Shown piece by piece: positions 1-64,000 of a stretch of 64,000 nt of DNA. This DNA is from Enhydrobacter aerosaccus (lineage in GTDB: Bacteria > Pseudomonadota > Alphaproteobacteria > Reyranellales > Reyranellaceae), in the NCBI GenBank assembly GCA_903832005.1, contig CAIKZO010000075.1, positions 1 to 64,000 on the forward strand, read 5' to 3'. Within the stretch, counting starts at the first letter, position 1. Each line of letters opens with the position of its first letter. The position numbers and the translations under genes are program-made. The notes below the pieces were generated by a model. It worked only from the letters and a program-made list of their open reading frames with translations. It did no database searches and was not told the origin of the DNA.

Positions 1-40
1 AGTGGCGCTCATGATGCGCCACTGGAGTGGCGCGCTCCAA
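1..40. repeat. Two adjacent hairpins downstream of the aldolase/SDR gene
   Basis: Bases 1-8 (AGTGGCGC) pair perfectly with 16-23 (GCGCCACT) around a 7-base loop. A second short stem, TGGAG with CTCCA, spans 23-39. They begin about 10 bases past the stop codon of the minus-strand gene, so they may help end its transcript. No T-run is visible before the window edge, so calling this an intrinsic terminator would go too far. Confidence 0.4.
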
Positions 41-49
41 TGAAAAGAC

Positions 50-2086
50 CTATCGCAGAGCGGCCGCGATGTTGCCGCCGTCGACCGTCAGCACGGCGCC
101 GGTCGTCTTGACCGCCTTGGCCAGCGTCACGAAGCACTGCGCCACGTCCTCGGCCGTTACCTCGATGCCCAGCAGGTTGCCGCCCATGTAGTCGGCTTCC
201 GTCAGGCCGCGTGCCTTGGAGCGCTGGGCGATCATCTCGTCAGTGAGCAGACCCGAGCGAATGCGGTCGGCGTTCACCGAGTTCGAGCGGATGCCGTCAG
301 CGCCATGGTCGAGCGCGTACTGGCGCATCAGGAACAAGGTCGCGGCCTTCGGCAGGCCGTACGGTCCGAAGTCGGGACCGGGGTTCACTGCCTGCTTGCT
401 GGTGTTGAACAGCAGGCAGCCGCCCAGGCCCTGCGCCTTCATGATGCGCACGGCGTTCTGCGCCACGCTCTGGTGCGCCCAGAAGTTCAGCTCGAAGCTC
501 TTGCGCAAGGTGGCCTCGTCGACCGTGCCGATCTTGCCCTGCCAGGCCGCGCCCGCGTTGGAGACGACGATATCGACGCCGCCGTAGGTCGCGGCGATCT
601 TGTCGAAGGCCGCGCGGACTTGGCTCGCATCGGTCACGTCGCAGGCGATGGCGAAGCCCTTCACCTTGGAGACATCGCGATCGACGACGACCACCTCGGC
701 GCCTTCCTTGGCGAAGGCAGATGCGGTCGCGGCACCGATGCCCGACGCGCCGCCGGTCACGACGGCGATGCGGCGCGCGAGAGGCTTCTCAGCCGTGGAG
801 TTGAGCTTGGCCTGCTCGAGCGACCAATATTCGATGTCGAAGATGTCGGGTTCGGGAATGCACTGGTAGGTGCCGAGCCGCTCGGCATCGGCGATCACCG
901 CGACGGTGGTCTCCGCGAGATCGGCCGCGATCTTGGCGTCCTTCGAGGAATTGCCGAGGCCGAACAGGCCGACGCCCGGCACCAGCACGACGCGTGGCAC
1001 GGGATCGAGTTCCTTCTTCGCCGTCACCAGCTTGCCGTTGTAGCGCGCGAAATAGGTGTGATAGTCGGCGGCAAATTTCTCCAGCGCCGCCGTCGTGTCC
1101 TTGGCGAAAGCATCGAGCTTGCCGGCTTCGGGCGCGGGCGCGACGAACGGATAGTTCTTGGTGCGGATGGCATGGTCCGGCGTGACCGGGCCCTGCTGGC
1201 TGTAGCGCGCGATGTCCTTGCCGTTCACGAAGGCCAGAATCTCGGGGTTGCTGCGGAACTCGAACACGAAGCGTTGCGTGGCCTCGCGGCCACCGTTCTT
1301 CGCCGGGATCGACATCAGCCCGCGCAGGATCGGCGCGATCTCGGCTGCAGTCGCTGGCGTGGCGGGCAGGGTGGCGCCCGGGAAGATCTTCTTGGTCGCC
1401 TTGGCGAGACGCTGCTCGGCCATGGTCACGAGGTCGATCATGCGCACGTAGGCTTCTTCCGCCGTGGCGCCCATCGAGAAGATGCCGTGCTTCAGCAGGA
1501 TCAACCCTTCGACGTCGGGATGAGCCTTGGCGATCTCGGCGGTCTTCTTGGCGAGCGCAAAGCCCGGCATGACGTACGGCACGAGTGCGGCGCGCTTGCC
1601 GTAGAGATCGGCCGCGAGCGCCTCGCCGTCGGGTTGGTCGGTCAGGGCCAACACGGCGTTGCTGTGCGTGTGGTCGATGAACTTGTGCGGCAGGAAGGCG
1701 TGCAGCAGCGTCTCGACCGACGGATTCGGCGACTTGCTGTCGAGCAGGTTGCTGCGCTGGACGTTGACCATGTCCTCGTCGGATAGGGCCTGCAGCCCCT
1801 GCAGCTCGCGCAGCGGGTTGAGACGCACGGCGGGGAGGCCGGGCGCCTCGATCGTGCCCATGTCCCAGCCGCTGCCCTTGACACAAAGCACATCGAGCGG
1901 GGCGCCGGTGATATCGGCCATGCGCGTCTTCACCGACGTATTGCCGCCGCCATGCAGCACCAGCTTGTGCTCGCCGCCCAGCAGCCGCGTCGTGTAGACG
2001 CGCAACGCCAAATCCTCGTTGATGCCCTTCGCGGCGTGGCTCGCGATCGCGGCCTTGGCGTCGCTGTCTTTCCAGAGATTTTCCAT
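50..2086 (-). CDS. Bifunctional class II aldolase / short-chain dehydrogenase (RhaD-like fusion)
   Basis: This 678-aa protein fuses two enzymes. The N-terminal 430 or so residues are a class II aldolase/adducin domain with GGGNTSVK at residues 46-53 and the zinc-binding type motifs HTHSN (near 139) and KHG (near 200). The C-terminal part is a Rossmann SDR with TGGASGIG near 445, NAG, and catalytic YGLPK (Tyr576, Lys580). The family includes rhizobial rhamnulose-phosphate aldolase/lactaldehyde dehydrogenase fusions; the true sugar here is not known. A strong AGAGGAG ribosome site lies just before the ATG at 2086. The Bug-type binding-protein gene ends 9 bases upstream on the same strand, so the two are probably co-transcribed. 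Confidence 0.9.
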   Translation of the reverse strand: MENLWKDSDAKAAIASHAAKGINEDLALRVYTTRLLGGEHKLVLHGGGNTSVKTRMADITGAPLDVLCVKGSGWDMGTIEAPGLPAVRLNPLRELQGLQALSDEDMVNVQRSNLLDSKSPNPSVETLLHAFLPHKFIDHTHSNAVLALTDQPDGEALAADLYGKRAALVPYVMPGFALAKKTAEIAKAHPDVEGLILLKHGIFSMGATAEEAYVRMIDLVTMAEQRLAKATKKIFPGATLPATPATAAEIAPILRGLMSIPAKNGGREATQRFVFEFRSNPEILAFVNGKDIARYSQQGPVTPDHAIRTKNYPFVAPAPEAGKLDAFAKDTTAALEKFAADYHTYFARYNGKLVTAKKELDPVPRVVLVPGVGLFGLGNSSKDAKIAADLAETTVAVIADAERLGTYQCIPEPDIFDIEYWSLEQAKLNSTAEKPLARRIAVVTGGASGIGAATASAFAKEGAEVVVVDRDVSKVKGFAIACDVTDASQVRAAFDKIAATYGGVDIVVSNAGAAWQGKIGTVDEATLRKSFELNFWAHQSVAQNAVRIMKAQGLGGCLLFNTSKQAVNPGPDFGPYGLPKAATLFLMRQYALDHGADGIRSNSVNADRIRSGLLTDEMIAQRSKARGLTEADYMGGNLLGIEVTAEDVAQCFVTLAKAVKTTGAVLTVDGGNIAAALR

Positions 2087-2095
2087 CCGCTCCTC

Positions 2096-3088
2096 TTAAT
2101 CCTCGGCCTGGACGCCAGCATCCTTGGCGATCTTAACCCAGGTCTCGACTTCGTTTTCCCAATAAGGGCGGAAACTGGCAGGGTCTCGTGGCTCTACCGT
2201 GAACCCCAGCTTGTCGATGCGGGCCGCGGTGTCAGGCTTCTTGAGGCTGGCGAGGATCTCGCCCGACAGCCGGTCGACGATCGGCTGCGGCGTGGCGGCG
2301 GGTGCGAAGAAACCCGCCCAAGACGCGGCGTCCGAGCCTTTGATGCCCTGCTCCTGCAGGGTGGGCACATCCGGCAGGTGCGGGTTGCGCTTGGGGCTGC
2401 AGATCGCGAGTGCGCGGATCTGGCTGGAGGTGATCTGCGTCAGCACGCTGGGCAAGGTGGCGATCGCCAGGTCGACGCGGCCGCCCACGATGTCCTGCAC
2501 CATCGGCGGCGCGCCGCGATAGGGCACATGGGTCATCTTGGTGCCAGTGCGCACCATGAAGAGTTCGGCGGTGAGATGGGCGCCCGAGCCGATGCCGGTC
2601 GAGCCGTAGTTAAGTGCGCCGGGCTTTTCCTTGGCGAGCTTGATCAGGTCCTGAATGTTCTGCGCGGGCAGGTCCTTGCGCACCACGACAACATGCTCGA
2701 AGGCGCCGGCGCCAGCGAGCGGCGCGAAGTCCTTCACCACATCGTAGCCCGGATCCTTCAGCATGAACTTGTTGTTGCCGTGGGTCTGGTTGGTGCCGAA
2801 GGTGATGGTGAGCCCGTCGGGCTTTGCCTTGGCGACCACGCGCGTGCCGATCGCGCCGGCGCCGCCCGAGACGTTGTCGACCACGACCTGCTGGCCGAGC
2901 GGTCCCGAGATATCGGCCGCCACGACGCGCGCGATCACGTCGACCGGCCCGCCCGCCGGATAGGCCACGACCATGCGGACCGGCGCCGACGGCGACCACG
3001 CCTGGGGGCTCATTTGGGCAAACGCCGGCTTCACGAACGGTACCGCCACCAGGCCGGCGGCAAACAAACGACGGTTCAAAGACATCAA
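2096..3088 (-). CDS. Bug/TctC-family tripartite tricarboxylate transporter substrate-binding protein
   Basis: A 330-aa periplasmic binding protein of the Bug (TctC) family. The N-terminus has a twin-arginine-like signal, NRRLFAAG, followed by a hydrophobic stretch and an AFAQ cleavage site. The mature part shows Bug hallmarks: RMVVAYPAGGPVDVIAR early, then VDNVSGGAGAIGT, and VPYRGAPPMVQDIVGG in the middle. These proteins usually deliver carboxylates to TctAB membrane partners, but no tctA or tctB is in the window, so this is an orphan, as is common for this family. It lies 9 bases upstream of the aldolase/SDR gene, which suggests a shared role in taking up and using a small carbon source. Confidence 0.88.
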   Translation of the reverse strand: MMSLNRRLFAAGLVAVPFVKPAFAQMSPQAWSPSAPVRMVVAYPAGGPVDVIARVVAADISGPLGQQVVVDNVSGGAGAIGTRVVAKAKPDGLTITFGTNQTHGNNKFMLKDPGYDVVKDFAPLAGAGAFEHVVVVRKDLPAQNIQDLIKLAKEKPGALNYGSTGIGSGAHLTAELFMVRTGTKMTHVPYRGAPPMVQDIVGGRVDLAIATLPSVLTQITSSQIRALAICSPKRNPHLPDVPTLQEQGIKGSDAASWAGFFAPAATPQPIVDRLSGEILASLKKPDTAARIDKLGFTVEPRDPASFRPYWENEVETWVKIAKDAGVQAED

Positions 3089-3105
3089 CTTGCTCCGTTG
3101 CTCTT

Positions 3106-3217
3106 GTCGTCCTGAGCGCAGCGAAGGACCTAAGGGTCCAACAGCGCGGTGTTGAAGCGATAGATCCTTCTAGGTATTTCGAGCGCGAGCTCGAAATACC
3201 AATGCGCTCAGGATGAC
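3106..3217. repeat. Intergenic inverted-repeat element ending in GTCxTCCTGAGCG
   Basis: This 112-base stretch between gpt and the Bug gene begins with GTCGTCCTGAGCGCAGCGAA and ends with CGCTCAGGATGAC, its near reverse complement. Inside are AAGGACC/GGGTCC and a perfect 12-bp stem (3173-3184 with 3189-3200, 4-base loop). It looks like a REP- or MITE-like interspersed element. A relative with the same kind of ends lies at 60004-60097. Confidence 0.65.
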
Positions 3218-3226
3218 AGATACTCT

Positions 3227-3727
3227 CTACTGACCAGCTTTCATTTCCACGATCGTCTTGGCCATGACGGCTTCCTGGTCCCAGGGGAACAGGATCCAGG
3301 TGTCCTGGCTCACCTCGGTGATAAACGTGTCGACCAGCGGCCGGCCGGCGGGTTTGGCATAGACGGTGGCGAAATGCGACTGCGGCAGCAGCGCGCGCAC
3401 GGCCCGTGCAGTGACGCCGGTGTCGACCAGGTCGTCGACGATCAGCCAGCCCGCGCCCTTGTCCTGCTCGGCCGCCGTGCCCTTCAGCAGTTCGACCGAC
3501 GTGCCGCGCGCCATGCGGTCGTAGGTCGAGCAGCAGATCGTGTCGACCACCCGGATGTTGAGCTCGCGCGCCACGATGGCGGCCGGCACCATCCCGCCGC
3601 GCGCGATCGCCACCAGCCCCTTGAACGGGCCGAGGTCGGCCAGCCGCCACGCGAGCGCTCGGGCGTCGCGGTGCAATTCCGTCCATGAAACCGGAAACAT
3701 CTTCTGATAGCCGGTATTGCTCGTCAT
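3227..3727 (-). CDS. gpt: Xanthine(-guanine) phosphoribosyltransferase
   Basis: This 166-aa protein transfers ribose phosphate from PRPP to xanthine or guanine in cytoplasmic purine salvage. It lines up with E. coli Gpt along its length: [18 protein letters not shown] (near 43-60), the PRPP-binding acidic motif [10 protein letters not shown] near residue 100, then [11 protein letters not shown] and [10 protein letters not shown] at the end. E. coli Gpt is 152 aa; the extra residues are N-terminal. The gene is divergent from the first terC gene, with 82 bases between starts, and is separated from the downstream Bug gene by the inverted-repeat element, so it is probably a single-gene transcript. 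Confidence 0.93.
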
Positions 3728-3809
3728 AAGCCCGATTTCACTTCCAGAATGATCGTTTACAGTGGGGGTGAATTCGATATGTTGCCCGGCAATGGAAGCC
3801 TAGGGAAGC

Positions 3810-4586
3810 GTGGAGGGGACTGTGCATTTTTCGATCCCGGTGTTCTCGTCTGCCATTTTTTGGGCGGCGCTCTGGAAGATCATCGTCGCGAACGTGATCC
3901 TGTCGGGCGACAACGCCGTCGTGATCGCCATGGCCGCGCATAATCTCGAAGAGAAGTACAAGCGTCCCGCCATCCTGCTGGGTAGCCTCGGCGCCATCGT
4001 GATGCTGATCATCTTCTGCGGCATCGTGAATTTCCTGCTGACCATCCCCTACCTCAAGATCGTGGGCGGCCTCCTGCTGCTGTGGATCGGCATCAAGCTC
4101 CTGACCGAGGAGGAAGAAGAGGGTAAGGGCAAGATCAAGGCGCACGGCACGCTGATGGCCGCCGTCGGCACGATCACCGTCGCCAACACCGTGATGAGCC
4201 TCGACAATGCCATCGCCATGGCCGCCGCCGCGCACGGCGACATGACCCTGATCGCCATCGGCCTGGTGATCAGCGTGCCGGTGATCATGGCGGGCGCCGC
4301 CATCATCGCCAGCGTTCTCGATCGCTTCCCCTGGGTCGCCATGGTCGGCGCCGCGCTGATCGGCTGGATCGCCGGCGGCGTGATCGCCGACGACGGTCGC
4401 CACGAGAATGTGGACGCCGCGACCGGCAATATCACCGAGACCGTCGATCCCGGCACCCTGGCGGCGTGGCTCGACAAGACCATTCCCAATGCCGAGGTCG
4501 TCTGCGGCATCGCCGGCGGCATCCTGGTGCTCGTGGTTGGCCTCGCGATCGCGCGGCGTAACAAAGCACGTGCCGAAAAGGCCTGA
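3810..4586 (+). CDS. TerC-family integral membrane protein (first of three)
   Basis: A 258-aa inner-membrane protein with about seven hydrophobic segments. It carries both TerC signature acidic motifs, ILSGDNAVVIAM (near 30-41) and VMSLDNAIAMA (near 130), whose aspartates line the metal site in this family. Characterised TerC members (Alx, MeeF/MeeY) export Mn2+; tellurite resistance is the historical name. The start is a GTG at 3810. A second GTG at 3822, preceded by GGAGG, is an equally possible start. It is followed 30 bases later by a close paralogue of similar layout, including a C-terminal region of about 70 residues (VIADDG, then AAWLDK and a final membrane helix) that the third copy lacks. 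Confidence 0.9.
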   Translation: MEGTVHFSIPVFSSAIFWAALWKIIVANVILSGDNAVVIAMAAHNLEEKYKRPAILLGSLGAIVMLIIFCGIVNFLLTIPYLKIVGGLLLLWIGIKLLTEEEEEGKGKIKAHGTLMAAVGTITVANTVMSLDNAIAMAAAAHGDMTLIAIGLVISVPVIMAGAAIIASVLDRFPWVAMVGAALIGWIAGGVIADDGRHENVDAATGNITETVDPGTLAAWLDKTIPNAEVVCGIAGGILVLVVGLAIARRNKARAEKA

Positions 4587-4616
4587 CGACCCCTTCAAAG
4601 ATAAGCGAGGCACGAG

Positions 4617-5432
4617 ATGGATATTTCCGAGATCGACGAATTCGCCGACCTGATCCCGTTCTTCGAGATGCTGCTGGCGGACTTCGCCCTGATCGACGTC
4701 CTGTCGGGCGCCTTCTGGCTCGCGGTCGGCAAGATCATGTTCGCCAACATCGTGTTGTCCGGCGACAACGCGGTCGTAATCGCCATGGCCTGCCGCAATC
4801 TGCCCGACCGGCAGCGCACCCGCGCGGTGTTCTTCGGCAGCGTCGGCGCCATCTTCCTGCGCATCGTCTTCTGCGCCATCGTCGGCCTGCTGCTGGGCGT
4901 GCCCTACCTCAAGCTGGCGGGTGGCCTCCTGCTGCTCTGGATCGGCGTCAAGCTGGTCTCGCAGGAAGAGGGCACCGAGAACGTCAAGGCGCACGCCTCG
5001 CTGTGGGCGGCGGTCGTGACGATCGTGATCGCCGATGCGGTGATGAGCCTCGACAATGCGATCGCCATAGCGGCCGCCGCGCAAGGCAACTTCCCGCTGA
5101 TCCTGATCGGGCTGGTCATCTCCATTCCCATCATCGTGCTGGGCGCGAGCCTGATCTCGAAGCTGCTCGATCACCATCCGTGGGTGGCGCTGATCGGCGC
5201 CGGCCTGATCGGCTGGATCGGCGGCGAGGTGATCGCGGGCGACGGCCGGCTCGACAAGGTCGGCGCCGCGGGCGAGCTGATCCATTTCGTGCGGCCCGGC
5301 TCGGTCGCGGCATGGCTCGACACGATCCTGCCGCACGCCGAACGCTCGCTGGCGGCCTTCGGCGCCGGGCTGGTCGTGATCCTGGGCCTCTATCTCACGA
5401 GCCAGGGTCGGCGGTTCGGCGGACGCACTTGA
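4617..5432 (+). CDS. TerC-family integral membrane protein (second of three)
   Basis: A 271-aa paralogue of the preceding gene. It has the same LSGDNAVVIAMA (near 46-57) and VMSLDNAIAIAA (near 143) motifs, the same GGLLLLWIG helix and the same C-terminal extension (VIAGDGRLDK, then VAAWLDT and a last helix). It differs in a longer acidic N-terminus, ISEIDEFADLIPFFEMLLAD. TerC-family proteins are membrane metal transporters, with Mn2+ export the best supported role. The first two copies resemble each other more than either does the third, which points to a local duplication. All three genes run in one direction with gaps of 30 and 17 bases, so one transcript is likely. Confidence 0.9.
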   Translation: MDISEIDEFADLIPFFEMLLADFALIDVLSGAFWLAVGKIMFANIVLSGDNAVVIAMACRNLPDRQRTRAVFFGSVGAIFLRIVFCAIVGLLLGVPYLKLAGGLLLLWIGVKLVSQEEGTENVKAHASLWAAVVTIVIADAVMSLDNAIAIAAAAQGNFPLILIGLVISIPIIVLGASLISKLLDHHPWVALIGAGLIGWIGGEVIAGDGRLDKVGAAGELIHFVRPGSVAAWLDTILPHAERSLAAFGAGLVVILGLYLTSQGRRFGGRT

Positions 5433-5449
5433 TCGCCGGGTATTAGGCG

Positions 5450-6076
5450 ATGGAGCTGGTGGGGTTCCATTTCGGCGGCGACGCCTTCGTGGCGCTGGCG
5501 CAGGTCATCCTCATCGACCTGGTGATGTCGGGCGATAACGCCATCATCATCGGCATGGCGGTCGCGGGCCTGCCGAAGGAAAACCGCACCAAGATCATCT
5601 TCTGGGGTGTGGCCGGCGCCACGGTGCTGCGCATCGGCTTCGCGCTGATGACGACGCAGCTGCTGCAGATCATCGGCCTTACCCTGGCGGGCGGCCTGCT
5701 GCTGCTGTGGGTCGCCTGGCGCATGTTCCGCGAACTGCGCACCAAGGGCACAGGCGAGGGCACCCATACCGGGGCGGCCGCCAAGACCCCCAAGACCACC
5801 GGCCAGGCGATGCTGCAGATCATCGCCGCCGACGTGTCGATGTCGCTCGACAACGTGCTGGCCGTCGCGGGCGCGGCGCGCGACCACAAGATGGTGCTGT
5901 GGATCGGGCTCGCGCTCTCGGTCCTGTTGATGGCGGTGGCGTCGAATTTCATCGCCCGCCTCCTCGACCGCTATCACTGGATCGCCTGGGTCGGTTTCGC
6001 GATCATCGTCTATGTCGCCGGCACCATGATCTGGGCCGGCACGCACGAGGTTGTTGCCGCCACCGCGAAGGTCTAA
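5450..6076 (+). CDS. TerC-family (YjbE-type) membrane protein (third of three)
   Basis: A shorter 208-aa TerC/YjbE protein. Both acidic motifs are kept (DLVMSGDNAIIIGMAVAG near 23-40; DVSMSLDNVLAVAGAA near 128-143). The middle loop is polar and lysine/threonine-rich (residues about 96-120), and the protein stops after the membrane core, without the C-terminal extension of its two neighbours. Metal (probably Mn2+) efflux is inferred from the family. dgt starts 10 bases downstream. dGTPases of the HD family need Mn2+ or a similar divalent ion, but a functional link is only a guess from proximity. Confidence 0.9.
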   Translation: MELVGFHFGGDAFVALAQVILIDLVMSGDNAIIIGMAVAGLPKENRTKIIFWGVAGATVLRIGFALMTTQLLQIIGLTLAGGLLLLWVAWRMFRELRTKGTGEGTHTGAAAKTPKTTGQAMLQIIAADVSMSLDNVLAVAGAARDHKMVLWIGLALSVLLMAVASNFIARLLDRYHWIAWVGFAIIVYVAGTMIWAGTHEVVAATAKV

Positions 6077-6085
6077 ACAGCCGGA

Positions 6086-7288
6086 ATGCCCCCTGATTCG
6101 ACGGCTTCAGAGTTGTGGCGACCCCAGGCGCTGGCACCCCATGCAACCTTGCCGTGGGCGAGCCGGGGCCGTCTGCACCAGGAAGCCGAGGCGCCGACGC
6201 GCAGTCCCTTCCAGCGCGACCGGGATCGCATCATTCATTCGACCGCGTTCCGGCGCCTGAAACACAAGACGCAGGTCTTCGTCTATCACGAGGGCGATCA
6301 CTACCGGACGCGCCTCACGCACTCGCTCGAAGTGGCGCAGATCGCGCGCACCGTCTGCCGGACCTTGCGGCTCGACGAGGATCTGGGGGAGGCCGTGGCA
6401 CTTGCCCATGACCTTGGCCACACGCCGTTCGGCCATGCCGGCGAAGAGGCGCTGCACGCGGCGATGAAGCCGTTCGGCGGCTTCGACCACAATGCCCAGA
6501 CCTTGCGCATCCTCACCAAGCTCGAGGAGCGCTATGCCGAGTTCAACGGCCTCAACCTCACGTGGGAGACGCTCGAAGGCGCGGTGAAGCACAATGGCCC
6601 GCTGCTGAAGGACGGGCGCGTGCTCGCCGACCTGCCGGCCGCGATCGTCGAATATTGCCGTGACCATGATCTCGAACTGGGCGGCCATGCCGGCCCGGAG
6701 GCGCAGGTCGCCGCTCTGAGCGACGACATCGCCTACAACAACCACGACATCGACGACGGTCTGCGCGCCGGGCTGTTCGAGGTGAAGGACCTGCTCGACC
6801 TGCCGCTGGTCGGCGAGATGTTCACCTTGGTCGAGAAGAAATATCCCGGCATTGCCCCATCGCGCCTGATCCATGAGGCGGTGCGCCGCGTGATCAACGC
6901 CATGGTCGAGGACGTGCTGGCGGAGACCGGCCGGCGGCTGGCCGACGCCAAGCCGAAGAGTGTGGCCGACGTCCGCGCGCTCGGCTATCCGGTGGTGGCC
7001 TTCTCCGAGCGGATGGCCGCGACCGACCGCACCATCAAGAAGTTCCTCTACACCCGCATGTACGAGCACTGGCTGCTCAACCGCTCGCACTCCAAGGCGC
7101 GCCGCGTGGTGATGGATCTGTTCGGCCTGCTGTTCGCCGAACCCAACTGCCTGCCGCCGCCGTGGCGCGAGCGCGCCGAGGCCGCCGAACGGCCGGCCCG
7201 CGCCCGCCTGGTCGCCGACTACATTGCCGGCATGACCGACCGCTTCGCCCTCGACGAGCACAAGCGGTTGTTCGATCTCTGGTCCTGA
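6086..7288 (+). CDS. dgt: Deoxyguanosinetriphosphate triphosphohydrolase-like protein
   Basis: A 400-aa cytoplasmic HD-domain dNTP triphosphohydrolase, which splits dNTPs to deoxynucleoside plus tripolyphosphate. The order of motifs is typical: FQRDRDRIIHSTAFRRLKHK (about 45-64), the metal-binding H..HD set in TRLTHSLEVAQ (His near 79), LAHDLGHTPFGHAGE (near 107-121), and a later D in LSDDIAYNNHDIDDG (near 212). The length fits the bacterial type 2 dGTPase-like family. In many alphaproteobacteria dgt is directly followed by argS; here a Bug binding-protein gene lies between them. Confidence 0.93.
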   Translation: MPPDSTASELWRPQALAPHATLPWASRGRLHQEAEAPTRSPFQRDRDRIIHSTAFRRLKHKTQVFVYHEGDHYRTRLTHSLEVAQIARTVCRTLRLDEDLGEAVALAHDLGHTPFGHAGEEALHAAMKPFGGFDHNAQTLRILTKLEERYAEFNGLNLTWETLEGAVKHNGPLLKDGRVLADLPAAIVEYCRDHDLELGGHAGPEAQVAALSDDIAYNNHDIDDGLRAGLFEVKDLLDLPLVGEMFTLVEKKYPGIAPSRLIHEAVRRVINAMVEDVLAETGRRLADAKPKSVADVRALGYPVVAFSERMAATDRTIKKFLYTRMYEHWLLNRSHSKARRVVMDLFGLLFAEPNCLPPPWRERAEAAERPARARLVADYIAGMTDRFALDEHKRLFDLWS

Positions 7289-7342
7289 CGCTGCATCACC
7301 GGTCCAAACAGGTGAGCTCAAAAATGAAAAAGGGAGAAGACC

Positions 7343-8317
7343 ATGCGCGGAAAGATCATCGCGGGCCTGCTGCTCGCCGCTAGCCTGATCGCTGGCAGTG
7401 CCGGCGCCCAGACGTATCCCTCCAAGCAGATCACGCTGGTCGTGCCCTTCACCGCGGGCGGCCCTACCGACACGCTGGCGCGCATCCTGGCGGAGCGCAT
7501 GAGCCGCACCCTCGGCCAGACGGTGATCGTCGACAATGTGACCGGCGCCGCGGGCACGATCGGCACCACGCGCGTCGCACGCGCGGCGCCCGACGGTTAC
7601 ACGATCGGGATTGGTCACTGGAGCACGCACGTCGTCAATCCGGCGATCTATCCGCTGCCGTTCGACGTCCTCAACGATCTTGAGCCGCTGGGCTTCATCG
7701 CGACCAATCCGCAGCTCTTCGTCGCCCGCAAGGACTTCCCCGCGAAGGATCCGCAGGAGCTGATCGCCTACATCAAGGCCAATCCCGACAAGGTCACGGC
7801 CGGAACCTCGGGCGTCGGGGCCGCCTCGCACATCGGCGGGCTCTACTTCGAGCAAAAGACCGGCACCAAGGTGCGCTTCATTCCCTACCGCGGCGGTGGG
7901 CCGGCGCTGCAGGACCTCGTTGCCGGACAGATCGACATCATGTTCGACCAGGCGGCCAACTCGATTCCGCAGATCCAGGCCGGCAAGATCAAGGTGTTCG
8001 CGGTGACGTCCAAGCAGCGGATGAAGGCGATGCCGGACATCCCGACCGTCGACGAAGTGGGCCTGCCCGGCCTCTACATCGCGGTCTGGCATGGGCTGTG
8101 GGCGCCCAAGGGCACGCCGAAGGACGTGGTGGCCAAGCTCTCGGCCGCGATCATGGAAGCCCTGGCCGATCCGCAGGTCCGCGCGCGCTTCGAGGCGCTC
8201 GGCCAGGATGTGCCCGAACCGGCCCAGCAAACGCCGCAGGCGCTGCACGCGTACCATGAGGCGGAGATCAAGCTATGGTGGCCGCTGATCAAGGCAGCCG
8301 GGATCAAGATCGAATAG
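7343..8317 (+). CDS. Bug/TctC-family substrate-binding protein inserted between dgt and argS
   Basis: A 324-aa periplasmic binding protein with a Sec-type signal peptide (RGKIIAGLLLAASLIAGSAG, cleavage after AGA-Q). Family hallmarks include ITLVVPFTAGGPTDTLARIL, VIVDNVTGAAGTIGT and FIPYRGGGPALQDLVAGQID. The ATG at 7343 follows a GGGAGAAG ribosome site. It is clearly a different paralogue from the Bug protein at 2096-3088, having Sec rather than Tat-like export and many differences. No TctA/TctB partner is nearby. Its position inside the otherwise conserved dgt-argS block suggests a lineage-specific insertion. Confidence 0.88.
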   Translation: MRGKIIAGLLLAASLIAGSAGAQTYPSKQITLVVPFTAGGPTDTLARILAERMSRTLGQTVIVDNVTGAAGTIGTTRVARAAPDGYTIGIGHWSTHVVNPAIYPLPFDVLNDLEPLGFIATNPQLFVARKDFPAKDPQELIAYIKANPDKVTAGTSGVGAASHIGGLYFEQKTGTKVRFIPYRGGGPALQDLVAGQIDIMFDQAANSIPQIQAGKIKVFAVTSKQRMKAMPDIPTVDEVGLPGLYIAVWHGLWAPKGTPKDVVAKLSAAIMEALADPQVRARFEALGQDVPEPAQQTPQALHAYHEAEIKLWWPLIKAAGIKIE

Positions 8318-8359
8318 GCGCCAGTAACGACCGTAATAGGCGATTCGCGCGCCCGCGCT

Positions 8360-8365
8360 TATAAT
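8360..8365 (+). promoter_or_regulatory. Perfect -10 hexamer (TATAAT) upstream of argS
   Basis: TATAAT lies in the sequence CGCTTATAATAGCC, 121 bases before the argS ATG and 43 bases past the Bug stop codon. Such AT-rich sequence is rare in this GC-rich window. No convincing TTGACA lies 16-18 bases upstream, so this is a weak promoter call. It would let argS and the genes behind it be transcribed independently of the inserted Bug gene. Confidence 0.35.
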
Positions 8366-8424
8366 AGCCGTCGGCGCGATCGAAAAAGAAAAAGACGCTA
8401 AATCAACGAGTTAGAGAATCGGGT

Positions 8425-8450
8425 CCATTAAATTTCCATTTATTTAATGG
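8425..8450 (+). other. AT-rich hairpin in the argS leader
   Basis: CCATTAAAT (8425-8433) pairs perfectly with ATTTAATGG (8442-8450) around an 8-base loop, ending 35 bases before the argS ATG. It has no T-run, so it is not an intrinsic terminator. It could be a protein-binding palindrome or a leader structure. The ATG at 8447 inside it would give an in-frame 13-residue extension to ArgS, which is unlikely to be used. Confidence 0.4.
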
Positions 8451-8485
8451 ACGCCGTCCAACGCGATGAGAGATACCCGCGCGCC

Positions 8486-10225
8486 ATGAATCCTTATCGC
8501 CACTTCATCGAAGAAATCACCAAAGCCCTCCAGGCCCTGCAGGCCGCGGGCGAGCTTCCGGCCGGGCTGGATTTTTCCGCCATCACCGCCGAGCCGCCGC
8601 GCGATGCCGCCCTGGGCGACATCTCGACCAACGCCGCGATGGTGCTGGCCAAGCCCGCGGGCAAGAAGCCGCGCGACATCGCCGATGCGCTGTTGCCGCG
8701 CCTCAAGGCGATCCCCGACGTGGTCGACGGCGCGGTCGCGGGACCGGGCTTCATCAACCTCAAGCTCACCGATTCGTTCTGGCGCGCCCGGCTCGGCGAC
8801 TGCCTGAAGGAGGGCATCGCCTACGGCGACTCTTCGATGGGCAAGGGCCGCAAGGTCAACGTCGAGTATGTCTCGGCCAATCCGACCGGGCCGCTGCACG
8901 TGGCGCATGCGCGTGGCGCCGTCGTGGGCGACGCGCTCGCCAACCTGCTGATGAAGGCGGGCTACGACGTCACCAAGGAATACTACATCAACGACGCGGG
9001 CGCGCAGGTCGACAAGCTCGGCCAGTCGACCTACCTCCGCTACAAGGAAGCGCTCGGCGCGGACATCGGCACGATCCCCGAAGGCCTCTATCCGGGCGAA
9101 TATCTGAAGGACGTGGGTGCGGCGATCGCCAAGCGCGACGGTGCACGCTGGATCGACAAGCCCGAGGCCGACTGGCTGCCCGAGATGCGCAGCTTCGCCA
9201 TCGCTTTCCTGATGGCCGAGATCAAGCAGGACCTCGAGACGCTGGGCGTGCACATCGACGTCTATTCGTCGGAGCGCGCGCTGGTCGAGGGCGGCGCGGT
9301 CGACAGCGCCTTCGAGACGCTGACGAAGCAGGGGCTGATCTACCAGGGCCGGCTCGAGCCGCCCAAGGGCAAGACGCCTGACGATTGGGAAGACCGCGAG
9401 CAGACGCTGTTCCGCGCCACCCAGTTCGGCGACGAGGTCGATCGTCCTCTGAAGAAGTCGGATGGTGGCTGGACTTACTTCGCCAACGACATCGCCTACC
9501 ATCACGACAAGTTCCAGCGCGGCTTCGCCGACATGATCGACATCTGGGGCGCCGATCACGGCGGCTACGTGAAGCGCATGAAGGCGGCGGTGAGCGCGAT
9601 CACCGACAAGAAGGGCGAGCTCGACGTGAAGCTCTGCCAGCTCGTGCGCGTGCTCAAGAACGGCGAGCTGGTGCGCATGTCCAAGCGCGCCGGGACTTTT
9701 GTCACGCTCAGGGATCTATTGGACGAGGTCGGTCCAGATGTTGTGCGGTTCACGATGTTGACCCGCAAGAACGACGCGTCCTTCGATTTCGACCTTGTAA
9801 AGGCCACAGAACAGTCACGCGATAACCCGGTCTGGTACGTGCAGTATTGCCATGCGCGCTGCCGCTCCGTGATGCGGCAGGCGAGCGCCGCCGGCATCGC
9901 GGCGGAGGGGCTGGACGGCACTCCTCTGGACCGACTGGGCGATGCCGGCGAACTCGCGCTCATTCGTCTTATCGCGCAATGGCCGCGCCAGATCGAGGCG
10001 GCGGCCACGGCCCATGAGCCTCATCGCATCGCCTTCTATCTCAACGACCTTGCGGCCGCCTTCCACGCGCATTGGAACCGGGGCAAGGAAGACAATGTGC
10101 GGTTCGTCGTCGAGGGGGACGCCGAGATCACGCGGGCGCGTCTTGCGTTGGTACAGGCCGTCCGTTTTGTGATAGAATCTGGATTAAAGGTCTTCGGCGT
10201 AACACCCGTCGAGGAAATGAGATAA
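8486..10225 (+). CDS. argS: Arginine--tRNA ligase
   Basis: This 579-aa class I aminoacyl-tRNA synthetase charges tRNA-Arg. The N-terminal Add-1 domain (residues 1-90) is followed by the HIGH-type motif in [13 protein letters not shown] (HVAH near 129) and, near residue 405, [20 protein letters not shown], the KMSK-equivalent region. The C-terminal half is the DALR anticodon-binding domain, ending [12 protein letters not shown] chose the ATG at 8486 ([10 protein letters not shown] follows) because ArgS proteins begin there. The in-frame ATG at 8447 adds 13 residues unlike the family. The SPOR gene follows after 3 bases, so the two are co-transcribed. Confidence 0.94.
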
Positions 10226-10228
10226 AAA

Positions 10229-11149
10229 ATGCACATTCGCCGGCCCCCTCCCGGCGACGGACCAAGGATTTACCGACCCAACGAGTCGGTTGCCGTGCGG
10301 CTCGATCCGCCGTCGCGGCCCGTCGCTTACGAACCCGAGTCGATTCCGCCCACGCCGCGGGACACGTTGCTGTCGCGGGTCAACCGACGCCGCGGCCAGA
10401 TCCTCACCGCCATGGTCTCGGTTGCCGCCATCGCGAGCTTCGGCTCGGTGGTCTGGTGGGCCCATAACCAGGACGTGAAGGCCGGCGGCAAGGGGCTCGA
10501 GCCCCTGGTCGTCCAGGCGCCGGCCACGCCGACGCGGATCAAGCCCGAGAACGCGGGCGGCCTGGTGCCTCCGAACCAGGACAAGGAAGTCTACAACCGC
10601 ATCCAGCCCAACACCGTGCCGGTCCAGCCCGAGAAGCTGCTGCCGGGCCCGGAGACGCCGAAGCTGCCCCCGGCCGGCGTGTTGCCGACCCAGCCGCCCA
10701 AGGCGCCTGAGCCCGAGGCCACCAAGGCACCGACGCCGTTGCAGAGCGCCTCCGCGACGGCACCTGCGGCTACCGCTCCGGCCGTGACACCGCCGGCCGC
10801 TCCCGCCAGCGCCCCGCCGATTGCCGACAAGCCCGCGACGCCGCCGGCTGCCGGTCCCTCGATCGCCAGCCTGATCGACAACATGTCTGGACCGGCCGGT
10901 GGCTGGCGCATCCAGATCGCCTCGGTGAAGAGCGAGGACGTGGCCAAGTCGACCTGGGCACGCGTCTCGACCGCCAACGGCGACGTGCTCGCCAGCCTGA
11001 AGATGCAGCCCATCCGCGTCGATCTCGGCGAGAAGGGCGTGTGGTATCGCGTGCAGGCGGGTCCGCTCGACGAGAAGCAGGCGCAGAGCGTTTGCAGCAC
11101 GCTGAAGGGCCGCAAGTCCGACTGCGTCATCGTTCCGCCGGCCCGCTGA
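10229..11149 (+). CDS. SPOR-domain membrane protein
   Basis: A 306-aa bitopic inner-membrane protein. A basic cytoplasmic N-terminus leads into one transmembrane helix (about residues 52-75, ending VVWWAHNQ). A long proline/alanine/threonine-rich periplasmic linker follows (about 90-215). The C-terminal SPOR domain (about 225-304) contains GGWRIQIASVKSED and GVWYRVQAGPL. SPOR domains bind septal peptidoglycan stripped of stem peptides. The gene is tightly linked to argS upstream (3 bases) and nagZ downstream (10 bases), the usual alphaproteobacterial order, which supports a division or cell-wall role. Confidence 0.87.
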   Translation: MHIRRPPPGDGPRIYRPNESVAVRLDPPSRPVAYEPESIPPTPRDTLLSRVNRRRGQILTAMVSVAAIASFGSVVWWAHNQDVKAGGKGLEPLVVQAPATPTRIKPENAGGLVPPNQDKEVYNRIQPNTVPVQPEKLLPGPETPKLPPAGVLPTQPPKAPEPEATKAPTPLQSASATAPAATAPAVTPPAAPASAPPIADKPATPPAAGPSIASLIDNMSGPAGGWRIQIASVKSEDVAKSTWARVSTANGDVLASLKMQPIRVDLGEKGVWYRVQAGPLDEKQAQSVCSTLKGRKSDCVIVPPAR

Positions 11150-11159
11150 GGCGTTACCG

Positions 11160-12191
11160 ATGGCCTTGCCGCGCGCGGCGATCCTGGGCTGCGCCGGTCT
11201 CGATCTGACAGCGGAGGAGCGCGCCTTCTTCCGCGATGCCGATCCGCTGGGCTTCATCCTGTTCGCGCGCAATATCGACACTCCCGAGCAGGCGCTGCGC
11301 CTCACCGAGGAATTGCGCTCGTGCGTGGCGCGGGCCGAGGCGCCGGTGCTGATCGATCAGGAAGGCGGGCGCGTGGCGCGCCTGCGGCCGCCCCACTGGC
11401 GCAAGGCGCCGCCGGGCCGCCTGCTGGGCGAGCTCTACGAACGCGATCCCGAAAAGGGGTTGCTGGCGACAAAGCTCAACGCGCACCTGCTAGCGGCCGA
11501 CTGCGCGTCGATCGGCTGCGACGTCGATTGCCTGCCGGTGCTCGACATCGCCTTTCCCGAAACGCACGCCGTGATCGGCGACCGCGCCTATGCGGCCGCG
11601 CCCGGACCGGTGGCGGCGCTGGGCCGGGCCGCTGCCGAAGGGCTGATGGCCGAGGGCGTGATGGCGGTGATCAAACACATCCCCGGCCACGGCCGCGCCG
11701 CGGTCGATTCGCATTTGTCGCTGCCCGAGGTCGCGGCATCGCGCGCCGAGCTGGAGCAGACCGATTTCCTGCCATTCAAGCTCCTGGCCGACCTGCCGTG
11801 GGCGATGACCGCACATGTGCTCTATCGCGCGATCGATCCGGCGGCGGCGCTCACGGTTTCAGCACGCGGCGTGAAGGACGTGATCCGCGACCATGTCGGC
11901 TTCGAGGGGCTGCTGCTGTCGGACGACCTGTCGATGCAGGCGCTGGGCGGCTCGCTCGGGGAACGCGCGGCGCGGGCGCTGGTGGCGGGCTGCGACATCG
12001 CCCTTCACTGTAATGGGAAGAGGGAAGAAATGGCCGAGGTCGTGGCCCATACCGGGCCGATGACGGCGGCTGCCGGGCGGCGTTTCGACGCCGGACGGAA
12101 GGCCCTGGCGCGGCAGCGGGCGCCGCTTGGGAAAGCGGGCCTCGCCGATGCCGAAAAGCAGGTCGCGGCGCTGCTTCCCGGGTGGGGATAA
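11160..12191 (+). CDS. nagZ: Beta-N-acetylhexosaminidase (peptidoglycan recycling)
   Basis: A 343-aa cytoplasmic glycoside hydrolase family 3 enzyme that removes GlcNAc from anhydro-muropeptides. Signature sequences are LIDQEGGRVARLRPP (near 64-78), the family motif VIKHIPGHGRAAVDSH (about 169-184) with catalytic Asp/His on its flexible loop, and LLLSDDLSMQALGG with the nucleophile region near 258. There is no signal peptide, as expected for NagZ. It is placed between a SPOR protein and scpA in the conserved cluster. Confidence 0.93.
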   Translation: MALPRAAILGCAGLDLTAEERAFFRDADPLGFILFARNIDTPEQALRLTEELRSCVARAEAPVLIDQEGGRVARLRPPHWRKAPPGRLLGELYERDPEKGLLATKLNAHLLAADCASIGCDVDCLPVLDIAFPETHAVIGDRAYAAAPGPVAALGRAAAEGLMAEGVMAVIKHIPGHGRAAVDSHLSLPEVAASRAELEQTDFLPFKLLADLPWAMTAHVLYRAIDPAAALTVSARGVKDVIRDHVGFEGLLLSDDLSMQALGGSLGERAARALVAGCDIALHCNGKREEMAEVVAHTGPMTAAAGRRFDAGRKALARQRAPLGKAGLADAEKQVAALLPGWG

Positions 12192-12244
12192 GGGCCCGAA
12201 TCGATTCGCATTGCGGGCTTCTAATGGACTAGACCGAAGCCAGC

Positions 12245-13062
12245 ATGAACGAGCCCGCCAACCCGCCTCCCGCCGACGGCTCCGTGACTGACAAATTTGC
12301 GTCAGACCGGCCCGACGTCATCGCGCCGGGCGAGGGCGAGCTGATCGTCAATCTGGAGGGTTTCGAAGGCCCGCTCGACCTGTTGCTGGGCTTGGCCCGC
12401 GACCAGAAGGTCGATCTGCGGCGCATTTCGATGGTGGCGCTGGTCGACCAGTACCTGGGCTATATCGCCCAGGCCCGCAGGATCCGCCTCGAACTCGCCG
12501 CCGACTATCTCGTCATGGCGGCCTGGCTCGCCTACCTGAAGTCCCGGCTGCTGCTGCCGGAGCCGCCGGCTGGCGAGGAGCCCTCGGCGCAGGAGATGGC
12601 CGACGCGCTGCAGTGGCAGCTGCGCCGCCTCGAGGCGATCCAGGAAGCGGGCGTTCGCCTGATGGCGCGGCCGCAGCTTGGCAAGGACATCTTCTCCCGC
12701 GGCCAACCGGAAGGCGTGATCGTCGTGCGCCGGGCGGTGTGGGACGTGAAGCTCTACGACCTGCTCGCCGCCTACGGCCATCAGGTGAAGCCGAAGGACG
12801 CCGACACCTACCAGATCAAGCCGATGGAGTTCTTCTCCGTCGAGGAAGCCGCCGAGCGCCTGAGCAAGATGCTGGGCATCGCGATCGACTGGCAGACATT
12901 GGAAACGTTCCTGCCGGCCGGTCTCACTGATCCTGGCCGTCGTCGCTCGGCGATCGCGGCGACGTTCGTCGCCGGCCTTCAGCTCGCCAAGGACGGCCAG
13001 ATCGAGCTGCGCCAGAGCGAGCGTTTCGGCCCCATCCAATTGCGTAAACGTACCGAACAGCG

Positions 13063-13066
<4 letters not shown>
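12245..13066 (+). CDS. scpA: Segregation and condensation protein A (kleisin)
   Basis: A 273-aa kleisin of the SMC-ScpAB condensin. The N-terminal region has the ScpA hallmark LEGFEGPLDLLLGLARDQKV (near 38-57), the SMC-neck contact. A helical middle part and a C-terminal winged-helix region (near 195-265) follow. A short N-terminal acidic, proline-rich lead (residues 1-25) precedes the conserved part. Its stop codon overlaps the GTG start of scpB, giving translational coupling that suits proteins of one complex. Confidence 0.93.
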
Positions 13067-14043
<977 letters not shown>

Positions 14044-14166
14044 GCGTCGGCGAGACGGCGCTGCTAAGCCGCATTCCGGCCCCATTTCGACCGGTTGCCG
14101 GATTTGCGGTGGGTGCCATAATCGGGCACACACGCCGAGTGAAATCCGTTTTGGGAGCATTGTTAC

Positions 14167-14424
14167 ATGGGTAGCTTCAGCATCTGGCACTGGATCATCG
14201 TGCTGGCCGTTGTGCTGCTGCTGTTCGGCGGTCGCGGCAAGGTTTCGCAGCTCATGGGCGACTTCGGCAAGGGCCTCTCGGCCTTCAAGAAGGGCGTCGG
14301 TGCGCAGTCGGAAGAGCCCGCGCAAACTGCCGGCCAGCCGGGCGACGCGGCAAAGCCGATCCAGGCGCAGACGACAACGACTCCGGGTGGCACCGTCCAC
14401 CAGGACACCGCCGCCAAGGTCTGA
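14167..14424 (+). CDS. tatA: Sec-independent protein translocase subunit TatA
   Basis: This 85-aa protein is the pore-forming subunit of the twin-arginine translocase, which exports folded proteins. A short N-terminal transmembrane helix (about 7-20, [15 protein letters not shown]) is followed by the hinge FGGRGK, an amphipathic helix [15 protein letters not shown], and a polar tail. The gene begins the tatA-tatB-tatC run; the gap from scpB is 123 bases, so a promoter may lie there. Likely clients in this window include the serine hydrolase at 62567 and the polyamine-type binding protein at 28117, both with twin-arginine-like signals. Confidence 0.94.
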
Positions 14425-14446
14425 TCGACCGTCGGGGTAGGCGTAA

Positions 14447-14974
14447 ATGTTCGGCATCGACAGTCCCGAGCTGCTGGTCATTCTGGTCGTGGCGCTGGTC
14501 GTCATCGGCCCGAAGGAGCTGCCTGCCTTGCTCAAGACCTGGGGCAAGTGGATGGCCACCATGCGCGGCATGGCCTCGGAGTTCCGTGGCCATGTCGACG
14601 AGATGGTCCGCCAGTCCGAGCTCGACCAGGTCAAGAAGACCCTCGAATCCTCGACCGGCGGCCTCGACTTCAAGTCGCTCGACCCGACCAAGGAGATGCG
14701 CAGCATCATCCAGGAGGGCGTGAGCGAGGGCGAGAAGGCCTTGGCCGACGCCAAGACCAGCCTCGATAACCCACTCGCCGAGCCCGAGTCGGCGCCGCAG
14801 ATCGGTATCGATCCGGCTCCCGAATCTTTGGCGGCTGCCCCCGAGGCGTTGGCCGAAGTGGTGTATCCCGCCGCTACCGAGCCTGAGGCCGCGGTGCCGC
14901 CGGAAACGCCACCAGCTGCGTCCCACGAGGACAAACCCCACGTGGACACGCCCAAAGCCGCGGCGGCCGGCTGA
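14447..14974 (+). CDS. tatB: Sec-independent protein translocase subunit TatB
   Basis: This 175-aa protein is TatB, the receptor partner of TatC. It starts MFGIDSPELLVILVVALVVI, the typical N-terminal helix. The conserved GPKELPALLKTWGKWMATMR follows, then an amphipathic helix and a variable acidic, proline/alanine-rich tail. It lies 22 bases after tatA. The gap to tatC is 88 bases, larger than usual in this operon, but I see no terminator in it. Confidence 0.93.
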   Translation: MFGIDSPELLVILVVALVVIGPKELPALLKTWGKWMATMRGMASEFRGHVDEMVRQSELDQVKKTLESSTGGLDFKSLDPTKEMRSIIQEGVSEGEKALADAKTSLDNPLAEPESAPQIGIDPAPESLAAAPEALAEVVYPAATEPEAAVPPETPPAASHEDKPHVDTPKAAAAG

Positions 14975-15062
14975 GCGCCAATAAGCGCTTTGAACTGAAA
15001 CGAAAAGACCGGCATAACGCGGCTCCGGTGCCGCAAGGCACGATGCCGCGAAATACCTTCCT

Positions 15063-15860
15063 GTGACCCAGACTCACGACGGACCCGAAGACGACAAGCC
15101 GATGCCGCTGCTCGATCACCTGATCGAGCTGCGCAAGCGGCTGATCTACGCGTTGCTCAGCTTCTTCGCGGTGTTCTTCGTCTCGTTCTACTTTGCCAAG
15201 CCGATCTTCTCGTTCCTGATCCAGCCCGCCCTGCATGATGGCTACAAGCTGCAGGTCCTCGATATCTTCGAGTTCTTCTTCGTCACGGTGAAGCTGTCGG
15301 CCTTCGTGTCGCTGATCGTGGGCTTCCCGCTGATCGCGGCGCAGCTCTGGTTCTTCGTGGCGCCCGGCCTCTACAAGAAGGAGAAGCGCGCCTTCCTGCC
15401 GTTCCTGGTCGCCACGCCGTTCATGTTCTATGCCGGCTGCGCGGTCATGTACTACATCGTCATGCCGTACGTGATCAATTTCATGCTGACCGTGTACGCG
15501 CCGCCCGACATCGAGAAGAACCTGCGCGCCTCCGATTACCTGGCGCGCGTGCTGCAGCTGGTCTTCGCCTTCGGCTTCGCCTTCGAGATGCCGGTGCTGC
15601 TGACCCTGATGGTGCGGGTCGGCCTCGTCACCACCGAGGGCCTGCGCGCCAAGCGCCGCTACGCCATCGTGATCTGCTTCATCGCGGCCGCGATCCTGGC
15701 GCCGCCCGACGTCATCAGCCAGATGGCGCTCGCCATTCCACTGTTGGCCTTCTACGAGATCAGTATCCTGATCGGCGGCCGCATCGAGAAGAATCGCGCG
15801 GCCGAGGAGAAGAAGACCGAGGAAGCCGAAGAAAACGACGGCTCGAACACCGGCAGCTAG
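15063..15860 (+). CDS. tatC: Sec-independent protein translocase subunit TatC
   Basis: This 265-aa, six-helix inner-membrane protein recognises twin-arginine signal peptides. Conserved parts include [20 protein letters not shown] (near 13-32), the first cytoplasmic recognition region. [10 protein letters not shown] follows near 78, then PGLYKKEKR and, further on, [11 protein letters not shown] near 175. The charged tail ([11 protein letters not shown]) is cytoplasmic. The start is a GTG at 15063 that begins exactly where family similarity begins. serS follows after 2 bases. Confidence 0.94.
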
Positions 15861-15862
15861 TC

Positions 15863-17152
15863 ATGCATGACATCCGTTTCATCCGGGAAAACCCCGCCGC
15901 CTTCGACGCCGGCCTGAAGAAGCGCCACCTGGCGCCGCTGTCGGCCGAGATCCTGGCGATCGATACGAGCCGGCGCGCCGCGATCACCGAGAGCGAGCAG
16001 ATCCAGGCCAGGCGCAAGTCGCTCAGCCAGCAGATCGGCATGGCCAAGCGCAAAGGCGAGAACGTCGATGCGCTGATGGCAGAGGTCGCGGGCCTCGAGG
16101 AGTCCCTGAAGAAGGGCGAACTGCTGGCGGCGGAGCTCGACGCCGAACTGACGCGCAAGCTGGAAGTGCTGCCCAACCTGCCGTTCGACGACGTGCCCGA
16201 CGGCACGGACGAAACCGGCAATGTCGAGATTCGCCGGGTCGGCAGCCAGCGCAACTTCAGCTTCAAGCCCAAGGACCACGTCGAGCTGGGCGAGGCGACG
16301 GGCGAGATGGACTTTGCCGCGGCCACCAAGATCTCCGGCGCGCGCTTCGTCTTCGTGAAGGGCAAGCTGGCGCGGCTCGAACGCGCGATCGCGCAGTTCA
16401 TGCTCGATCTGCACACGTCGGAAGAGGGCGGTTACACAGAGGTCAATCCGCCGCTGCTGGTGCGCGACAACGCCGCCTACGGTGTCGGCCAACTGCCGCG
16501 CTTCTCCGAGGAGATGTTCCACACCGACAACGGCTTCTGGCTGGTGCCGACTGCCGAGGTGCCGCTCACCAACCTGGTGAACGACACGGTGCAGGACGAG
16601 AAGGTGCTGCCGCTGCGCTATACCGCCTTCACACCGTGCTTCCGCTCCGAGGCGGGCGCGGCCGGCAAGGACACGCGCGGCATGATCCGCATGCACCAGT
16701 TCCCCAAGGTCGAGATGGTGTCGATCACCACGCCCGAGCAGTCGGCCGCCGAGCACGAGCGCATGACCGGTCGTGCCGAGGAAGTGTTGAAGCGGCTGGA
16801 GATTCCTTTCCGCACCATCGTGTTGTGCGGCGGCGACATGGGCCCGGCCTCGCGCAAGACCTACGACATTGAGGTCTGGCTGCCCGGGCAGAACGCCTAT
16901 CGCGAGATCTCGAGCTGCTCGAACTGCGGTGAGTACCAGGCGCGCCGCATGAACGCGCGCTATCGCCCGAAGGAAGGCAAAGGCACGCGCTTCCTGCACA
17001 CGCTCAATGGTTCCGGCCTCGCCGTCGGCCGCACGCTGATTGCCGTGCTGGAGAACTACCAGAACGAAGACGGCTCGGTGACTATCCCGGCCGCGCTGCT
17101 GCCTTACATGGGCGGCCTCACGACCCTGCCCGGCCCGACGGCCAAGAAGTGA
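15863..17152 (+). CDS. serS: Serine--tRNA ligase
   Basis: A 429-aa class II synthetase charging tRNA-Ser (and tRNA-Sec where present). An N-terminal antiparallel coiled-coil arm (about 30-105) is followed by the catalytic domain. Motif 2 is [20 protein letters not shown] (near 257-276), and motif 3 is [18 protein letters not shown] (near 385). The gene is 2 bases from tatC and overlaps surE by 4 bases, which couples translation along the operon. Confidence 0.95.
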
Positions 17153-17931
17153 CGCCTGAGAAGCTCGCCAAGGCCCGCATCCTCGTCACCAACGACGACG
17201 GCATCCATGCGCCCGGCCTCGAAGCGCTGATCGAGATCGCCAACCAGCTCTCGAACGATGTCTGGGTGGTGGCGCCCGAGTTCAACCAGAGCGGCGCCGG
17301 CCATTCGCTGTCGATCACCCGGCCGATCCGCGCACGCGACGTCGGCCCGAACAAGGTCGCGATCGAGGGCACGCCGACCGACTGCGTTCTCTACGCCGTC
17401 AAGCACCTGATGAAGGCGCGCAAGCCCGACCTCGTACTGTCGGGCGTCAACCGCGGCACCAACATGGCCGACGACGTGACCTATTCGGGCACCATCGCCG
17501 GCGCCATGGAAGGCTGCCTGCTCGGCCTGCCGTCGATCGCCTTCAGCCAGGCCTTCACGCACGACCATCCGATCAAGTGGGCGACGGCCACGGCTTTCGG
17601 TGCCGACGTGACGCGCAAGGCGCTGGCGGCCGGCTGGCCACACAACGTGTTCGTGAACGTGAACTTCCCCGACGTCGTCGCCTCCTCGGTGAAGGGCGTC
17701 CGCGTCACGCGCCAGGGCGTGCGCGCCTTCGGCAGCTCGATCGTCGAGCGCATCGATCCGCGCGGCGGCGCCTACTACTGGAATTCCTATACGCCGGGCG
17801 ATCACGAGCCCGACGATGAGGCCGACGTGGTCGCCATCCGTTCGGGCTACGTCTCGGTGACGCCCCTCCATCTCGACCTCACCCACGAGGCCACGCGGCG
17901 AAAGCTTGCAGCTGAGTTCGAGGCGACGTAG
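17149..17931 (+). CDS. surE: 5'/3'-nucleotidase SurE
   Basis: A 260-aa survival protein, a metal-dependent nucleoside monophosphatase. The metal-binding N-terminal motif is [17 protein letters not shown] (residues about 11-27). The Asn/Ser motif [19 protein letters not shown] follows near 100-118. The GTG start overlaps the serS stop (TGA inside GTGA). SurE with pcm directly downstream is a widely conserved stationary-phase survival pair. Confidence 0.94.
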
Positions 17932-17945
17932 GCGGGGCAGGCGCG

Positions 17946-18593
17946 ATGAACGTCCCTGCCATGCAGCGTCTGATCGCCGAGCTGCGCAACTCGGGCATCG
18001 CCGACGAGAGCGTGCTGGCGGCCATCGCCGCGGTCGACCGCGAGCGCTTCGTGTCCGCGCCTTTTGCCGAGCGCGCCTGGGAGAACACCGCACTGCCGAT
18101 TTCCTTCGGCCAGACCATCAGCCAGCCGCTCGTGGTGGCGGCGATGACCGAGGCGCTGCGGGTCGGCCCGCGCATGAAGGTGCTCGAGATCGGCACCGGC
18201 TCGGGCTACCAGGCCGCCATCCTGGCCAAGATCGCGCGCCGCGTTTACACGGTCGAGCGCTTCAAGCCGCTCTCGAAGGAAGCCGAGAAGCTGCTGATCG
18301 ACATCGGCATCTTCAACATCGTCTTCGACGTGGGTGACGGCAGCAAGGGCTGGGCAGGCCAGGCGCCGTTCGACCGCATCATCGTGACGGCCGCAGCCGA
18401 GGAGCGACCGCAGGCGCTGATCGACCAGCTCGCCGTGGGCGGCATCCTGATCGTGCCGGTGGGCCGCGATCCAACCGCCCAGGTCGTCGAGCGCATCGTC
18501 AAGAGCGAGAGCGGCCTTCAACGTGACACATTGATGCCAGTGCGGTTCGTGCCGCTGGTCACCGGCCCTCTACCTGTACTGGGCGAGGGATAA
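17946..18593 (+). CDS. pcm: Protein-L-isoaspartate O-methyltransferase
   Basis: A 215-aa SAM-dependent repair enzyme that methylates isoaspartyl residues in aged proteins. The family N-terminus ALPISFGQTISQPLVVAAMT (near 56-75) is intact. SAM motif I VLEIGTGSGYQAAILA (near 81-96) and the later FDRIIVTAAAEERPQALIDQ are also present. It lies 14 bases after surE and 16 bases before the NlpD-like gene, the classical surE-pcm-nlpD order. Confidence 0.94.
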   Translation: MNVPAMQRLIAELRNSGIADESVLAAIAAVDRERFVSAPFAERAWENTALPISFGQTISQPLVVAAMTEALRVGPRMKVLEIGTGSGYQAAILAKIARRVYTVERFKPLSKEAEKLLIDIGIFNIVFDVGDGSKGWAGQAPFDRIIVTAAAEERPQALIDQLAVGGILIVPVGRDPTAQVVERIVKSESGLQRDTLMPVRFVPLVTGPLPVLGEG

Positions 18594-18609
18594 GCAGTAT
18601 TATCGACGG

Positions 18610-19494
18610 ATGAAAAGAGCCCTTCGCTTCCCTCTGCGATGGGCGGGCCAAAGCTGCACGCTGCTAACAGCAGTGGGGCTGATGGCCACGCTCGGCGCCT
18701 GTGACAACACGATCTATGGCGCCCGTGAAGGCACCATGGAGTATCCCGGCTCCGGCGCCGGCCCCAATGCCGTCCCGACCTACGTGGTCCGCAACCGCGA
18801 GACGGTCGACACCATCGCCCGCCGCTACGGCGTCTCATCCCAGACCATCATCGACCGCAACAGGCTCCAGGCGCCCTATACGCTGCAGCCCGGCCAGACG
18901 ATCGAAGTCCCGGGTGCGCGCGTCGTCGAGCCCTCGGGGCCGCAGCAGGCCTCCGCCGAGACCCAGACGGTTGCCTCCTCCGGTCCACGCGGACCGGTCA
19001 AGAAGGAGACCCTGGCGCCGCCTCCCGGCAGCAGCCAGGCCGAGCCACCCAATCCCGCCCGTCCGTCCGCTGGTGAGCCGACGCCGCTCAGCCCCGCTGC
19101 CACAGCACCGTCGGGCCCTGCCCCGCGCTTCGAGTGGCCGGCGCGCGGCAAGATCGTCGCGCCGTACGGTAGCCAGGGCGGCCAGAAGAGCGACGGCATC
19201 GATATCGCCACGGAAAAGGGCGCGCCGGTGAAGGCCGCCGACGGTGGCACCGTTGTCTATGCGGGCAGCGAAGTGCGCGGCATGGGCAACCTGCTGCTGA
19301 TCAGCCACACCAACGGCTACATCACCGCCTACGGCTACAATGACGAGCTGCTGGTGAAGAAGGGCGACACGGTTAGGAAGGGCCAGGTCATCGCCAAGGC
19401 CGGCACCTCCGGCGGCGCCACCGATCCGCGCGTCCACTTCGAGGTGCGCCACGCCGGCAAGACCATCGATCCGACGACGGTGTTGCCTCAGTAG
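18610..19494 (+). CDS. LysM-M23 lipoprotein, NlpD-like murein hydrolase activator
   Basis: A 294-aa predicted outer-membrane lipoprotein: a signal peptide ends in a lipobox (LGAC, Cys near residue 34). A LysM domain lies near 57-102 (TYVVRNRETVDTIARRYGVS), then a Pro/Ala/Ser linker, then a LytM/M23 domain near 175-292. Two metal ligands of active M23 peptidases appear lost: KSDGID stands where H-x-x-x-D is expected, and AYGYND stands where AYAHND occurs in E. coli NlpD; RVHFEVR is kept. This fits a non-catalytic activator of cell-wall amidases rather than a peptidase. It ends the surE-pcm run. Confidence 0.85.
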   Translation: MKRALRFPLRWAGQSCTLLTAVGLMATLGACDNTIYGAREGTMEYPGSGAGPNAVPTYVVRNRETVDTIARRYGVSSQTIIDRNRLQAPYTLQPGQTIEVPGARVVEPSGPQQASAETQTVASSGPRGPVKKETLAPPPGSSQAEPPNPARPSAGEPTPLSPAATAPSGPAPRFEWPARGKIVAPYGSQGGQKSDGIDIATEKGAPVKAADGGTVVYAGSEVRGMGNLLLISHTNGYITAYGYNDELLVKKGDTVRKGQVIAKAGTSGGATDPRVHFEVRHAGKTIDPTTVLPQ

Positions 19495-19497
19495 CGG

Positions 19498-19833
19498 TTA
19501 GACGATCTTCCCGTCCAACTTATACGTCCCCTTGCGGTCCTCGATCTCGAGGACCCAGACGTCGGGATCGTAGGTCACCTGGCGCGCGATGTAGGCGTCG
19601 GCCTCGGGTTCGCTGACGGGCTTGGGACCGGTGCCGCGATTCCAGGCCGGCTCGCCATCGATCGTGCTGGCCTGCGCATAGACGGTGACGCCGGCCTCGA
19701 AGCAATTGATCTTCACCAGCACCGTGCCCGCGTCGGAGTCGCCGCGGCGCACGACGGTGGCGGGAATGAAGGCGCGGTCGCACAGGCGGACCTGTGCCAT
19801 CACCCATAATCCTGTCGTCAGTCCCATCGTCAT
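19498..19833 (-). CDS. DUF1491 family protein
   Basis: A 111-aa soluble protein matching the alphaproteobacterial DUF1491 family. Family features visible are LWVMAQVRLCDRA near the N-terminus and VVRRGDSDAGTVLVKINCFE (about 28-47). A C-terminal DPDVWVLEIEDRKG, with EPEADAYIARQ before it, completes the pattern. No biochemical role is known for the family. It converges on the NlpD-like gene with only 3 bases between stop codons. In-frame ATGs at 19833, 19827 and 19800 are possible starts; the first two keep the conserved LWV segment. Confidence 0.8.
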   Translation of the reverse strand: MTMGLTTGLWVMAQVRLCDRAFIPATVVRRGDSDAGTVLVKINCFEAGVTVYAQASTIDGEPAWNRGTGPKPVSEPEADAYIARQVTYDPDVWVLEIEDRKGTYKLDGKIV

Positions 19834-19856
19834 GTATCGAATCTCATGAGCGGACC

Positions 19857-20753
19857 CTAGGCGAGCGCGTCGTCAAGTCCATCGAATACCGCACGCGCGC
19901 CGCGCCAGTGATAGCGCACGCAGGCGAAGGGAAGCCGCTCGAGCGCGTCCAGTTCCGCCGGCGCCACCAGGATCGGCTTCACGTCCGGACCGTTGCGTGC
20001 GGCGGCCAGCGACAGCGAGCCGACCGCAAGGGCCAGTTCCTCCGGCTGGCCGTTGGCGACCAGCGCGAACAAGGGCTGCGGCCGTTTATCGGGGCGCGAG
20101 AACAGATCGGTCGTGCCGCCGAACAGGCCGCGCTTGCTGAGCTCCTCGTAGAGCGCGACGTCGACCAGCGAGCGGTCGCAGGCTTCCGCAGCCGAGGCGC
20201 GCGTCGAGGGATCGACGCAGAGCGCGGTCTGCGGATCGGGGATGGCGCCGGCCTTGAAGCGGCGCACCTGCTCGACGAAGCGGCCGAGCAGGCGGGTGAG
20301 GCGTGGGCTGTCGAGCGGCGCCACGATCAGCGCTTCGGTCTCCTCGTCATCGGGCCAGCGCAAGGGCCGCCACACGCCGTCGGCCAGGAACTCGCGGAAG
20401 CCCGATTTACTGAGGCGGCCGGAGTGCGCGAGGTAGAGCCCGCCGTCCTCGTCGGCCGCGATGATGCCCGCCACCTTCCGGTCGGCACCGGCGCGCGGGA
20501 GATTGATCTCGCAGGTGATGCTCTCGCGTCGGCCCGGCGGTTCGGGCGCATGGCCCAGCACCAGCGCGTCGCGGGCATGGCGCGGCTCGACCGCCCACCA
20601 GAAGTGATCGTCAGCTGCCCAGTGAATGGTCGTGCGCAGTTCGCCGCCGCGCCAGGTGAGCCGCACGCCGCGCGCGGGAACACCTTGCAGCGCGCTGTGC
20701 AGGCGCTTGATGGCGCGGTCGATCCGCGCGGGTTCTGCCACTACATGCAGCAT
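19857..20753 (-). CDS. Unrecognised 298-aa protein
   Basis: I do not recognise this protein. From the ATG at 20753 it is soluble, with no signal peptide or membrane helix. It has a beta-rich N-terminal half (ELRTTIHWAADDHFWWAVEP, ITCEINLP, GIIAADEDGGLYLAHSG), a central helical part (SPRLTRLLGRFVEQVRRFKA) and a C-terminal portion containing YEELSKRGLFGG. The open frame continues upstream to 21200 but there it is the arginine-rich antisense shadow of uup, so the ATG at 20753 is the sensible start. It is divergent from uup (86 bases between starts) and 23 bases upstream of DUF1491, so those two may be co-transcribed. Confidence 0.7.
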   Translation of the reverse strand: MLHVVAEPARIDRAIKRLHSALQGVPARGVRLTWRGGELRTTIHWAADDHFWWAVEPRHARDALVLGHAPEPPGRRESITCEINLPRAGADRKVAGIIAADEDGGLYLAHSGRLSKSGFREFLADGVWRPLRWPDDEETEALIVAPLDSPRLTRLLGRFVEQVRRFKAGAIPDPQTALCVDPSTRASAAEACDRSLVDVALYEELSKRGLFGGTTDLFSRPDKRPQPLFALVANGQPEELALAVGSLSLAAARNGPDVKPILVAPAELDALERLPFACVRYHWRGARAVFDGLDDALA

Positions 20754-20839
20754 TCCTGACCATACCGTGAGTCCGGCCTTTGCCGATGTGGACAGCGTGG
20801 ACAGCTTCGGCCATGAACGCGCCCGGAACATGAACATCG

Positions 20840-22645
20840 ATGGCTGATCCACCCCTCCTGGCCCTGAGCGGCATCCGCTTCCACCTCGGCGACCAGACCA
20901 TCCTCGACGGCGTCGATCTTGGTATCGCGCCCGGCGAGCGGCTGTCGCTGGTCGGCCGCAATGGTGCCGGCAAGTCGACCCTGCTGCGCATCCTGGCGGG
21001 CGAGCCGATCTTCGACGGCGGCACGCGCTTCGCCCAGCCCGGGGCCACCGTTGCCACCCTGCCGCAGGAGCCGAACTTCGCCGGCCATGCGACGGTAGGC
21101 GATTACGTCTCGTCGGCGCTGACCGATTCGTTCGGGCCGGACGACTACCGCATCGCCGCCATCCTCGAGGAGATGAAGCTCGACGGTGGCCGCGTGCCAA
21201 CGGAACTGTCGGGCGGCGAGGCGCGCCGCGCGGCGCTGGCCCGCGTGCTGATCGGCGAGCCCGACGTGATGCTGCTCGACGAGCCCACCAACCATCTCGA
21301 CCTGCCGACCATCGAGTGGCTGGAGCAGAAGCTCGACCGCTGGCGTGGCGCCTATGTCATGGTGAGCCATGATCGGCGGTTCCTGACCACGCTGTCGCGC
21401 GCCGTGCTGTGGCTCGACCGTGGCATCGTGCGCCGGCTCGACAAGGGCTATGGCGAGTTCGAGGCGTGGTCGAACGACATCATCGAGCGCGAAGCGACCG
21501 AGCGTCATAAGTTGGACCGGCTGATCGAGCGCGAGACGGAATGGGCGGGCAAGAGCATCCGCGCCCGGCGCACGCGCAACGAGGGGCGGCTGCGCGCGCT
21601 GAACGACCTGCGCAAGCAGCGCCGCGATCAGATCGGCCCGGTCGGCCGCGCCACCATCGAAGTCGGCGACGCGGAGAAATCCGGCGCGCTGGTCGTCACT
21701 GCGCGCGACATCACCAAGCGCTGGGGCGAGAAGACGATCGTCGAGGCATTCTCGACGCGCATCTTCCGCAAGAATCGCATCGGCCTGATCGGCCCCAACG
21801 GCGCGGGCAAGACGACGCTGCTCAAGATGCTGATCGGCGAGCTCGAGCCGGACTCGGGTACGGTGAAGCTCGGCACCAACGTGCTGCCGGTGATCATCGA
21901 CCAGCGCCGCATCGGCCTCGATCCCGACAAGACGCCGTGGGAGACGCTGGCCGACCGCAACGATCATGTGCTGGTGCGCGGCCATCTCACCCACGTCATG
22001 ACGTACCTGCGTGAATACCTGTTCCGCGACGAGCAGGCGCGCCAGCCCGTGCGCACCCTCTCGGGCGGCGAGCGCAACCGCCTGCTGCTCGCCAAGGCGC
22101 TGGCGGCGCCGTCCAACATGATCGTGCTCGACGAGCCGACCAACGACCTGGATGCCGACACGCTCGACCTGCTGCAGGAAGCGCTCGACGAATACGACGG
22201 CACCGTCCTGCTGGTGAGCCATGACCGCGACTTCCTCGACCGGCTCGTGACCTCGACCATCGCGCTCGAAGGCGACGGCACGGCGATCGAATATGCCGGC
22301 GGCTACAGCGACTACGTGAGCCAGCGCGGCCCGCGCATCGAGCCGACTGGCGTCACGGCGTCACGCGCGAAGAAGAAATCCGCGGCGCGCGACTCCGGTG
22401 GCCAAGGCGAGCGCCTCGGCTACAAGCGCGAACGCGCGCTTGTCGAATTGCCGAAAAAGATCGCAGCCCTCCAGACCGAGATGGCGGGCCTCAACGTGGC
22501 CCTCGCCGATCCCGATCTTTATCGCCGCGACCCCAAAGGTTTTCAGGCCAAGACTGCCCGCGTCGGCGCTGCTCAGGCCGAGATAGAGGCGGCCGAGACC
22601 GAGTGGCTGGAGCTCGAGATGCTGAGGGAAGAGCTGAACGGCTAG
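20840..22645 (+). CDS. uup: ABC-F family ATPase (Uup-like)
   Basis: A 601-aa soluble protein with two ABC ATPase domains and no membrane segment, so it is an ABC-F translation/ribosome factor rather than a transporter. Domain 1 has GRNGAGKSTLLRIL, ELSGGEARRAALARVL and LLDEPTNHLDL. Domain 2 has GPNGAGKTTLLKML, TLSGGERNRLLLAKAL and VLDEPTNDLDAD. A linker rich in Arg/Lys (near 215-265) and a C-terminal coiled coil (about 525-600) match Uup, which binds DNA or ribosomes through that tail. The name is by domain layout. Confidence 0.87.
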   Translation: MADPPLLALSGIRFHLGDQTILDGVDLGIAPGERLSLVGRNGAGKSTLLRILAGEPIFDGGTRFAQPGATVATLPQEPNFAGHATVGDYVSSALTDSFGPDDYRIAAILEEMKLDGGRVPTELSGGEARRAALARVLIGEPDVMLLDEPTNHLDLPTIEWLEQKLDRWRGAYVMVSHDRRFLTTLSRAVLWLDRGIVRRLDKGYGEFEAWSNDIIEREATERHKLDRLIERETEWAGKSIRARRTRNEGRLRALNDLRKQRRDQIGPVGRATIEVGDAEKSGALVVTARDITKRWGEKTIVEAFSTRIFRKNRIGLIGPNGAGKTTLLKMLIGELEPDSGTVKLGTNVLPVIIDQRRIGLDPDKTPWETLADRNDHVLVRGHLTHVMTYLREYLFRDEQARQPVRTLSGGERNRLLLAKALAAPSNMIVLDEPTNDLDADTLDLLQEALDEYDGTVLLVSHDRDFLDRLVTSTIALEGDGTAIEYAGGYSDYVSQRGPRIEPTGVTASRAKKKSAARDSGGQGERLGYKRERALVELPKKIAALQTEMAGLNVALADPDLYRRDPKGFQAKTARVGAAQAEIEAAETEWLELEMLREELNG

Positions 22646-22695
22646 CCTTGCGACCTGCGGGCGGAACTCGGGACGATCTGGTGTGTTGTCTTCGC

Positions 22696-22893
22696 ATGCA
22701 GATTCATCGTCTTGTGGTCGCCCTTGTCCTGCTCGCCAGCGTAGCGGCGTGTGGGGATCAAGCTGCCCCGACGACGCCGATCGCTACAGGCCCGATCTCG
22801 TTGCCTGGCGAACGCGCGTCCAGTCACGCGCTCACCCTACCACCCGACGAATGGACGGGACCCGGCCGTCAAGCCGCCGAAGCCTCGCGCTGA
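22696..22893 (+). CDS. Small predicted lipoprotein
   Basis: A 65-aa open frame starting MQIHRLVVALVLLASVAACG: a charged start, a hydrophobic core and a lipobox (VAAC, Cys near residue 19). The mature part is short, proline-rich and polar (APTTPIATGPISLPGE) with no recognisable domain. It lies between uup and prfC and reads in the same direction. Small entericidin- or LptM-like lipoproteins look like this, but similarity is only in the signal region. The function is unknown. Confidence 0.5.
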   Translation: MQIHRLVVALVLLASVAACGDQAAPTTPIATGPISLPGERASSHALTLPPDEWTGPGRQAAEASR

Positions 22894-22915
22894 GCTGATA
22901 TAAGGGGCCCGAGTT

Positions 22916-22958
22916 GACGGGAGGGGGCGTCTCCGCTACCCACGCCCGCTCCCTCGTC
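22916..22958 (+). other. GC-rich hairpin in the prfC leader
   Basis: The arm 22916-22930 (GACGGGAGGGGGCGT) pairs imperfectly with 22942-22958 (ACGCCCGCTCCCTCGTC). The hairpin lies 11 bases ahead of the prfC start. No T-run follows, so it may terminate poorly or act on the prfC message. Confidence 0.35.
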
Positions 22959-22969
22959 AGGTCCCAAAA

Positions 22970-24556
22970 GTGCCCGATTCCGTCGTTTCTCCCATTGCGT
23001 CCGACGCCCGTCTCGCCGGCCACCCCGCCGGCCTGCGGCGCACGTTCGCGATTATCTCGCACCCGGACGCGGGCAAGACGACGCTGACCGAAAAGCTGCT
23101 GCTGTTCGGCGGAGCTATCCACGTCGCGGGCGCGGTCAAGGCGCGCGGCGAAGCCCGGCGCGCGCGGTCGGACTGGATGAAGATCGAGCAGCAGCGCGGC
23201 ATCTCGGTCACGACGTCCGTAATGCATTTCGAGTACGGCGGTGCGGTCTTCAACCTGCTCGACACGCCGGGCCACGAGGACTTCTCGGAGGATACCTACC
23301 GCACCCTGACCGCCGTCGATTCGGCGGTGATGGTGATCGACGCCGCCAAGGGCATCGAGGCGCGCACCCGCAAGCTGTTCGAGATCTGCCGGCTGCGCGA
23401 CGTGCCGATCATCACCTTCATCAACAAGATGGACCGCGAGTCCAAGGATCCGATTGAGCTGCTCGACGAAGTCGCTTCCACCCTGGCGCTCGACGTGTCG
23501 CCGATGACCTGGCCGACCGGCTCGGGTCAGGCCTTCAAGGGCACCTACGATCTCGCCAACAACCGCATGCTGGTGTTCGACACCACCGACCGCAGCCGCA
23601 TCGGCGAGGTGATCGAGAATTACACGATCACCGACCAGAATTTCGCCGATGAAGTCGAGCTGGTGCGCGCGGGTTACCCCACGTTCGACATCGAGTCGTA
23701 TCGCGCCGGCCATCTGTCGCCGGTGTTCTTCGGCAGCGCCTACAATAACTTCGGCGTGCGCGAGTTGCTCGACGCGATCGCCGCCTGGGCGCCGCCGCCG
23801 CGCCCGCAGCCGGCCGAGCCGCGCGCCATCGAGCCGACCGAGCCCAAGGTCTCGGGCTTCGTGTTCAAGGTCCAGGCCAACATGGATCCCAACCACCGCG
23901 ACCGCGTGGCCTTCCTGCGCCTGTGCAGCGGCAAGTTCCGCCGCGGCATGAAGCTGACGCAGATGGGCACGCAGAAGGTGATGGCAGTGAATTCGCCGAT
24001 CCTGTTCTTTGCCCGCGAGCGCGAGATCGTCGACGAGGCCTGGCCGGGCGATATCATCGGCATTCCCAACCACGGCGTGCTGCGCGTCGGCGACACGCTG
24101 ACCGAAGGCGAGCAGATCAAGATCGTCGGCATCCCGAACTTCGCGCCGGAAATCCTGCGCCGGGTGCGGCTGGAAGATCCGATGAAGTCCAAGCAGCTCC
24201 GCCGTGCGCTCGACGACCTGGCGGAAGAGGGCGTGACCCAGGTGTTCCGCCGCGTGATCGGCGGCGACAATATCGTGGGCGTGGTCGGCGAGCTGCAGCT
24301 CGACGTGCTGAAGACCCGCGTCGAGGCGGAATATTCGGTGATGATCGACCTCGAGCCGGCGCCGTTCGAGACGGCGCGCTGGATCTCGGCCGACAGCAAG
24401 GCCGATCTCGAAGCCTTCATGTCGGCCAACCGCGGCGGCATGTCCGAGGACCGCGACGGCTCGCCGGTGTTCCTGGCGCGCAATGCCTGGGAGCTGGGCT
24501 ACATCACCGAGAAGAGCCCCAAGGTGAAGTTCGCCGACATCCGCGAGCGGGCGTAG
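22970..24556 (+). CDS. prfC: Peptide chain release factor 3
   Basis: A 528-aa translational GTPase that recycles RF1/RF2 from the ribosome. The G domain has the P-loop SHPDAGKTTLTEK (near 29-41), the RF3-specific switch SDWMKIEQQRGISVTTSVM (near 64), DTPGHEDFSEDTYR and the G4 motif NKMDRE. RF3-type domains II and III follow (for example MAVNSPILFFAREREIVDEA). The start is a GTG at 22970. The stop codon directly abuts the stop of the convergent amidohydrolase gene. Confidence 0.94.
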   Translation: MPDSVVSPIASDARLAGHPAGLRRTFAIISHPDAGKTTLTEKLLLFGGAIHVAGAVKARGEARRARSDWMKIEQQRGISVTTSVMHFEYGGAVFNLLDTPGHEDFSEDTYRTLTAVDSAVMVIDAAKGIEARTRKLFEICRLRDVPIITFINKMDRESKDPIELLDEVASTLALDVSPMTWPTGSGQAFKGTYDLANNRMLVFDTTDRSRIGEVIENYTITDQNFADEVELVRAGYPTFDIESYRAGHLSPVFFGSAYNNFGVRELLDAIAAWAPPPRPQPAEPRAIEPTEPKVSGFVFKVQANMDPNHRDRVAFLRLCSGKFRRGMKLTQMGTQKVMAVNSPILFFAREREIVDEAWPGDIIGIPNHGVLRVGDTLTEGEQIKIVGIPNFAPEILRRVRLEDPMKSKQLRRALDDLAEEGVTQVFRRVIGGDNIVGVVGELQLDVLKTRVEAEYSVMIDLEPAPFETARWISADSKADLEAFMSANRGGMSEDRDGSPVFLARNAWELGYITEKSPKVKFADIRERA

Positions 24557-25396
24557 TTACTTCTTCGGCGACCAGCCGTAGGCCTTGGCGCAGGCGCCGC
24601 CCATCAGCATGGCGCGTTCGCTGTCGCTGAGGCGCTTGGTCTCGAGGAAGGGCTTTACCGCGTTCTCGTAGTTCACGACGGCGAAGGCACGCGTCCAGTC
24701 GGTGCCCCACAGGCAGCGCTCGAAGCCCCAGGCGTCGAACACGCGCTTCAACGGGTCCCAGATGTCGGGGAAGGGATAGGGCTGCTTGGAGAGTGTGCAG
24801 GCGCCGCTCACCTTGATCACCGCGTTCGGACGCTTGGCGAGTTCGAGGATCTTCGGCAGGTCGGCCCAGGGCTCTGCCGGCGCCGGCGGCACGCGCGGCT
24901 GCAGGAGGCCCAGATGATCGACGATGAAGCGCGTGTTGGGATGGCGGTCGATGATCTTCATGCCTTCATCGACCCGGCCCCAGAACAGGAAGTTGAGCGG
25001 CAGGTCGTAATCGACGGCGGCCTTGCAGATGCGGTCGAGACCCGGATCGTCGACGGCGCGCTTTTCTTCCTCGCGCAGGAAGATGCGGATACCGACGGCG
25101 CCCGGCGTCTTCTTCCACTTGGCAACGACGTCGGCCACGTTCTTGTCGTCCGGATCGACCGGCTTGACGATCGCCATGCGGCCGGGATGGGCGCGCGCCA
25201 CCTCTTCGGCGTAGCTGCCGTCGTATTGGTACATCGAGAAGGAGGAGATGAAGATCGCGCCGTCGACGCCGACCTTATCCATCTCGGCCACCATCTCGTC
25301 GCCGGTCACGTGCGGCGGCCAGTTCGGCACGGTGGCCCACGGACGCTTGGGCGTGTTGGCTTCGTAGGCGTGCACCTGGCTGTCGATGATGGCCAT
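24557..25396 (-). CDS. Amidohydrolase-2 family TIM-barrel protein lacking the first HxH histidine
   Basis: A 279-aa amidohydrolase-2 (COG3618-type) protein. It opens MAIIDSQVHAYEAN: the usual metal-binding H-x-H is Q-V-H here. Later conserved parts are present: VDHLGLLQP near 164, and CLWGTDWTRAF near 236, the active-site Asp region. Related proteins hydrolyse lactones or decarboxylate aromatic acids; the substrate here is unknown. It lies 19 bases downstream of a CaiB-type CoA transferase in the same direction, so the two probably form an operon for a carboxylic-acid pathway. Confidence 0.82.
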   Translation of the reverse strand: MAIIDSQVHAYEANTPKRPWATVPNWPPHVTGDEMVAEMDKVGVDGAIFISSFSMYQYDGSYAEEVARAHPGRMAIVKPVDPDDKNVADVVAKWKKTPGAVGIRIFLREEEKRAVDDPGLDRICKAAVDYDLPLNFLFWGRVDEGMKIIDRHPNTRFIVDHLGLLQPRVPPAPAEPWADLPKILELAKRPNAVIKVSGACTLSKQPYPFPDIWDPLKRVFDAWGFERCLWGTDWTRAFAVVNYENAVKPFLETKRLSDSERAMLMGGACAKAYGWSPKK

Positions 25397-25415
25397 CGGT
25401 CGTTCTCCCTCTCTT

Positions 25416-26630
25416 TTATTTTTCCGTGATCGGCGTCGTGATCTTGTTTGCGCGCAGCGTGGCGAGTTCGTCGGCCTTCAATCCGAGCAGCTCGCCCAGC
25501 ACTGCGTCGGTGTCCTGTCCCAAGGTCGGTGCGGGGCGGCGGATCTCCGACTTGCCGCCGGCGTGCAGGCGGATCGGCGAGATCGGCACGCGTGTCTTGC
25601 CGCGACGTGGATGGTCGATATCGACCCAGAAGCCGCGGGCCTCGAGATGGGGATCGGTTGCCACCTCGCGTGCGGTCTTCACGGGCGCGCAGGGGACATG
25701 CGCTTCGTTCAGCGCCTTCAGCACCTCGTCCTTGGTGCGCGTCAGCGTCCACGATCCGACGATATCATCGACCTCCGCCATGTGCTTGGCGCGGCCGATG
25801 GTGCTCGACAGTTCGGGATCGTCGAGCAGCGCGGGCCGGCCCAGCATGTGGCACATCGAATGCCAATGGCGCTCGGCCGCGGTGAAGATCGCGACATAGC
25901 CATCGGCGCACTTGTAAGTGTTGTAGGGCGCCATCGCCAAAGCGGGATGCCGGTTGCCGGTGCGGTCGGGCACGTTGGTGTCGCCGTCCATCACCGCGCC
26001 CAGCGCCGACGCAAGAGAGATCACGCCTGCTTCGTGCATGGCGATCTCGACCCTTTGGCCTTTTCCGGTGCGTTCGCGCTGGACCAGCGCGCCCAGGATG
26101 CCAGAGCAGAGATGGATGCCGGCCAGGAAGTCGCAGACCGCGGCGCCGGCCTTGGTTGGCGGCCCGTCGGGATCGCCCGTGGCATTGGTGATGCCGCTCA
26201 TCGCCTGGATGGTGACGTCCATCGCGGCGAAATCGCGGTAGGGCCCATCGAGGCCGAAGCCCGAGCTGCCGCCATAGACCAGGCGCGGGTTGAGCTTGGA
26301 GAGCACGTCGTAGCCCAGACCCAGACGCTCCATCACGCCGGCGGCAAAATTCTCGATCACCACGTCGGCCTTGGCGACCAACGCCAGGAAAATCTCCTTG
26401 GCGCGCGGCTGCTTGAGGTCGAGCACGACCGACTCCTTGTTGGAGTTCAGCATGACCAGCGGGTAGGGCTCGGTCTCGCGCTTGCGGCGGCGCAGCACGT
26501 CGCCTTCGGGCGGCTCGATCTTGAGCACGCGCGCGCCCATGAAGCTGAGCTGCAGCCCGGCATAGGGGCCGTTGTAAATCTGCCCCATGTCGAGGACGAG
26601 CATGCCATCGAGCGGGCGGCGAATCGTCAT
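25416..26630 (-). CDS. CaiB/BaiF-type (class III) CoA transferase
   Basis: A 404-aa family III CoA transferase, moving CoA between carboxylic acids. Family features are PLDGMLVLDMGQIYNGPYAG at the N-terminus, ARVLKIEPPEGD (near 32-43), NKESVVLDLK and VVIENFAAGVMERLGLGYD. The catalytic Asp is expected in AAVCDFLAGIH near 172. The substrate cannot be read from the sequence. It is divergent from the RidA gene (41 bases between starts) and upstream of the amidohydrolase. Confidence 0.9.
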   Translation of the reverse strand: MTIRRPLDGMLVLDMGQIYNGPYAGLQLSFMGARVLKIEPPEGDVLRRRKRETEPYPLVMLNSNKESVVLDLKQPRAKEIFLALVAKADVVIENFAAGVMERLGLGYDVLSKLNPRLVYGGSSGFGLDGPYRDFAAMDVTIQAMSGITNATGDPDGPPTKAGAAVCDFLAGIHLCSGILGALVQRERTGKGQRVEIAMHEAGVISLASALGAVMDGDTNVPDRTGNRHPALAMAPYNTYKCADGYVAIFTAAERHWHSMCHMLGRPALLDDPELSSTIGRAKHMAEVDDIVGSWTLTRTKDEVLKALNEAHVPCAPVKTAREVATDPHLEARGFWVDIDHPRRGKTRVPISPIRLHAGGKSEIRRPAPTLGQDTDAVLGELLGLKADELATLRANKITTPITEK

Positions 26631-26671
26631 GACTATTTCCTCCAGATGTCACTCTAGCGTAGGGTCACCGC

Positions 26672-27022
26672 ATGAGCGACATCAGACGAATCGATTGCGG
26701 CCCGCGCATGAGCGAAGCCGTCATGCGTGGCGACCGTATCTACTGCTCGGGCATGATCCCGGAGGATACGTCGCTCGACATCACCGGCCAGGTGAAGCAA
26801 GCGCTGGGCGAAATTGACTCACTGCTCGCCAAGGGCGGCAGCGACAAGACCAAGATCCTGACCGCCACCATCTGGCTAGCCGACATCGGCGATTTCGCGG
26901 CCATGAACGCGGTGTGGGACGCCTGGGTGGTGCCCGGCCAGACACCGGCCCGCGCCACGGTTCAGGCGAAAATGAATGACCCCAAGATGAAGGTCGAAAT
27001 CATGGTGGTCGCGGCCATCTAG
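26672..27022 (+). CDS. RidA/YjgF-family protein (first copy)
   Basis: A 116-aa Rid-family protein. RidA enzymes hydrolyse reactive enamine/imine intermediates made by PLP enzymes. The catalytic Arg is kept in TPARATVQAKM near residue 93. The N-terminus, RRIDCGPRMSEAVMRGDRIY, matches the subgroup seen in the second copy at 32401-32748, to which it is clearly paralogous. It stands between the CoA transferase (divergent) and the ABC importer (convergent). Confidence 0.9.
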   Translation: MSDIRRIDCGPRMSEAVMRGDRIYCSGMIPEDTSLDITGQVKQALGEIDSLLAKGGSDKTKILTATIWLADIGDFAAMNAVWDAWVVPGQTPARATVQAKMNDPKMKVEIMVVAAI

Positions 27023-27031
27023 GGCGGCGAT

Positions 27032-28117
27032 TTAGGCTTCGCTGACCGCCCAGTTGCTGTCGGGCGACCACGACGCCCAGATCCTGTCGCCAGTCGAAAA
27101 AGCCGAGCGTACCGGCTTGCCGTCGCGGTTGGGCAGGAAGGCCAGGAACGGCGTGCCGTCGTCGAGCGCCATGTGCACATGCGTGGCCTGGCCGCGATAG
27201 ACGATCTGCAGGATAGTGGCGGGCGTGCCGCGTTCTTCGGCGCTGAGCGAGATAGCCTCGGGACGCACGGACACGAGGACTTCCTTTTGGTCGTTCGCCG
27301 GTGATGGCAGGGCGATCTGCCCGCCGGCCGCGAGGCGCACCTGGGGCCGGCCCGCCTCCTGTCCGATGACATCGCCGCGCAGGAAATTGCAGGTACCGAT
27401 GAAGCTGGCGACGAAGCGCGAGGTCGGACGACTATAGATCTCTTCCGGCGTGCCGACCTGTTCGAGCTTGCCGTCGCGCATGATCACGACGCGATCGGCC
27501 ATGGTCAGCGCTTCCTCCTGGTCGTGCGTCACCATCACGGCGGTGATACCGAGCCGCTGCTGGATCTGCCGGATCTCGACCTGCATGCTGTCGCGCAGAT
27601 TGCGGTCGAGTGCGCCCAGCGGCTCGTCGAGCAGGAGCAATGTCGGCTCGATCACGATTGCCCGGGCAAGCGCCACACGCTGTTGCTGGCCGCCCGACAG
27701 AGCCGACGGCAGGCGGTCCGCCAGCGCGCCGAGCTGCACCAGCGACAAGGCCTGCGCGACCTTGGGCTTGATCAGCGCTTTGCGCATGCCGCGCATCTGC
27801 AGGCCGAAGGCCACGTTCTCCGCGACGGAGAGATGCGGGAACAGCGCGTAGTTCTGGAACAGCATGCCGATGTTGCGGCGATGCACCGGCGTGCGCGTGA
27901 TGCGCATGCCGCCGATCAGCACATCGCCCTCCGTCGGCTCGATCAGTCCGGCAATCATGCGCAAGGTCGTGGTCTTGCCGCAGCCGCTCGGCCCCAGCAG
28001 CGCCACCATCTCGCCGGCGGCGATGCGCAAGGTGACGCCGTCGACGGCGCGCGTCGTGCCGAAGAGCTTCGTCAGGCCGGAGAAGGCAAGGTCGCTTGCT
28101 TGGGCGGTCGCCACCAT
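27032..28117 (-). CDS. ABC transporter ATP-binding protein, polyamine/PotA type
   Basis: A 361-aa cytoplasmic ATPase of a polyamine-type importer. Walker A is GPSGCGKTTTLRMI, the signature LSGGQQQRVALARAI, Walker B LLLLDEPLGALD, followed by a C-terminal TOBE domain (about 270-360). I take the ATG at 28117, which overlaps the binding-protein stop by one base (TGATG) and starts MVATAQASDLAFSG. Starting at 28183 would add 22 residues overlapping the upstream gene. It is the last gene of the permease-permease-SBP-ATPase operon on the minus strand. Confidence 0.9.
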   Translation of the reverse strand: MVATAQASDLAFSGLTKLFGTTRAVDGVTLRIAAGEMVALLGPSGCGKTTTLRMIAGLIEPTEGDVLIGGMRITRTPVHRRNIGMLFQNYALFPHLSVAENVAFGLQMRGMRKALIKPKVAQALSLVQLGALADRLPSALSGGQQQRVALARAIVIEPTLLLLDEPLGALDRNLRDSMQVEIRQIQQRLGITAVMVTHDQEEALTMADRVVIMRDGKLEQVGTPEEIYSRPTSRFVASFIGTCNFLRGDVIGQEAGRPQVRLAAGGQIALPSPANDQKEVLVSVRPEAISLSAEERGTPATILQIVYRGQATHVHMALDDGTPFLAFLPNRDGKPVRSAFSTGDRIWASWSPDSNWAVSEA

Positions 28118-29220
28118 CAGCTTCCGAACACCTGGTTGAACTTGTCCAGGATGGCGCTGCGCTGCGGATTGATCTTTTCCCAATCCAGCACGTAGAGCTT
28201 CATCTCCTTCATGCGCGATTCAGGATAGGGCACGATCGCAGCGGTCTTGGCGTCGAGCTCGACGCCGCTCACCGACGGCGCCGCGACGGTGTATTCGGCC
28301 AGCTCCTTCTGGACCGGGGCGGACAGCACGAAGTCGATGAACGCCGCGCCGAGATCCGGCTCGGGCGCGCCCTTCACCAGGGTCATGGTATTCACGCCGG
28401 CGAACGAGCCTTCGGTCGGGTCGCATTGCGCGACCGGCGTGCCCTTCTGCACATAGGGCAGGATGTTCTTCGAGAAGTCGGGCCCGCCGACATCGGCCTG
28501 GCCTTGCGCCACCTGGATCACAGCGGTGGCGAAATTGTCGTAGATCGTCTGCACGTTGGGCTTCAGCTCCATCATCTTGGGCCAGCCCTTGTCGAGTTCG
28601 TACTGCGCTTCGAGGATCGGCTTGCCCGTTGCCATCGACGCGGCGACGGCGAGCAGCTGGACGGATTGCGTTTGCTTGGGCGTGATCAGCATGAAGCGGC
28701 CGCGGAAGCGCTCGTGCCAGAGATCGGCGAAGCTGACGGGCGGCTTGGCGAGGGTCGAATTGTACCAGGGCGAGACCTTGGAGATGGCGAAAGCCACGCC
28801 AAACGTGTCGTTGTAGATGAAGTTCGGGAACACCTTCGCCATGTTCGGGATCTTGTCCTTGGGCAGCTGCTGGATCAGGTTCTCTGCCTTGGCGATCGGC
28901 ACGCCGACATCGTCCATGAACACCACGGAATAGTTCGGATTGGCCTTCTGCGTGCGCAGGATGCCGATGTTGCCCAAGGTCACGTTCTCGGTCTGGAAGA
29001 TCTTGCAGCCGAGCTTGGTCTGGAACTTCGGGATGATCAGCTTGCGGAACGCTTCGCCCTGCACGCCGGTATAGGTGCCGACATACATCGATTTGCCGGC
29101 CGCCCAGCCGTCGCGGATGAAGAACATCGGGGCGGCCACGCCCGCGGCCGTGAGCAGCCGCCGACGGCTTGTCAAAAGACGGCTGGTCAAAAGACGGCTG
29201 GTCGAAAGAACCTTCTTCAT
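28117..29220 (-). CDS. Extracellular solute-binding protein of a polyamine-type ABC importer
   Basis: A 367-aa periplasmic binding protein (SBP family 1/PotD-like). The signal peptide is unusual: MKKVLS, then a repeated TSRLL unit, then TSRRRLLTAAG, a twin-arginine-like motif, and WAAG as a probable cleavage region. The repeat is encoded by three 15-base tandem units. The mature part has GEAFRKLIIPKFQTKLGCKI and later VAQGQADVGGPDFSKNILPY, fitting an SBP whose ligand may be a polyamine, amino acid or similar cation; this is not provable here. The ATG at 29220 is 23 bases downstream of the second permease gene; the longer frame upstream is shadow. Confidence 0.86.
   Translation of the reverse strand: MKKVLSTSRLLTSRLLTSRRRLLTAAGVAAPMFFIRDGWAAGKSMYVGTYTGVQGEAFRKLIIPKFQTKLGCKIFQTENVTLGNIGILRTQKANPNYSVVFMDDVGVPIAKAENLIQQLPKDKIPNMAKVFPNFIYNDTFGVAFAISKVSPWYNSTLAKPPVSFADLWHERFRGRFMLITPKQTQSVQLLAVAASMATGKPILEAQYELDKGWPKMMELKPNVQTIYDNFATAVIQVAQGQADVGGPDFSKNILPYVQKGTPVAQCDPTEGSFAGVNTMTLVKGAPEPDLGAAFIDFVLSAPVQKELAEYTVAAPSVSGVELDAKTAAIVPYPESRMKEMKLYVLDWEKINPQRSAILDKFNQVFGS
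29163..29207. repeat. Three 15-bp tandem repeats in the SBP signal-peptide coding region
   Basis: The units start at 29163, 29178 and 29193. The plus-strand consensus is GACGGCTGGTCAAAA, with one mismatch each in the first and third unit. The repeat stays in frame and encodes repeated TSRLL residues just before the twin-arginine-like motif, lengthening the basic n-region of the signal peptide. Confidence 0.85.
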
Positions 29221-29243
29221 GTCGTCACCTTTCCCGTTACGCC

Positions 29244-30047
29244 TCACACACTCATGGCCCGCCGCAGCCCGACCAGTTTCTCCAGCCCAATCACCGCCGC
29301 GGCGGCGGTCAGGATCATCAGGCTCGAGATGGCGGCGATGGACGGATCGAAGACCTTGGTCATGCTGTTCTGCAGGAAGATCGGCAGCGGCATGGTCTCG
29401 GCGTTGGACAGCCAGAACGACAGCGGGAACTCGTCGAACGAGACCATGAAGCAGAACAGGCAGCCGGCGGCGATGCCCGGCACGATCTGGGGCACAGTCA
29501 CCTTGGTGAAGACCTTCCAGGGCGGCGCGCCGAGGGTGAGTGCTGCTTCCTCGAGCGAGCGATCGACCTGTTTCAGGCTCGCCGTGACGGTGCGCACGAG
29601 ATAGGGCAGCGTCACCAGCACATGGCCGATGAAGAGGCCAAGGGCCGCGTCGCGCAGTTTCAGCATCGCCATGAACTGCAGCAGCGCCAGGCCGGTGATC
29701 AGGATCGGCATGATGAACGGCGACAGCAGCATCGCCTCGATCGCGCGCGAGCCCGGCACGTTCCAGCGATTGAGGGCATAGGCCGCCGGCATGCCCAGCA
29801 CGAACGAGGTGATGGTGGAGCAGACGGCAAGCGTCACGCTGACGATGAAAGCGCTCTGGAACTCGTCGTTGGCGAGAACTTCTTCGTACCAGGAGGTGGT
29901 GAAGCCCACGGGCGGGAAGATCGCGAGAGGGGCCGTCGAGAACGACACCGCCACGACCACGGCCAGCGGCGCCAGGACGAAGACGAGCACTGCCGCTGCC
30001 AGCAGATAGGTGACGAGGCCGCCGCCGCCGGAGAGCCGCGAGGCCAT
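29244..30047 (-). CDS. ABC importer permease, PotC-like
   Basis: A 267-aa inner-membrane permease with about six helices. The EAA loop that docks to the ATPase is EEAALTLGAPPWKVFTKVTV (near 158-177). From the ATG at 30047 it starts MASRLSGGGGLVTYLLAAAV. The start overlaps the stop codon of the preceding permease gene (TGATG), so the two halves of the channel are translationally coupled. The longer frame to 30467 upstream is a shadow of that gene. Confidence 0.9.
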   Translation of the reverse strand: MASRLSGGGGLVTYLLAAAVLVFVLAPLAVVVAVSFSTAPLAIFPPVGFTTSWYEEVLANDEFQSAFIVSVTLAVCSTITSFVLGMPAAYALNRWNVPGSRAIEAMLLSPFIMPILITGLALLQFMAMLKLRDAALGLFIGHVLVTLPYLVRTVTASLKQVDRSLEEAALTLGAPPWKVFTKVTVPQIVPGIAAGCLFCFMVSFDEFPLSFWLSNAETMPLPIFLQNSMTKVFDPSIAAISSLMILTAAAAVIGLEKLVGLRRAMSV

Positions 30048-30937
30048 CAGCGCGCTCCAGACCGCTGTGCGCGGACGAGCGCGTGGCGTTCGGCGAGCCA
30101 GCCCACGCCGACATTGGCTGCGAGCGCGATCACCACCATCACGCCCGCGATCGCCGCCGCCATCGGCCAGTCGAAGGAGGTGTTGATCTGCTGCTCCAGC
30201 AGCACGCCCAGCATCAGTCCGCGCGTACCGCCCAGCATCTGCGGCGTCACGTAGGAGCCCGCCGTCAGCGAGAAGACGATGGTTACGCCAGCAACGAGGC
30301 CCGGCAGGCTGAGCGGCAGGGTCACCCGCAGGAAGGCACGCCAGGCCGGCGCACCCAGTATCCGCGCGGCCTCGTTGAGCGAGGGGTTGATGCGGCCGAG
30401 CGACGCCGACAGCGGCAACACCATCAGCGGCAGGAAAACATGGACGGAGGCGATCACCGTTGCCCATTCGGTGTAGAGGACGCGCACCGGCGTCGGCCCC
30501 GTGCCCAGCGCATGCAGCATCCAGTTGAGGACGCCGGTGGGACTGTTGTTGAGCATGAGCTGCCAGCCGTAGGTGCGCACGATCACGCTCACGACGAGCG
30601 GCGCCACCACCAGGATCATGGTGATGCGGCTGAAGATCGGCTTGCCATAGGCGATCACCATCGCAGCGGGGTAGGCGAGGAGGGCGGTGAACAGCGATGT
30701 CACCAGGGCCACGCGCAAGGTGAGCAGGACGACCCGGCGATAGGTCTCGCTGACGACCAGCCGCTCGTAGCTGCCCATGGTCAGGGGCAGGCTGATGTCG
30801 CCGCCTTGCGACTGCGTCAGTACGCCGTAGCTCAGCAGGATCACCGACGGCAGGACGAGGAAGACGACAAGGAAGATCAGCGCCGGCAGAAGCAGCGCCA
30901 ATCCCACGACCGAACGCGGCAGAGGCCTCGATGTCAT
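30047..30937 (-). CDS. ABC importer permease, PotB-like
   Basis: A 296-aa inner-membrane permease, first gene of the importer operon. It has a hydrophobic first helix (VVGLALLLPALIFLVVFLVL), about six helices in all, and the EAA loop NEAARILGAPAWRAFLRVTL near 195-214. It belongs to the BPD_transp_1 superfamily used by spermidine/putrescine systems. Its promoter should lie in 30938-31075, which it shares with the divergent sbmA gene. Confidence 0.9.
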   Translation of the reverse strand: MTSRPLPRSVVGLALLLPALIFLVVFLVLPSVILLSYGVLTQSQGGDISLPLTMGSYERLVVSETYRRVVLLTLRVALVTSLFTALLAYPAAMVIAYGKPIFSRITMILVVAPLVVSVIVRTYGWQLMLNNSPTGVLNWMLHALGTGPTPVRVLYTEWATVIASVHVFLPLMVLPLSASLGRINPSLNEAARILGAPAWRAFLRVTLPLSLPGLVAGVTIVFSLTAGSYVTPQMLGGTRGLMLGVLLEQQINTSFDWPMAAAIAGVMVVIALAANVGVGWLAERHALVRAQRSGAR

Positions 30938-31075
30938 GTGGTGCAGGTCAGCACGATCCGTGCCGGAAATGCCGCGCGGGGAGGGGCTCTATTCCCGTCG
31001 ACGGGCTGGATTATTCTGCGTTCGGGCGCTGGAAATCATGATGGCCGGGTTCGTTTGCCGGGTTATTGATACGGG

Positions 31076-32323
31076 ATGTTCTCCTCCTTCTTCCCGAATC
31101 CCCGGATCTTCTTCCCCGCCGTCATTGTCTGGACCGCGCTCTGCATGGCCCTCTGGTACGGCGTGCTTCGCGACCTTGGGCCCCAGCTCAGTATCGGTGG
31201 CCTGATCGGGTTGCCCTATCCGGCGGCGGATGCGAACGCCACGCTGGTTTCGGTACAGGTAGCGCGCGATCTCTGGCTCTACGAATTCATGATCGTCGCC
31301 GGTGCGATTTTCGTCGGAGCGATCCGCCTGCTCCTGCCGCATCCCTGGTCCCCGTGGTCGGTCGGCGTGTCGGCGCTCATCATCTTCCTGCTGTGGTTCC
31401 AGGTTCAGCTCGATGTGATGATCAATAGCTGGTTCGGCATCTTCTACAACCTGATCCAGAAGGCCCTGGCAAAGCCGAACGCCATCACGCTGCGCGAGTT
31501 CTATACGCAACAGGCGACTTTTGGCGGCATCGCGATGGTCTACATCTTCAGCGCCGTGCTGACCGCCTTCATCACCAGCCATTATATCTTCCGCTGGCGC
31601 ATGGCGATGAACGACCACTACGCAGCCAACTGGCAGCGTTTGCGGCACATTGAAGGAGCCTCGCAGCGCGTCCAGGAGGACACGATGCGATTTGCCGAAA
31701 CCCTGGAGCAGCTGGGCGCGAGCCTGATCAATGCGTTGATGACCCTGATCGCCTTCCTGCCGATCCTGTGGGGGCTTTCGTCGTACGTGAAGGAACTGCC
31801 GCTGATCGGCTACGTCCCGCAGGCGCTGGTCTTCGTCGCGGTCATCTGGGCGGCGTTCGGGACGGGGCTGCTTGCCCTTGCCGGCGTACGGCTGCCCGGG
31901 CTCGAGTTCCACAATCAGCGGGTCGAGGCGGCCTACCGCAAGGAGCTGGTGCTGGGCGAGGACCGCGCCGAGCGCGCGCAGCCGCAGACGCTGAGCGAGC
32001 TGTTCCGCGACGTGCGGACGAACTATTTCCGCCTCTACCTGAACTTCCTCTACTTCAACATCGCGCGTTATGGATATCTGCAGGCCAGCGCCTTGATCGC
32101 CTACGTCTCTCTCGGACCGACAATCGTCGCCGGGGGCCTGACGCTCGGCGTCCTGACGCAGATCACCCGGGCCTTCGGCAGGGTCGAGGGATCATTCCAG
32201 TATCTCGTCAACTCCTGGTCGACGATCGTGTCCCTGATCTCGATCTACAAGCGCTTGCATTCCTTCGAGGCAAGAATGCTCGACAAGCCGCTGGATCCCA
32301 TAGAGGCCGTTCCGCTGCCCTAA
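31076..32323 (+). CDS. sbmA: SbmA/BacA-family peptide transporter
   Basis: A 415-aa inner-membrane protein of the SbmA/BacA (SLiPT) family, a proton-driven dimeric importer of antimicrobial and other peptides. It matches E. coli SbmA end to end: MFSSFFPNPRIFFPAVIVW at the start, HYIFRWRMAMNDHYAANWQ, LRHIEGASQRVQEDTMRFAE, LPGLEFHNQRVEAAYRKELV and SFQYLVNSWSTIVSLISIYK. There is no ATPase domain. BacA homologues matter for peptide tolerance and host interaction in rhizobia. It is divergent from the polyamine-type importer and upstream of the second RidA. Confidence 0.94.
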   Translation: MFSSFFPNPRIFFPAVIVWTALCMALWYGVLRDLGPQLSIGGLIGLPYPAADANATLVSVQVARDLWLYEFMIVAGAIFVGAIRLLLPHPWSPWSVGVSALIIFLLWFQVQLDVMINSWFGIFYNLIQKALAKPNAITLREFYTQQATFGGIAMVYIFSAVLTAFITSHYIFRWRMAMNDHYAANWQRLRHIEGASQRVQEDTMRFAETLEQLGASLINALMTLIAFLPILWGLSSYVKELPLIGYVPQALVFVAVIWAAFGTGLLALAGVRLPGLEFHNQRVEAAYRKELVLGEDRAERAQPQTLSELFRDVRTNYFRLYLNFLYFNIARYGYLQASALIAYVSLGPTIVAGGLTLGVLTQITRAFGRVEGSFQYLVNSWSTIVSLISIYKRLHSFEARMLDKPLDPIEAVPLP

Positions 32324-32400
32324 AGCCTATTTACGGGAGCATGGCCTGATCTGCTAAGGTCCGCGCCGTCGCAAACAGCGGTTTGGAAGAGGAAGAATTC

Positions 32401-32748
32401 ATGAGCATCAAGCGCGTCAACGCGGGTCCCCGCATGTCGAGCGCCGTCATTCACGGCGACACGGTCTATCTCGCCGGCCTCACGGCCGACGACGCCAAGG
32501 CCGACGTGAAAGGCCAGACCAAGCAGATCCTCGACAAGATCGACCACTTCCTGAAGGAAGCCGGCACCGACAAGTCGAAGATCCTGTCCGCCAACATCTG
32601 GCTGACCGACATCGGCACTTGGAGCCAGATGAACGAAGTGTGGGACGCCTGGGTCTCCCCCGGCAACGCGCCTGCCCGTGCCACGGTCGAAGCCAAGCTC
32701 GCCAACCCGGCGCTCAAGGTCGAGATCATGGTGCAGTGCGCTAAGTAA
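32401..32748 (+). CDS. RidA/YjgF-family protein (second copy)
   Basis: A 115-aa Rid-family protein with the catalytic Arg in APARATVEAKL near residue 92. It opens MSIKRVNAGPRMSSAVIHGD. It shares the whole layout of the copy at 26672 (ILSANIWLTDIG against ILTATIWLADIG, then MNEVWDAWV against MNAVWDAWV). The ATG at 32401 follows an AGAGGAAG ribosome site; a start at 32383 would only add MEEEEF. It is followed by a strong terminator. Confidence 0.91.
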   Translation: MSIKRVNAGPRMSSAVIHGDTVYLAGLTADDAKADVKGQTKQILDKIDHFLKEAGTDKSKILSANIWLTDIGTWSQMNEVWDAWVSPGNAPARATVEAKLANPALKVEIMVQCAK

Positions 32749-32767
32749 GCGGCACTCGCTGAAACGG

Positions 32768-32797
32768 AAAAGGGCCGGCAATCGCCGGCCCTTTTTT
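32768..32797. terminator. Bidirectional rho-independent terminator
   Basis: A perfect GC-rich stem, GGGCCGGC (32772-32779) with GCCGGCCC (32784-32791), has a 4-base loop. It is flanked by an A-run on the left and six Ts on the right. It ends the RidA gene on the plus strand and the convergent outer-membrane gene on the minus strand. Confidence 0.93.
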
Positions 32798-32812
32798 GTT
32801 GCGAAGATTCGC

Positions 32813-33529
32813 TCAGGGCGAGGGCGTTCCGAACGAGAACACGACGCTCGCCATGATCGAGAAGTTGTTGTTGGGATACGAGCCGGTGATGTTGCCGGAG
32901 ACCGGCGTCGTGAACTCGTTCGATTTGAAGCCAGCGTTGATGCTGGGATTGAGCGTGCCGTAATAACGGCCGTCGAGGTTGAGGCGCACGTTCGGCATCA
33001 CCTTGTAGCCAACGCCGACAATCGCTTGGTAGGCGAATTCCGTGTCGGTGCTGTCGGTCACGCCACCCAGATGCGTGTTGAGGAAGGCAACGCCCGCGCC
33101 CGCGCCGACGTAGGGCGTGAAGGCCTGATGAGCGAAGAAATCGTAGTAGACGTTGGCCATCACCGACGTCTGCCGGATCTGGGCGTAGCCGTTGACCCCT
33201 ATGGTGCCGACACCGGAGACCGGAAACCTGCCGGACTCGGTGCCTGTATTGTCCCGATAGAGGACCTCAAGCTCCGCGCGCGGTCCGACGAAATCATAGC
33301 CTATGAAGCCGCCGCCCGCCCATCCGGTCTGGAGGTTGAGGCTGTCCGTGCCGCTGAGCGAGCCTGAGCCGACACCGAGGACCGACGCGAAGCCGTTGAC
33401 GCTGGCATTGGTGTTCAGCAGCCAATTCGCGCCGCCCCGAAGGCCGACATAGATGTTGTTCAGGTTTTGCGCTTGCGCGGACACGGGCAGCACTACGAGT
33501 GCAATTGCCGCGAACACCATTTTATTCAT
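32813..33529 (-). CDS. Outer-membrane beta-barrel protein
   Basis: A 238-aa predicted outer-membrane protein. A Sec signal peptide (NKMVFAAIALVVLPVSAQAQ, cleaved after AQA) precedes alternating hydrophobic/polar strands typical of the OmpA/Omp25-like eight-strand barrel: IYVGLRGGANWLL, GWAGGGFIGYDFVGPRAELE, VMANVYYDF, TPYVGAGAGVAFL, GVGYKVMPNVRLNLDGRYY and a last strand FSIMASVVFSFG. The final aromatic is followed by TPSP rather than ending the chain. It is probably a single-gene unit; its transcript ends at the shared terminator. Confidence 0.85.
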   Translation of the reverse strand: MNKMVFAAIALVVLPVSAQAQNLNNIYVGLRGGANWLLNTNASVNGFASVLGVGSGSLSGTDSLNLQTGWAGGGFIGYDFVGPRAELEVLYRDNTGTESGRFPVSGVGTIGVNGYAQIRQTSVMANVYYDFFAHQAFTPYVGAGAGVAFLNTHLGGVTDSTDTEFAYQAIVGVGYKVMPNVRLNLDGRYYGTLNPSINAGFKSNEFTTPVSGNITGSYPNNNFSIMASVVFSFGTPSP

Positions 33530-33620
33530 GCAACCGATCTCCCTTGTCGGGAGACTACATCACACCTCTGGAAAATTCACGCGCGAGGTGCGTCAGGTTG
33601 CAAACAGTTCTCTCCGCTTC

Positions 33621-35024
33621 TTAGTTGATCGGTCCCATGATCTTGCCCGGGTTCATGATGTTCTCGGGATCGATTGCCTTCTTGATGGCGCGCATCAACG
33701 ACATCGCCTCGCCATGCTCCTCGTAGAGGAACTTGATCTTGCCCATGCCGACGCCGTGCTCGCCGGTGCAGGTGCCGCCCAGTGACAATGCGCGTGCAAC
33801 CATGCGGTCGTTCAGTGCCTCTGCACGCGGCAGGTAGGTCGGATCGTTGGGGTCCACCATCATGGTGAGATGGAAGTTGCCGTCGCCGACATGGCCCACG
33901 ATCGGCGCGAAGAGGTCGTTGGCCACGATGTCCTTCTGGGTCTCGAGGATGCATTCAGCGAGCTTGGAGATCGGCACGCACACGTCGGTCGCCCACATGC
34001 CCCAGCCCGGCTTGTAGGCCTTGGCGGCCCAGGCGGCGTCGTGCCGGGCCTGCCACATCTTGCTGCGCTCCTCGGCCTGGCTGGTCCAGGCGAAGTCGGC
34101 ACCACCGTTCTCGGACGCGAGCGCCTGCACCATCTCGGCCTGTTCTTTTGTGCCGGCCTCGGTGCCGTGGAACTCGAGCATCAGCAGGTTCTTGTTGGGC
34201 AGGCTGAGCTTGGAATATTTGTTGATGGTGTCGACCGTGTAGGTGTCCATCAGCTCGATACGCGCGACCGGGATACCCGACTGGATGGTCTGGATCACGG
34301 TATTGACCGCGCCTTCGAGACTGTCGAAGGCGCAGGTCGCCGCGACCATCGACTCCGGCGTGCCGTAGAGACGCAGCGTGATCTCGGTGATGACACCCAA
34401 CGTGCCTTCCGAGCCGACGAACAGTTTTACGAGGTCGTAGCCCGCGCTCGACTTGCGCGAGCGGCGGCCGAGCCGCATCAGGCGGCCGTCGGGCGTCACG
34501 ACCTGCAGCGACAGCACGTTCTCGCGCATCGTGCCGTAGCGCACCGCGTTGGTGCCGGAGGCGCGCGTCGAGGTCATGCCGCCGATCGAGGCGTCGGCGC
34601 CGGGATCGATCGGGAAGAAGAGACCGGTCGCGCGGATGTACTCGTTCAGCTGCTTGCGCGTGACGCCGGGCTGCACGACTACGTCGAGGTCGCTCTCGTT
34701 GACCTGCAGCACCTTGTTCATGCGGCTGACGTCGAGCGAGATGCCGCCGTTGGGCGCGCTGATATGGCCTTCGAGCGAGGTGCCGGTGCCGAAGGGGATG
34801 ATCGGCGTCTTGAGGCGTGCGCAGAGCTGGACGATCTGCTGCACTTCCTCGGCCGATTCGGCGAATACGACCGCGTCGGGCAAATGCGCTTCGTGGAACG
34901 AAATATCCTTGCCGTGATGCTCGCGCACGGAATGCGCGGTGCTGACGCGGTCGCCGTAGAGCTTCTTCAGCTCGGCGATCGTTTCGTCGACGTTGATTGC
35001 CTTGATTTGAGCCGTGGCGGACAT
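33621..35024 (-). CDS. FAD-linked oxidase, GlcD / D-lactate dehydrogenase family
   Basis: A 467-aa flavoenzyme of the FAD_binding_4 plus FAD-oxidase C family, oxidising a 2-hydroxy acid such as D-lactate or glycolate. The FAD-binding part shows PIIPFGTGTSLEGHISAP and VQPGVTRKQLNEYIRATGLF, then DPGADASIGGMTSTRASGTN. The C-terminal cap has VGHVGDGNFHLTMMVDP and TGEHGVGMGKIKFL, whose His residues bind substrate and metal in relatives. I use the ATG at 35024 (SATAQIKAIN follows); the longer frame overlaps the thiolase promoter region. It is divergent from the thiolase gene (83 bases between starts). Confidence 0.9.
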   Translation of the reverse strand: MSATAQIKAINVDETIAELKKLYGDRVSTAHSVREHHGKDISFHEAHLPDAVVFAESAEEVQQIVQLCARLKTPIIPFGTGTSLEGHISAPNGGISLDVSRMNKVLQVNESDLDVVVQPGVTRKQLNEYIRATGLFFPIDPGADASIGGMTSTRASGTNAVRYGTMRENVLSLQVVTPDGRLMRLGRRSRKSSAGYDLVKLFVGSEGTLGVITEITLRLYGTPESMVAATCAFDSLEGAVNTVIQTIQSGIPVARIELMDTYTVDTINKYSKLSLPNKNLLMLEFHGTEAGTKEQAEMVQALASENGGADFAWTSQAEERSKMWQARHDAAWAAKAYKPGWGMWATDVCVPISKLAECILETQKDIVANDLFAPIVGHVGDGNFHLTMMVDPNDPTYLPRAEALNDRMVARALSLGGTCTGEHGVGMGKIKFLYEEHGEAMSLMRAIKKAIDPENIMNPGKIMGPIN

Positions 35025-35107
35025 GCTGGAACTCCTAGCGCTGGCCTGTTGGATACGCTCAAATGGCTGCAAAGCCAACTGACGGAAACGCCTCAAAAGG
35101 ACCCCAA

Positions 35108-36361
35108 ATGCGCGATGTTTATGTGGTCGGTGCCTACACGACCGCCTTCAAGAAGCACCCTGGCATGAGCTTTCAGGACCTCGCCCGCGAGGCCTATCTC
35201 GGCACGCTGAAGGACGCCGGCATGAAGACCGGCGCCGACATCGAGGCCGGCTGGCTCGGCAACTGCGGCATGGTCTTCTGGGGGCAGAATTCGATTCGCG
35301 GCCAGGCGCTGTTCCAGCCGCTGGTCGAGGAAGGGCTGTTTCCCGAGCGCGTGCCGATGTTCAACGTCGAGAACGCCTGCGCCACCGCCTCGACCGCCTT
35401 CATGGGCGCCTGGAAGGATGTGCTGGCCGGCACGCACGAGCTGTCGTTCTGCATCGGCATCGAGAAGCTGTTCAGCCCGGAGGCGCCGGAGCGCACCTCG
35501 AACCTGTTCAACCAGGGCTACATCACGGGCCAGCACGACCGCCTAGTCGCGGAGATGGATCGCGTCGGCAAGATGGTCGGCGCGGAGTTCAAGCCGGGTG
35601 ACGACCGCACGATCTTCATGGACACCTATGCCATGCAGGCCAAGTGGCACATGTGGAAGTACGGCACGACCCAGCAGCAGATCGCCACGGGCGCCGCCAA
35701 GAACCACAATTACGGCGCGCTGAACGAGAAGGCGCAGTATCGCTTCCAGATGACGCCGCAGTCGGTGATGGAAGACCGGCCGGTGTCCTATCCGCTGACC
35801 CGCGCAATGTGTGCGCCGATCGGCGATGGTGCGGCGGCAGCGTTGATCTGCTCGAAGGAATATCTCGAAAAGCTTCCGAAGGAAGTGCAGGCGCGCGCCG
35901 TCAAGATCGCGGGTGTGGGCTTCTCCGGCGGCATGTATCGGGAGCTGGACAAGCCGGGCCTCTCTCGCGCCGCGGCCGACAAGGCCTACAAGATGGCCGG
36001 TCTGGGACCGCAGGACATCGACGTTGCCGAAGTGCACGACGCCACCAGCTTCTGCGAGGTCTACCAGTGCGAGATGATGCGCTTCTGCCCCGAGGGCGAA
36101 GGCGGCAAGTTCATCGAATCGGGTGCCACCGGACCGGGCGGCAAGCTGCCGGTGAACACCTCGGGTGGACTGGTCTCGAAGGGCCATCCGGTGGGCGCCA
36201 CGGGCCTGTCGATGCTGGCCGAACTCGCCACGCAGCTGCGCGGCGAAGCGGGGCCGCGCCAGGTCAAGGGCGCGGAGATTGCCCTGGCCGAAAACGGCGG
36301 CGGCGTGATCGGCATGGAGGAGGCGGTGGCCTCGGTGATCATCCTGCAGAAGCAGGCTTGA
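35108..36361 (+). CDS. SCP2-type thiolase family protein
   Basis: A 417-aa thiolase of the SCP-x/acetyl-CoA acetyltransferase-like class. The active Cys lies in NVENACATASTAFMGAW near residue 92. The C-terminal part has the His motifs EVHDATSFCEVYQCEMMRF and GGLVSKGHPVGATGLSM, but the second-Cys motif of biosynthetic thiolases is replaced by ENGGGVIGMEEA, as usual in this subgroup. It probably cleaves 3-ketoacyl-CoA of long or branched side chains. The ATG at 35108 fits the family start RDVYVVGAYTTAF; the frame opens at 35063. The next genes are an MFE2-like SDR and a cyclase. Confidence 0.88.
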   Translation: MRDVYVVGAYTTAFKKHPGMSFQDLAREAYLGTLKDAGMKTGADIEAGWLGNCGMVFWGQNSIRGQALFQPLVEEGLFPERVPMFNVENACATASTAFMGAWKDVLAGTHELSFCIGIEKLFSPEAPERTSNLFNQGYITGQHDRLVAEMDRVGKMVGAEFKPGDDRTIFMDTYAMQAKWHMWKYGTTQQQIATGAAKNHNYGALNEKAQYRFQMTPQSVMEDRPVSYPLTRAMCAPIGDGAAAALICSKEYLEKLPKEVQARAVKIAGVGFSGGMYRELDKPGLSRAAADKAYKMAGLGPQDIDVAEVHDATSFCEVYQCEMMRFCPEGEGGKFIESGATGPGGKLPVNTSGGLVSKGHPVGATGLSMLAELATQLRGEAGPRQVKGAEIALAENGGGVIGMEEAVASVIILQKQA

Positions 36362-36385
36362 AATCGCCTCATTACGACCAACATC

Positions 36386-36405
36386 CGTCTCCCGCGCCGG
36401 AGACG
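36386..36405 (+). other. Small hairpin after the thiolase gene
   Basis: CGTCTCC (36386-36392) pairs perfectly with GGAGACG (36399-36405) across a 6-base loop. It lies 25 bases past the thiolase stop and has no T-run, so it could be a weak terminator or an RNA-stabilising element before the SDR gene. Confidence 0.4.
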
Positions 36406-36415
36406 ATGCTGTAAA

Positions 36416-36446
36416 CTCTCCCGGATTTTAAGGTTTCTCGGGAGAG
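36416..36446 (+). promoter_or_regulatory. Hairpin that hides the ribosome-binding site of the SDR gene
   Basis: CTCTCCCG (36416-36423) can pair perfectly with CGGGAGAG (36439-36446), which contains the GGAGAG ribosome site 4 bases before the ATG at 36451. The 15-base loop is A/T-rich. Folding would block translation start, so it may work as a thermosensor or as a target of another regulator; this is inferred from base pairing only. Confidence 0.45.
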
Positions 36447-36450
36447 AGTA

Positions 36451-37344
36451 ATGAACGTCCGTTTCGACAATCGCGTCGCCATCGTCACGGGCGCCGGCAA
36501 CGGCCTCGGCCGCTCCCATGCGCTGCTGCTGGCGAGCCGCGGCGCCAAGGTGGTGGTGAACGATCCGGGCGGGGCGGTGGATGGCAAAGGCGGTGGCCAT
36601 GCTGCTGCCGACAAAGTCGTCGACGAGATCAAGGCCGCGGGCGGCCACGCCGTCGCCAACTACGACTCGGTAGCCGATGCCAAGAGCGCGGCCAACATCG
36701 TGAAGACCGCCGTCGATTCCTTCGGCACGGTCGACATCGTCGTGAACAATGCCGGCGTGCTGCGCGACAAGACCTTCCACAACATGACGACCGACGATTT
36801 CGACTTCGTCGTGAAAGTCCACTTCCTCGGTACGGCCTATGTCACCCACGCCGCCTGGCCGATCCTGCGGGCCAAGGCCTATGGCCGCGTCGTCGTGACC
36901 TCGTCGAACTCCGGCATCTACGGCACCTTCGGCCAGTCGAACTACGGCGGCGCCAAGCTCGCGGTGGTGGGCTTCATGAACGCGCTCCGGCTGGAAGGGC
37001 AGAAGTACAACATCATGATGAACGCGCTGGCGCCGATTGCGGCCACGCGCATGACCGACAGCCTGATGCCGGCCCCGGTGTTGGAGAAGCTGAAGCCCGA
37101 GTATGTCTCGCCGATGGTGGCCTATCTCTGCAGCGAGCAGTGCCAGCGCACCGGCGATATCTGGAGCGCCGGTGGTGGCACCTTCGCGCGCATCGAATAT
37201 CGCGAGGCCGAGGGGCTCCGGATCGACGGCCGCGCGCCGACGGTCGAGGACGTGATGGAGAATATCGACAAGATCGCCGACGTGTCGGCGAACCGCGTGT
37301 TCCGCACTTCCGGCGAAGAAGTCCAGGCGGTGGTGAGTGGCTGA
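36451..37344 (+). CDS. SDR family (3R)-hydroxyacyl-CoA dehydrogenase-like protein (MFE2/HSD17B4 type)
   Basis: A 297-aa NAD(P)-dependent SDR resembling the dehydrogenase domain of peroxisomal multifunctional enzyme type 2. It has AIVTGAGNGLGRSHALLLAS (near 10-29), VVVNDPGGAVDGKG, NNAGVLRDKTFHNM, and catalytic Ser-Tyr-Lys in SSNSGIYGTFGQSNYGGAK (about 151-169). The extended loop and C-terminus are typical of MFE2 rather than of FabG. It likely oxidises 3-hydroxyacyl-CoA before the SCP2-type thiolase encoded upstream. Its last 8 bases overlap the cyclase start. Confidence 0.9.
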   Translation: MNVRFDNRVAIVTGAGNGLGRSHALLLASRGAKVVVNDPGGAVDGKGGGHAAADKVVDEIKAAGGHAVANYDSVADAKSAANIVKTAVDSFGTVDIVVNNAGVLRDKTFHNMTTDDFDFVVKVHFLGTAYVTHAAWPILRAKAYGRVVVTSSNSGIYGTFGQSNYGGAKLAVVGFMNALRLEGQKYNIMMNALAPIAATRMTDSLMPAPVLEKLKPEYVSPMVAYLCSEQCQRTGDIWSAGGGTFARIEYREAEGLRIDGRAPTVEDVMENIDKIADVSANRVFRTSGEEVQAVVSG

Positions 37345-38533
37345 GCACCTGTCCATCGTCTGCAGCAAGCGCCTGCGACCCGTCCTCGAATGGGTGCTGA
37401 CCGAAGGCAGGGTCGAGCGCGACCTCGGGCGCTTCGTCGAGGGGCTGATGACGCGTGCGGTCGAGGCCGGCCTGCCGCTCTGGCGCTTCTACATTGGCCT
37501 GCAGCTCGTGCATCCGCAGATGGTGGCGACCGGCGTGCTGTGGAAGCGGGGCGGCGGTGTCGCGGAGATGCCGCGTGCCCACGGCGTGCTGACCAGTTCA
37601 GCCTATATCGGCAGCCCGATGCAGGAGGTGCGCGAGCGCAACATCGCCGTGCGCTATCGCCTCGAGGACGAGTTGGCGGAAGGCACGCATACGGTGCAAC
37701 GCGAACTGAAGGAGAGCGGCGGCACGGATTATTTCGCGCTGCCGGTGCGCCTCGGCCGGCCGGGCTCGCTCCCGGTGGCGTCGTTCGCCACGGATCGCCC
37801 GGGCGGCTTCACCGACGAGGACCTGGTCGACATCCATCATCTCGTCGACATGCTCGGGCCGAACGCCGAGATCTTCATCTACCGCAACATTTCCGAGACG
37901 GTGACCGACACCTATCTCGGCCACATCGTCGGCGAGCAGATCCTGGGTGGGCTGATCAAGCGCGGCGACGGGCGCGAGATCAATGCCGTCCTGTGGTTCT
38001 CCGACCTGCGCGACTTCACCGGCCTCAACGAGCGCATGAGCGCGTCGGAATTGCTCGACCTGCTGAACAACTACCTGCAGCTGGTGGGCGACGCACTGAA
38101 GGCCTATGGCGGCGAGATCCTGAAGTTCATCGGCGATGGCGTGATGGCCTACTTTCCGGCCGAGGACGCGCTCTTCCTGCCGGCGGTGACCAACAACGCG
38201 CTCGGGGCCGCGCGCCGCCTGATCACCGACATCGAGGCGGCCAACGAGGCGCGCGCCGCGGGCGGTGCCGATCCGTTGCGCTTCGGCGTCGGCCTGCACC
38301 TGGGCCCAGTGACCTTCGGCAACATCGGCACCGAGGACCGGCTCGATTTCACCGTCATCGGTCCCGCCGTCAATCGCGCGTCACGGCTCGAGGGGCTCAC
38401 CAAGCAGCTCGGCGTGCCGGTGCTGGCCTCGTCCGAATTCAACCTCGCGAGCACGGTACCGATGAAGTCCCTCGGCATGCACGCCCTGCGCGGCGTACCC
38501 AATCCGGTCGAGGTCTTCACGCTCCCCGACTAG
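37337..38533 (+). CDS. Class III adenylate cyclase with N-terminal regulatory domain
   Basis: A 398-aa soluble cyclase. The catalytic domain (about 210-395) has both metal Asp residues in WFSDLRDFTGLNERMS, the adenine-selecting Lys in GGEILKFIGDGVMAYF, the paired Asp in DRLDFTVIG, and Asn/Arg in AVNRASRLEG. All key residues look intact, so it should make cAMP. The N-terminal 200 residues form a conserved but unassigned module (LPLWRFYIGLQLVHPQMVAT) seen before cyclase domains in rhizobia and relatives. A GTG start at 37337 overlaps the SDR gene by 8 bases, so its synthesis is coupled to a fatty-acid/side-chain oxidation enzyme. Confidence 0.9.
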   Translation: MAEHLSIVCSKRLRPVLEWVLTEGRVERDLGRFVEGLMTRAVEAGLPLWRFYIGLQLVHPQMVATGVLWKRGGGVAEMPRAHGVLTSSAYIGSPMQEVRERNIAVRYRLEDELAEGTHTVQRELKESGGTDYFALPVRLGRPGSLPVASFATDRPGGFTDEDLVDIHHLVDMLGPNAEIFIYRNISETVTDTYLGHIVGEQILGGLIKRGDGREINAVLWFSDLRDFTGLNERMSASELLDLLNNYLQLVGDALKAYGGEILKFIGDGVMAYFPAEDALFLPAVTNNALGAARRLITDIEAANEARAAGGADPLRFGVGLHLGPVTFGNIGTEDRLDFTVIGPAVNRASRLEGLTKQLGVPVLASSEFNLASTVPMKSLGMHALRGVPNPVEVFTLPD

Positions 38534-38600
38534 ATATCCGGTAGTTGTCCTGGACAGGTCTTGCAACCGTCTCTAGGCTCGCGGAAAAACGGGGTTCTGA

Positions 38601-39524
38601 ATGGGGCAATTCAGCTGGGTCTGGTACTACGCCTGTCCGGCTCCGATACTAGAGCGCCTGATTGCCGCGTACGATATCGTCGATGTCGATGTAAAGCGGC
38701 GCGAAGATGCACTCGCCAGCGGGACGCCCAAGCCGCCGTGGTTACAGGCGGCGCGTCTGCATCTGACGAAGGCGAACGCCCATGTGAAGGAGAGGAAGTA
38801 TCAGGTCGCGTGGCAGGAAGTTAAGGCCGCCGATCGAACGCTTCTCGAGGATCCGGCCGATGGAGGCGCTGCCGTGAGCCGAGCCGCAACACTGTTGCGC
38901 GAAGCCCAGGACCTGGACGGCAGACGCGGCAAGGCGATGAGCGACCTGCTGTGCGACGAAAACGGCAAATTACGATCTACGCTCAATGAGGAACGGCCGC
39001 GCATTGTCGAAGCCGCTGCGGTGCGCGACGATTTTACCAATACCCAGTACTTCAGAATTGAACTGCGCCGTCGCCATCTGATCAGCCTGTTCTTTCTGCT
39101 CTTGGGTACGCTCGTGACCATCGTAACGTTGTCGTATTTCGGCAGGATGGAGTTGTTTCGCGATGCCTCAATCACACCGCATCGCTCGGACAGGCTTGTC
39201 ACCACAATCGTGCTGGGGGTTCTTGGAGCGTCGATCAGTGTCGCACAAGCGCTTCTGGCGGCCGATATCACCGCCAAGATCACGGCCCAGCACGTCGGAG
39301 CTTACATGGTCTGGATTCGCCCCATGATAGGAGCGGCAACCGCTGTTGTTGCCTATACGCTCTTGCTTGCCAACGATCATGTGCACGTCTTTTCGACCAC
39401 GGTAGGCGACAATTTTTCCGTGATTGCCGTGATCGCACTGGTTGCAGGATTTAGCGAACGATTCATCGTCGGCGCCTTGAATAAAGTCGCCGACATGCAA
39501 GGCAGCGAGATCAAGAAACCCTAG
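38601..39524 (+). CDS. Unrecognised membrane protein with soluble N-terminal half
   Basis: A 307-aa protein I cannot assign. Residues 1-150 are soluble, charged and helical (LHLTKANAHVKERKYQVAWQ resembles a helical-repeat or coiled segment). Residues about 155-300 hold four hydrophobic stretches: LISLFFLLLGTLVTIVTL, VTTIVLGVLGASISVAQALL, MIGAATAVVAYTLLL and FSVIAVIALVAGFSERFIVG. The ending VAGFSERFI followed by a short charged tail recurs, as far as I recall, in unannotated bacterial membrane proteins. Codon use looks less GC-rich than its neighbours, hinting at transfer. It lies 67 bases after the cyclase; its stop overlaps the convergent flavodoxin stop (shared CTAG). Confidence 0.75.
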   Translation: MGQFSWVWYYACPAPILERLIAAYDIVDVDVKRREDALASGTPKPPWLQAARLHLTKANAHVKERKYQVAWQEVKAADRTLLEDPADGGAAVSRAATLLREAQDLDGRRGKAMSDLLCDENGKLRSTLNEERPRIVEAAAVRDDFTNTQYFRIELRRRHLISLFFLLLGTLVTIVTLSYFGRMELFRDASITPHRSDRLVTTIVLGVLGASISVAQALLAADITAKITAQHVGAYMVWIRPMIGAATAVVAYTLLLANDHVHVFSTTVGDNFSVIAVIALVAGFSERFIVGALNKVADMQGSEIKKP

Positions 39525-39967
39525 ACGAGGCTCTTCCAGCCCTCGATCCAGCCCAGCGCCTCTTCGTCGGGCAAAGGCTGCGACGAGGCGTCGACCTCGA
39601 GCCTATCGCCGACCTTCTTCGCGCCGCACAGCTCCAAGACCTTGTCGACCTTCTTGCCGCCGCCGCAGTAGGTGTCCTGGTAGGTCATGTCGCCGAGCGC
39701 GATCACGCCGTAACGGTGACCGGACAGGTCGGGCCGTTCGCGCTCCAGGGTTTCGGCCAGCGGCAGGATGTTGGTCGGGATGTCGCCCGAGCCGTGGGTG
39801 GCGCAGACCACCAGCAGCACGTCGTGCGCTTCGAGATCGGCCTTGGACGCGGCCTTCTCGGTGACGTCGACCGCGTGGCCCGCGTCTTCCAGCACGGGCT
39901 TCAGCGCGTCGGCCACCATCTGGGCGTTGCCCGACTCGGTGCCGACTAGGATTAGGATGCTCGCCAT
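39521..39967 (-). CDS. Flavodoxin-domain protein (MioC-like)
   Basis: A 148-aa short-chain FMN flavodoxin. The phosphate-binding loop is VGTESGNAQMVADAL (near 8-22). Further FMN-contact segments are CATHGSGDIPTN near 56-67 and YGVIALGDMTYQDTYCGGGK near 86-105. It would act as a soluble low-potential electron carrier; the partner is unknown. It is divergent from a PaaG-like isomerase gene with only 15 bases between start codons, and it has a weak ribosome site (AAGAGA). Confidence 0.88.
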   Translation of the reverse strand: MASILILVGTESGNAQMVADALKPVLEDAGHAVDVTEKAASKADLEAHDVLLVVCATHGSGDIPTNILPLAETLERERPDLSGHRYGVIALGDMTYQDTYCGGGKKVDKVLELCGAKKVGDRLEVDASSQPLPDEEALGWIEGWKSLV

Positions 39968-39982
39968 GCCAGTCTCTTTGCC

Positions 39983-40780
39983 ATGGAAGAAACGCCCGTA
40001 CTAGCCGCCGTCCAGAGCGGCGTTCTGACGCTCACCTTGAACCGCCCGCACCGGCTGAACGCCATGAGCCAGCCGCTGATCGCGGCGCTGCGCGAGCAGA
40101 TCGCGCGGGCAGCCGGCGACAGCGCCATCCGTGCCGTCCTGCTGACCGGCACCGGCCGCGGCTTCTGTGCCGGCGCCGACCTTGCCGGGACCGGCACCGG
40201 GGCGCTCGACGCCGACGGCAAGCCCGATCTCGGCGCGGTCATGGAGAGCGCCTACAATCCGCTGATCCGCTCGATCCGCGACCTGCCCAAGCCGGTGATC
40301 GGCGCGATCAACGGCGTGGCCGCGGGCGGCGGGGCCAACCTGGCCCTCTCCTGCGATATCGTGCTGGCCGCGCGCTCGGCCCGCTTCGACCAGGCCTTCG
40401 TGCGCATCTCGCTGATCCCCGATCTCGGCGGCACCTGGTTCCTGCCGCATACCGTGGGCGACGCGCGAGCGCGCGCCCTTGCCATGCTGGGCGCCTCGGT
40501 GCCGGCGGAGGAAGCCCAGCGCATGGGCATGGTCTGGCAGGTGATCGACGACGAGAAGTTGATGCCCGAGGCGACGGCGCTCGCGGCAAAGATGGCCGCC
40601 GGCCCGACGCTCTCCTACGCCGCGATCAAGCAGGCGATGAACCGGGCCGGCACCAATTCGCTCGACCAGCAGCTCGACCTCGAGCGCGACAGCCAGCGCG
40701 CGCTCGGCAAGAGCGCCGATTTCAAGGAAGGCGTCGCCGCCTTCCTCGCCAAACGCGCCGCCAATTTCACGGGACACTGA
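39983..40780 (+). CDS. Enoyl-CoA hydratase/isomerase, PaaG-like (first of two)
   Basis: A 265-aa crotonase-fold enzyme. It resembles PaaG (ring-opened/epoxy phenylacetyl-CoA isomerase) more than a classical hydratase: GRGFCAGADLAG, GAINGVAAGGGANLALSCD, RISLIPDLGGTWFLPHTVG, GMVWQVIDDE and LERDSQRALGKSADFKEGVA. The two catalytic Glu residues of classical hydratases are replaced (Asn in GGGAN; Val in the second motif), while the Asp in IPDLGGTW, used by PaaG-type isomerases, is present. No paaABCDE oxygenase genes are in the window. No ribosome site precedes the ATG. The second copy follows 3 bases later. Confidence 0.88.
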   Translation: MEETPVLAAVQSGVLTLTLNRPHRLNAMSQPLIAALREQIARAAGDSAIRAVLLTGTGRGFCAGADLAGTGTGALDADGKPDLGAVMESAYNPLIRSIRDLPKPVIGAINGVAAGGGANLALSCDIVLAARSARFDQAFVRISLIPDLGGTWFLPHTVGDARARALAMLGASVPAEEAQRMGMVWQVIDDEKLMPEATALAAKMAAGPTLSYAAIKQAMNRAGTNSLDQQLDLERDSQRALGKSADFKEGVAAFLAKRAANFTGH

Positions 40781-40783
40781 ACG

Positions 40784-41572
40784 ATGGCTTACGAGAAGAT
40801 CCTGCTCACGCGTGACAACGGCCTTGCCACTCTCACGTTGAACGCGCCCGACCGGTTGAATGCCGTCTCGCGCAAGATGATCGCCGAGGTCAAGGACTGC
40901 TGGGAAGAGTTGGCGGCGGACACCAGCGTGCGCGCGGTGCTGCTGACCGGTGCAGGCCGCGGCTTCTGCGCCGGCGCCGATCTCGCCGATCCCGACCGCG
41001 AGGCCAGCGCGACTGCCGATTCGGGCGCGGCGCTGGAGAAGTTCTTCAATCCCGTGATCCGCGCCATGCGCGCGATCCCCAAGCCCGTCGTCTCGGCGGT
41101 GAACGGCGTGGCGGCGGGCGTGGGCATGAGTTTCGCGCTCGCCTCGGACATCGCTATCGCGGGCAAGTCGGCGTCGTTCCTGCAGGCCTTCGCGCGCATC
41201 GGCCTGCTGCCCGATGGCGGAAGCACCTGGTTCCTGCCGCGCCTCGTGGGCGACCAGCGGGCTCGCGCGCTCGCCATGCTGGCCCCGCAGATCACTGCGC
41301 AGCAGGCCAAGGAGTGGGGCCTGATCTGGGACGTGGTCGAGGATGCCGCTCTGATGGCGACGGCAACCGAGATCGCGCGCAAGCTGGCCGACGGGCCGAC
41401 CTTGGCGTTGGCACGCATCAAGGACGCGCTCAACCGCTCGACCGGCAACGACCTGTCGCAGCAGCTCGACGTCGAACGCGATGCCCAGCGCCTGTTGGGC
41501 AAGAGCGATGATTTCAAGGAAGGCGTCGCGGCCTTCCTCGCCAAGCGCAAAGCGGACTTCAAGGGAAAATAG
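40784..41572 (+). CDS. Enoyl-CoA hydratase/isomerase, PaaG-like (second of two)
   Basis: A 262-aa paralogue of the preceding gene, with the same motifs: GRGFCAGADLADPD, SAVNGVAAGVGMSFALASD, RIGLLPDGGSTWFLPRLVG, GLIWDVVEDA and ERDAQRLLGKSDDFKEGVA. Again the classical Glu residues are missing and the PaaG-type Asp (LLPDGGSTW) is kept. Tandem copies suggest duplication followed by divergence, possibly a hetero-oligomer or two steps on similar CoA esters. It is followed 10 bases later by an SMP-30 lactonase gene in the same direction. Confidence 0.88.
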   Translation: MAYEKILLTRDNGLATLTLNAPDRLNAVSRKMIAEVKDCWEELAADTSVRAVLLTGAGRGFCAGADLADPDREASATADSGAALEKFFNPVIRAMRAIPKPVVSAVNGVAAGVGMSFALASDIAIAGKSASFLQAFARIGLLPDGGSTWFLPRLVGDQRARALAMLAPQITAQQAKEWGLIWDVVEDAALMATATEIARKLADGPTLALARIKDALNRSTGNDLSQQLDVERDAQRLLGKSDDFKEGVAAFLAKRKADFKGK

Positions 41573-41582
41573 GGGAACGAGC

Positions 41583-42518
41583 ATGACGATGACGCCACAC
41601 AAGGAAATCACCTCGGGCCTCCGGTTCCCGGAAGGGCCGATCGCCATGCCGGACGGCTCGGTGATCCTGGTCGAGATCGCGCGCGAAACGCTGACCCGCG
41701 TCATGCCCGACGGCAAGCAGCACATCGTCGCCAAGCTGGGCGGCGGACCGAACGGCGCCGCGGTCGGACCGGGCGGCAAGATCTATGTCTGCAACAACGG
41801 CGGCTTCAACTGGATCGAGCGGCCCGACGGCCGCCTGTCTCCCGGCACGCAGCCGGCCTCGTACAAGACGGGCTCGATCCAGGTGGTCGACCCGGAGACC
41901 GGCAAGTTCGAGACGCTGTACGACTCGTGCGATGGGCGGAAGCTGAACGGCCCGAACGACATCGTGTTCGACAACACCGGGGGCTTCTGGTTCACCGATC
42001 TCGGCAAGACGCGTGAGCACGACAATGATCGTGGCGCCGTCTACTACGCCCGCGCCGATGGCTCGAAGATCGAGCAGAAAGTATTTCCGCTCGAACGTCC
42101 CAATGGCTGCGGCCTCTCGCCCGATGAAAAGACACTCTATGTCGTGGAGACGCCAACGGCGCGCTGCTGGGCTTTCGAGCTTTCCTCGCCGGGCGTGATC
42201 AAGGATGCCAACGGTCCCTACCGCGGCGAGAAGGGCCGCGTGATCGCAGGCTTGGGCGGCTACCAGATGTTCGATTCGCTGGCCGTCGATTCGGCTGGCC
42301 ACATCTGCGTCGCTACCCTGATCACCGGCGCCGTCTCCGACATCTCGCCCGACGGCAAGGACGTGAAGCAGTTCCTGCTGCCCGACCCGATGGTCACCAA
42401 CGTCTGCTTTGGCGGCAAGGATTTGCGCACGGCGTTTGCCACGCTCTCGATGACCGGCAAGCTGGTCAGCTTCGAGTGGCCGCGACCGGGCCTGCCGCTG
42501 AACTACTTGAACAAGTAG
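41583..42518 (+). CDS. SMP-30/gluconolactonase-like beta-propeller hydrolase
   Basis: A 311-aa protein of the SMP-30/LRE family: six-bladed propeller, metal-dependent lactonase. Family features include GLRFPEGPIAMPDGSVILVE (Glu ligand, near 12-31), KLNGPNDIVFDNTGGFWFTD (Asn ligand) and NGCGLSPDEKTLYVVETPTA. The later metal Asp is expected in FDSLAVDSAGHICVATLI. The substrate is not known; sugar or aryl lactones are usual. The ATG at 41583 matches the family start; an open frame reaching back to 41481 is shadow of the isomerase gene. Confidence 0.88.
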   Translation: MTMTPHKEITSGLRFPEGPIAMPDGSVILVEIARETLTRVMPDGKQHIVAKLGGGPNGAAVGPGGKIYVCNNGGFNWIERPDGRLSPGTQPASYKTGSIQVVDPETGKFETLYDSCDGRKLNGPNDIVFDNTGGFWFTDLGKTREHDNDRGAVYYARADGSKIEQKVFPLERPNGCGLSPDEKTLYVVETPTARCWAFELSSPGVIKDANGPYRGEKGRVIAGLGGYQMFDSLAVDSAGHICVATLITGAVSDISPDGKDVKQFLLPDPMVTNVCFGGKDLRTAFATLSMTGKLVSFEWPRPGLPLNYLNK

Positions 42519-42548
42519 GCTCTCCTGATCTAGCCTCGAGCCGCTGCT

Positions 42549-42591
42549 GTAGGGCGCATCGGCCGAGGCCGAAGGGGCAATGCCCACCTAC
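42549..42591. repeat. Small palindromic intergenic repeat (GTAGG...CCTAC)
   Basis: The element opens GTAGGGCGCAT and closes ATGCCCACCTAC, an imperfect inverted pair, with GGCCGAGGCC in the centre. The form resembles REP-like elements that are scattered in many proteobacterial genomes. Only one copy is in this window. Confidence 0.4.
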
Positions 42592-42607
42592 GTCACGTCA
42601 ACCGTAG

Positions 42608-43272
42608 ATGCGCCGCATGCCCGATTTCGAGAACCTGAAGAAGCAAGCCAAGCTCTATCTGCGCTGGCACCGTGATGGCTATCATCCGGTGGCGGCGCAG
42701 ATCCGTTCCCTGCTGCCGCGCTTTCGTCCTCTCGACGATCGCGCGGTGATGTCGGCGGCGTTCAAGCTCGCCGACGCGCAGGAGATGGTGGCGCGCCAAT
42801 CAGGCTTCGACAGCTGGCAGGCGCTCAAGACAGGAGCAAAGCCCGTGAATAACAACACGACCAAGAGTGCGAACCCCACTGCCGCCAAGCCTGTCGTGGC
42901 CCAGGCGGAAGCCCAACTGTTCGTCGCCAACATGGCGGGAGCGTTGGCCTTCTTTACCGGCAAGCTCGGCTTCGAGACGGTCTTCACCTACGGCGAGCCG
43001 CCGTTCTACGGCCAGATCCGGCGCGATGGCGCACGGCTCAACCTGCGCTGCGTCAGCGGACCGGTGTTCGCAGGCGACATCCGCGAGCGCGAACACCTGC
43101 TGTCTGCGTCGATGAGCCTGGAGAGCGCCGCGGCGCTAAAGGCGCTCTACTCGAATTCCAGCACGCCGGTGTCGATTTTCACCAGGCCTTGAAGAGCGAG
43201 CCCTGGGGTGCGCGCACCTTCGTGGTGCGCGATCCCGACGGCAACCTGCTTCTGTTCTCAGGACTGGCTTAG
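42608..43272 (+). pseudogene. VOC-family (glyoxalase-like) gene broken by a frameshift
   Basis: The first frame encodes a 70-residue N-terminal module (MPDFENLKKQAKLYLRWHRD, then ALKTGAKP) found on some VOC proteins. A glyoxalase/bleomycin-resistance half follows (LFVANMAGALAFFTGKLGFE) and stops at 43192. The remaining VOC sequence continues in another frame from 43153: EFQHAGVDFHQALKSEPWGA then RTFVVRDPDGNLLLFSG, ending TAG at 43270-43272. Restoring one base near 43150 (TACTCGAA to TACCTCGAA) would rejoin them as LYLEFQHAGV. Either a true inactivating deletion or a sequencing error. Its last 4 bases overlap the convergent malonyl-CoA decarboxylase stop. Confidence 0.82.
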
Positions 43273-44663
43273 CTCTTCGCCTCGCCGCGCACTTCGCGGC
43301 TCGCGACGACCTTGCCGCTGGCATAGGACTCGTGGTTGGCGTCGACGTCGGAGAGCTTGTAGCGGTAGTTCACCATCATGCCGTAGGCCTGCTTGAGGCC
43401 GTTGGCGCTGGTGTCGCCCAGCCAGTTGAGCCGCTCGACGATGGCGCCGTTGCCGAGATGGAAGTGCGCCACCCTATCGAGCGCGCGGCCCTTTTCGTCG
43501 GTCGAGGTGAGGAACACGGCCGCGAGCCGGGTCAGGATGGGGCACAGGGCCTTGGCGGTGGCAGGGCTTTCCCACCAGCCCGACTTGCCGATCAGCTTGG
43601 CGACAGCGGCGGCTCCATGGGCTTCGTTGATGACGGGCACCAGCGAGGCGATCTCGTTCTGCGTCAGCGCCTGGTCGCCTTCGTCCTTGAGGCGGCGGTC
43701 GATGTACTGCCGCAGGCCCGGGATCGGCGAGAGGGTGGCGAAGTTCTTGAGGTTCGGCATCTCCGTCGCCAGCCGCTCGGCCACGCGCTTGATCAGGAAG
43801 TTGCCGAAGCTGATGCCGGCCAGCCCCTGCTGGCAGTTCGAGATCGAATAGAAGATCGCGGTGTTGGCGCGGCCGGCGTCGCTGGTCTCGGCCTTGGCGT
43901 CGAGCAGGCGCTGCACGCTGCCCGCCAGCCCGTCGACCAGGGCGACCTCGACGAAGATTAGCGGCTCGTCCGGCATGCGTGGATGGAAGAAGGCGAAGCA
44001 GCGCCGATCGCTGTCGAGCCGGTTCTTGAGATCGCGCCACGAGCGGATCGCGTGTACCGCCTCATAGGCCACCAGCTTTTCCAGCAGCGCCGCCGGCGCC
44101 TTCCAGTCGATGCGCACAAGATCGAGGAAGGCCACGTCGAACCAGGCGCCGAGCAGGGGGCGCAGGTCGTCGCTCAAGGTGCGGCAGGCGGCATCGCCCT
44201 TGCCCAACGCCAGCAGCTCGGCGCGCAGGTCGACCACGAACTTCACGCCCTGCGGCACGCCCACGAACTCGCGCAGCAGCCGTACGTTGGGTGCCTCCAG
44301 AGCGGTGGCCAGCGATCGCGCCGGCGCCTTCGAGGCGCGCCAGGCATCGACCTTGGCGATCGCGGCGTCGCGCAGCAGACCGTAGTCGTGGGCCAGGGTC
44401 AGCAGGAATTTCTTGCGGCCGGCCGGTGAGAGCGAGAGATAGGCTTGGCCCAGTTCGGCGGCGCGTGCCCGCCGCGCCGTCTCGCCGCCCTTGCCCTCGA
44501 GGCAGGCATCGATGCGGCTCTTGAGACGCGGGATGTCGTCGTCGGGCAGGTCGGGGCGCAACGGCGCGCCCACGACCTCGCGGGCGCCGCGAGCGGTTTC
44601 GATGAAGGCATTGCGCAGGCGTTCAAGCGTGCGGCCGGCGGTATTGGAGAACGGAAGGGCCAT
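43269..44663 (-). CDS. Malonyl-CoA decarboxylase
   Basis: A 464-aa malonyl-CoA decarboxylase (MCD), giving acetyl-CoA and CO2. The N-terminal helical domain spans about 1-170. The GNAT-like catalytic domain carries the family serine region FATLSPIPGLRQYI (near 310) and the histidine region HFHLGNGAIVERLNWLGDTS near 415. FFHPRMPDEPLIFVEVALV and AIFYSISNCQQGLAGISFGN are also typical. No malonyl-CoA synthetase or transporter is adjacent; the upstream genes in the same direction encode a GST and Ogt. It may limit malonyl-CoA or use exogenous malonate. Confidence 0.92.
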   Translation of the reverse strand: MALPFSNTAGRTLERLRNAFIETARGAREVVGAPLRPDLPDDDIPRLKSRIDACLEGKGGETARRARAAELGQAYLSLSPAGRKKFLLTLAHDYGLLRDAAIAKVDAWRASKAPARSLATALEAPNVRLLREFVGVPQGVKFVVDLRAELLALGKGDAACRTLSDDLRPLLGAWFDVAFLDLVRIDWKAPAALLEKLVAYEAVHAIRSWRDLKNRLDSDRRCFAFFHPRMPDEPLIFVEVALVDGLAGSVQRLLDAKAETSDAGRANTAIFYSISNCQQGLAGISFGNFLIKRVAERLATEMPNLKNFATLSPIPGLRQYIDRRLKDEGDQALTQNEIASLVPVINEAHGAAAVAKLIGKSGWWESPATAKALCPILTRLAAVFLTSTDEKGRALDRVAHFHLGNGAIVERLNWLGDTSANGLKQAYGMMVNYRYKLSDVDANHESYASGKVVASREVRGEAKS

Positions 44664-44716
44664 GCGTGGATTATGTCACGGTCGATGTGTCATCGCAGTG
44701 GCGAGATTCCGAAGTC

Positions 44717-45340
44717 CTATTTCCAGTGTGGCGGCAGGGTTTTCTGCACGATAGAGAGCTTCTGCATCCGGCCGGCCCAGTCCTTCAGCGGCGGCGGCAA
44801 CAGATCCGCCGGCACCGCTTGCGGATTGCGCTGGCTGGAGCGCTCGACCTGCGCCACGAACGGATAGAGCGTGAAGTCGACGGCCGACAACGCCCCGGTC
44901 ATGTAGTCACCCGTCGGTTTCCACCGAGCGAGTTCCGCGCGCGCGGCGTCGACGGCGGTGGCGACTTCCTCGGCCGGCTTCTTCTCTGTAACGGCAGTGA
45001 AGACTTTCCGCAGCGGCGCGAAGAAATAGTCGTCGACCTCACGGATGAGGCGGCGCTGCGTCGCGCGCGTGTGGAGGTCCGTGGAGAACATCGGCGCCGT
45101 GCCGGGCGTCTTGTCCTCGAGATATTCCATGATCGCGGAAGACTCGTAGAGCGCGAAACCGTCGTCGACGATGGCCGGCACCTTCTGGCGCGGATTGATC
45201 TTCGTGAACTCGGGCGTCTCGGTCTCGTCCGCGTCGAACGACAGCAGCTTGAACGTGTAGGGAATGCTCTTGTGCTCGAGCGCGAGCCACACGCGCCACG
45301 CATAAGGGGAGCCGGAGCCGTAGTAGAAATCGAGAGCCAT
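44717..45340 (-). CDS. Glutathione S-transferase family protein
   Basis: A 207-aa two-domain GST. The N-terminal thioredoxin-like domain has DFYYGSGSPYAWRVWLALEH, INPRQKVPAIVDDGFALYES (cis-Pro and glutathione-binding Glu-Ser, near 49-68) and SAIMEYLEDK. The C-terminal helical domain contains ALSAVDFTLYPFVAQVER with the N-cap Asp. The substrate is unknown. It lies 14 bases downstream of ogt and 53 upstream of the malonyl-CoA decarboxylase gene, all on the minus strand. Confidence 0.9.
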   Translation of the reverse strand: MALDFYYGSGSPYAWRVWLALEHKSIPYTFKLLSFDADETETPEFTKINPRQKVPAIVDDGFALYESSAIMEYLEDKTPGTAPMFSTDLHTRATQRRLIREVDDYFFAPLRKVFTAVTEKKPAEEVATAVDAARAELARWKPTGDYMTGALSAVDFTLYPFVAQVERSSQRNPQAVPADLLPPPLKDWAGRMQKLSIVQKTLPPHWK

Positions 45341-45354
45341 CGTTTCTGATCCTT

Positions 45355-45909
45355 CTATTTTAGTCCTGCGAACAGCGGGCCGGCGCCGAGCGCCGACGCG
45401 CCTTCGATCTCGAGAATGCGCCGCTTGGTGTCGACGCCGCCGGTGGCGGAGAAGCCACCCATCTTGCCGTTGGCCGCCAGCACGCGATGGCAGGGCACGA
45501 TGATGGCGACGGGATTTTTGCCCAGCGCTGCGCCAACCTCGCGGGCCTCCTGCGGTGGTGCGCCGATGCGCTTGGCGATCTCGCCATAGGTCATTGTCTG
45601 GCCGGGCGGGATGGCGCGGGCGACGTCATAGACCTTGCGGTTGAAGGCGGGCACGGCGCTGAGGTCGAGCGGGATGCCGGTGAGGTCGGTCTTGCCGTCC
45701 GACAGCAGCTTCAGCACGCGATCGATGGCCTCCTGGATGGCGGGTGTTGGCGAGACTTCGGCGGCGCCCGGCCAACGGCGCAGTGCCCGCGCGCGTGTGG
45801 CCGCCGGGGTCTTCTCGGGCAGCTGCAGGCCCACGATCCCGGTCTCGCTCCAGGTCAAGCCACAGACGCCGATCGGCGTGTCGAAAAGAGTGAAACTCAG
45901 GTCCGCCAT
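45355..45909 (-). CDS. ogt: Methylated-DNA--protein-cysteine methyltransferase
   Basis: A 184-aa suicide DNA-repair protein that takes alkyl groups from O6-alkylguanine. The active site is IIVPCHRVLAANGKMGGFSA with acceptor Cys140. The DNA-binding helix-turn-helix is near 108-128 (YGEIAKRIGAPPQEAREVGA). There is no Ada-type N-terminal regulatory domain, so it is the constitutive Ogt type. It is divergent from btaA (89 bases between starts), and the Pho-box-like sequence lies in that gap. Confidence 0.93.
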   Translation of the reverse strand: MADLSFTLFDTPIGVCGLTWSETGIVGLQLPEKTPAATRARALRRWPGAAEVSPTPAIQEAIDRVLKLLSDGKTDLTGIPLDLSAVPAFNRKVYDVARAIPPGQTMTYGEIAKRIGAPPQEAREVGAALGKNPVAIIVPCHRVLAANGKMGGFSATGGVDTKRRILEIEGASALGAGPLFAGLK

Positions 45910-45933
45910 GAGGCGCTCCCCATTCCCAAGCTG

Positions 45934-45951
45934 CTGTCGTCAAACTGACAT
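45934..45951 (+). promoter_or_regulatory. Pho-box-like PhoB operator upstream of btaA
   Basis: CTGTCGT-CAAA-CTGACAT is two 7-base repeats with a 4-base spacer, each one mismatch from the PhoB consensus CTGTCAT, in the btaA direction. A -10-like TATATG (45962-45967) lies 10 bases downstream, the spacing found at PhoB-activated promoters. An exact inverted repeat CACCCC/GGGGTG (45953-45958, 45967-45972) flanks the -10. Confidence 0.65.
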
Positions 45952-45998
45952 TCACCCCCTGTATATGGGGTGGGTTGTCTTAATTTGGAGTCTGTGGA

Positions 45999-47225
45999 TT
46001 GGTCTATCCGCGAGCCGAGAGTCATATCCGTCTCAGCAATGCGGTGCGGCGCAGTCGCACTCTGTCCCGGGAAGGTCTGCTGGAACGGCTGTTCGAGCGC
46101 ATGTTCCACGGGTTGGTCTATGCCCAGATCTGGGAAGATCCGGAAATCGACCTGGAAGCCCTGGCGCTCCAGCCCGACAGCCACGTGGTGGCGATCGCGT
46201 CGGGCGGTTGCAATGTCCTGTCCTACCTGACCGCCGGCCCCGCCCGGATCACCGCACTCGACCTCAGCCTGGCGCATGTGGCGCTCAATCGGTTGAAGCT
46301 CGCCGCCGCCCAACATCTTCCCGACTGGCAGGCGTTCCACCGGTTCTTCGGTGCGGCCGACGACAAGGCCAATATCGCGATCTTCGACCGGCTGATCGCA
46401 CCGCACCTCGATCCGGAGAGCCTGACCTACTGGAACGGTCGCAGCGCCCATCAGTTCGGCCGCCGCCGCATCTCGATCTTCGCGCGCAATGCCTATAAGC
46501 ACGGCGCGCTCGGCCGCTTCATCGGCCTCGCCCATGTCGTGGCCCGCGCCTACGGCGTGCGGCCGCGCGACCTGCTGGCCTCACGCACCATCGAAGAGCA
46601 GCGTCATTTTTTCGAGACCATGCTGTCGCCGCTGTTCGACAAGCCGGCGGTGCGCTGGGCCACGTCGAACCGCCTGTCGCTCTACGGACTCGGCATTCCG
46701 CCCGCGCAGTACGAAGCGCTGGCCGGTGGCCGCGACATGCGCGTGGTTCTGCGCGAGCGAGTCGAGCAGCTGTCCTGCGGCTTCAGCCTCAACGACAATT
46801 ACTTCGCCTGGCAGGCGTTCGGCCGTGGCTATGGCGAGAACGGTCCGCTGCCGCCCTACCTGCAGCAAAGCAACTTCGATGTGGTGCGCGCCAATGCGGG
46901 CCGGGTCGAAGCCATGAACCGCTCGATCACCGAATATCTGGAGACGTGCCCGGCGGAGTCTCGAGACCGCTACGTGCTGCTCGATGCGCAGGATTGGATG
47001 ACGGACGCCCAGCTCAATGCGCTGTGGAGTGAGATCACGCGTACCGCGCGGCCGGGCGCCCGGGTGATCTTTCGTACCGCCGCGGAGCCTTCGCTGCTGC
47101 CGGGCCGCGTCGAGCCCGCGATCCTGGATCGCTGGCGCTACGATGCCCCGGCCTCGCTTGCCTTCACCAAGGCCGACCGCTCCGCGATCTACGGCGGCTT
47201 CCATCTTTATGTCCTGGGTGCGTAG
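45999..47225 (+). CDS. btaA: S-adenosylmethionine:diacylglycerol 3-amino-3-carboxypropyl transferase (BtaA, DUF3419)
   Basis: A 408-aa BtaA/DUF3419 protein. It moves the aminocarboxypropyl group of SAM to diacylglycerol, making diacylglyceryl-homoserine, at the inner membrane. Typical parts are GLVYAQIWEDPEIDLEALAL near 38-57, IASGGCNVLSYLTAGPARIT near 65-84 (SAM site) with ALDLSLAHVALNRLKL, and YVLLDAQDWMTDAQLNALWS near 325. The start is a TTG at 45999, 8 bases after GGAG. An in-frame stop lies just upstream, and no ATG precedes the conserved sequence. btaB follows after 3 bases. Confidence 0.92.
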   Translation: MVYPRAESHIRLSNAVRRSRTLSREGLLERLFERMFHGLVYAQIWEDPEIDLEALALQPDSHVVAIASGGCNVLSYLTAGPARITALDLSLAHVALNRLKLAAAQHLPDWQAFHRFFGAADDKANIAIFDRLIAPHLDPESLTYWNGRSAHQFGRRRISIFARNAYKHGALGRFIGLAHVVARAYGVRPRDLLASRTIEEQRHFFETMLSPLFDKPAVRWATSNRLSLYGLGIPPAQYEALAGGRDMRVVLRERVEQLSCGFSLNDNYFAWQAFGRGYGENGPLPPYLQQSNFDVVRANAGRVEAMNRSITEYLETCPAESRDRYVLLDAQDWMTDAQLNALWSEITRTARPGARVIFRTAAEPSLLPGRVEPAILDRWRYDAPASLAFTKADRSAIYGGFHLYVLGA

Positions 47226-47228
47226 ACC

Positions 47229-47900
47229 ATGAGCGACGCCGTCATGTCCGCCGACCTGATGGATCGTATCTACCGCCGTCAGCGGCACATCTACGATCTC
47301 ACGCGCAAATACTACCTGCTGGGCCGCGACCGTCTGATCGCGCGCCTGCATCCGACACGCGGCATGCGCGTGCTGGAGATCGGCAGCGGCACGGCGCGCA
47401 ATCTGGTGCAGACCGCGCGTGCCTATCCCGACATCGATCTGTTCGGCATCGACATCTCGCACGAGATGCTCGAGACCGCGCGCCAGGTGGTCGTCCGCGA
47501 GCGGCTGACAGCGCATATCCAACTCGCCCAGGCCGACGCCACGCGGTTCGATCCGGCGCTGCTGTTCGGCGTGCCGGGCTTCTCGCGTATCTTCATCTCC
47601 TACAGCCGGTCGATGATCCCGGGCTGGAAGGCCGTACTCGAGCAGGCGACCGCCTGCCTGCTGCCGGACGGCGAGCTGCACATCGTCGATTTCGGCAGGC
47701 AAGAGCGGCTGCCGGGCTGGTTCAAGGCAGCCCTGCGCCGGTGGCTCAGCTTGTTCCATGTCCATCCGCGCGACGATCTGGAGGCCGAACTGGCCGCTTT
47801 GGCCGCGGGGCACGGCTTCTCCTACACGATCGAACGTCCTTTCGGCGGATATGCCCAACACGCGGTCCTGAGCATGGCTCCTCTGCCCTTGCGACACTGA
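47229..47900 (+). CDS. btaB: Diacylglyceryl-homoserine N-methyltransferase (BtaB)
   Basis: A 223-aa class I SAM methyltransferase. It starts with RIYRRQRHIYDLTRKYYLLG, the BtaB-type N-terminus, then motif I MRVLEIGSGTARNLVQTARA (near 47-66), DLFGIDISHEMLETAR and IFISYSRSMIPGWKAVLEQA. BtaB methylates diacylglyceryl-homoserine three times to give the betaine lipid DGTS, which replaces phospholipids when phosphate is scarce. The 3-base gap to btaA and the matching functions leave little doubt about the pairing. Confidence 0.9.
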   Translation: MSDAVMSADLMDRIYRRQRHIYDLTRKYYLLGRDRLIARLHPTRGMRVLEIGSGTARNLVQTARAYPDIDLFGIDISHEMLETARQVVVRERLTAHIQLAQADATRFDPALLFGVPGFSRIFISYSRSMIPGWKAVLEQATACLLPDGELHIVDFGRQERLPGWFKAALRRWLSLFHVHPRDDLEAELAALAAGHGFSYTIERPFGGYAQHAVLSMAPLPLRH

Positions 47901-47985
47901 GCTGGGACGTTGAGCTGGGGGCATTGGCAAGGCACCTGAGACGGTGCTAACCGGGCGGGGAACGAAAGTATGGGAGTTCCCCGAG

Positions 47986-49188
<1,203 letters not shown>

Positions 49189-49200
49189 GGCGGGAGAGCA

Positions 49201-49368
49201 TTGACTGATATTGCGATTTATGCAATATTAGTCACTGCTCTATTTATCGTCTGGAAGACCCCAAGGCCGATACCGGCGCGGGCTCGCGAGTTCCTCGCGA
49301 GCGCTCGCGAGGAATCGGATAAAATCCCGCAGGCTCTGCATTGCAGGCAAACCCTCGCGAGGGAGTAG
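49201..49368 (+). CDS. Possible 55-aa single-pass membrane peptide (TTG start)
   Basis: A TTG 12 bases after the pcaF stop, preceded by GGGAGAG, opens a 55-codon frame. It reads L-T-D then IAIYAILVTALFIVWK (a plausible transmembrane helix) and a charged tail (PRPIPARAREFLASAREESD) ending TAG at 49368. The tail contains the repeated CTCGCGAG octamers, and the start lies in a 33-base palindrome, so the open frame could be a by-product of those structures. No homologue comes to mind. It is a tentative call. Confidence 0.3.
   Translation: MTDIAIYAILVTALFIVWKTPRPIPARAREFLASAREESDKIPQALHCRQTLARE
49202..49234. repeat. 33-base AT-rich palindrome after pcaF
   Basis: TGACTGATATTGC (49202-49214) and GCAATATTAGTCA (49222-49234) are reverse complements at 12 of 13 positions, with the loop GATTTAT. 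It is markedly AT-rich in a GC-rich window and has no T-run after it, so a protein-binding site or structured RNA is more likely than an intrinsic terminator. Confidence 0.7.
49283..49361. repeat. Four copies of the palindromic octamer CTCGCGAG
   Basis: Exact copies start at 49283, 49294, 49304 and 49354, the first three spaced 11 and 10 bases apart, about one helical turn. The octamer is self-complementary. The stretch lies between pcaF and pncA and overlaps the possible small membrane ORF. Confidence 0.8.
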
Positions 49369-49411
49369 TTTTGCGACGCGGCGATCGATGGATAGGCCGC
49401 GGCCGTTTAAT

Positions 49412-49430
49412 TCCCGTTTATTAAACGGGA
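49412..49430. repeat. Short perfect palindrome TCCCGTTTA-T-TAAACGGGA
   Basis: Nine bases on each side are exact reverse complements about one central base. A related half-site, CCGTTTAA, precedes it at 49403-49410. It is AT-rich with no T-run. It could be a regulator binding site; no gene starts nearby on the plus strand. Confidence 0.55.
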
Positions 49431-49454
49431 GCTTGCGGTAACCGCTCTAAGAAC

Positions 49455-49483
49455 CTTCCTCCTCCGTCATACGGGGGAGGAAG
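49455..49483 (-). terminator. Hairpin downstream of pncA
   Basis: CTTCCTCCTCCG (49455-49466) pairs with CGGGGGAGGAAG (49472-49483), one mismatch in 12, with a 5-base loop. It begins 4 bases after the pncA stop on the minus strand. The bases after it on that strand are GTTCTTAG, not a clean T-run, so termination strength is uncertain. Confidence 0.5.
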
Positions 49484-49487
49484 ACCT

Positions 49488-50096
49488 CTATGCCGTAGCG
49501 TTCAAATTTATGCCCGCCTGGCGCATGTCGGTCAGCATGCGGCGGCGGCTGCCGTCGAGATCGATGGCGGCGGTGGCTTCGACGACCACGGAAACGCTGA
49601 AGCCGGATTGGCGGGCGTCGATCGCCGACCAGGCGACGCAGTAGTCGAGCGCCAGGCCGCAGAACACCAGCTTGGTGAAGCCGCGCGCCTTCAGGTAGCC
49701 GTCGAGGCCGGTGCGCGTCATGCGGTCGTTCTCGCGGAACGCCGAGTAGGAATCGATGCCGGGATGGTAGCCCTTGCGCACGATCGTCTGCGCGCGCTGT
49801 GCGTCGAGATCAGGATGGAATTCGGCACCTGGCGTTCCCTGCACGCAGTGGTCCGGCCACAAAGTCTGCGGGCCGTAGGCGAACTTCACACTGGAGAAGG
49901 GCTCGGCATCCTTCCAGGCACTGGCGAAGGACGCATGCCCCGCCGGATGCCAGTCCTGTGTCAGCACCACGTGCTCGTGGCGGCCGATCAGGCGATTGAC
50001 CAGGGGGACGACGGCCTTGGCGCCCGGCACGGCAAGCGCGCCGCCCTCGCAGAAATCGTTCTGCACGTCGACCACGATCAACGCCTCGTTCGGCAT
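49488..50096 (-). CDS. pncA: Nicotinamidase/pyrazinamidase
   Basis: A 202-aa cytoplasmic amidase converting nicotinamide to nicotinate in NAD salvage. The catalytic triad is Asp10 (VVDVQNDF), Lys108 (VRKGYHPG) and Cys153 (GLALDYCVAW). The metal ligands lie in TQDWHPAGH (Asp48, His50, His54). The length and start match the isochorismatase-fold PncA family. It lies at the downstream end of the queA-tgt transcript direction, 21 bases after tgt, and ends at a hairpin. Confidence 0.94.
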   Translation of the reverse strand: MPNEALIVVDVQNDFCEGGALAVPGAKAVVPLVNRLIGRHEHVVLTQDWHPAGHASFASAWKDAEPFSSVKFAYGPQTLWPDHCVQGTPGAEFHPDLDAQRAQTIVRKGYHPGIDSYSAFRENDRMTRTGLDGYLKARGFTKLVFCGLALDYCVAWSAIDARQSGFSVSVVVEATAAIDLDGSRRRMLTDMRQAGINLNATA

Positions 50097-50117
50097 CCTG
50101 TAGGCTCCCCTTTTACA

Positions 50118-51242
50118 TTACGCAGGTTCGATATCGCCTCGCCCTTGTTCCTCCTCGAATGAGGCGATGTAGTGGCCGAGCGTGCCGCTTTCGATGTTCG
50201 CGCGCAGGCCGCGCATGATGTCCTGATAGTAGTGGAGGTTGTGCCATGTCAGCAGCATCGCGCCGAGGATCTCCTCGCTGCGAATGAGGTGATGGAGGTA
50301 GGCACGGCTGTGATTGGCGCATGCGGGACAGGCGCAGTGCGCGTCGATCGGCCGTGAATCGTCGCGATGGCGCGCGTTGCGCAGGTTGATCTCGCCACGG
50401 CGCGTGAAGGCTTGTGCCGTGCGGCCCGAGCGCGTGGGCATCACGCAGTCGAACATGTCGATCCCGCGCTTCACCGCGCCCACGATGTCTGAAGGCCGTC
50501 CCACGCCCATCAGATAGCGCGGCCGGTCGGTCGGCAGCTGTGGCAAGGTTGTGTCCAGCGTCGCGAACATCATCTCCTGGCCTTCGCCCACCGCGAGACC
50601 GCCCACGGCGTAACCGTCGAAGCCGATATCGATCAGCGCCTTCGCGCTCTCGGCCCGCAGCGCCGGAAAGATGCTGCCCTGTACGATGCCGAACAGTCCG
50701 TAGCCCGGCCGCTCGCGGAAGGCCCGCTTGCCGCGCTCGGCCCACTTCATCGACAGCCGCATCGACGAAGCCGCGGCCGGCTCCTCGACCGGCCATGTCG
50801 TGCACTCGTCGAACGACATGGTGATGTCCGAATCGAGAAGATCCTGTATCTGCATCGATATCGCGGGCGTCAGCCGGTGCTGCGAGCCGTCGTGCGGCGA
50901 GCGGAAGGTGACGCCGTCGGGATCGAGCTTGCGCAGTTCCTTGAGCGACATCACCTGGAAGCCGCCCGAATCGGTCAGGATCGGGCCGGGCCAGTTCATG
51001 AACTTGTGCAGGCCGCCTTGCGCTGCCACCCGTTCGGCGCCCGGCCGCAGCATCAGGTGGAAGGTGTTGCCCAGCACGATCTGCGCGCCGGTGCCGGCGA
51101 CCGACTGGGGCATCATCGCCTTCACCGTGCCGGCGGTGCCGACCGGCATGAAAGTCGGCGTCTCGACGGTGCCGTGCGCGGTCGTGAGGCGGCCGCGGCG
51201 CGCGGCGCCATCCGTGCCCAGAAGTTCGAAGGCCAAACTCAT
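50118..51242 (-). CDS. tgt: Queuine tRNA-ribosyltransferase
   Basis: A 374-aa enzyme that swaps guanine-34 for preQ1 in tRNAs with GUN anticodons. Features are [18 protein letters not shown] near the N-terminus, [17 protein letters not shown] (catalytic Asp near 93), [20 protein letters not shown] (nucleophile Asp near 267), and a zinc site [17 protein letters not shown] near 305. The ATG at 51242 overlaps the queA stop by 4 bases. The queA-tgt order gives two sequential steps of queuosine synthesis. Confidence 0.95.
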
Positions 51243-52264
51243 CGGCGCAACAAACAACAATCGCCGTAGGAATAGAAGCGGTATCGCTCCTGCACCGCGT
51301 GGGCGTAAGCCTGCTTCATGCGGTCGAGCCCGGCGAAGGCCGACACCAGCATGAACAGCGTCGACTTCGGCAGGTGGAAGTTGGTGAGCAGCAGATCGAC
51401 GGCGCGGAACTCGAAGCCCGGCGTGATGAAGATGTCGGTCTCGCCGGTCCACGCCCGCATCGGTCCGGTGCGGGCCACGCTCTCGAGCAGCCGGAGCGCC
51501 GTCGTGCCGATCGAGACGACGCGCTTGGCTTGGGCAATCGCCTCGACGGTGGCCTGCGGGACCTCGCCCCATTCGGAATGCATCGTGTGCTGGTCGGTGT
51601 CGTCGACCCGCACGGGCTGGAAGGTGCCCGCGCCGACATGCAAGGTGACTCCGGCAATGGCGACACCGGCTGCGGCCAGGCGCGTCATCAGTTCGGGCGT
51701 GAAGTGCAATCCGGCGGTCGGTGCCGCGACCGAGCCGTCGTGCTTGGCGAACAGCGTCTGGTAGTCGGCACGGTCCTGCGGGTCGGCGGTGCCGCCGCGA
51801 ATGTAAGGTGGCAGCGGCACGGCGCCGGCGGTTTCGATCGCGGCGAGGAACTCGGCGCCCTGCTTGTCGAACTTCAGCACGACCGAGCCGTCGTCGCGCT
51901 TCTCCATGAGGGTGGCGCCAAGGCCTGCGAAGGCAAGCGGGTCGCCCCGCCTCATCTTCTTGGTGGGGCGGGCGAAGCAGAGCCAGTGGCTGGTGCCCCC
52001 TTGATTCGTGCCGAGGTCGCGGATCAGCAGCACCTCGACCTTGCCGCCGCTGCGGCGCGTGCCGATCAGCCGGGCGGGGATGACCTTGGTGTCGTTGAAG
52101 ACCAGGAGATCGCCCGCCTGCAGCAGGCCGGGCAGGTCGCGCACGGTGCGGTCGTGCAGCCCCTCGGTCGTGAGATCGAGCAGGCGCGCCGAATCGCGCG
52201 GCACGACAGGCCGCTGGGCGATCAGCCCTTCGGGCAGATCGAAGTCGAAGAGATCGACACGCAT
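51239..52264 (-). CDS. queA: S-adenosylmethionine:tRNA ribosyltransferase-isomerase
   Basis: A 341-aa enzyme adding the epoxycyclopentane ring from SAM to preQ1 in tRNA. Conserved parts are [20 protein letters not shown] at the start and [15 protein letters not shown] near 51-65. Later come [12 protein letters not shown], then [16 protein letters not shown], and [19 protein letters not shown] near the end. It overlaps tgt by 4 bases and lies 9 bases after the GNAT acetyltransferase gene, so all three are probably on one transcript. Confidence 0.95.
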
Positions 52265-52273
52265 CCGGTTGCG

Positions 52274-52858
52274 TCAGCGGCTGGTGAAGGGCGGGGGCGG
52301 CTCGGTCGAGCCCGGTCCCAGGACCCGTTGCACCATCACGCTGTCGGACCAGCGGCCGTAGCGCCAGGCGACGGCGGGGAGGTGGGCGACCTTGGTGAAA
52401 CCGAAGCGCTGGTGCAGGGCCAGCGACGCTGAGTTGTCGGCGTCGATATAGCCGATCATCTGGCGGAAGCCGGCGGCGGCGCAGGTGTCGATCAGGGCCT
52501 GCAGCAGGATCCCACCGATGCCTCGGCTGATGTGCTCGTGATGGACGTAGATCGAGTGCTTGGCGGTGTAGCGATAGGCCGGCCGCTTACGGAACAGCAC
52601 GGCATAGGCGTAGCCCACGACCGCGTCGCCGGAGGTGGCCACGACGTGCGGCAGGCGGCGGTTGCGCATGTTCTTGCGCCGGTCGCGCAGATCGTCGGGC
52701 TCCGGTGCGCCGGTGTCGATGACGTCCGCCTCGACGCCGCCCCGGATGTGGCGGCGGTAGATCGCCAGCATCGCGTCGACGTCGCTGTCGCGCGAGGGCC
52801 GGACGAGGATAGGGGGCCTGTTGTCGACCCCGGTATCGGCGGATGTTCCGTCTTCCAT
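52274..52858 (-). CDS. GNAT-family acetyltransferase, phosphinothricin acetyltransferase-like
   Basis: A 194-aa acetyltransferase. [20 protein letters not shown] opens the fold after a 17-residue leader. [20 protein letters not shown] follows, then [20 protein letters not shown] with the acetyl-CoA loop RGIGG, and [17 protein letters not shown]. The sequence [12 protein letters not shown] resembles PAT/bar family proteins, which act on amines of small molecules. The substrate is unknown. It lies 10 bases downstream of the amino-acid decarboxylase gene, which could make a polyamine substrate, but this is inference. Confidence 0.87.
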
Positions 52859-52868
52859 CCGCGAGGAC

Positions 52869-55226
52869 TTATTCGGAGACCATGTAGGTGTAAAGCCTCA
52901 CCCGCCCGTTCTCTTCGGTCTCGCGGTAAACGCCCTGAATCTCGACGTCGAAGCCCGGGAAAGTATTGAAGCTTTCCTCGAACATCAGCAGGTAGTCGAT
53001 CATCGGCTGGGCCCGCTCGGTCAGGCGCTCGCCCGGCACGATCGTGGCGATGCCGGGCGGGTAGACCACGAACGGCGTCGTGGCGATCCGGCCGGCGATC
53101 CGGTCGATCGGCAGGTAATCGACGTCGTTGCGCACCAGGGCGCGGGTGGCGTCGCGCGGCGCCATCGCGATTTCCGGCAGGTGCTCGGCGGCGAACTGCT
53201 TGGCCTGCAGGGCGCTGACGCCGGCCCGGCGGAAGAAGCCGTGCATGGCCGCGCACAGGTCGCGCAGGCGCATGCCGGCGTAGCGCCCCCGGCGGCGCTG
53301 GAAGAACTCCGGGATGACCTCTTCCAGCGGGGCGTTCTCGTCGTGCAGCTTCTTGAAGGTGACGAGGCCGCTCACCAGGGTACCGGCCTTGCTGGCTTCG
53401 ACGCCCGGCGTCAGCAGGAAGAGCATCGAGTTGAGGTCGTTCTTCTCCGGCACGATCCGGTTCTCGCGCAGGTATTGCGCGACGACCGGGGCGGGGATGC
53501 CGTGATCGGCATACTGGCCGGTCGCGCGATCGAAGCCCGGCGTCAGCAGGGTGAGCTTGTTGGGATCGGTCATGGCGAAGCCCGGTTCCAGGTTCTGGAA
53601 GCCGTGCCAGGCCGCGTCCGGGGCGAGCTGCCAGAAGCGGGCGTCGGAGGCCAGCTGGTCGGTGCTGATCGATTCCCACGGCACGTCGTGCACGGCGCCG
53701 TCGCGCGAGGCGTCGGGGATGGAGATGCGGTCGGGCACGAACGGCTCGAAGAACCAGCGGCGATCGGGGCGCGGGTCCTGCTCCTCGAACTCGCGGCGGA
53801 TCGCGCGGATCTTCTTGCGCAGCTCGATGCCCAGGCGAATCGTGTCGTCCCACAGCACTTCGCCGGAGCGGCCTTTCATCATCTGCGCGCCGACGTCGAG
53901 CGAGGCGAACAGCGGATAGAACGGCGACGTCGAGGCGTACTGCATGAAGCTCTCGTTGAAGCGGCGATGGCCGACGTGCCGCTTCTGGCCCTTGATGTGG
54001 CTGTCCTTGATATGGATCTGCGAGGCCTGGCTGAAGCTCGCCAGCTGCTTATGGGTCGACTGGGTGGCGATGATGCCGGGCGCCTCGGGCCCGAGATTCG
54101 CCAGGCCCATCGAGAAACGGCCGGCATAGAGCGGGTGGAACTTCATGAAGCCCGCCCACGCCTCGTCGAACAGGATGTAGTCGCAGAGGTGCCCGATCCG
54201 CTTCAGGATCATCTCGGCATTGTGGATGGTGCCGTCGTAGGTGCACTGCTCGACCACGGCGACGCGGAACGGGCGCGGCTTGCGCCACAGCTCCGGGTCC
54301 GTGACCAGCGGATGCGTGCGGATGCGCTCACGCAGCGCTTCCTCGTCGAGCGCGTCCCAGCGCATCGGGCCGATCAAGCCCCAGGCGTTGCGCGTCGTCG
54401 GCACATAGACCGGAACGCCGCCGTTGATCAGCAGTGCGCCGTGGTGCGCGGCCTTGTGGTTGTTGCGGTCGAACAGCACGAGGTCGCCGTCGGTGACCAG
54501 GGCGCCCAGCGCCACCTTGTTCGAGGTCGATGTGCCGTTCAGCACGAAGTAGGTCTTCTCCGCGCCGAAGATCTTCGCGGCTTCCTTTTGGGCGGCGAGC
54601 GCCGGCCCTTCGTGGGTCAGGAGATCGCCGAGATCGAGCACGGAGTTGTCGAGATCGTCGCGGAACACCGCTTCGCCCAGATGCTCGACGAACACACGGC
54701 CGATCGGGCTGCGATTATAGAACATGCCGCCGTTGTGTCCGGGGCAGGTCCAGAGCTGGTTGCCCTCCTCGGCATAGTCGACCAGCGTGCCGAAGAACGG
54801 CGTTTTCAGCGTGTCGGCGTACTTCTTGAGGCGGCTGATCAGGTTGCGCGCGATGAAGGCCGGCGTCTCCTCGGACAGGAAGATGTAGCCGTCGATGAAG
54901 TCGAGCACCTCGACCGGGATGTCCTCGAAGCGCTGGCGGCGGATCAACAGCACGACCGGCAGGTCAAGGCCGCGGCGGCGCATCAGGTTGATCAGCGCGG
55001 CGGTGCGGCCCTCGAGGCCCTTGCGGCCCCAGTCGATGATCATGCAGCCGATGGCGGCGTCGGTCTGGACAGCGATCTCCGCGTCCTCGACCTTGCGCGC
55101 CTTGACGACCTCGAAGCCCGATCGCTGGATTTCCTCGATGATCTGGTTGAAGCGCGCGCCCTCGAGGCTTTCGGCCTCGAACGACGGGGTCGCGAACAAG
55201 AAGGTGAAGCGCCGAAAATAATCCAT
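52869..55226 (-). CDS. Orn/Lys/Arg decarboxylase (large, PLP-dependent)
   Basis: A 785-aa fold-type I basic amino-acid decarboxylase of the inducible/biosynthetic Ldc-AdiA class. It has an N-terminal wing/flavodoxin-like domain (about 1-125), then the PLP domain with FVLNGTSTSNKVALGALVT and DEAWAGFMKFHPLYAGRFSM. The Schiff-base Lys is in IATQSTHKQLASFSQASQIH (near 390), and a C-terminal domain follows. E. coli relatives are 710-756 aa. Lys, Arg or Orn specificity cannot be read reliably. It is upstream of a GNAT gene; its likely role is polyamine synthesis or acid resistance. The frame extends further upstream only as shadow; the ATG at 55226 starts MDYFRRFTFL. Confidence 0.9.
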   Translation of the reverse strand: MDYFRRFTFLFATPSFEAESLEGARFNQIIEEIQRSGFEVVKARKVEDAEIAVQTDAAIGCMIIDWGRKGLEGRTAALINLMRRRGLDLPVVLLIRRQRFEDIPVEVLDFIDGYIFLSEETPAFIARNLISRLKKYADTLKTPFFGTLVDYAEEGNQLWTCPGHNGGMFYNRSPIGRVFVEHLGEAVFRDDLDNSVLDLGDLLTHEGPALAAQKEAAKIFGAEKTYFVLNGTSTSNKVALGALVTDGDLVLFDRNNHKAAHHGALLINGGVPVYVPTTRNAWGLIGPMRWDALDEEALRERIRTHPLVTDPELWRKPRPFRVAVVEQCTYDGTIHNAEMILKRIGHLCDYILFDEAWAGFMKFHPLYAGRFSMGLANLGPEAPGIIATQSTHKQLASFSQASQIHIKDSHIKGQKRHVGHRRFNESFMQYASTSPFYPLFASLDVGAQMMKGRSGEVLWDDTIRLGIELRKKIRAIRREFEEQDPRPDRRWFFEPFVPDRISIPDASRDGAVHDVPWESISTDQLASDARFWQLAPDAAWHGFQNLEPGFAMTDPNKLTLLTPGFDRATGQYADHGIPAPVVAQYLRENRIVPEKNDLNSMLFLLTPGVEASKAGTLVSGLVTFKKLHDENAPLEEVIPEFFQRRRGRYAGMRLRDLCAAMHGFFRRAGVSALQAKQFAAEHLPEIAMAPRDATRALVRNDVDYLPIDRIAGRIATTPFVVYPPGIATIVPGERLTERAQPMIDYLLMFEESFNTFPGFDVEIQGVYRETEENGRVRLYTYMVSE

Positions 55227-55315
55227 GCCCTGCCTCTGACGTCGGTGACTGTCTGCGGCAGAGGTGTCTGCGCGTTGTGTGTCAGTTTGGTGACGCCGCC
55301 GCGCTCTGCGTAGCG

Positions 55316-56443
55316 CTAAGTGGGGCCGATATCCATCATATCGGACTGGGAATCGTCGCGCGGTGGCTCGGCATGCGGATCGACCAGCGCCACGAAGCGA
55401 TGGACGCCGTCGACCACGATCCGCTTCGCCCTCTTGCGGGTCTCGAGACAGTGGAGATGCGCCAGGGTCTCGCCGAAGGCGAAGACGATCTGGTTGTTGT
55501 CGAGGTGGCGCGGGAACAGCACCGGCACCATGTCCCAGCCGGTCGAGCCTTTGCTGCCCGTGCGCGCGATGGCGGAGGTCATGTCGCCCAGGCGCGCGTC
55601 GTGATGGGCCACCAGCTGGTCGAGGCGGGTGTGCATGCCGGTGAAGGGGAAGCCGTGGCTCGGCAGGACCAGCGCATCGGCCGGCAGGCGGCGGAAGCGC
55701 GAGAAGCCGTCGAGGAACCAGGTGAGCGCATCGGCAAACGGCTCGTTCGGCCACACGCCGACGTTGGTGCTGATCTTGGGCAGCACCTGGTCGCCGGCGA
55801 TCAACACGTTGAGCTCGGGGCACCACAGCGACGCATGCTCGGGCGCATGGCCGCGGCCCACGATCACGTCCCAGCGATGGCCGGCGATGGTGATCGGATG
55901 CGCATGGATCAGGCGCTGGAACGAGGTCGGCAGCGGCACCACGCCCTTGGCGTAGCCGCCTTTGTGACGATGGAAGTTGGGCACGCGGTCGGGCGGCACG
56001 CCGTTGCGCATGACATGGGCGGCGCGAGTCTCCTCGCTCTCGACGAAGTCGTTGCGCGCGGCCTGGGCGCTCATGTACTCGCCCAAGGTCATCCAGAGCG
56101 GCGCCTGCCAGCGCTCGCACAGCCAGCCGGCGAGGCCGATGTGGTCGGGATGGAGATGCGTGCCGATCACCCTCGTCACCGGCTTGCCCTTGAGCTTCTC
56201 GGCGAAGATCTTGTCCCACAGCTCGCGCGTCGCCTCGGTGTTGATGCCGGTGTCGACGATCGTCCAGCCGTCGGCCTCCTCGATCATCCAGAGGTTGATG
56301 TGATTGAGCTGGAACGGCAGCGGCATGCGCAGCCAGTAGATCCCGGGCGCGACGTTCTTGATGTCGCCGGGTTCCGGCACGTCGCCACAGGGGAAGTTCA
56401 ACTGGGCCAGCAGGCGCTGCGAAAGATCGGGTGAATCGGGCAT
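55316..56443 (-). CDS. MBL-fold metallo-hydrolase
   Basis: A 375-aa metallo-beta-lactamase-fold hydrolase. The metal motif is GTHLHPDHIGLAGWL (HLHPDH at 96-101); further ligands are expected in GRGHAPEHASLW (His near 197) and VLIAGDQVLPKIST (Asp near 215). A C-terminal segment of about 100 residues contains GETLAHLHCLETRKRAKRIV. The family covers glyoxalase II-like and thioesterase-like enzymes; the specific substrate is unknown. It lies 89 bases upstream of the decarboxylase gene and 33 bases downstream of purD. Confidence 0.86.
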   Translation of the reverse strand: MPDSPDLSQRLLAQLNFPCGDVPEPGDIKNVAPGIYWLRMPLPFQLNHINLWMIEEADGWTIVDTGINTEATRELWDKIFAEKLKGKPVTRVIGTHLHPDHIGLAGWLCERWQAPLWMTLGEYMSAQAARNDFVESEETRAAHVMRNGVPPDRVPNFHRHKGGYAKGVVPLPTSFQRLIHAHPITIAGHRWDVIVGRGHAPEHASLWCPELNVLIAGDQVLPKISTNVGVWPNEPFADALTWFLDGFSRFRRLPADALVLPSHGFPFTGMHTRLDQLVAHHDARLGDMTSAIARTGSKGSTGWDMVPVLFPRHLDNNQIVFAFGETLAHLHCLETRKRAKRIVVDGVHRFVALVDPHAEPPRDDSQSDMMDIGPT

Positions 56444-56476
56444 GCGATTACCTCTAGCGGCTGGTTCGGCCGGGTG

Positions 56477-57754
56477 TCACGACCGCCGGGCGACTGCCCG
56501 CCATGCAATATCGCGCCGACAGAAGCCTTCCGGCCAGTCGATCAGGTCGACCGCTTTATAGGCCCGGTTCCGGGCCTCCTCGACGGTGGCAGCACTTGCC
56601 GTGACGTTCAGGACCCGGCCGCCGTTGGCCAGAATATGGGCACCGTCTGCCTTGGTGCCGGCGTGGAATACTTGGACACCCTCGACCTTACCGGCTGCTT
56701 CGAGCCCCCGAATCTCGCTGCCTTTCTTGTAGGCATCGGGATAGCCATTGGCCGCCATCACGACCGTGAGGGCCGCCTCATCCGACCAGCGCAGGTCGAG
56801 GTGCTCCAGCCCGCCGTCGGCGCAGGCAACCAGTGCCGGCACGAGGTCGGACTTCAGGCGGATCATCAGCACCTGGGTCTCAGGGTCGCCGAAGCGACAA
56901 TTGTATTCGATCAGCTTCGGGCCGTTCTTGCCGATCATCAGCCCGGCGTAGAGCACGCCCTTGAAGGGTACGCCCTCGGCCTTCATCGCGCGCACCGTCG
57001 GCAGCACGATCTCGGCCATCGCGCGCTCGACCATCGCCTCGTTCAGGATCGGGGCGGGCGAGTAGGCGCCCATGCCGCCGGTGTTCGGGCCCTTGTCGCC
57101 GTCGAAGGCGCGCTTGTGGTCCTGCGCGCCGGCCAGCGCCAGCGCATGCTCGCCGTCGGTCAGCGCGAACAGGCTCGCTTCCTCGCCGTCGAGGAATTCC
57201 TCGATCACCACCGAGGCGCCCGCCGCACCGAAGCGATTGCCGGCCAGCATGTCGCGGACGGCGTCGCTCGCCTGCTCGACCGTCTCGGCCACGACCACGC
57301 CCTTGCCCGCGGCGAGGCCGTCGGCCTTCACCACGATCGGCGCGCCTTGTGCCTTGATGTAGGCCAGCGCCTTGTCGAGATCGGTGAAGCGTTCGTAGGC
57401 GCCGGTCGGGATGTTATGGCGGCGGCAGAGGTCCTTGGTGAAGCCCTTGGAGCCTTCGAGTTGGGCCGCCGCAGCCGACGGGCCGAACGCCTTGATGCCG
57501 ACCTGGGCCAGCCGGTCGGCGAGGCCCGCGACCAGCGGCGTCTCGGGCCCGATCACGACGAAGTCGATCTTTTCCGCGACCGCCAGCGCCACCTGTCCCT
57601 CGACATCCTCGGCCGCCACTTCGATGCATTGGGCTATCTGCGCGATGCCGGCATTGCCCGGGGCGCAGAGCAGTTTCGTGCACAGCGGCGAGGCCGAAAT
57701 GGCCCAGCACAGCGCATGTTCGCGGCCACCGCCGCCGGCTACTAAGATTCGCAT
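56477..57754 (-). CDS. purD: Phosphoribosylamine--glycine ligase
   Basis: A 425-aa ATP-grasp enzyme, second step of purine synthesis (GAR synthetase). It starts [20 protein letters not shown]. Further features are [20 protein letters not shown] (near 71-90), [20 protein letters not shown] (near 139-158), [20 protein letters not shown] and [19 protein letters not shown]. The C-terminal ATP-grasp part has [20 protein letters not shown]. It is divergent from the toxin-antitoxin operon, with 80 bases between starts. Confidence 0.95.
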
Positions 57755-57766
57755 CGTCTTAAGCCC

Positions 57767-57819
57767 TTGAAAGAGGCTGTCTTTTAACCCATATGACCAT
57801 AGTCAATGACCATGGTCAT
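57767..57819 (+). promoter_or_regulatory. Antitoxin promoter with two tandem palindromic operators
   Basis: A -35-like TTGAAA (57767-57772) and a weak -10 near 57790-57795 precede the antitoxin. Overlapping the -10 are TGAC-CATA-GTCA (57794-57805) and the perfect 14-base palindrome ATGACCATGGTCAT (57806-57819), centres 13 bases apart. Phd/YefM antitoxins repress their own operons through such sites. Confidence 0.55.
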
Positions 57820-57834
57820 CTCGAGGGCTCTCCC

Positions 57835-58068
57835 ATGACAAAAACCATGAAAGCGTCCGAGTGCAAAGCGAAGTTTTTGGGCGTGCTGGATGATGTTGCC
57901 TCCAAGCGCGAGCGCGTCATCGTGACCAAGAACGGCAAGCCGGTCGCCGAGATCGTGCCCTTCGTGGAAAAGCCGCGCACGTTGCTCGGAGCGATGAAAG
58001 GCTCCGTCACCATCTTGGGTGACATCATGTCGCCGATCGACGTCGAATGGGACGCGCTGAAGGAATGA
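57835..58068 (+). CDS. Phd/YefM-family antitoxin
   Basis: A 77-aa antitoxin with the Phd/YefM N-terminal DNA-binding fold: TMKASECKAKFLGVLDDVAS, then RVIVTKNGKPVAEIVPF, and a toxin-binding tail GSVTILGDIMSPIDVEWDAL. The ATG at 57835 fits the family; the frame opens at 57793 inside the operator palindrome, so the longer form is unlikely. The toxin start overlaps its stop (ATGA). The protein should repress its own operon through the palindromes upstream. Confidence 0.92.
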   Translation: MTKTMKASECKAKFLGVLDDVASKRERVIVTKNGKPVAEIVPFVEKPRTLLGAMKGSVTILGDIMSPIDVEWDALKE

Positions 58069-58469
58069 GCGTCGTCCTCGACACGCATACGCTTGTCTGG
58101 CTGCTAACGGACAACGACAGACTCGGCGCGAAAGCAGAGCGGCGGATCGACGAAGCCTTTCGCGGCAGCCAAGTCATCATCTCGGCGACCTCGTTCTGGG
58201 AGGTTGCGATGTTGGTGTCGAAGAAGCGGATCGACATCGGCAAGCCACTCGCTCAATGGCGAGCCGATGCGCTCAAGCTGGGCATGGAAGAGATTCCAAT
58301 CGACGGCGAGATTGCCGTGCAGGCTGTCCTGTTGTCGGATTTGCACAATGACCCTGCCGACCGCTTCATCGCTGCTACCGCGATTCGCGCGCGGGCTCCG
58401 CTCGTTACTGCCGATGAGAACCTGCTGGCGTGGCGTGGTCCTCTCGCCTGCATTGACGCCCGGGTGTAG
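58065..58469 (+). CDS. PIN-domain ribonuclease toxin (VapC-like)
   Basis: A 134-aa PIN-domain toxin. The acidic active-site residues are Asp6 (VVLDTHTLVW), Glu46 (SATSFWEVAML), Asp99 (HNDPADRFIAATA) and Asp117 (LVTADENLL). Related toxins cut tRNA or rRNA. The ATG overlaps the antitoxin stop by 4 bases, so the pair is coupled. The module sits between purD and xseA, two housekeeping genes. A start at 58047 would overlap the antitoxin and add six residues (GRAEG after the start) that do not fit the family. Confidence 0.92.
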   Translation: MSVVLDTHTLVWLLTDNDRLGAKAERRIDEAFRGSQVIISATSFWEVAMLVSKKRIDIGKPLAQWRADALKLGMEEIPIDGEIAVQAVLLSDLHNDPADRFIAATAIRARAPLVTADENLLAWRGPLACIDARV

Positions 58470-58478
58470 TGTCGCGCT

Positions 58479-59999
58479 ATGGAATCGGCCGCCTCCGAAA
58501 CAGTCGTCAGCAACGTCCCCGAATTCTCGGTGTCGGAGCTGTCTTTCGCGCTGAAGCGGGAGATCGAGCAGGCGTTTCCGCGGGTTCGGGTGCGCGGCGA
58601 AATCAGCCAGCCGTCGTTTCCGCGCTCGGGTCACTGCTATTTCCGCCTGAAGGACGAGAACGCCGTGATCGACGGCGTCGCCTGGAAGGGCACGATCCCG
58701 CGGCTGGGCATCAAGATCGAGGAGGGGCTGGAGGTCATCGCCACCGGCAAGCTCACGACCTATGCCGGCTCCTCGCGCTACCAGATCATCGTCGAACGGC
58801 TCGAGCTGGCGGGCGAGGGCGCGCTCCTCAAGCTACTGGAGGACCGCCGCAAGAAGCTCGCCGCCGAAGGGCTGTTCGACCTCGACAAGAAGCGCGAGCT
58901 GCCGTTCCTGCCCGAGGTGATTGGCGTCGTGACCTCGCCTTCTGGCGCCGTCATTCGCGACATCCTGCATCGCGTGGCCGATCGCTTCCCGCGCCGCGTG
59001 CTGGTGTGGCCGGTGTCCGTGCAGGGCGAGAAGGCGGCGGGCGAAGTGGCCGCTGCCATCGCGGGGTTCAACAGATTGCCCGTGGAAGGCCCCGTGCCGC
59101 GGCCCGACGTGCTGATCGTGGCGCGCGGCGGTGGCAGCCTGGAAGACCTCTGGGCCTTCAACGAGGAGATCGTGGTGCGCGCCGCCGCCGCCTCGGCAAT
59201 CCCGCTGATTTCCGCCGTCGGCCACGAGACCGACACGACGCTCATCGACTTTGCCTCCGACCGCCGCGCGCCCACGCCGACGGCCGCCGCCGAGATGGCC
59301 GTGCCCGTGCGCGCCGATCTGCTGGCCGAGGTGCTCGATTACGGCAAGCGCACGGTGGCTTCGCTCAATCGCGCCCTACGCGACGCCGCTTTCGCGCTCA
59401 CGAGTCTGGCGCGTGGCCTGGGTGATCCGAATCGCTTGATCGAAGAACGCCAGCAGCGGCTCGACGTCAGCGGCGAGCGGCTATTGCTGGCCACGCGCGG
59501 CCTCGTCGAACGACGCGGTCATGAATTGGCGTTGGCGCGCTTGGTCAGCCCGATGGCCGTTATCAATGCCAAGCAGCAGCTTCTTGCCAGCGAAGCGCGC
59601 GCACTCGACGGCGCGATGAAGGGCTTCAAGGCCGACGCGCTGCAGAAGTACGCGCGGGCCTTCGATCGCCTCGAGCAACACGGCGACCGTCTGAAGCGGC
59701 ACGGCGCCGATCTCCTGCAGCATGGCACACGGCAGGTCGACCAACTCGGCAAGCTGCTCGAAAGCTACTCCTTCCACTCCGTACTGAACCGCGGCTTCGC
59801 CCTGGTGCGCGACCAGGACGGCCAGCCGGTGCTCGCCGCCGCCGGTGCACACAGCGGCGACACGCTCAGCATCGAATTCGCCGACGGCCGCCTCGGCGCC
59901 CGCGTGACCGATGCCATCACGACCACGCCCCGTCCGGCGCCCACCACGCCGCGCCGCCGGGAGGGTGACGGTGGCGGCAATCAGGGGTCACTTCTCTAA
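58479..59999 (+). CDS. xseA: Exodeoxyribonuclease VII large subunit
   Basis: A 506-aa large subunit of exonuclease VII, which degrades single-stranded DNA. The N-terminal OB-fold domain has VRGEISQPSFPRSGHCYFRL near 41-60. The catalytic domain has VITSPSGA-type TSPSGAVIRDILHRVADRFP and VLIVARGGGSLEDLWAFNEE. FASDRRAPTPTAAAEMAVPV and a long coiled-coil region follow near 290-430. The tail after about 470 is proline/arginine-rich. No xseB gene is in the window. Confidence 0.94.
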   Translation: MESAASETVVSNVPEFSVSELSFALKREIEQAFPRVRVRGEISQPSFPRSGHCYFRLKDENAVIDGVAWKGTIPRLGIKIEEGLEVIATGKLTTYAGSSRYQIIVERLELAGEGALLKLLEDRRKKLAAEGLFDLDKKRELPFLPEVIGVVTSPSGAVIRDILHRVADRFPRRVLVWPVSVQGEKAAGEVAAAIAGFNRLPVEGPVPRPDVLIVARGGGSLEDLWAFNEEIVVRAAAASAIPLISAVGHETDTTLIDFASDRRAPTPTAAAEMAVPVRADLLAEVLDYGKRTVASLNRALRDAAFALTSLARGLGDPNRLIEERQQRLDVSGERLLLATRGLVERRGHELALARLVSPMAVINAKQQLLASEARALDGAMKGFKADALQKYARAFDRLEQHGDRLKRHGADLLQHGTRQVDQLGKLLESYSFHSVLNRGFALVRDQDGQPVLAAAGAHSGDTLSIEFADGRLGARVTDAITTTPRPAPTTPRRREGDGGGNQGSLL

Positions 60000-60003
60000 C
60001 TTC

Positions 60004-60097
60004 GTCATCCCGACCGAAGCCGAGCGTAGCGAGGCGAAGCGGAGGGACCTATTTTGCGGCGGACGAAAACAGGCCCCTCGGCTACGCTCGGGGTGAC
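60004..60097. repeat. Intergenic inverted-repeat element ending in GTCATCCCGA
   Basis: Between xseA and the RraA-like gene the element begins GTCATCCCGA and ends TCGGGGTGAC (9 of 10 complementary). CCGAGCGTAGC and its partner GCTACGCTCGG lie inside, with GGACCTATTTTGCGGCGGAC in the centre. It resembles the element at 3106-3217 in its ends (GTCxTCC...GGATGAC), its length and its internal GGACCT. Confidence 0.65.
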
Positions 60098-60119
60098 GGG
60101 ATTTCTGGAGGAAACAACA

Positions 60120-60857
60120 ATGACGAGCGCGCCGCTCACAGCGGAAACGATCAAGAACTTCCTGTATGCCAGCACGGCGACCGTCTCGATGCAGATGATG
60201 AAGCGGGGCTTTCGCAATTGTGCGATCGGGGGCGTGAAGCCGTTGAACCCGAAGGCGACGCGGCTGGTCGGGCCGGCCTATACGCTGCGCTATATCCCGG
60301 CGCGCGAGGATCTCGACAAGCCGCCGACGCCGGCCGATCCGCCGACGGCGCAGCGCGCCGCGATCGAGGAGACGCCGGCGGGTCATGTGCTGGTGATCGG
60401 CACCGAGGGCAATACGCGGTCCGGCACCTTGGGTGACATCCTGGCGCTGCGCCTGAAAGTGCGTGGCGTGGCGGGTGTGTTGAGCGACGGCGCGATGCGC
60501 GACTCGCCGGTGATCGGCACGTTCGACTTTCCTGTCTATTGCACGGCCTCCGCCGCGCCGCCCAGCATGGCGAACCTGCATCCGGTGGAAGTGCAGACCC
60601 CGGTCGGCATCTGTGGCGTGCCGGTCTATCCCGGCGACGTGATCGTGGCCGACGACGACGGCGCCATCGTCGTGCCGCGCCATTTGGCGGACGAAGTAGC
60701 GCGCGATTCCTTCGAGCAGGAGCGGCTTGAGAAGTTCGTGGCGATCCGCATCGGACAGGGCTACGAGATCCCCGGCGTCTACCCGCCCAACGACAAGACC
60801 AAGGCCGACTATCAGGCCTGGATCAAGGCGGGCGAGCCCGCCACTTGGCCCAAGTGA
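60120..60857 (+). CDS. RraA-family aldolase-like protein
   Basis: A 245-aa RraA/4-hydroxy-4-methyl-2-oxoglutarate aldolase family protein. Core features are GPAYTLRYIPARED (near 45-58), GTLGDILALRLKVRGVAGVL (near 104-123) and SDGAMRDSPVI, whose Arg and Asp bind substrate and metal in aldolases of this family. VPVYPGDVIVADDDGAIVVP follows. The C-terminal 40 residues extend beyond short RraA proteins. A role in C4-C6 oxo-acid cleavage fits the FAH-family gene downstream. RNase E regulation, the source of the name, is less likely. The ATG at 60120 follows AGGAAACA; the frame to 60054 lies within the repeat. Confidence 0.85.
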   Translation: MTSAPLTAETIKNFLYASTATVSMQMMKRGFRNCAIGGVKPLNPKATRLVGPAYTLRYIPAREDLDKPPTPADPPTAQRAAIEETPAGHVLVIGTEGNTRSGTLGDILALRLKVRGVAGVLSDGAMRDSPVIGTFDFPVYCTASAAPPSMANLHPVEVQTPVGICGVPVYPGDVIVADDDGAIVVPRHLADEVARDSFEQERLEKFVAIRIGQGYEIPGVYPPNDKTKADYQAWIKAGEPATWPK

Positions 60858-60880
60858 ATCGGCCGAAGTAAGGAGCAACG

Positions 60881-61735
60881 ATGCGTTTCGCGACCGTAGA
60901 GTACAAGGGCAAGAGCGTCGTCGGCTTGGTCGACAAGGCCGGCGAGAACGTGACCCTGCTCAAGGGCATCACCGACATGAACGACCTCTTCCGCAGCACG
61001 GGCAAACCCGACGCCTCGGGCGAGACGGTCGCGCTGTCGGCGGTGAAGCTGAAGGCGCCGATCCCGCTGCCGCTGCGCAACATCATGTGCGTCGGCAAGA
61101 ACTACATCGAGCATGCCAAGGAGTTCACGGCCAGCGGCTTCGACAGCAGCGCTGCCAGCGCGGCCGATGCGATCCCGACGGCGCCGATCATCTTCACCAA
61201 GGTGCCGCAGTCTGTGATCGGCCCGAATGAGGCGATCCAGTATCCGACCGGCGTCAGCGATCAGCTCGACTACGAGGCCGAGCTTGCCGTCATCATCGGC
61301 AAGGGCGGCAAGGGCATCCCACTCGACAAGACGATGGACCATGTCTGGGGCTACACGATCGTCAACGACGTGACGGCGCGCGACATCCAAGGCAAGCACA
61401 AGCAGTGGTTCCTCGGCAAGTCGATGGACACGTTCGCGCCGATGGGCCCGTTCTGCGTCACCGCCGACGAGGTCGACCTGAAGACCGGCGGCATCAAGTG
61501 CTGGGTCAATGGCGAGCTGCGCCAGGACGCGAAGTTCTCCGACCTGATCTTCGACGTGCCGACGCTGATCGCCACGATCTCGGCGGGCATCACCCTGATG
61601 CCGGGCGACATCATCGCCACAGGCACGCCGGTGGGTGTTGGTATCGGTTTCAAGCCGCCGAAGTTCCTGAAGAAGGGCGATGTCGTCGCCATGGAAGTCG
61701 CCGGCATCGGAAAACTCACCAATCATGTCGCGTGA
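60881..61735 (+). CDS. Fumarylacetoacetate hydrolase family protein
   Basis: A 284-aa FAH-fold enzyme. It has IMCVGKNYIEHAKEF near 68-82 and DYEAELAVIIGKGG near 128-141 (Glu-x-Glu metal pair). GYTIVNDVTARDIQGKHKQW follows, then PMGPFCVTADEVDLKTG and TGTPVGVGIGFKPPKFLKKG near the end. Family members are hydrolases, isomerases or decarboxylases of diketo acids in aromatic or sugar degradation. The RraA-like gene lies 23 bases upstream; the methyltransferase start overlaps its end by 11 bases. Confidence 0.9.
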   Translation: MRFATVEYKGKSVVGLVDKAGENVTLLKGITDMNDLFRSTGKPDASGETVALSAVKLKAPIPLPLRNIMCVGKNYIEHAKEFTASGFDSSAASAADAIPTAPIIFTKVPQSVIGPNEAIQYPTGVSDQLDYEAELAVIIGKGGKGIPLDKTMDHVWGYTIVNDVTARDIQGKHKQWFLGKSMDTFAPMGPFCVTADEVDLKTGGIKCWVNGELRQDAKFSDLIFDVPTLIATISAGITLMPGDIIATGTPVGVGIGFKPPKFLKKGDVVAMEVAGIGKLTNHVA

Positions 61736-62570
61736 ACGTCCCGACGTCGCCGCTGCCCGCAAGGTCCTAAGCGAAGTCTGGCCGGGCAAGGTCCCCGACG
61801 ATTCGATCGAGCTGCTGAAGGCGCTCCATATCCTCACGCGCGAGGGCAGCCTCAACGCCGATTCGCGGCGCAAGCTGAAGCAGGTGCTGCATCTGGTGAC
61901 CCTGCTGCGTCCGGCGCTCGACGGGCTGCTGACCGAGAACAAGGACGCCGTGCTGGCCGATCTCGGCACCGGCAAATCCTACCTGGGTTTCATCCTGTAC
62001 GATCTGGTGATCGGACCGGCGGGCCACGGCAGCATCGTCGGCGTCGACGTGCGCGGCGAACTGATGGAAAAGGCCGAGAAGCTCGCCGCTGAATGCCATT
62101 TCGACCGCATGAGTTTCGTCGCGGGCGACATCGCGAGCACGATGCTGCCCGAGGGCCGTGCCGACATGGTGACGGCGCTGCACGCCTGCGATACGGCAAC
62201 CGACGATGCGATCCGCTTCGCGCTCCATCACAAAGCCAAAGTCGTGGCGCTCATTCCCTGCTGCCAGGCCGAGGTCGCGACCCTGCTCGGTCACAGCAAG
62301 AGCCCGCTCGACCAGCTGTGGCGCCATCCCATGCACCGCCGCGAGTTCGGCGCCCACGTCACCAACGTGCTACGCGCGCTGGTGCTCGAGGCGCATGGCT
62401 ATAAAGTGCGGGTCACCGAGTTCACCGGGCTCGAGCACACGATGAAGAACGAGCTGATCCTGGCCACGCGCCACCAGCAATCCAATCCGGTGGCCAAGCG
62501 CCAGCTCGACAAACTCGTCGAGCAGATCGGCGTGCGGCCGGGTCTGCTCGACGTCATGGGCAACGACTAG
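61725..62570 (+). CDS. Class I SAM-dependent methyltransferase (Methyltransf_32-like)
   Basis: A 281-aa methyltransferase of the METTL25/Methyltransf_32 type. An N-terminal helical part is followed by the SAM motif VLADLGTGKSYLGFILYDLV (near 77-96), then IVGVDVRGELMEKAEKLA. The diagnostic VTALHACDTATDDAIRFAL and VALIPCCQAEVATLLG lie near 148-190. The target is unknown. The ATG at 61725 overlaps the FAH-family gene, suggesting one transcript, though the function seems unrelated. Its stop overlaps the convergent serine-hydrolase stop in a shared CTAG. Confidence 0.83.
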   Translation: MSRERPDVAAARKVLSEVWPGKVPDDSIELLKALHILTREGSLNADSRRKLKQVLHLVTLLRPALDGLLTENKDAVLADLGTGKSYLGFILYDLVIGPAGHGSIVGVDVRGELMEKAEKLAAECHFDRMSFVAGDIASTMLPEGRADMVTALHACDTATDDAIRFALHHKAKVVALIPCCQAEVATLLGHSKSPLDQLWRHPMHRREFGAHVTNVLRALVLEAHGYKVRVTEFTGLEHTMKNELILATRHQQSNPVAKRQLDKLVEQIGVRPGLLDVMGND

Positions 62571-63658
62571 GGCGAGAGCCCCGCGAACACCACATCGTTC
62601 AGCACGACAAGGTTGACGCGGTTCTGCTCGATGCCCGGCTTGGGATAGTTGCCGCAGGTCATCGCCACGACGACATCGGCTTCGGGGAAGACATAGAGCT
62701 TCTGGCCGCCCCAGCCGATGCCGCCGAACCAGTGCTGGCGGCGGCCGTTTGTCGTGGTGTCGTAGATGTACCATTGCCAGCCGTAGCTGCGGGCGCCTTC
62801 GATCGTCACCTTCGGTGTGGTGATGTTTTTCACCCACTCGGTCGGCACGAGTTGCTTGCCCTGCCAGGTGCCGCCCGCCTGGGCGAGCTGGCCGATCTTC
62901 AGCATGTCGCGCGGCAGCAGGCGCAGGCCTGACGCGGTCTGCGGCACGCCGTCTGCGCCCAGGACCCAGTCGGTGGCGCCAAAGCCCATCGGCTCGAACA
63001 GGACGCGGCGGGCATACTCCAGCAGCGGCATGCCCGTGCCCTTGGAGATCAGGTAGCCCAGGATCGCGGTCGCGCCGCCGCAGTAGAGCCACTTGGTGCC
63101 GGGCTCGGTGACGATCGGCAGGGAGAGGATGTAGCGAAAGCGGTCGGGCGCGGCCGCCATCGCGTTCTCGCTGTTGCCCGGCGTGCCGTAGGGGATCGTG
63201 AGTTCGTCCCACTGGAAGCCCAGCGTCATGCTGAGCACGTGCGCCATGGTGAGCTTGTCGCGGCCGGGCTGGGCGGCGAGGTCGGGGTATTGCGGGAACT
63301 GGTCGTAGAGCTTGGCTTCGGGCGGCGGCACCTTGCCGTCGGCGAGCGCGATACCGTAGAGCAAGCCAACCACGCTTTTGGAGACCGAGCGTAGGTCGTG
63401 GATCACTTCGGGGCCGAAGGTGACGGTGCCCAGTGGCTCGCCCCATCGTTCGTCGACACCGACGCCGTAGTGTTCGAACAGAGTCTTGCCGCCCTGCGCG
63501 ACAAGCACCGAGTGCAAGCCGTTGACCTTGCCGTCGGCCTCGACCTTCGCGAGGCGGCGCGCGAAGTCGTCGGCGGTGGGTGCGGCGAGCGCGGTGCGGG
63601 CGATCGATGTCATGAGGGCGGCTCCCGTACCCAACAGCATGTGGCGGCGATCGATCAT
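62567..63658 (-). CDS. Serine hydrolase of the beta-lactamase (class C-like) family
   Basis: A 363-aa exported serine hydrolase. The N-terminus MIDRRHMLLGTGAALMTSIA carries a twin-arginine-like motif and an ALAAP cleavage site. The Ser-x-x-Lys motif is SVSKSVVGLLYGIAL (near 92-106), and a Tyr-type motif region WDELTIPYGTP lies near 152. A KTG-like segment is expected near HWFGGIGWGGQKLYV. Relatives are esterases, D-amino peptidases or penicillin-binding-like proteins; antibiotic hydrolysis is not implied. Its ATG overlaps the stop of the FCD/GntR regulator gene, which may control it. Confidence 0.87.
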   Translation of the reverse strand: MIDRRHMLLGTGAALMTSIARTALAAPTADDFARRLAKVEADGKVNGLHSVLVAQGGKTLFEHYGVGVDERWGEPLGTVTFGPEVIHDLRSVSKSVVGLLYGIALADGKVPPPEAKLYDQFPQYPDLAAQPGRDKLTMAHVLSMTLGFQWDELTIPYGTPGNSENAMAAAPDRFRYILSLPIVTEPGTKWLYCGGATAILGYLISKGTGMPLLEYARRVLFEPMGFGATDWVLGADGVPQTASGLRLLPRDMLKIGQLAQAGGTWQGKQLVPTEWVKNITTPKVTIEGARSYGWQWYIYDTTTNGRRQHWFGGIGWGGQKLYVFPEADVVVAMTCGNYPKPGIEQNRVNLVVLNDVVFAGLSP

Positions 63659-64000
63659 GGCTTTTTCCTTTCGGGCACGAAGCGCGGTTGCGTGTCCTGG
63701 TCGGTGACGAAGCGCTGGCGGACCGTGGCGCTCATCTCGGCGATCAGCCGGCCGGTCTCGTCGACATGTTCGAGCATGAGCCGGCGCACCTCGTCGGCGT
63801 CGCCCTGCCGCGCCGCGTCGAGCAGGCGACGGTGGGCCGCGACGTTGGTGTCGCCCAGGTGCCGGTGGCCGGCGTGCTCGGGATGCTCGACCATGGTGAG
63901 CGTGTGGCGCAGCAGGTGATTGATCACCTCGCAGAAGAAGCGCAGCAGCGTGTTGGGATTGCGGGCGGCCAGAATGTCGTGGAAGTAGAGATCTTCCTGG
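63655..64000 (-). CDS. FCD-domain GntR-type regulator, 3' part only
   Basis: The visible 114 residues are the end of an FCD ligand-binding domain: QEDLYFHDILAARNPNTLLR at the window edge, then EHPEHAGHRHLGDTNVAAHR and DADEVRRLMLEHVDETGRLI. The His residues in FHD, AHR and EHV match the FCD metal/ligand sites of FadR/GntR regulators. The N-terminal winged helix lies beyond base 64000. The stop overlaps the start of the serine-hydrolase gene by 4 bases, so the two are co-transcribed and the regulator may sense a related acid. Confidence 0.85.
   Translation of the reverse strand, partial: QEDLYFHDILAARNPNTLLRFFCEVINHLLRHTLTMVEHPEHAGHRHLGDTNVAAHRRLLDAARQGDADEVRRLMLEHVDETGRLIAEMSATVRQRFVTDQDTQPRFVPERKKP

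Follow-up and report, generated by a model that had tools for sequence, protein, structure and literature searches.

Predicted PhoB control of the betaine lipid operon btaAB in Reyranella, and an eroded Pho box in one clade

The btaAB locus

The analyzed window is a stretch of 64,000 nt within contig C75 of a 6.05-Mb draft genome, and it contains the adjacent genes btaA and btaB (Table 1). BtaA is encoded by a single copy in the draft genome and matches the PF11899 (DUF3419) profile from position 3 to position 383 of 385 (363.8 bits). A sequence relative among solved structures was not found. BtaB is a class I SAM methyltransferase, as judged by the Methyltransf_25 family (44.9 bits), several related families, and the motif I VLEIGSGTA; thus, both proteins are recognizable, as stated in the preliminary description of this DNA. 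A btaB homolog adjoins btaA in all btaA loci examined, with 47-90% identity among those listed. The best matches of BtaA are from Reyranella isolates, metagenome-assembled genomes (MAGs) and their relatives, including a MAG labelled Enhydrobacter aerosaccus (89% identity) and R. massiliensis (79%), which assigns the genome to Reyranella or a very near lineage. Among the relatives, btaA starts with TTG in 36 and with GTG in 7 of 43 cases.

The divergently transcribed ogt gene adjoins btaA in 44 loci and lies outside the lipid pathway. The gene order ogt / btaA-btaB / acetyl-CoA acetyltransferase (45355-49188 in the window) is kept in many Reyranella loci.

Table 1. Coordinates of the described features (window positions unless a contig C or locus L is given)
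Feature	Coordinates	Strand	Remarks
ogt, methylated-DNA--cysteine methyltransferase	45355..45909	-	divergent neighbor; TIGR00589
Candidate Pho box	45934..45951	+	CTGTCGTCAAACTGACAT
Pho half-site 1	45934..45940	+	CTGTCGT; most relatives [CT][CT]GTCAT
4-base spacer	45941..45944	+	CAAA; AAA in 41/41, C in 37/41 distinct Reyranella upstreams
Pho half-site 2, promoter-proximal, degenerate	45945..45951	+	CTGACAT; genus consensus CTGGCAC
-10-like element	45962..45967	+	TATATG; exactly 10 bases 3' of the box
Ribosome-binding site	45987..45990	+	GGAG; before the start in 42/43 relatives
btaA, SAM:diacylglycerol 3-amino-3-carboxypropyltransferase	45999..47225	+	408 aa; TTG start; PF11899
btaB, diacylglycerylhomoserine N-methyltransferase	47229..47900	+	223 aa; 3 bases past btaA
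Probable plcP, LpxH-like phosphoesterase	C75:66318-67136 (L195:3316-4137)	-	PF00149/PF12850
Probable agt, GT4 glycosyltransferase	L195:2259-3308	-	7 bases 3' of plcP
Gene divergent from plcP	L195:4246-5169		resembles a diacylglycerol-kinase-type lipid kinase
phoB	C158:15505-16179		near pstS
pstS	C158:19754-20677
Three tandem Pho half-sites	C61:21365-21393 (L116:1501-1529)		upstream of a membrane-protein gene
OlsB-like (ornithine lipid) acyltransferase	C96:50201-50524 (L194)

A candidate Pho box upstream of btaA

A Pho box consists of two 7-base direct repeats similar to CTGTCAT that are separated by a 4-base A/T-rich spacer (PMC3131613). The site upstream of btaA, CTGTCGT-CAAA-CTGACAT, deviates from CTGTCAT-N4-CTGTCAT by one base per half, and is the sole match in the window at three or fewer mismatches, with 0.01 expected from shuffles. 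Two direct repeats, a 4-base spacer, and about 10 bases to a -10 element in the direction of the gene are all found at btaA, confirming both the 7-4-7 repeat and the spaced TATATG of the preliminary description. Assignment of the box to the divergent ogt gene was rejected, as the -10 spacing runs in the btaA direction.

In the whole genome (6.05 Mb), 17 sites were found within two mismatches of the pattern, compared to 10 sites for the reversed control pattern, and therefore the motif alone lacks genome-wide significance. We scored the site, as the preliminary description had proposed, with a PhoB matrix, an 18-base one derived from 29 distinct triple half-sites that precede pstS in 30 genomes of the genus. 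The btaA sequences were excluded, which makes the matrix independent of btaA; its seeds, however, were picked for their similarity to the E. coli consensus, and in this respect it presupposes a Pho box. With this matrix, the btaA box reaches a score of 12.6, the second highest among 127,966 window positions. Three other high-scoring positions, 18523(-) and 55279(-) inside coding regions and 49947(-) inside a nicotinamidase-like gene, were taken as chance matches. About 0.0007 sites with the score of the btaA box are expected per 110-base upstream region on one strand, as extrapolated to genome-wide matrix scores from loci, and this makes a chance occurrence at this position unlikely.

Conservation of the box in Reyranella and beyond

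The preliminary description had staked its operator on conservation of the half-sites among relatives, and the site survived this comparison. Of 42 distinct btaA upstream regions from Reyranella, 39 have their best matrix match where the window has its box, 65 to 68 bases before the start, with scores from 11.4 to 20.0 (median 14.2), against a 99% quantile of 4.4 for random windows of 110 bases. Three regions deviate, namely that of L025 (6.6, at -85) and those of the two relatives nearest to the window (3.3). The information content of most box columns is 1.2 to 2 bits, compared to 0.0-0.4 bits in the upstream flank, and positions G3 and A17 of the box are near-invariant. The dinucleotide TA follows the box at +10 in 31 of 41 relatives and at +11 or +12 in the remainder. 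The G at position 6 of half-site 1 is unique to the window among 41 distinct Reyranella upstream regions, the other 40 having A. Outside the genus, a similar box precedes btaA in Vineibacter and Pseudorhodoplanes (CTGTCATCAAACCAACAT), and Roseibium btaA is preceded by CGTCACCAAACTGTCGT, which has the same core and an intact-looking second half-site (CTGTCGT).

Thus, the btaA site appears unremarkable by sequence and becomes credible through its place and conservation. One alternative is an accidental match, with btaAB not regulated by phosphate. The quality of the site, near the genome-wide background when taken alone, would agree with such an accident, but conservation of position and sequence in the genus and beyond, together with the low expectation per promoter, makes it extremely improbable.

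A conserved element resembling CTAACCGGTCATCCCGTCAAGT was observed from a few to about 45 bases 5' of the btaA box in L004, L009-L013, L016, L020, L021, L024, and other loci. Read as the reverse complement, this element includes TTGACG and may be the promoter from which the divergent ogt gene is transcribed. The element is absent from the lineage of the window, where the ogt-btaA gap is shorter.

Erosion of the box in the clade of the window

The two closest relatives (L002 and L083, from separate assemblies, BtaA identity 89%) have ACATCAT-CAAA-CTGAAAC (ACATCATCAAACTGAAAC) at the position of the box. No site scoring above 3.3 was found in up to 900 bases 5' of btaA in these sisters (about 140 bases for one of them), yet their pstS and plcP boxes are as elsewhere in the genus. 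The window and the two sisters form a clade with support 100/99, and the next branch, L003, has an intact box. Between the window and a sister, 12 of 18 box positions are identical, a value close to that of third codon positions (65%), while the region from -47 to the start retains 39 of 47 identical bases.

The simplest reading of these sequences is a relaxed constraint on the btaA box in the clade of the window, which lowers, without removing, our confidence that the window species uses PhoB at btaA. All the above observations favor a decaying box, with PhoB control weaker in the window species and absent from its sisters, and with btaAB either constitutively transcribed from TATATG or otherwise controlled. 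However, the window box still scores far above the null, each of its halves is one base from the consensus, and its spacing is intact; hence, we regard this alternative as distinctly unlikely. A related and still rather doubtful suggestion, to which we give slightly more weight, is that this small clade is uncoupling betaine lipid synthesis from PhoB, which would keep control of the remaining Pho regulon, plcP-agt among it. DGTS in the clade would then be either constitutive or responsive to another signal. Erosion of the box within a single clade is the one new element of this analysis, and the two sister genomes that have lost the btaA box provide a natural test of the rewiring of lipid remodelling.

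Comparison with the pstS promoters

The site upstream of pstS (CTGTCATCGAACTGTCAC) scores 26.2. Across the genus, pstS promoters contain four half-sites at 11-base steps, the last of which is degenerate (GGGAGAC, CAGTGAC) and is followed, after 10 bases, by TA in 28 of 30 cases. The btaA promoters of the genus contain two half-sites, again with a degenerate last one (CTGGCAC). This common layout is the strongest reason to regard the imperfect second half-site of btaA as a real promoter-proximal PhoB site. At the same time, the genus-wide degeneration means that the "textbook" label, which the preliminary description attached to the spacing, is more apt there than it would be for the sequence.

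Among btaA promoters the spacer (C)AAA hardly varies, which is not the case at pstS; this suggests that an additional contact is made at the -35 position, perhaps by the sigma factor. An alternative is that the block TCATCAAACTG serves another regulator or the sigma factor and that its likeness to a Pho box is secondary: the spacer, with its invariant AAA, is kept as well as the half-sites, the core survives in the sisters that have lost the half-sites, and the block sits where a -35 contact is expected. On the other hand, half-site letters beyond the core (G3 and A17) are conserved as well, the block is detected by a matrix trained on pstS promoters, whose spacers differ, and Roseibium combines the same core with an intact-looking second half-site. 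We therefore consider this alternative very improbable and retain PhoB.

PhoB and other candidate members of the Pho regulon

The product of the phoB gene scores 354.3 bits against TIGR02154 and is the only match above the cut-off. Its recognition-helix segment, YVEARTVDVHIRRLR, is nearly identical to that of E. coli PhoB, YVEDRTVDVHIRRLR; the genome thus encodes a genuine PhoB that carries the recognition helix of the E. coli protein. The gene behind the three tandem half-sites in contig C61 looks, as judged by eye, like one of the Na/Pi-cotransporter type. For the OlsB-like acyltransferase gene, a strong Pho box was not found nearby, the best site in the 3.3-kb locus scoring 11.1 at about 800 bases from the gene.

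A phosphoesterase gene is located 2.3 kb beyond the right end of the window and 20 kb from btaAB. Its product is distinct from LpxH, scoring 39.5 of 190 bits with the LpxH model, and it is preceded by a Pho box, ATGTCATTGAATTGTCAC, that scores 22.8 and is kept in most of the genus. The order of a phosphoesterase gene followed by a GT4 gene, as described in PMC9239053 and PMC4796936, suggests a plcP-agt operon, and on profiles, gene order, and neighborhood we assign the pair as a probable plcP-agt. Two loci of Pseudorhodoplanes and one of Xanthobacteraceae (L033 and L034 among them) have homologs of both genes directly adjoining btaAB, and in 23 genomes of the genus btaA and plcP share one contig at a distance of about 12-23 kb. 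The lipid kinase-like gene (Table 1) lies on the other side of plcP.

Both btaA and plcP are present in 32 of 37 genomes, and both are missing or fragmentary in the other five (G004, G006, G008, G012, and G015). Three of these five are included in a PstS tree and do not group together, which suggests repeated joint loss, as far as a one-gene tree and a set with some incomplete genomes can indicate.

Proposed pathway

Taken together, these data make it very probable that btaAB is a two-gene operon for DGTS, a phosphorus-free betaine lipid, under the control of PhoB. PhoB binds its half-sites as a head-to-tail dimer that substitutes for a -35 element and recruits RNA polymerase. At low phosphate, phosphorylated PhoB would thus occupy both half-sites upstream of btaA and direct the polymerase to TATATG, and the transcript would begin near 45974. 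BtaA transfers the 3-amino-3-carboxypropyl group from SAM to diacylglycerol, and the product is methylated three times by BtaB; in the window organism, these reactions would yield DGTS. The diacylglycerol would probably come from phospholipids cut by the PlcP-type phospholipase of the Pho-boxed plcP-agt pair.

From the genomic evidence, we infer PhoB binding, induction, and DGTS production in the window organism. The proposal of the preliminary description that this organism replaces its lipids through PhoB is supported at the sequence level by the conserved box, the distance of 10-12 bases to TA, the presence of PhoB, and the Pho-boxed plcP-agt, within the limit set by the two eroded sisters. 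Since this bacterium has btaAB behind a control site that is common, at the same position, to nearly all of its relatives, a lipid swap at phosphate exhaustion is probable in it. The resulting list of Pho-boxed genes includes pstS, plcP-agt, the probable phosphate cotransporter gene, and btaAB.

Comparison with known systems

A full-text search of one literature collection returned no paper naming both Reyranella and betaine lipids. In Sinorhizobium meliloti, btaA and btaB are strongly induced by phosphate stress (PMC8829014), and PMC3972451, where it cites Geiger et al. 1999, gives PhoB as the activator of the DGTS synthesis genes. The Reyranella system is similar to that of S. meliloti in the gene pair, the inferred enzyme reactions, and the phosphate control, here predicted from sequence; it differs in the promoter-proximal half-site, which is degenerate genus-wide.

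Methylosinus trichosporium OB3b has the same arrangement of plcP immediately upstream of agt (PMC9239053), whereas its reported products are glycolipids, DGTS being unmentioned in that paper.

Lipid remodelling by plcP and btaAB has been described in marine bacteria, and in Phaeobacter sp. MED193 plcP is required for DGTS at low phosphate (PMC4796936). The plcP-btaA-btaB locus of this marine roseobacter resembles the Reyranella genes in combining PlcP with BtaAB and in its putative Pho boxes; in contrast, plcP-agt of Reyranella lies 12-23 kb from btaAB, and the two have separate Pho boxes. Thus, PhoB-controlled lipid replacement, already known in other alphaproteobacteria, is extended to Reyranella as a further, well-supported predicted example.
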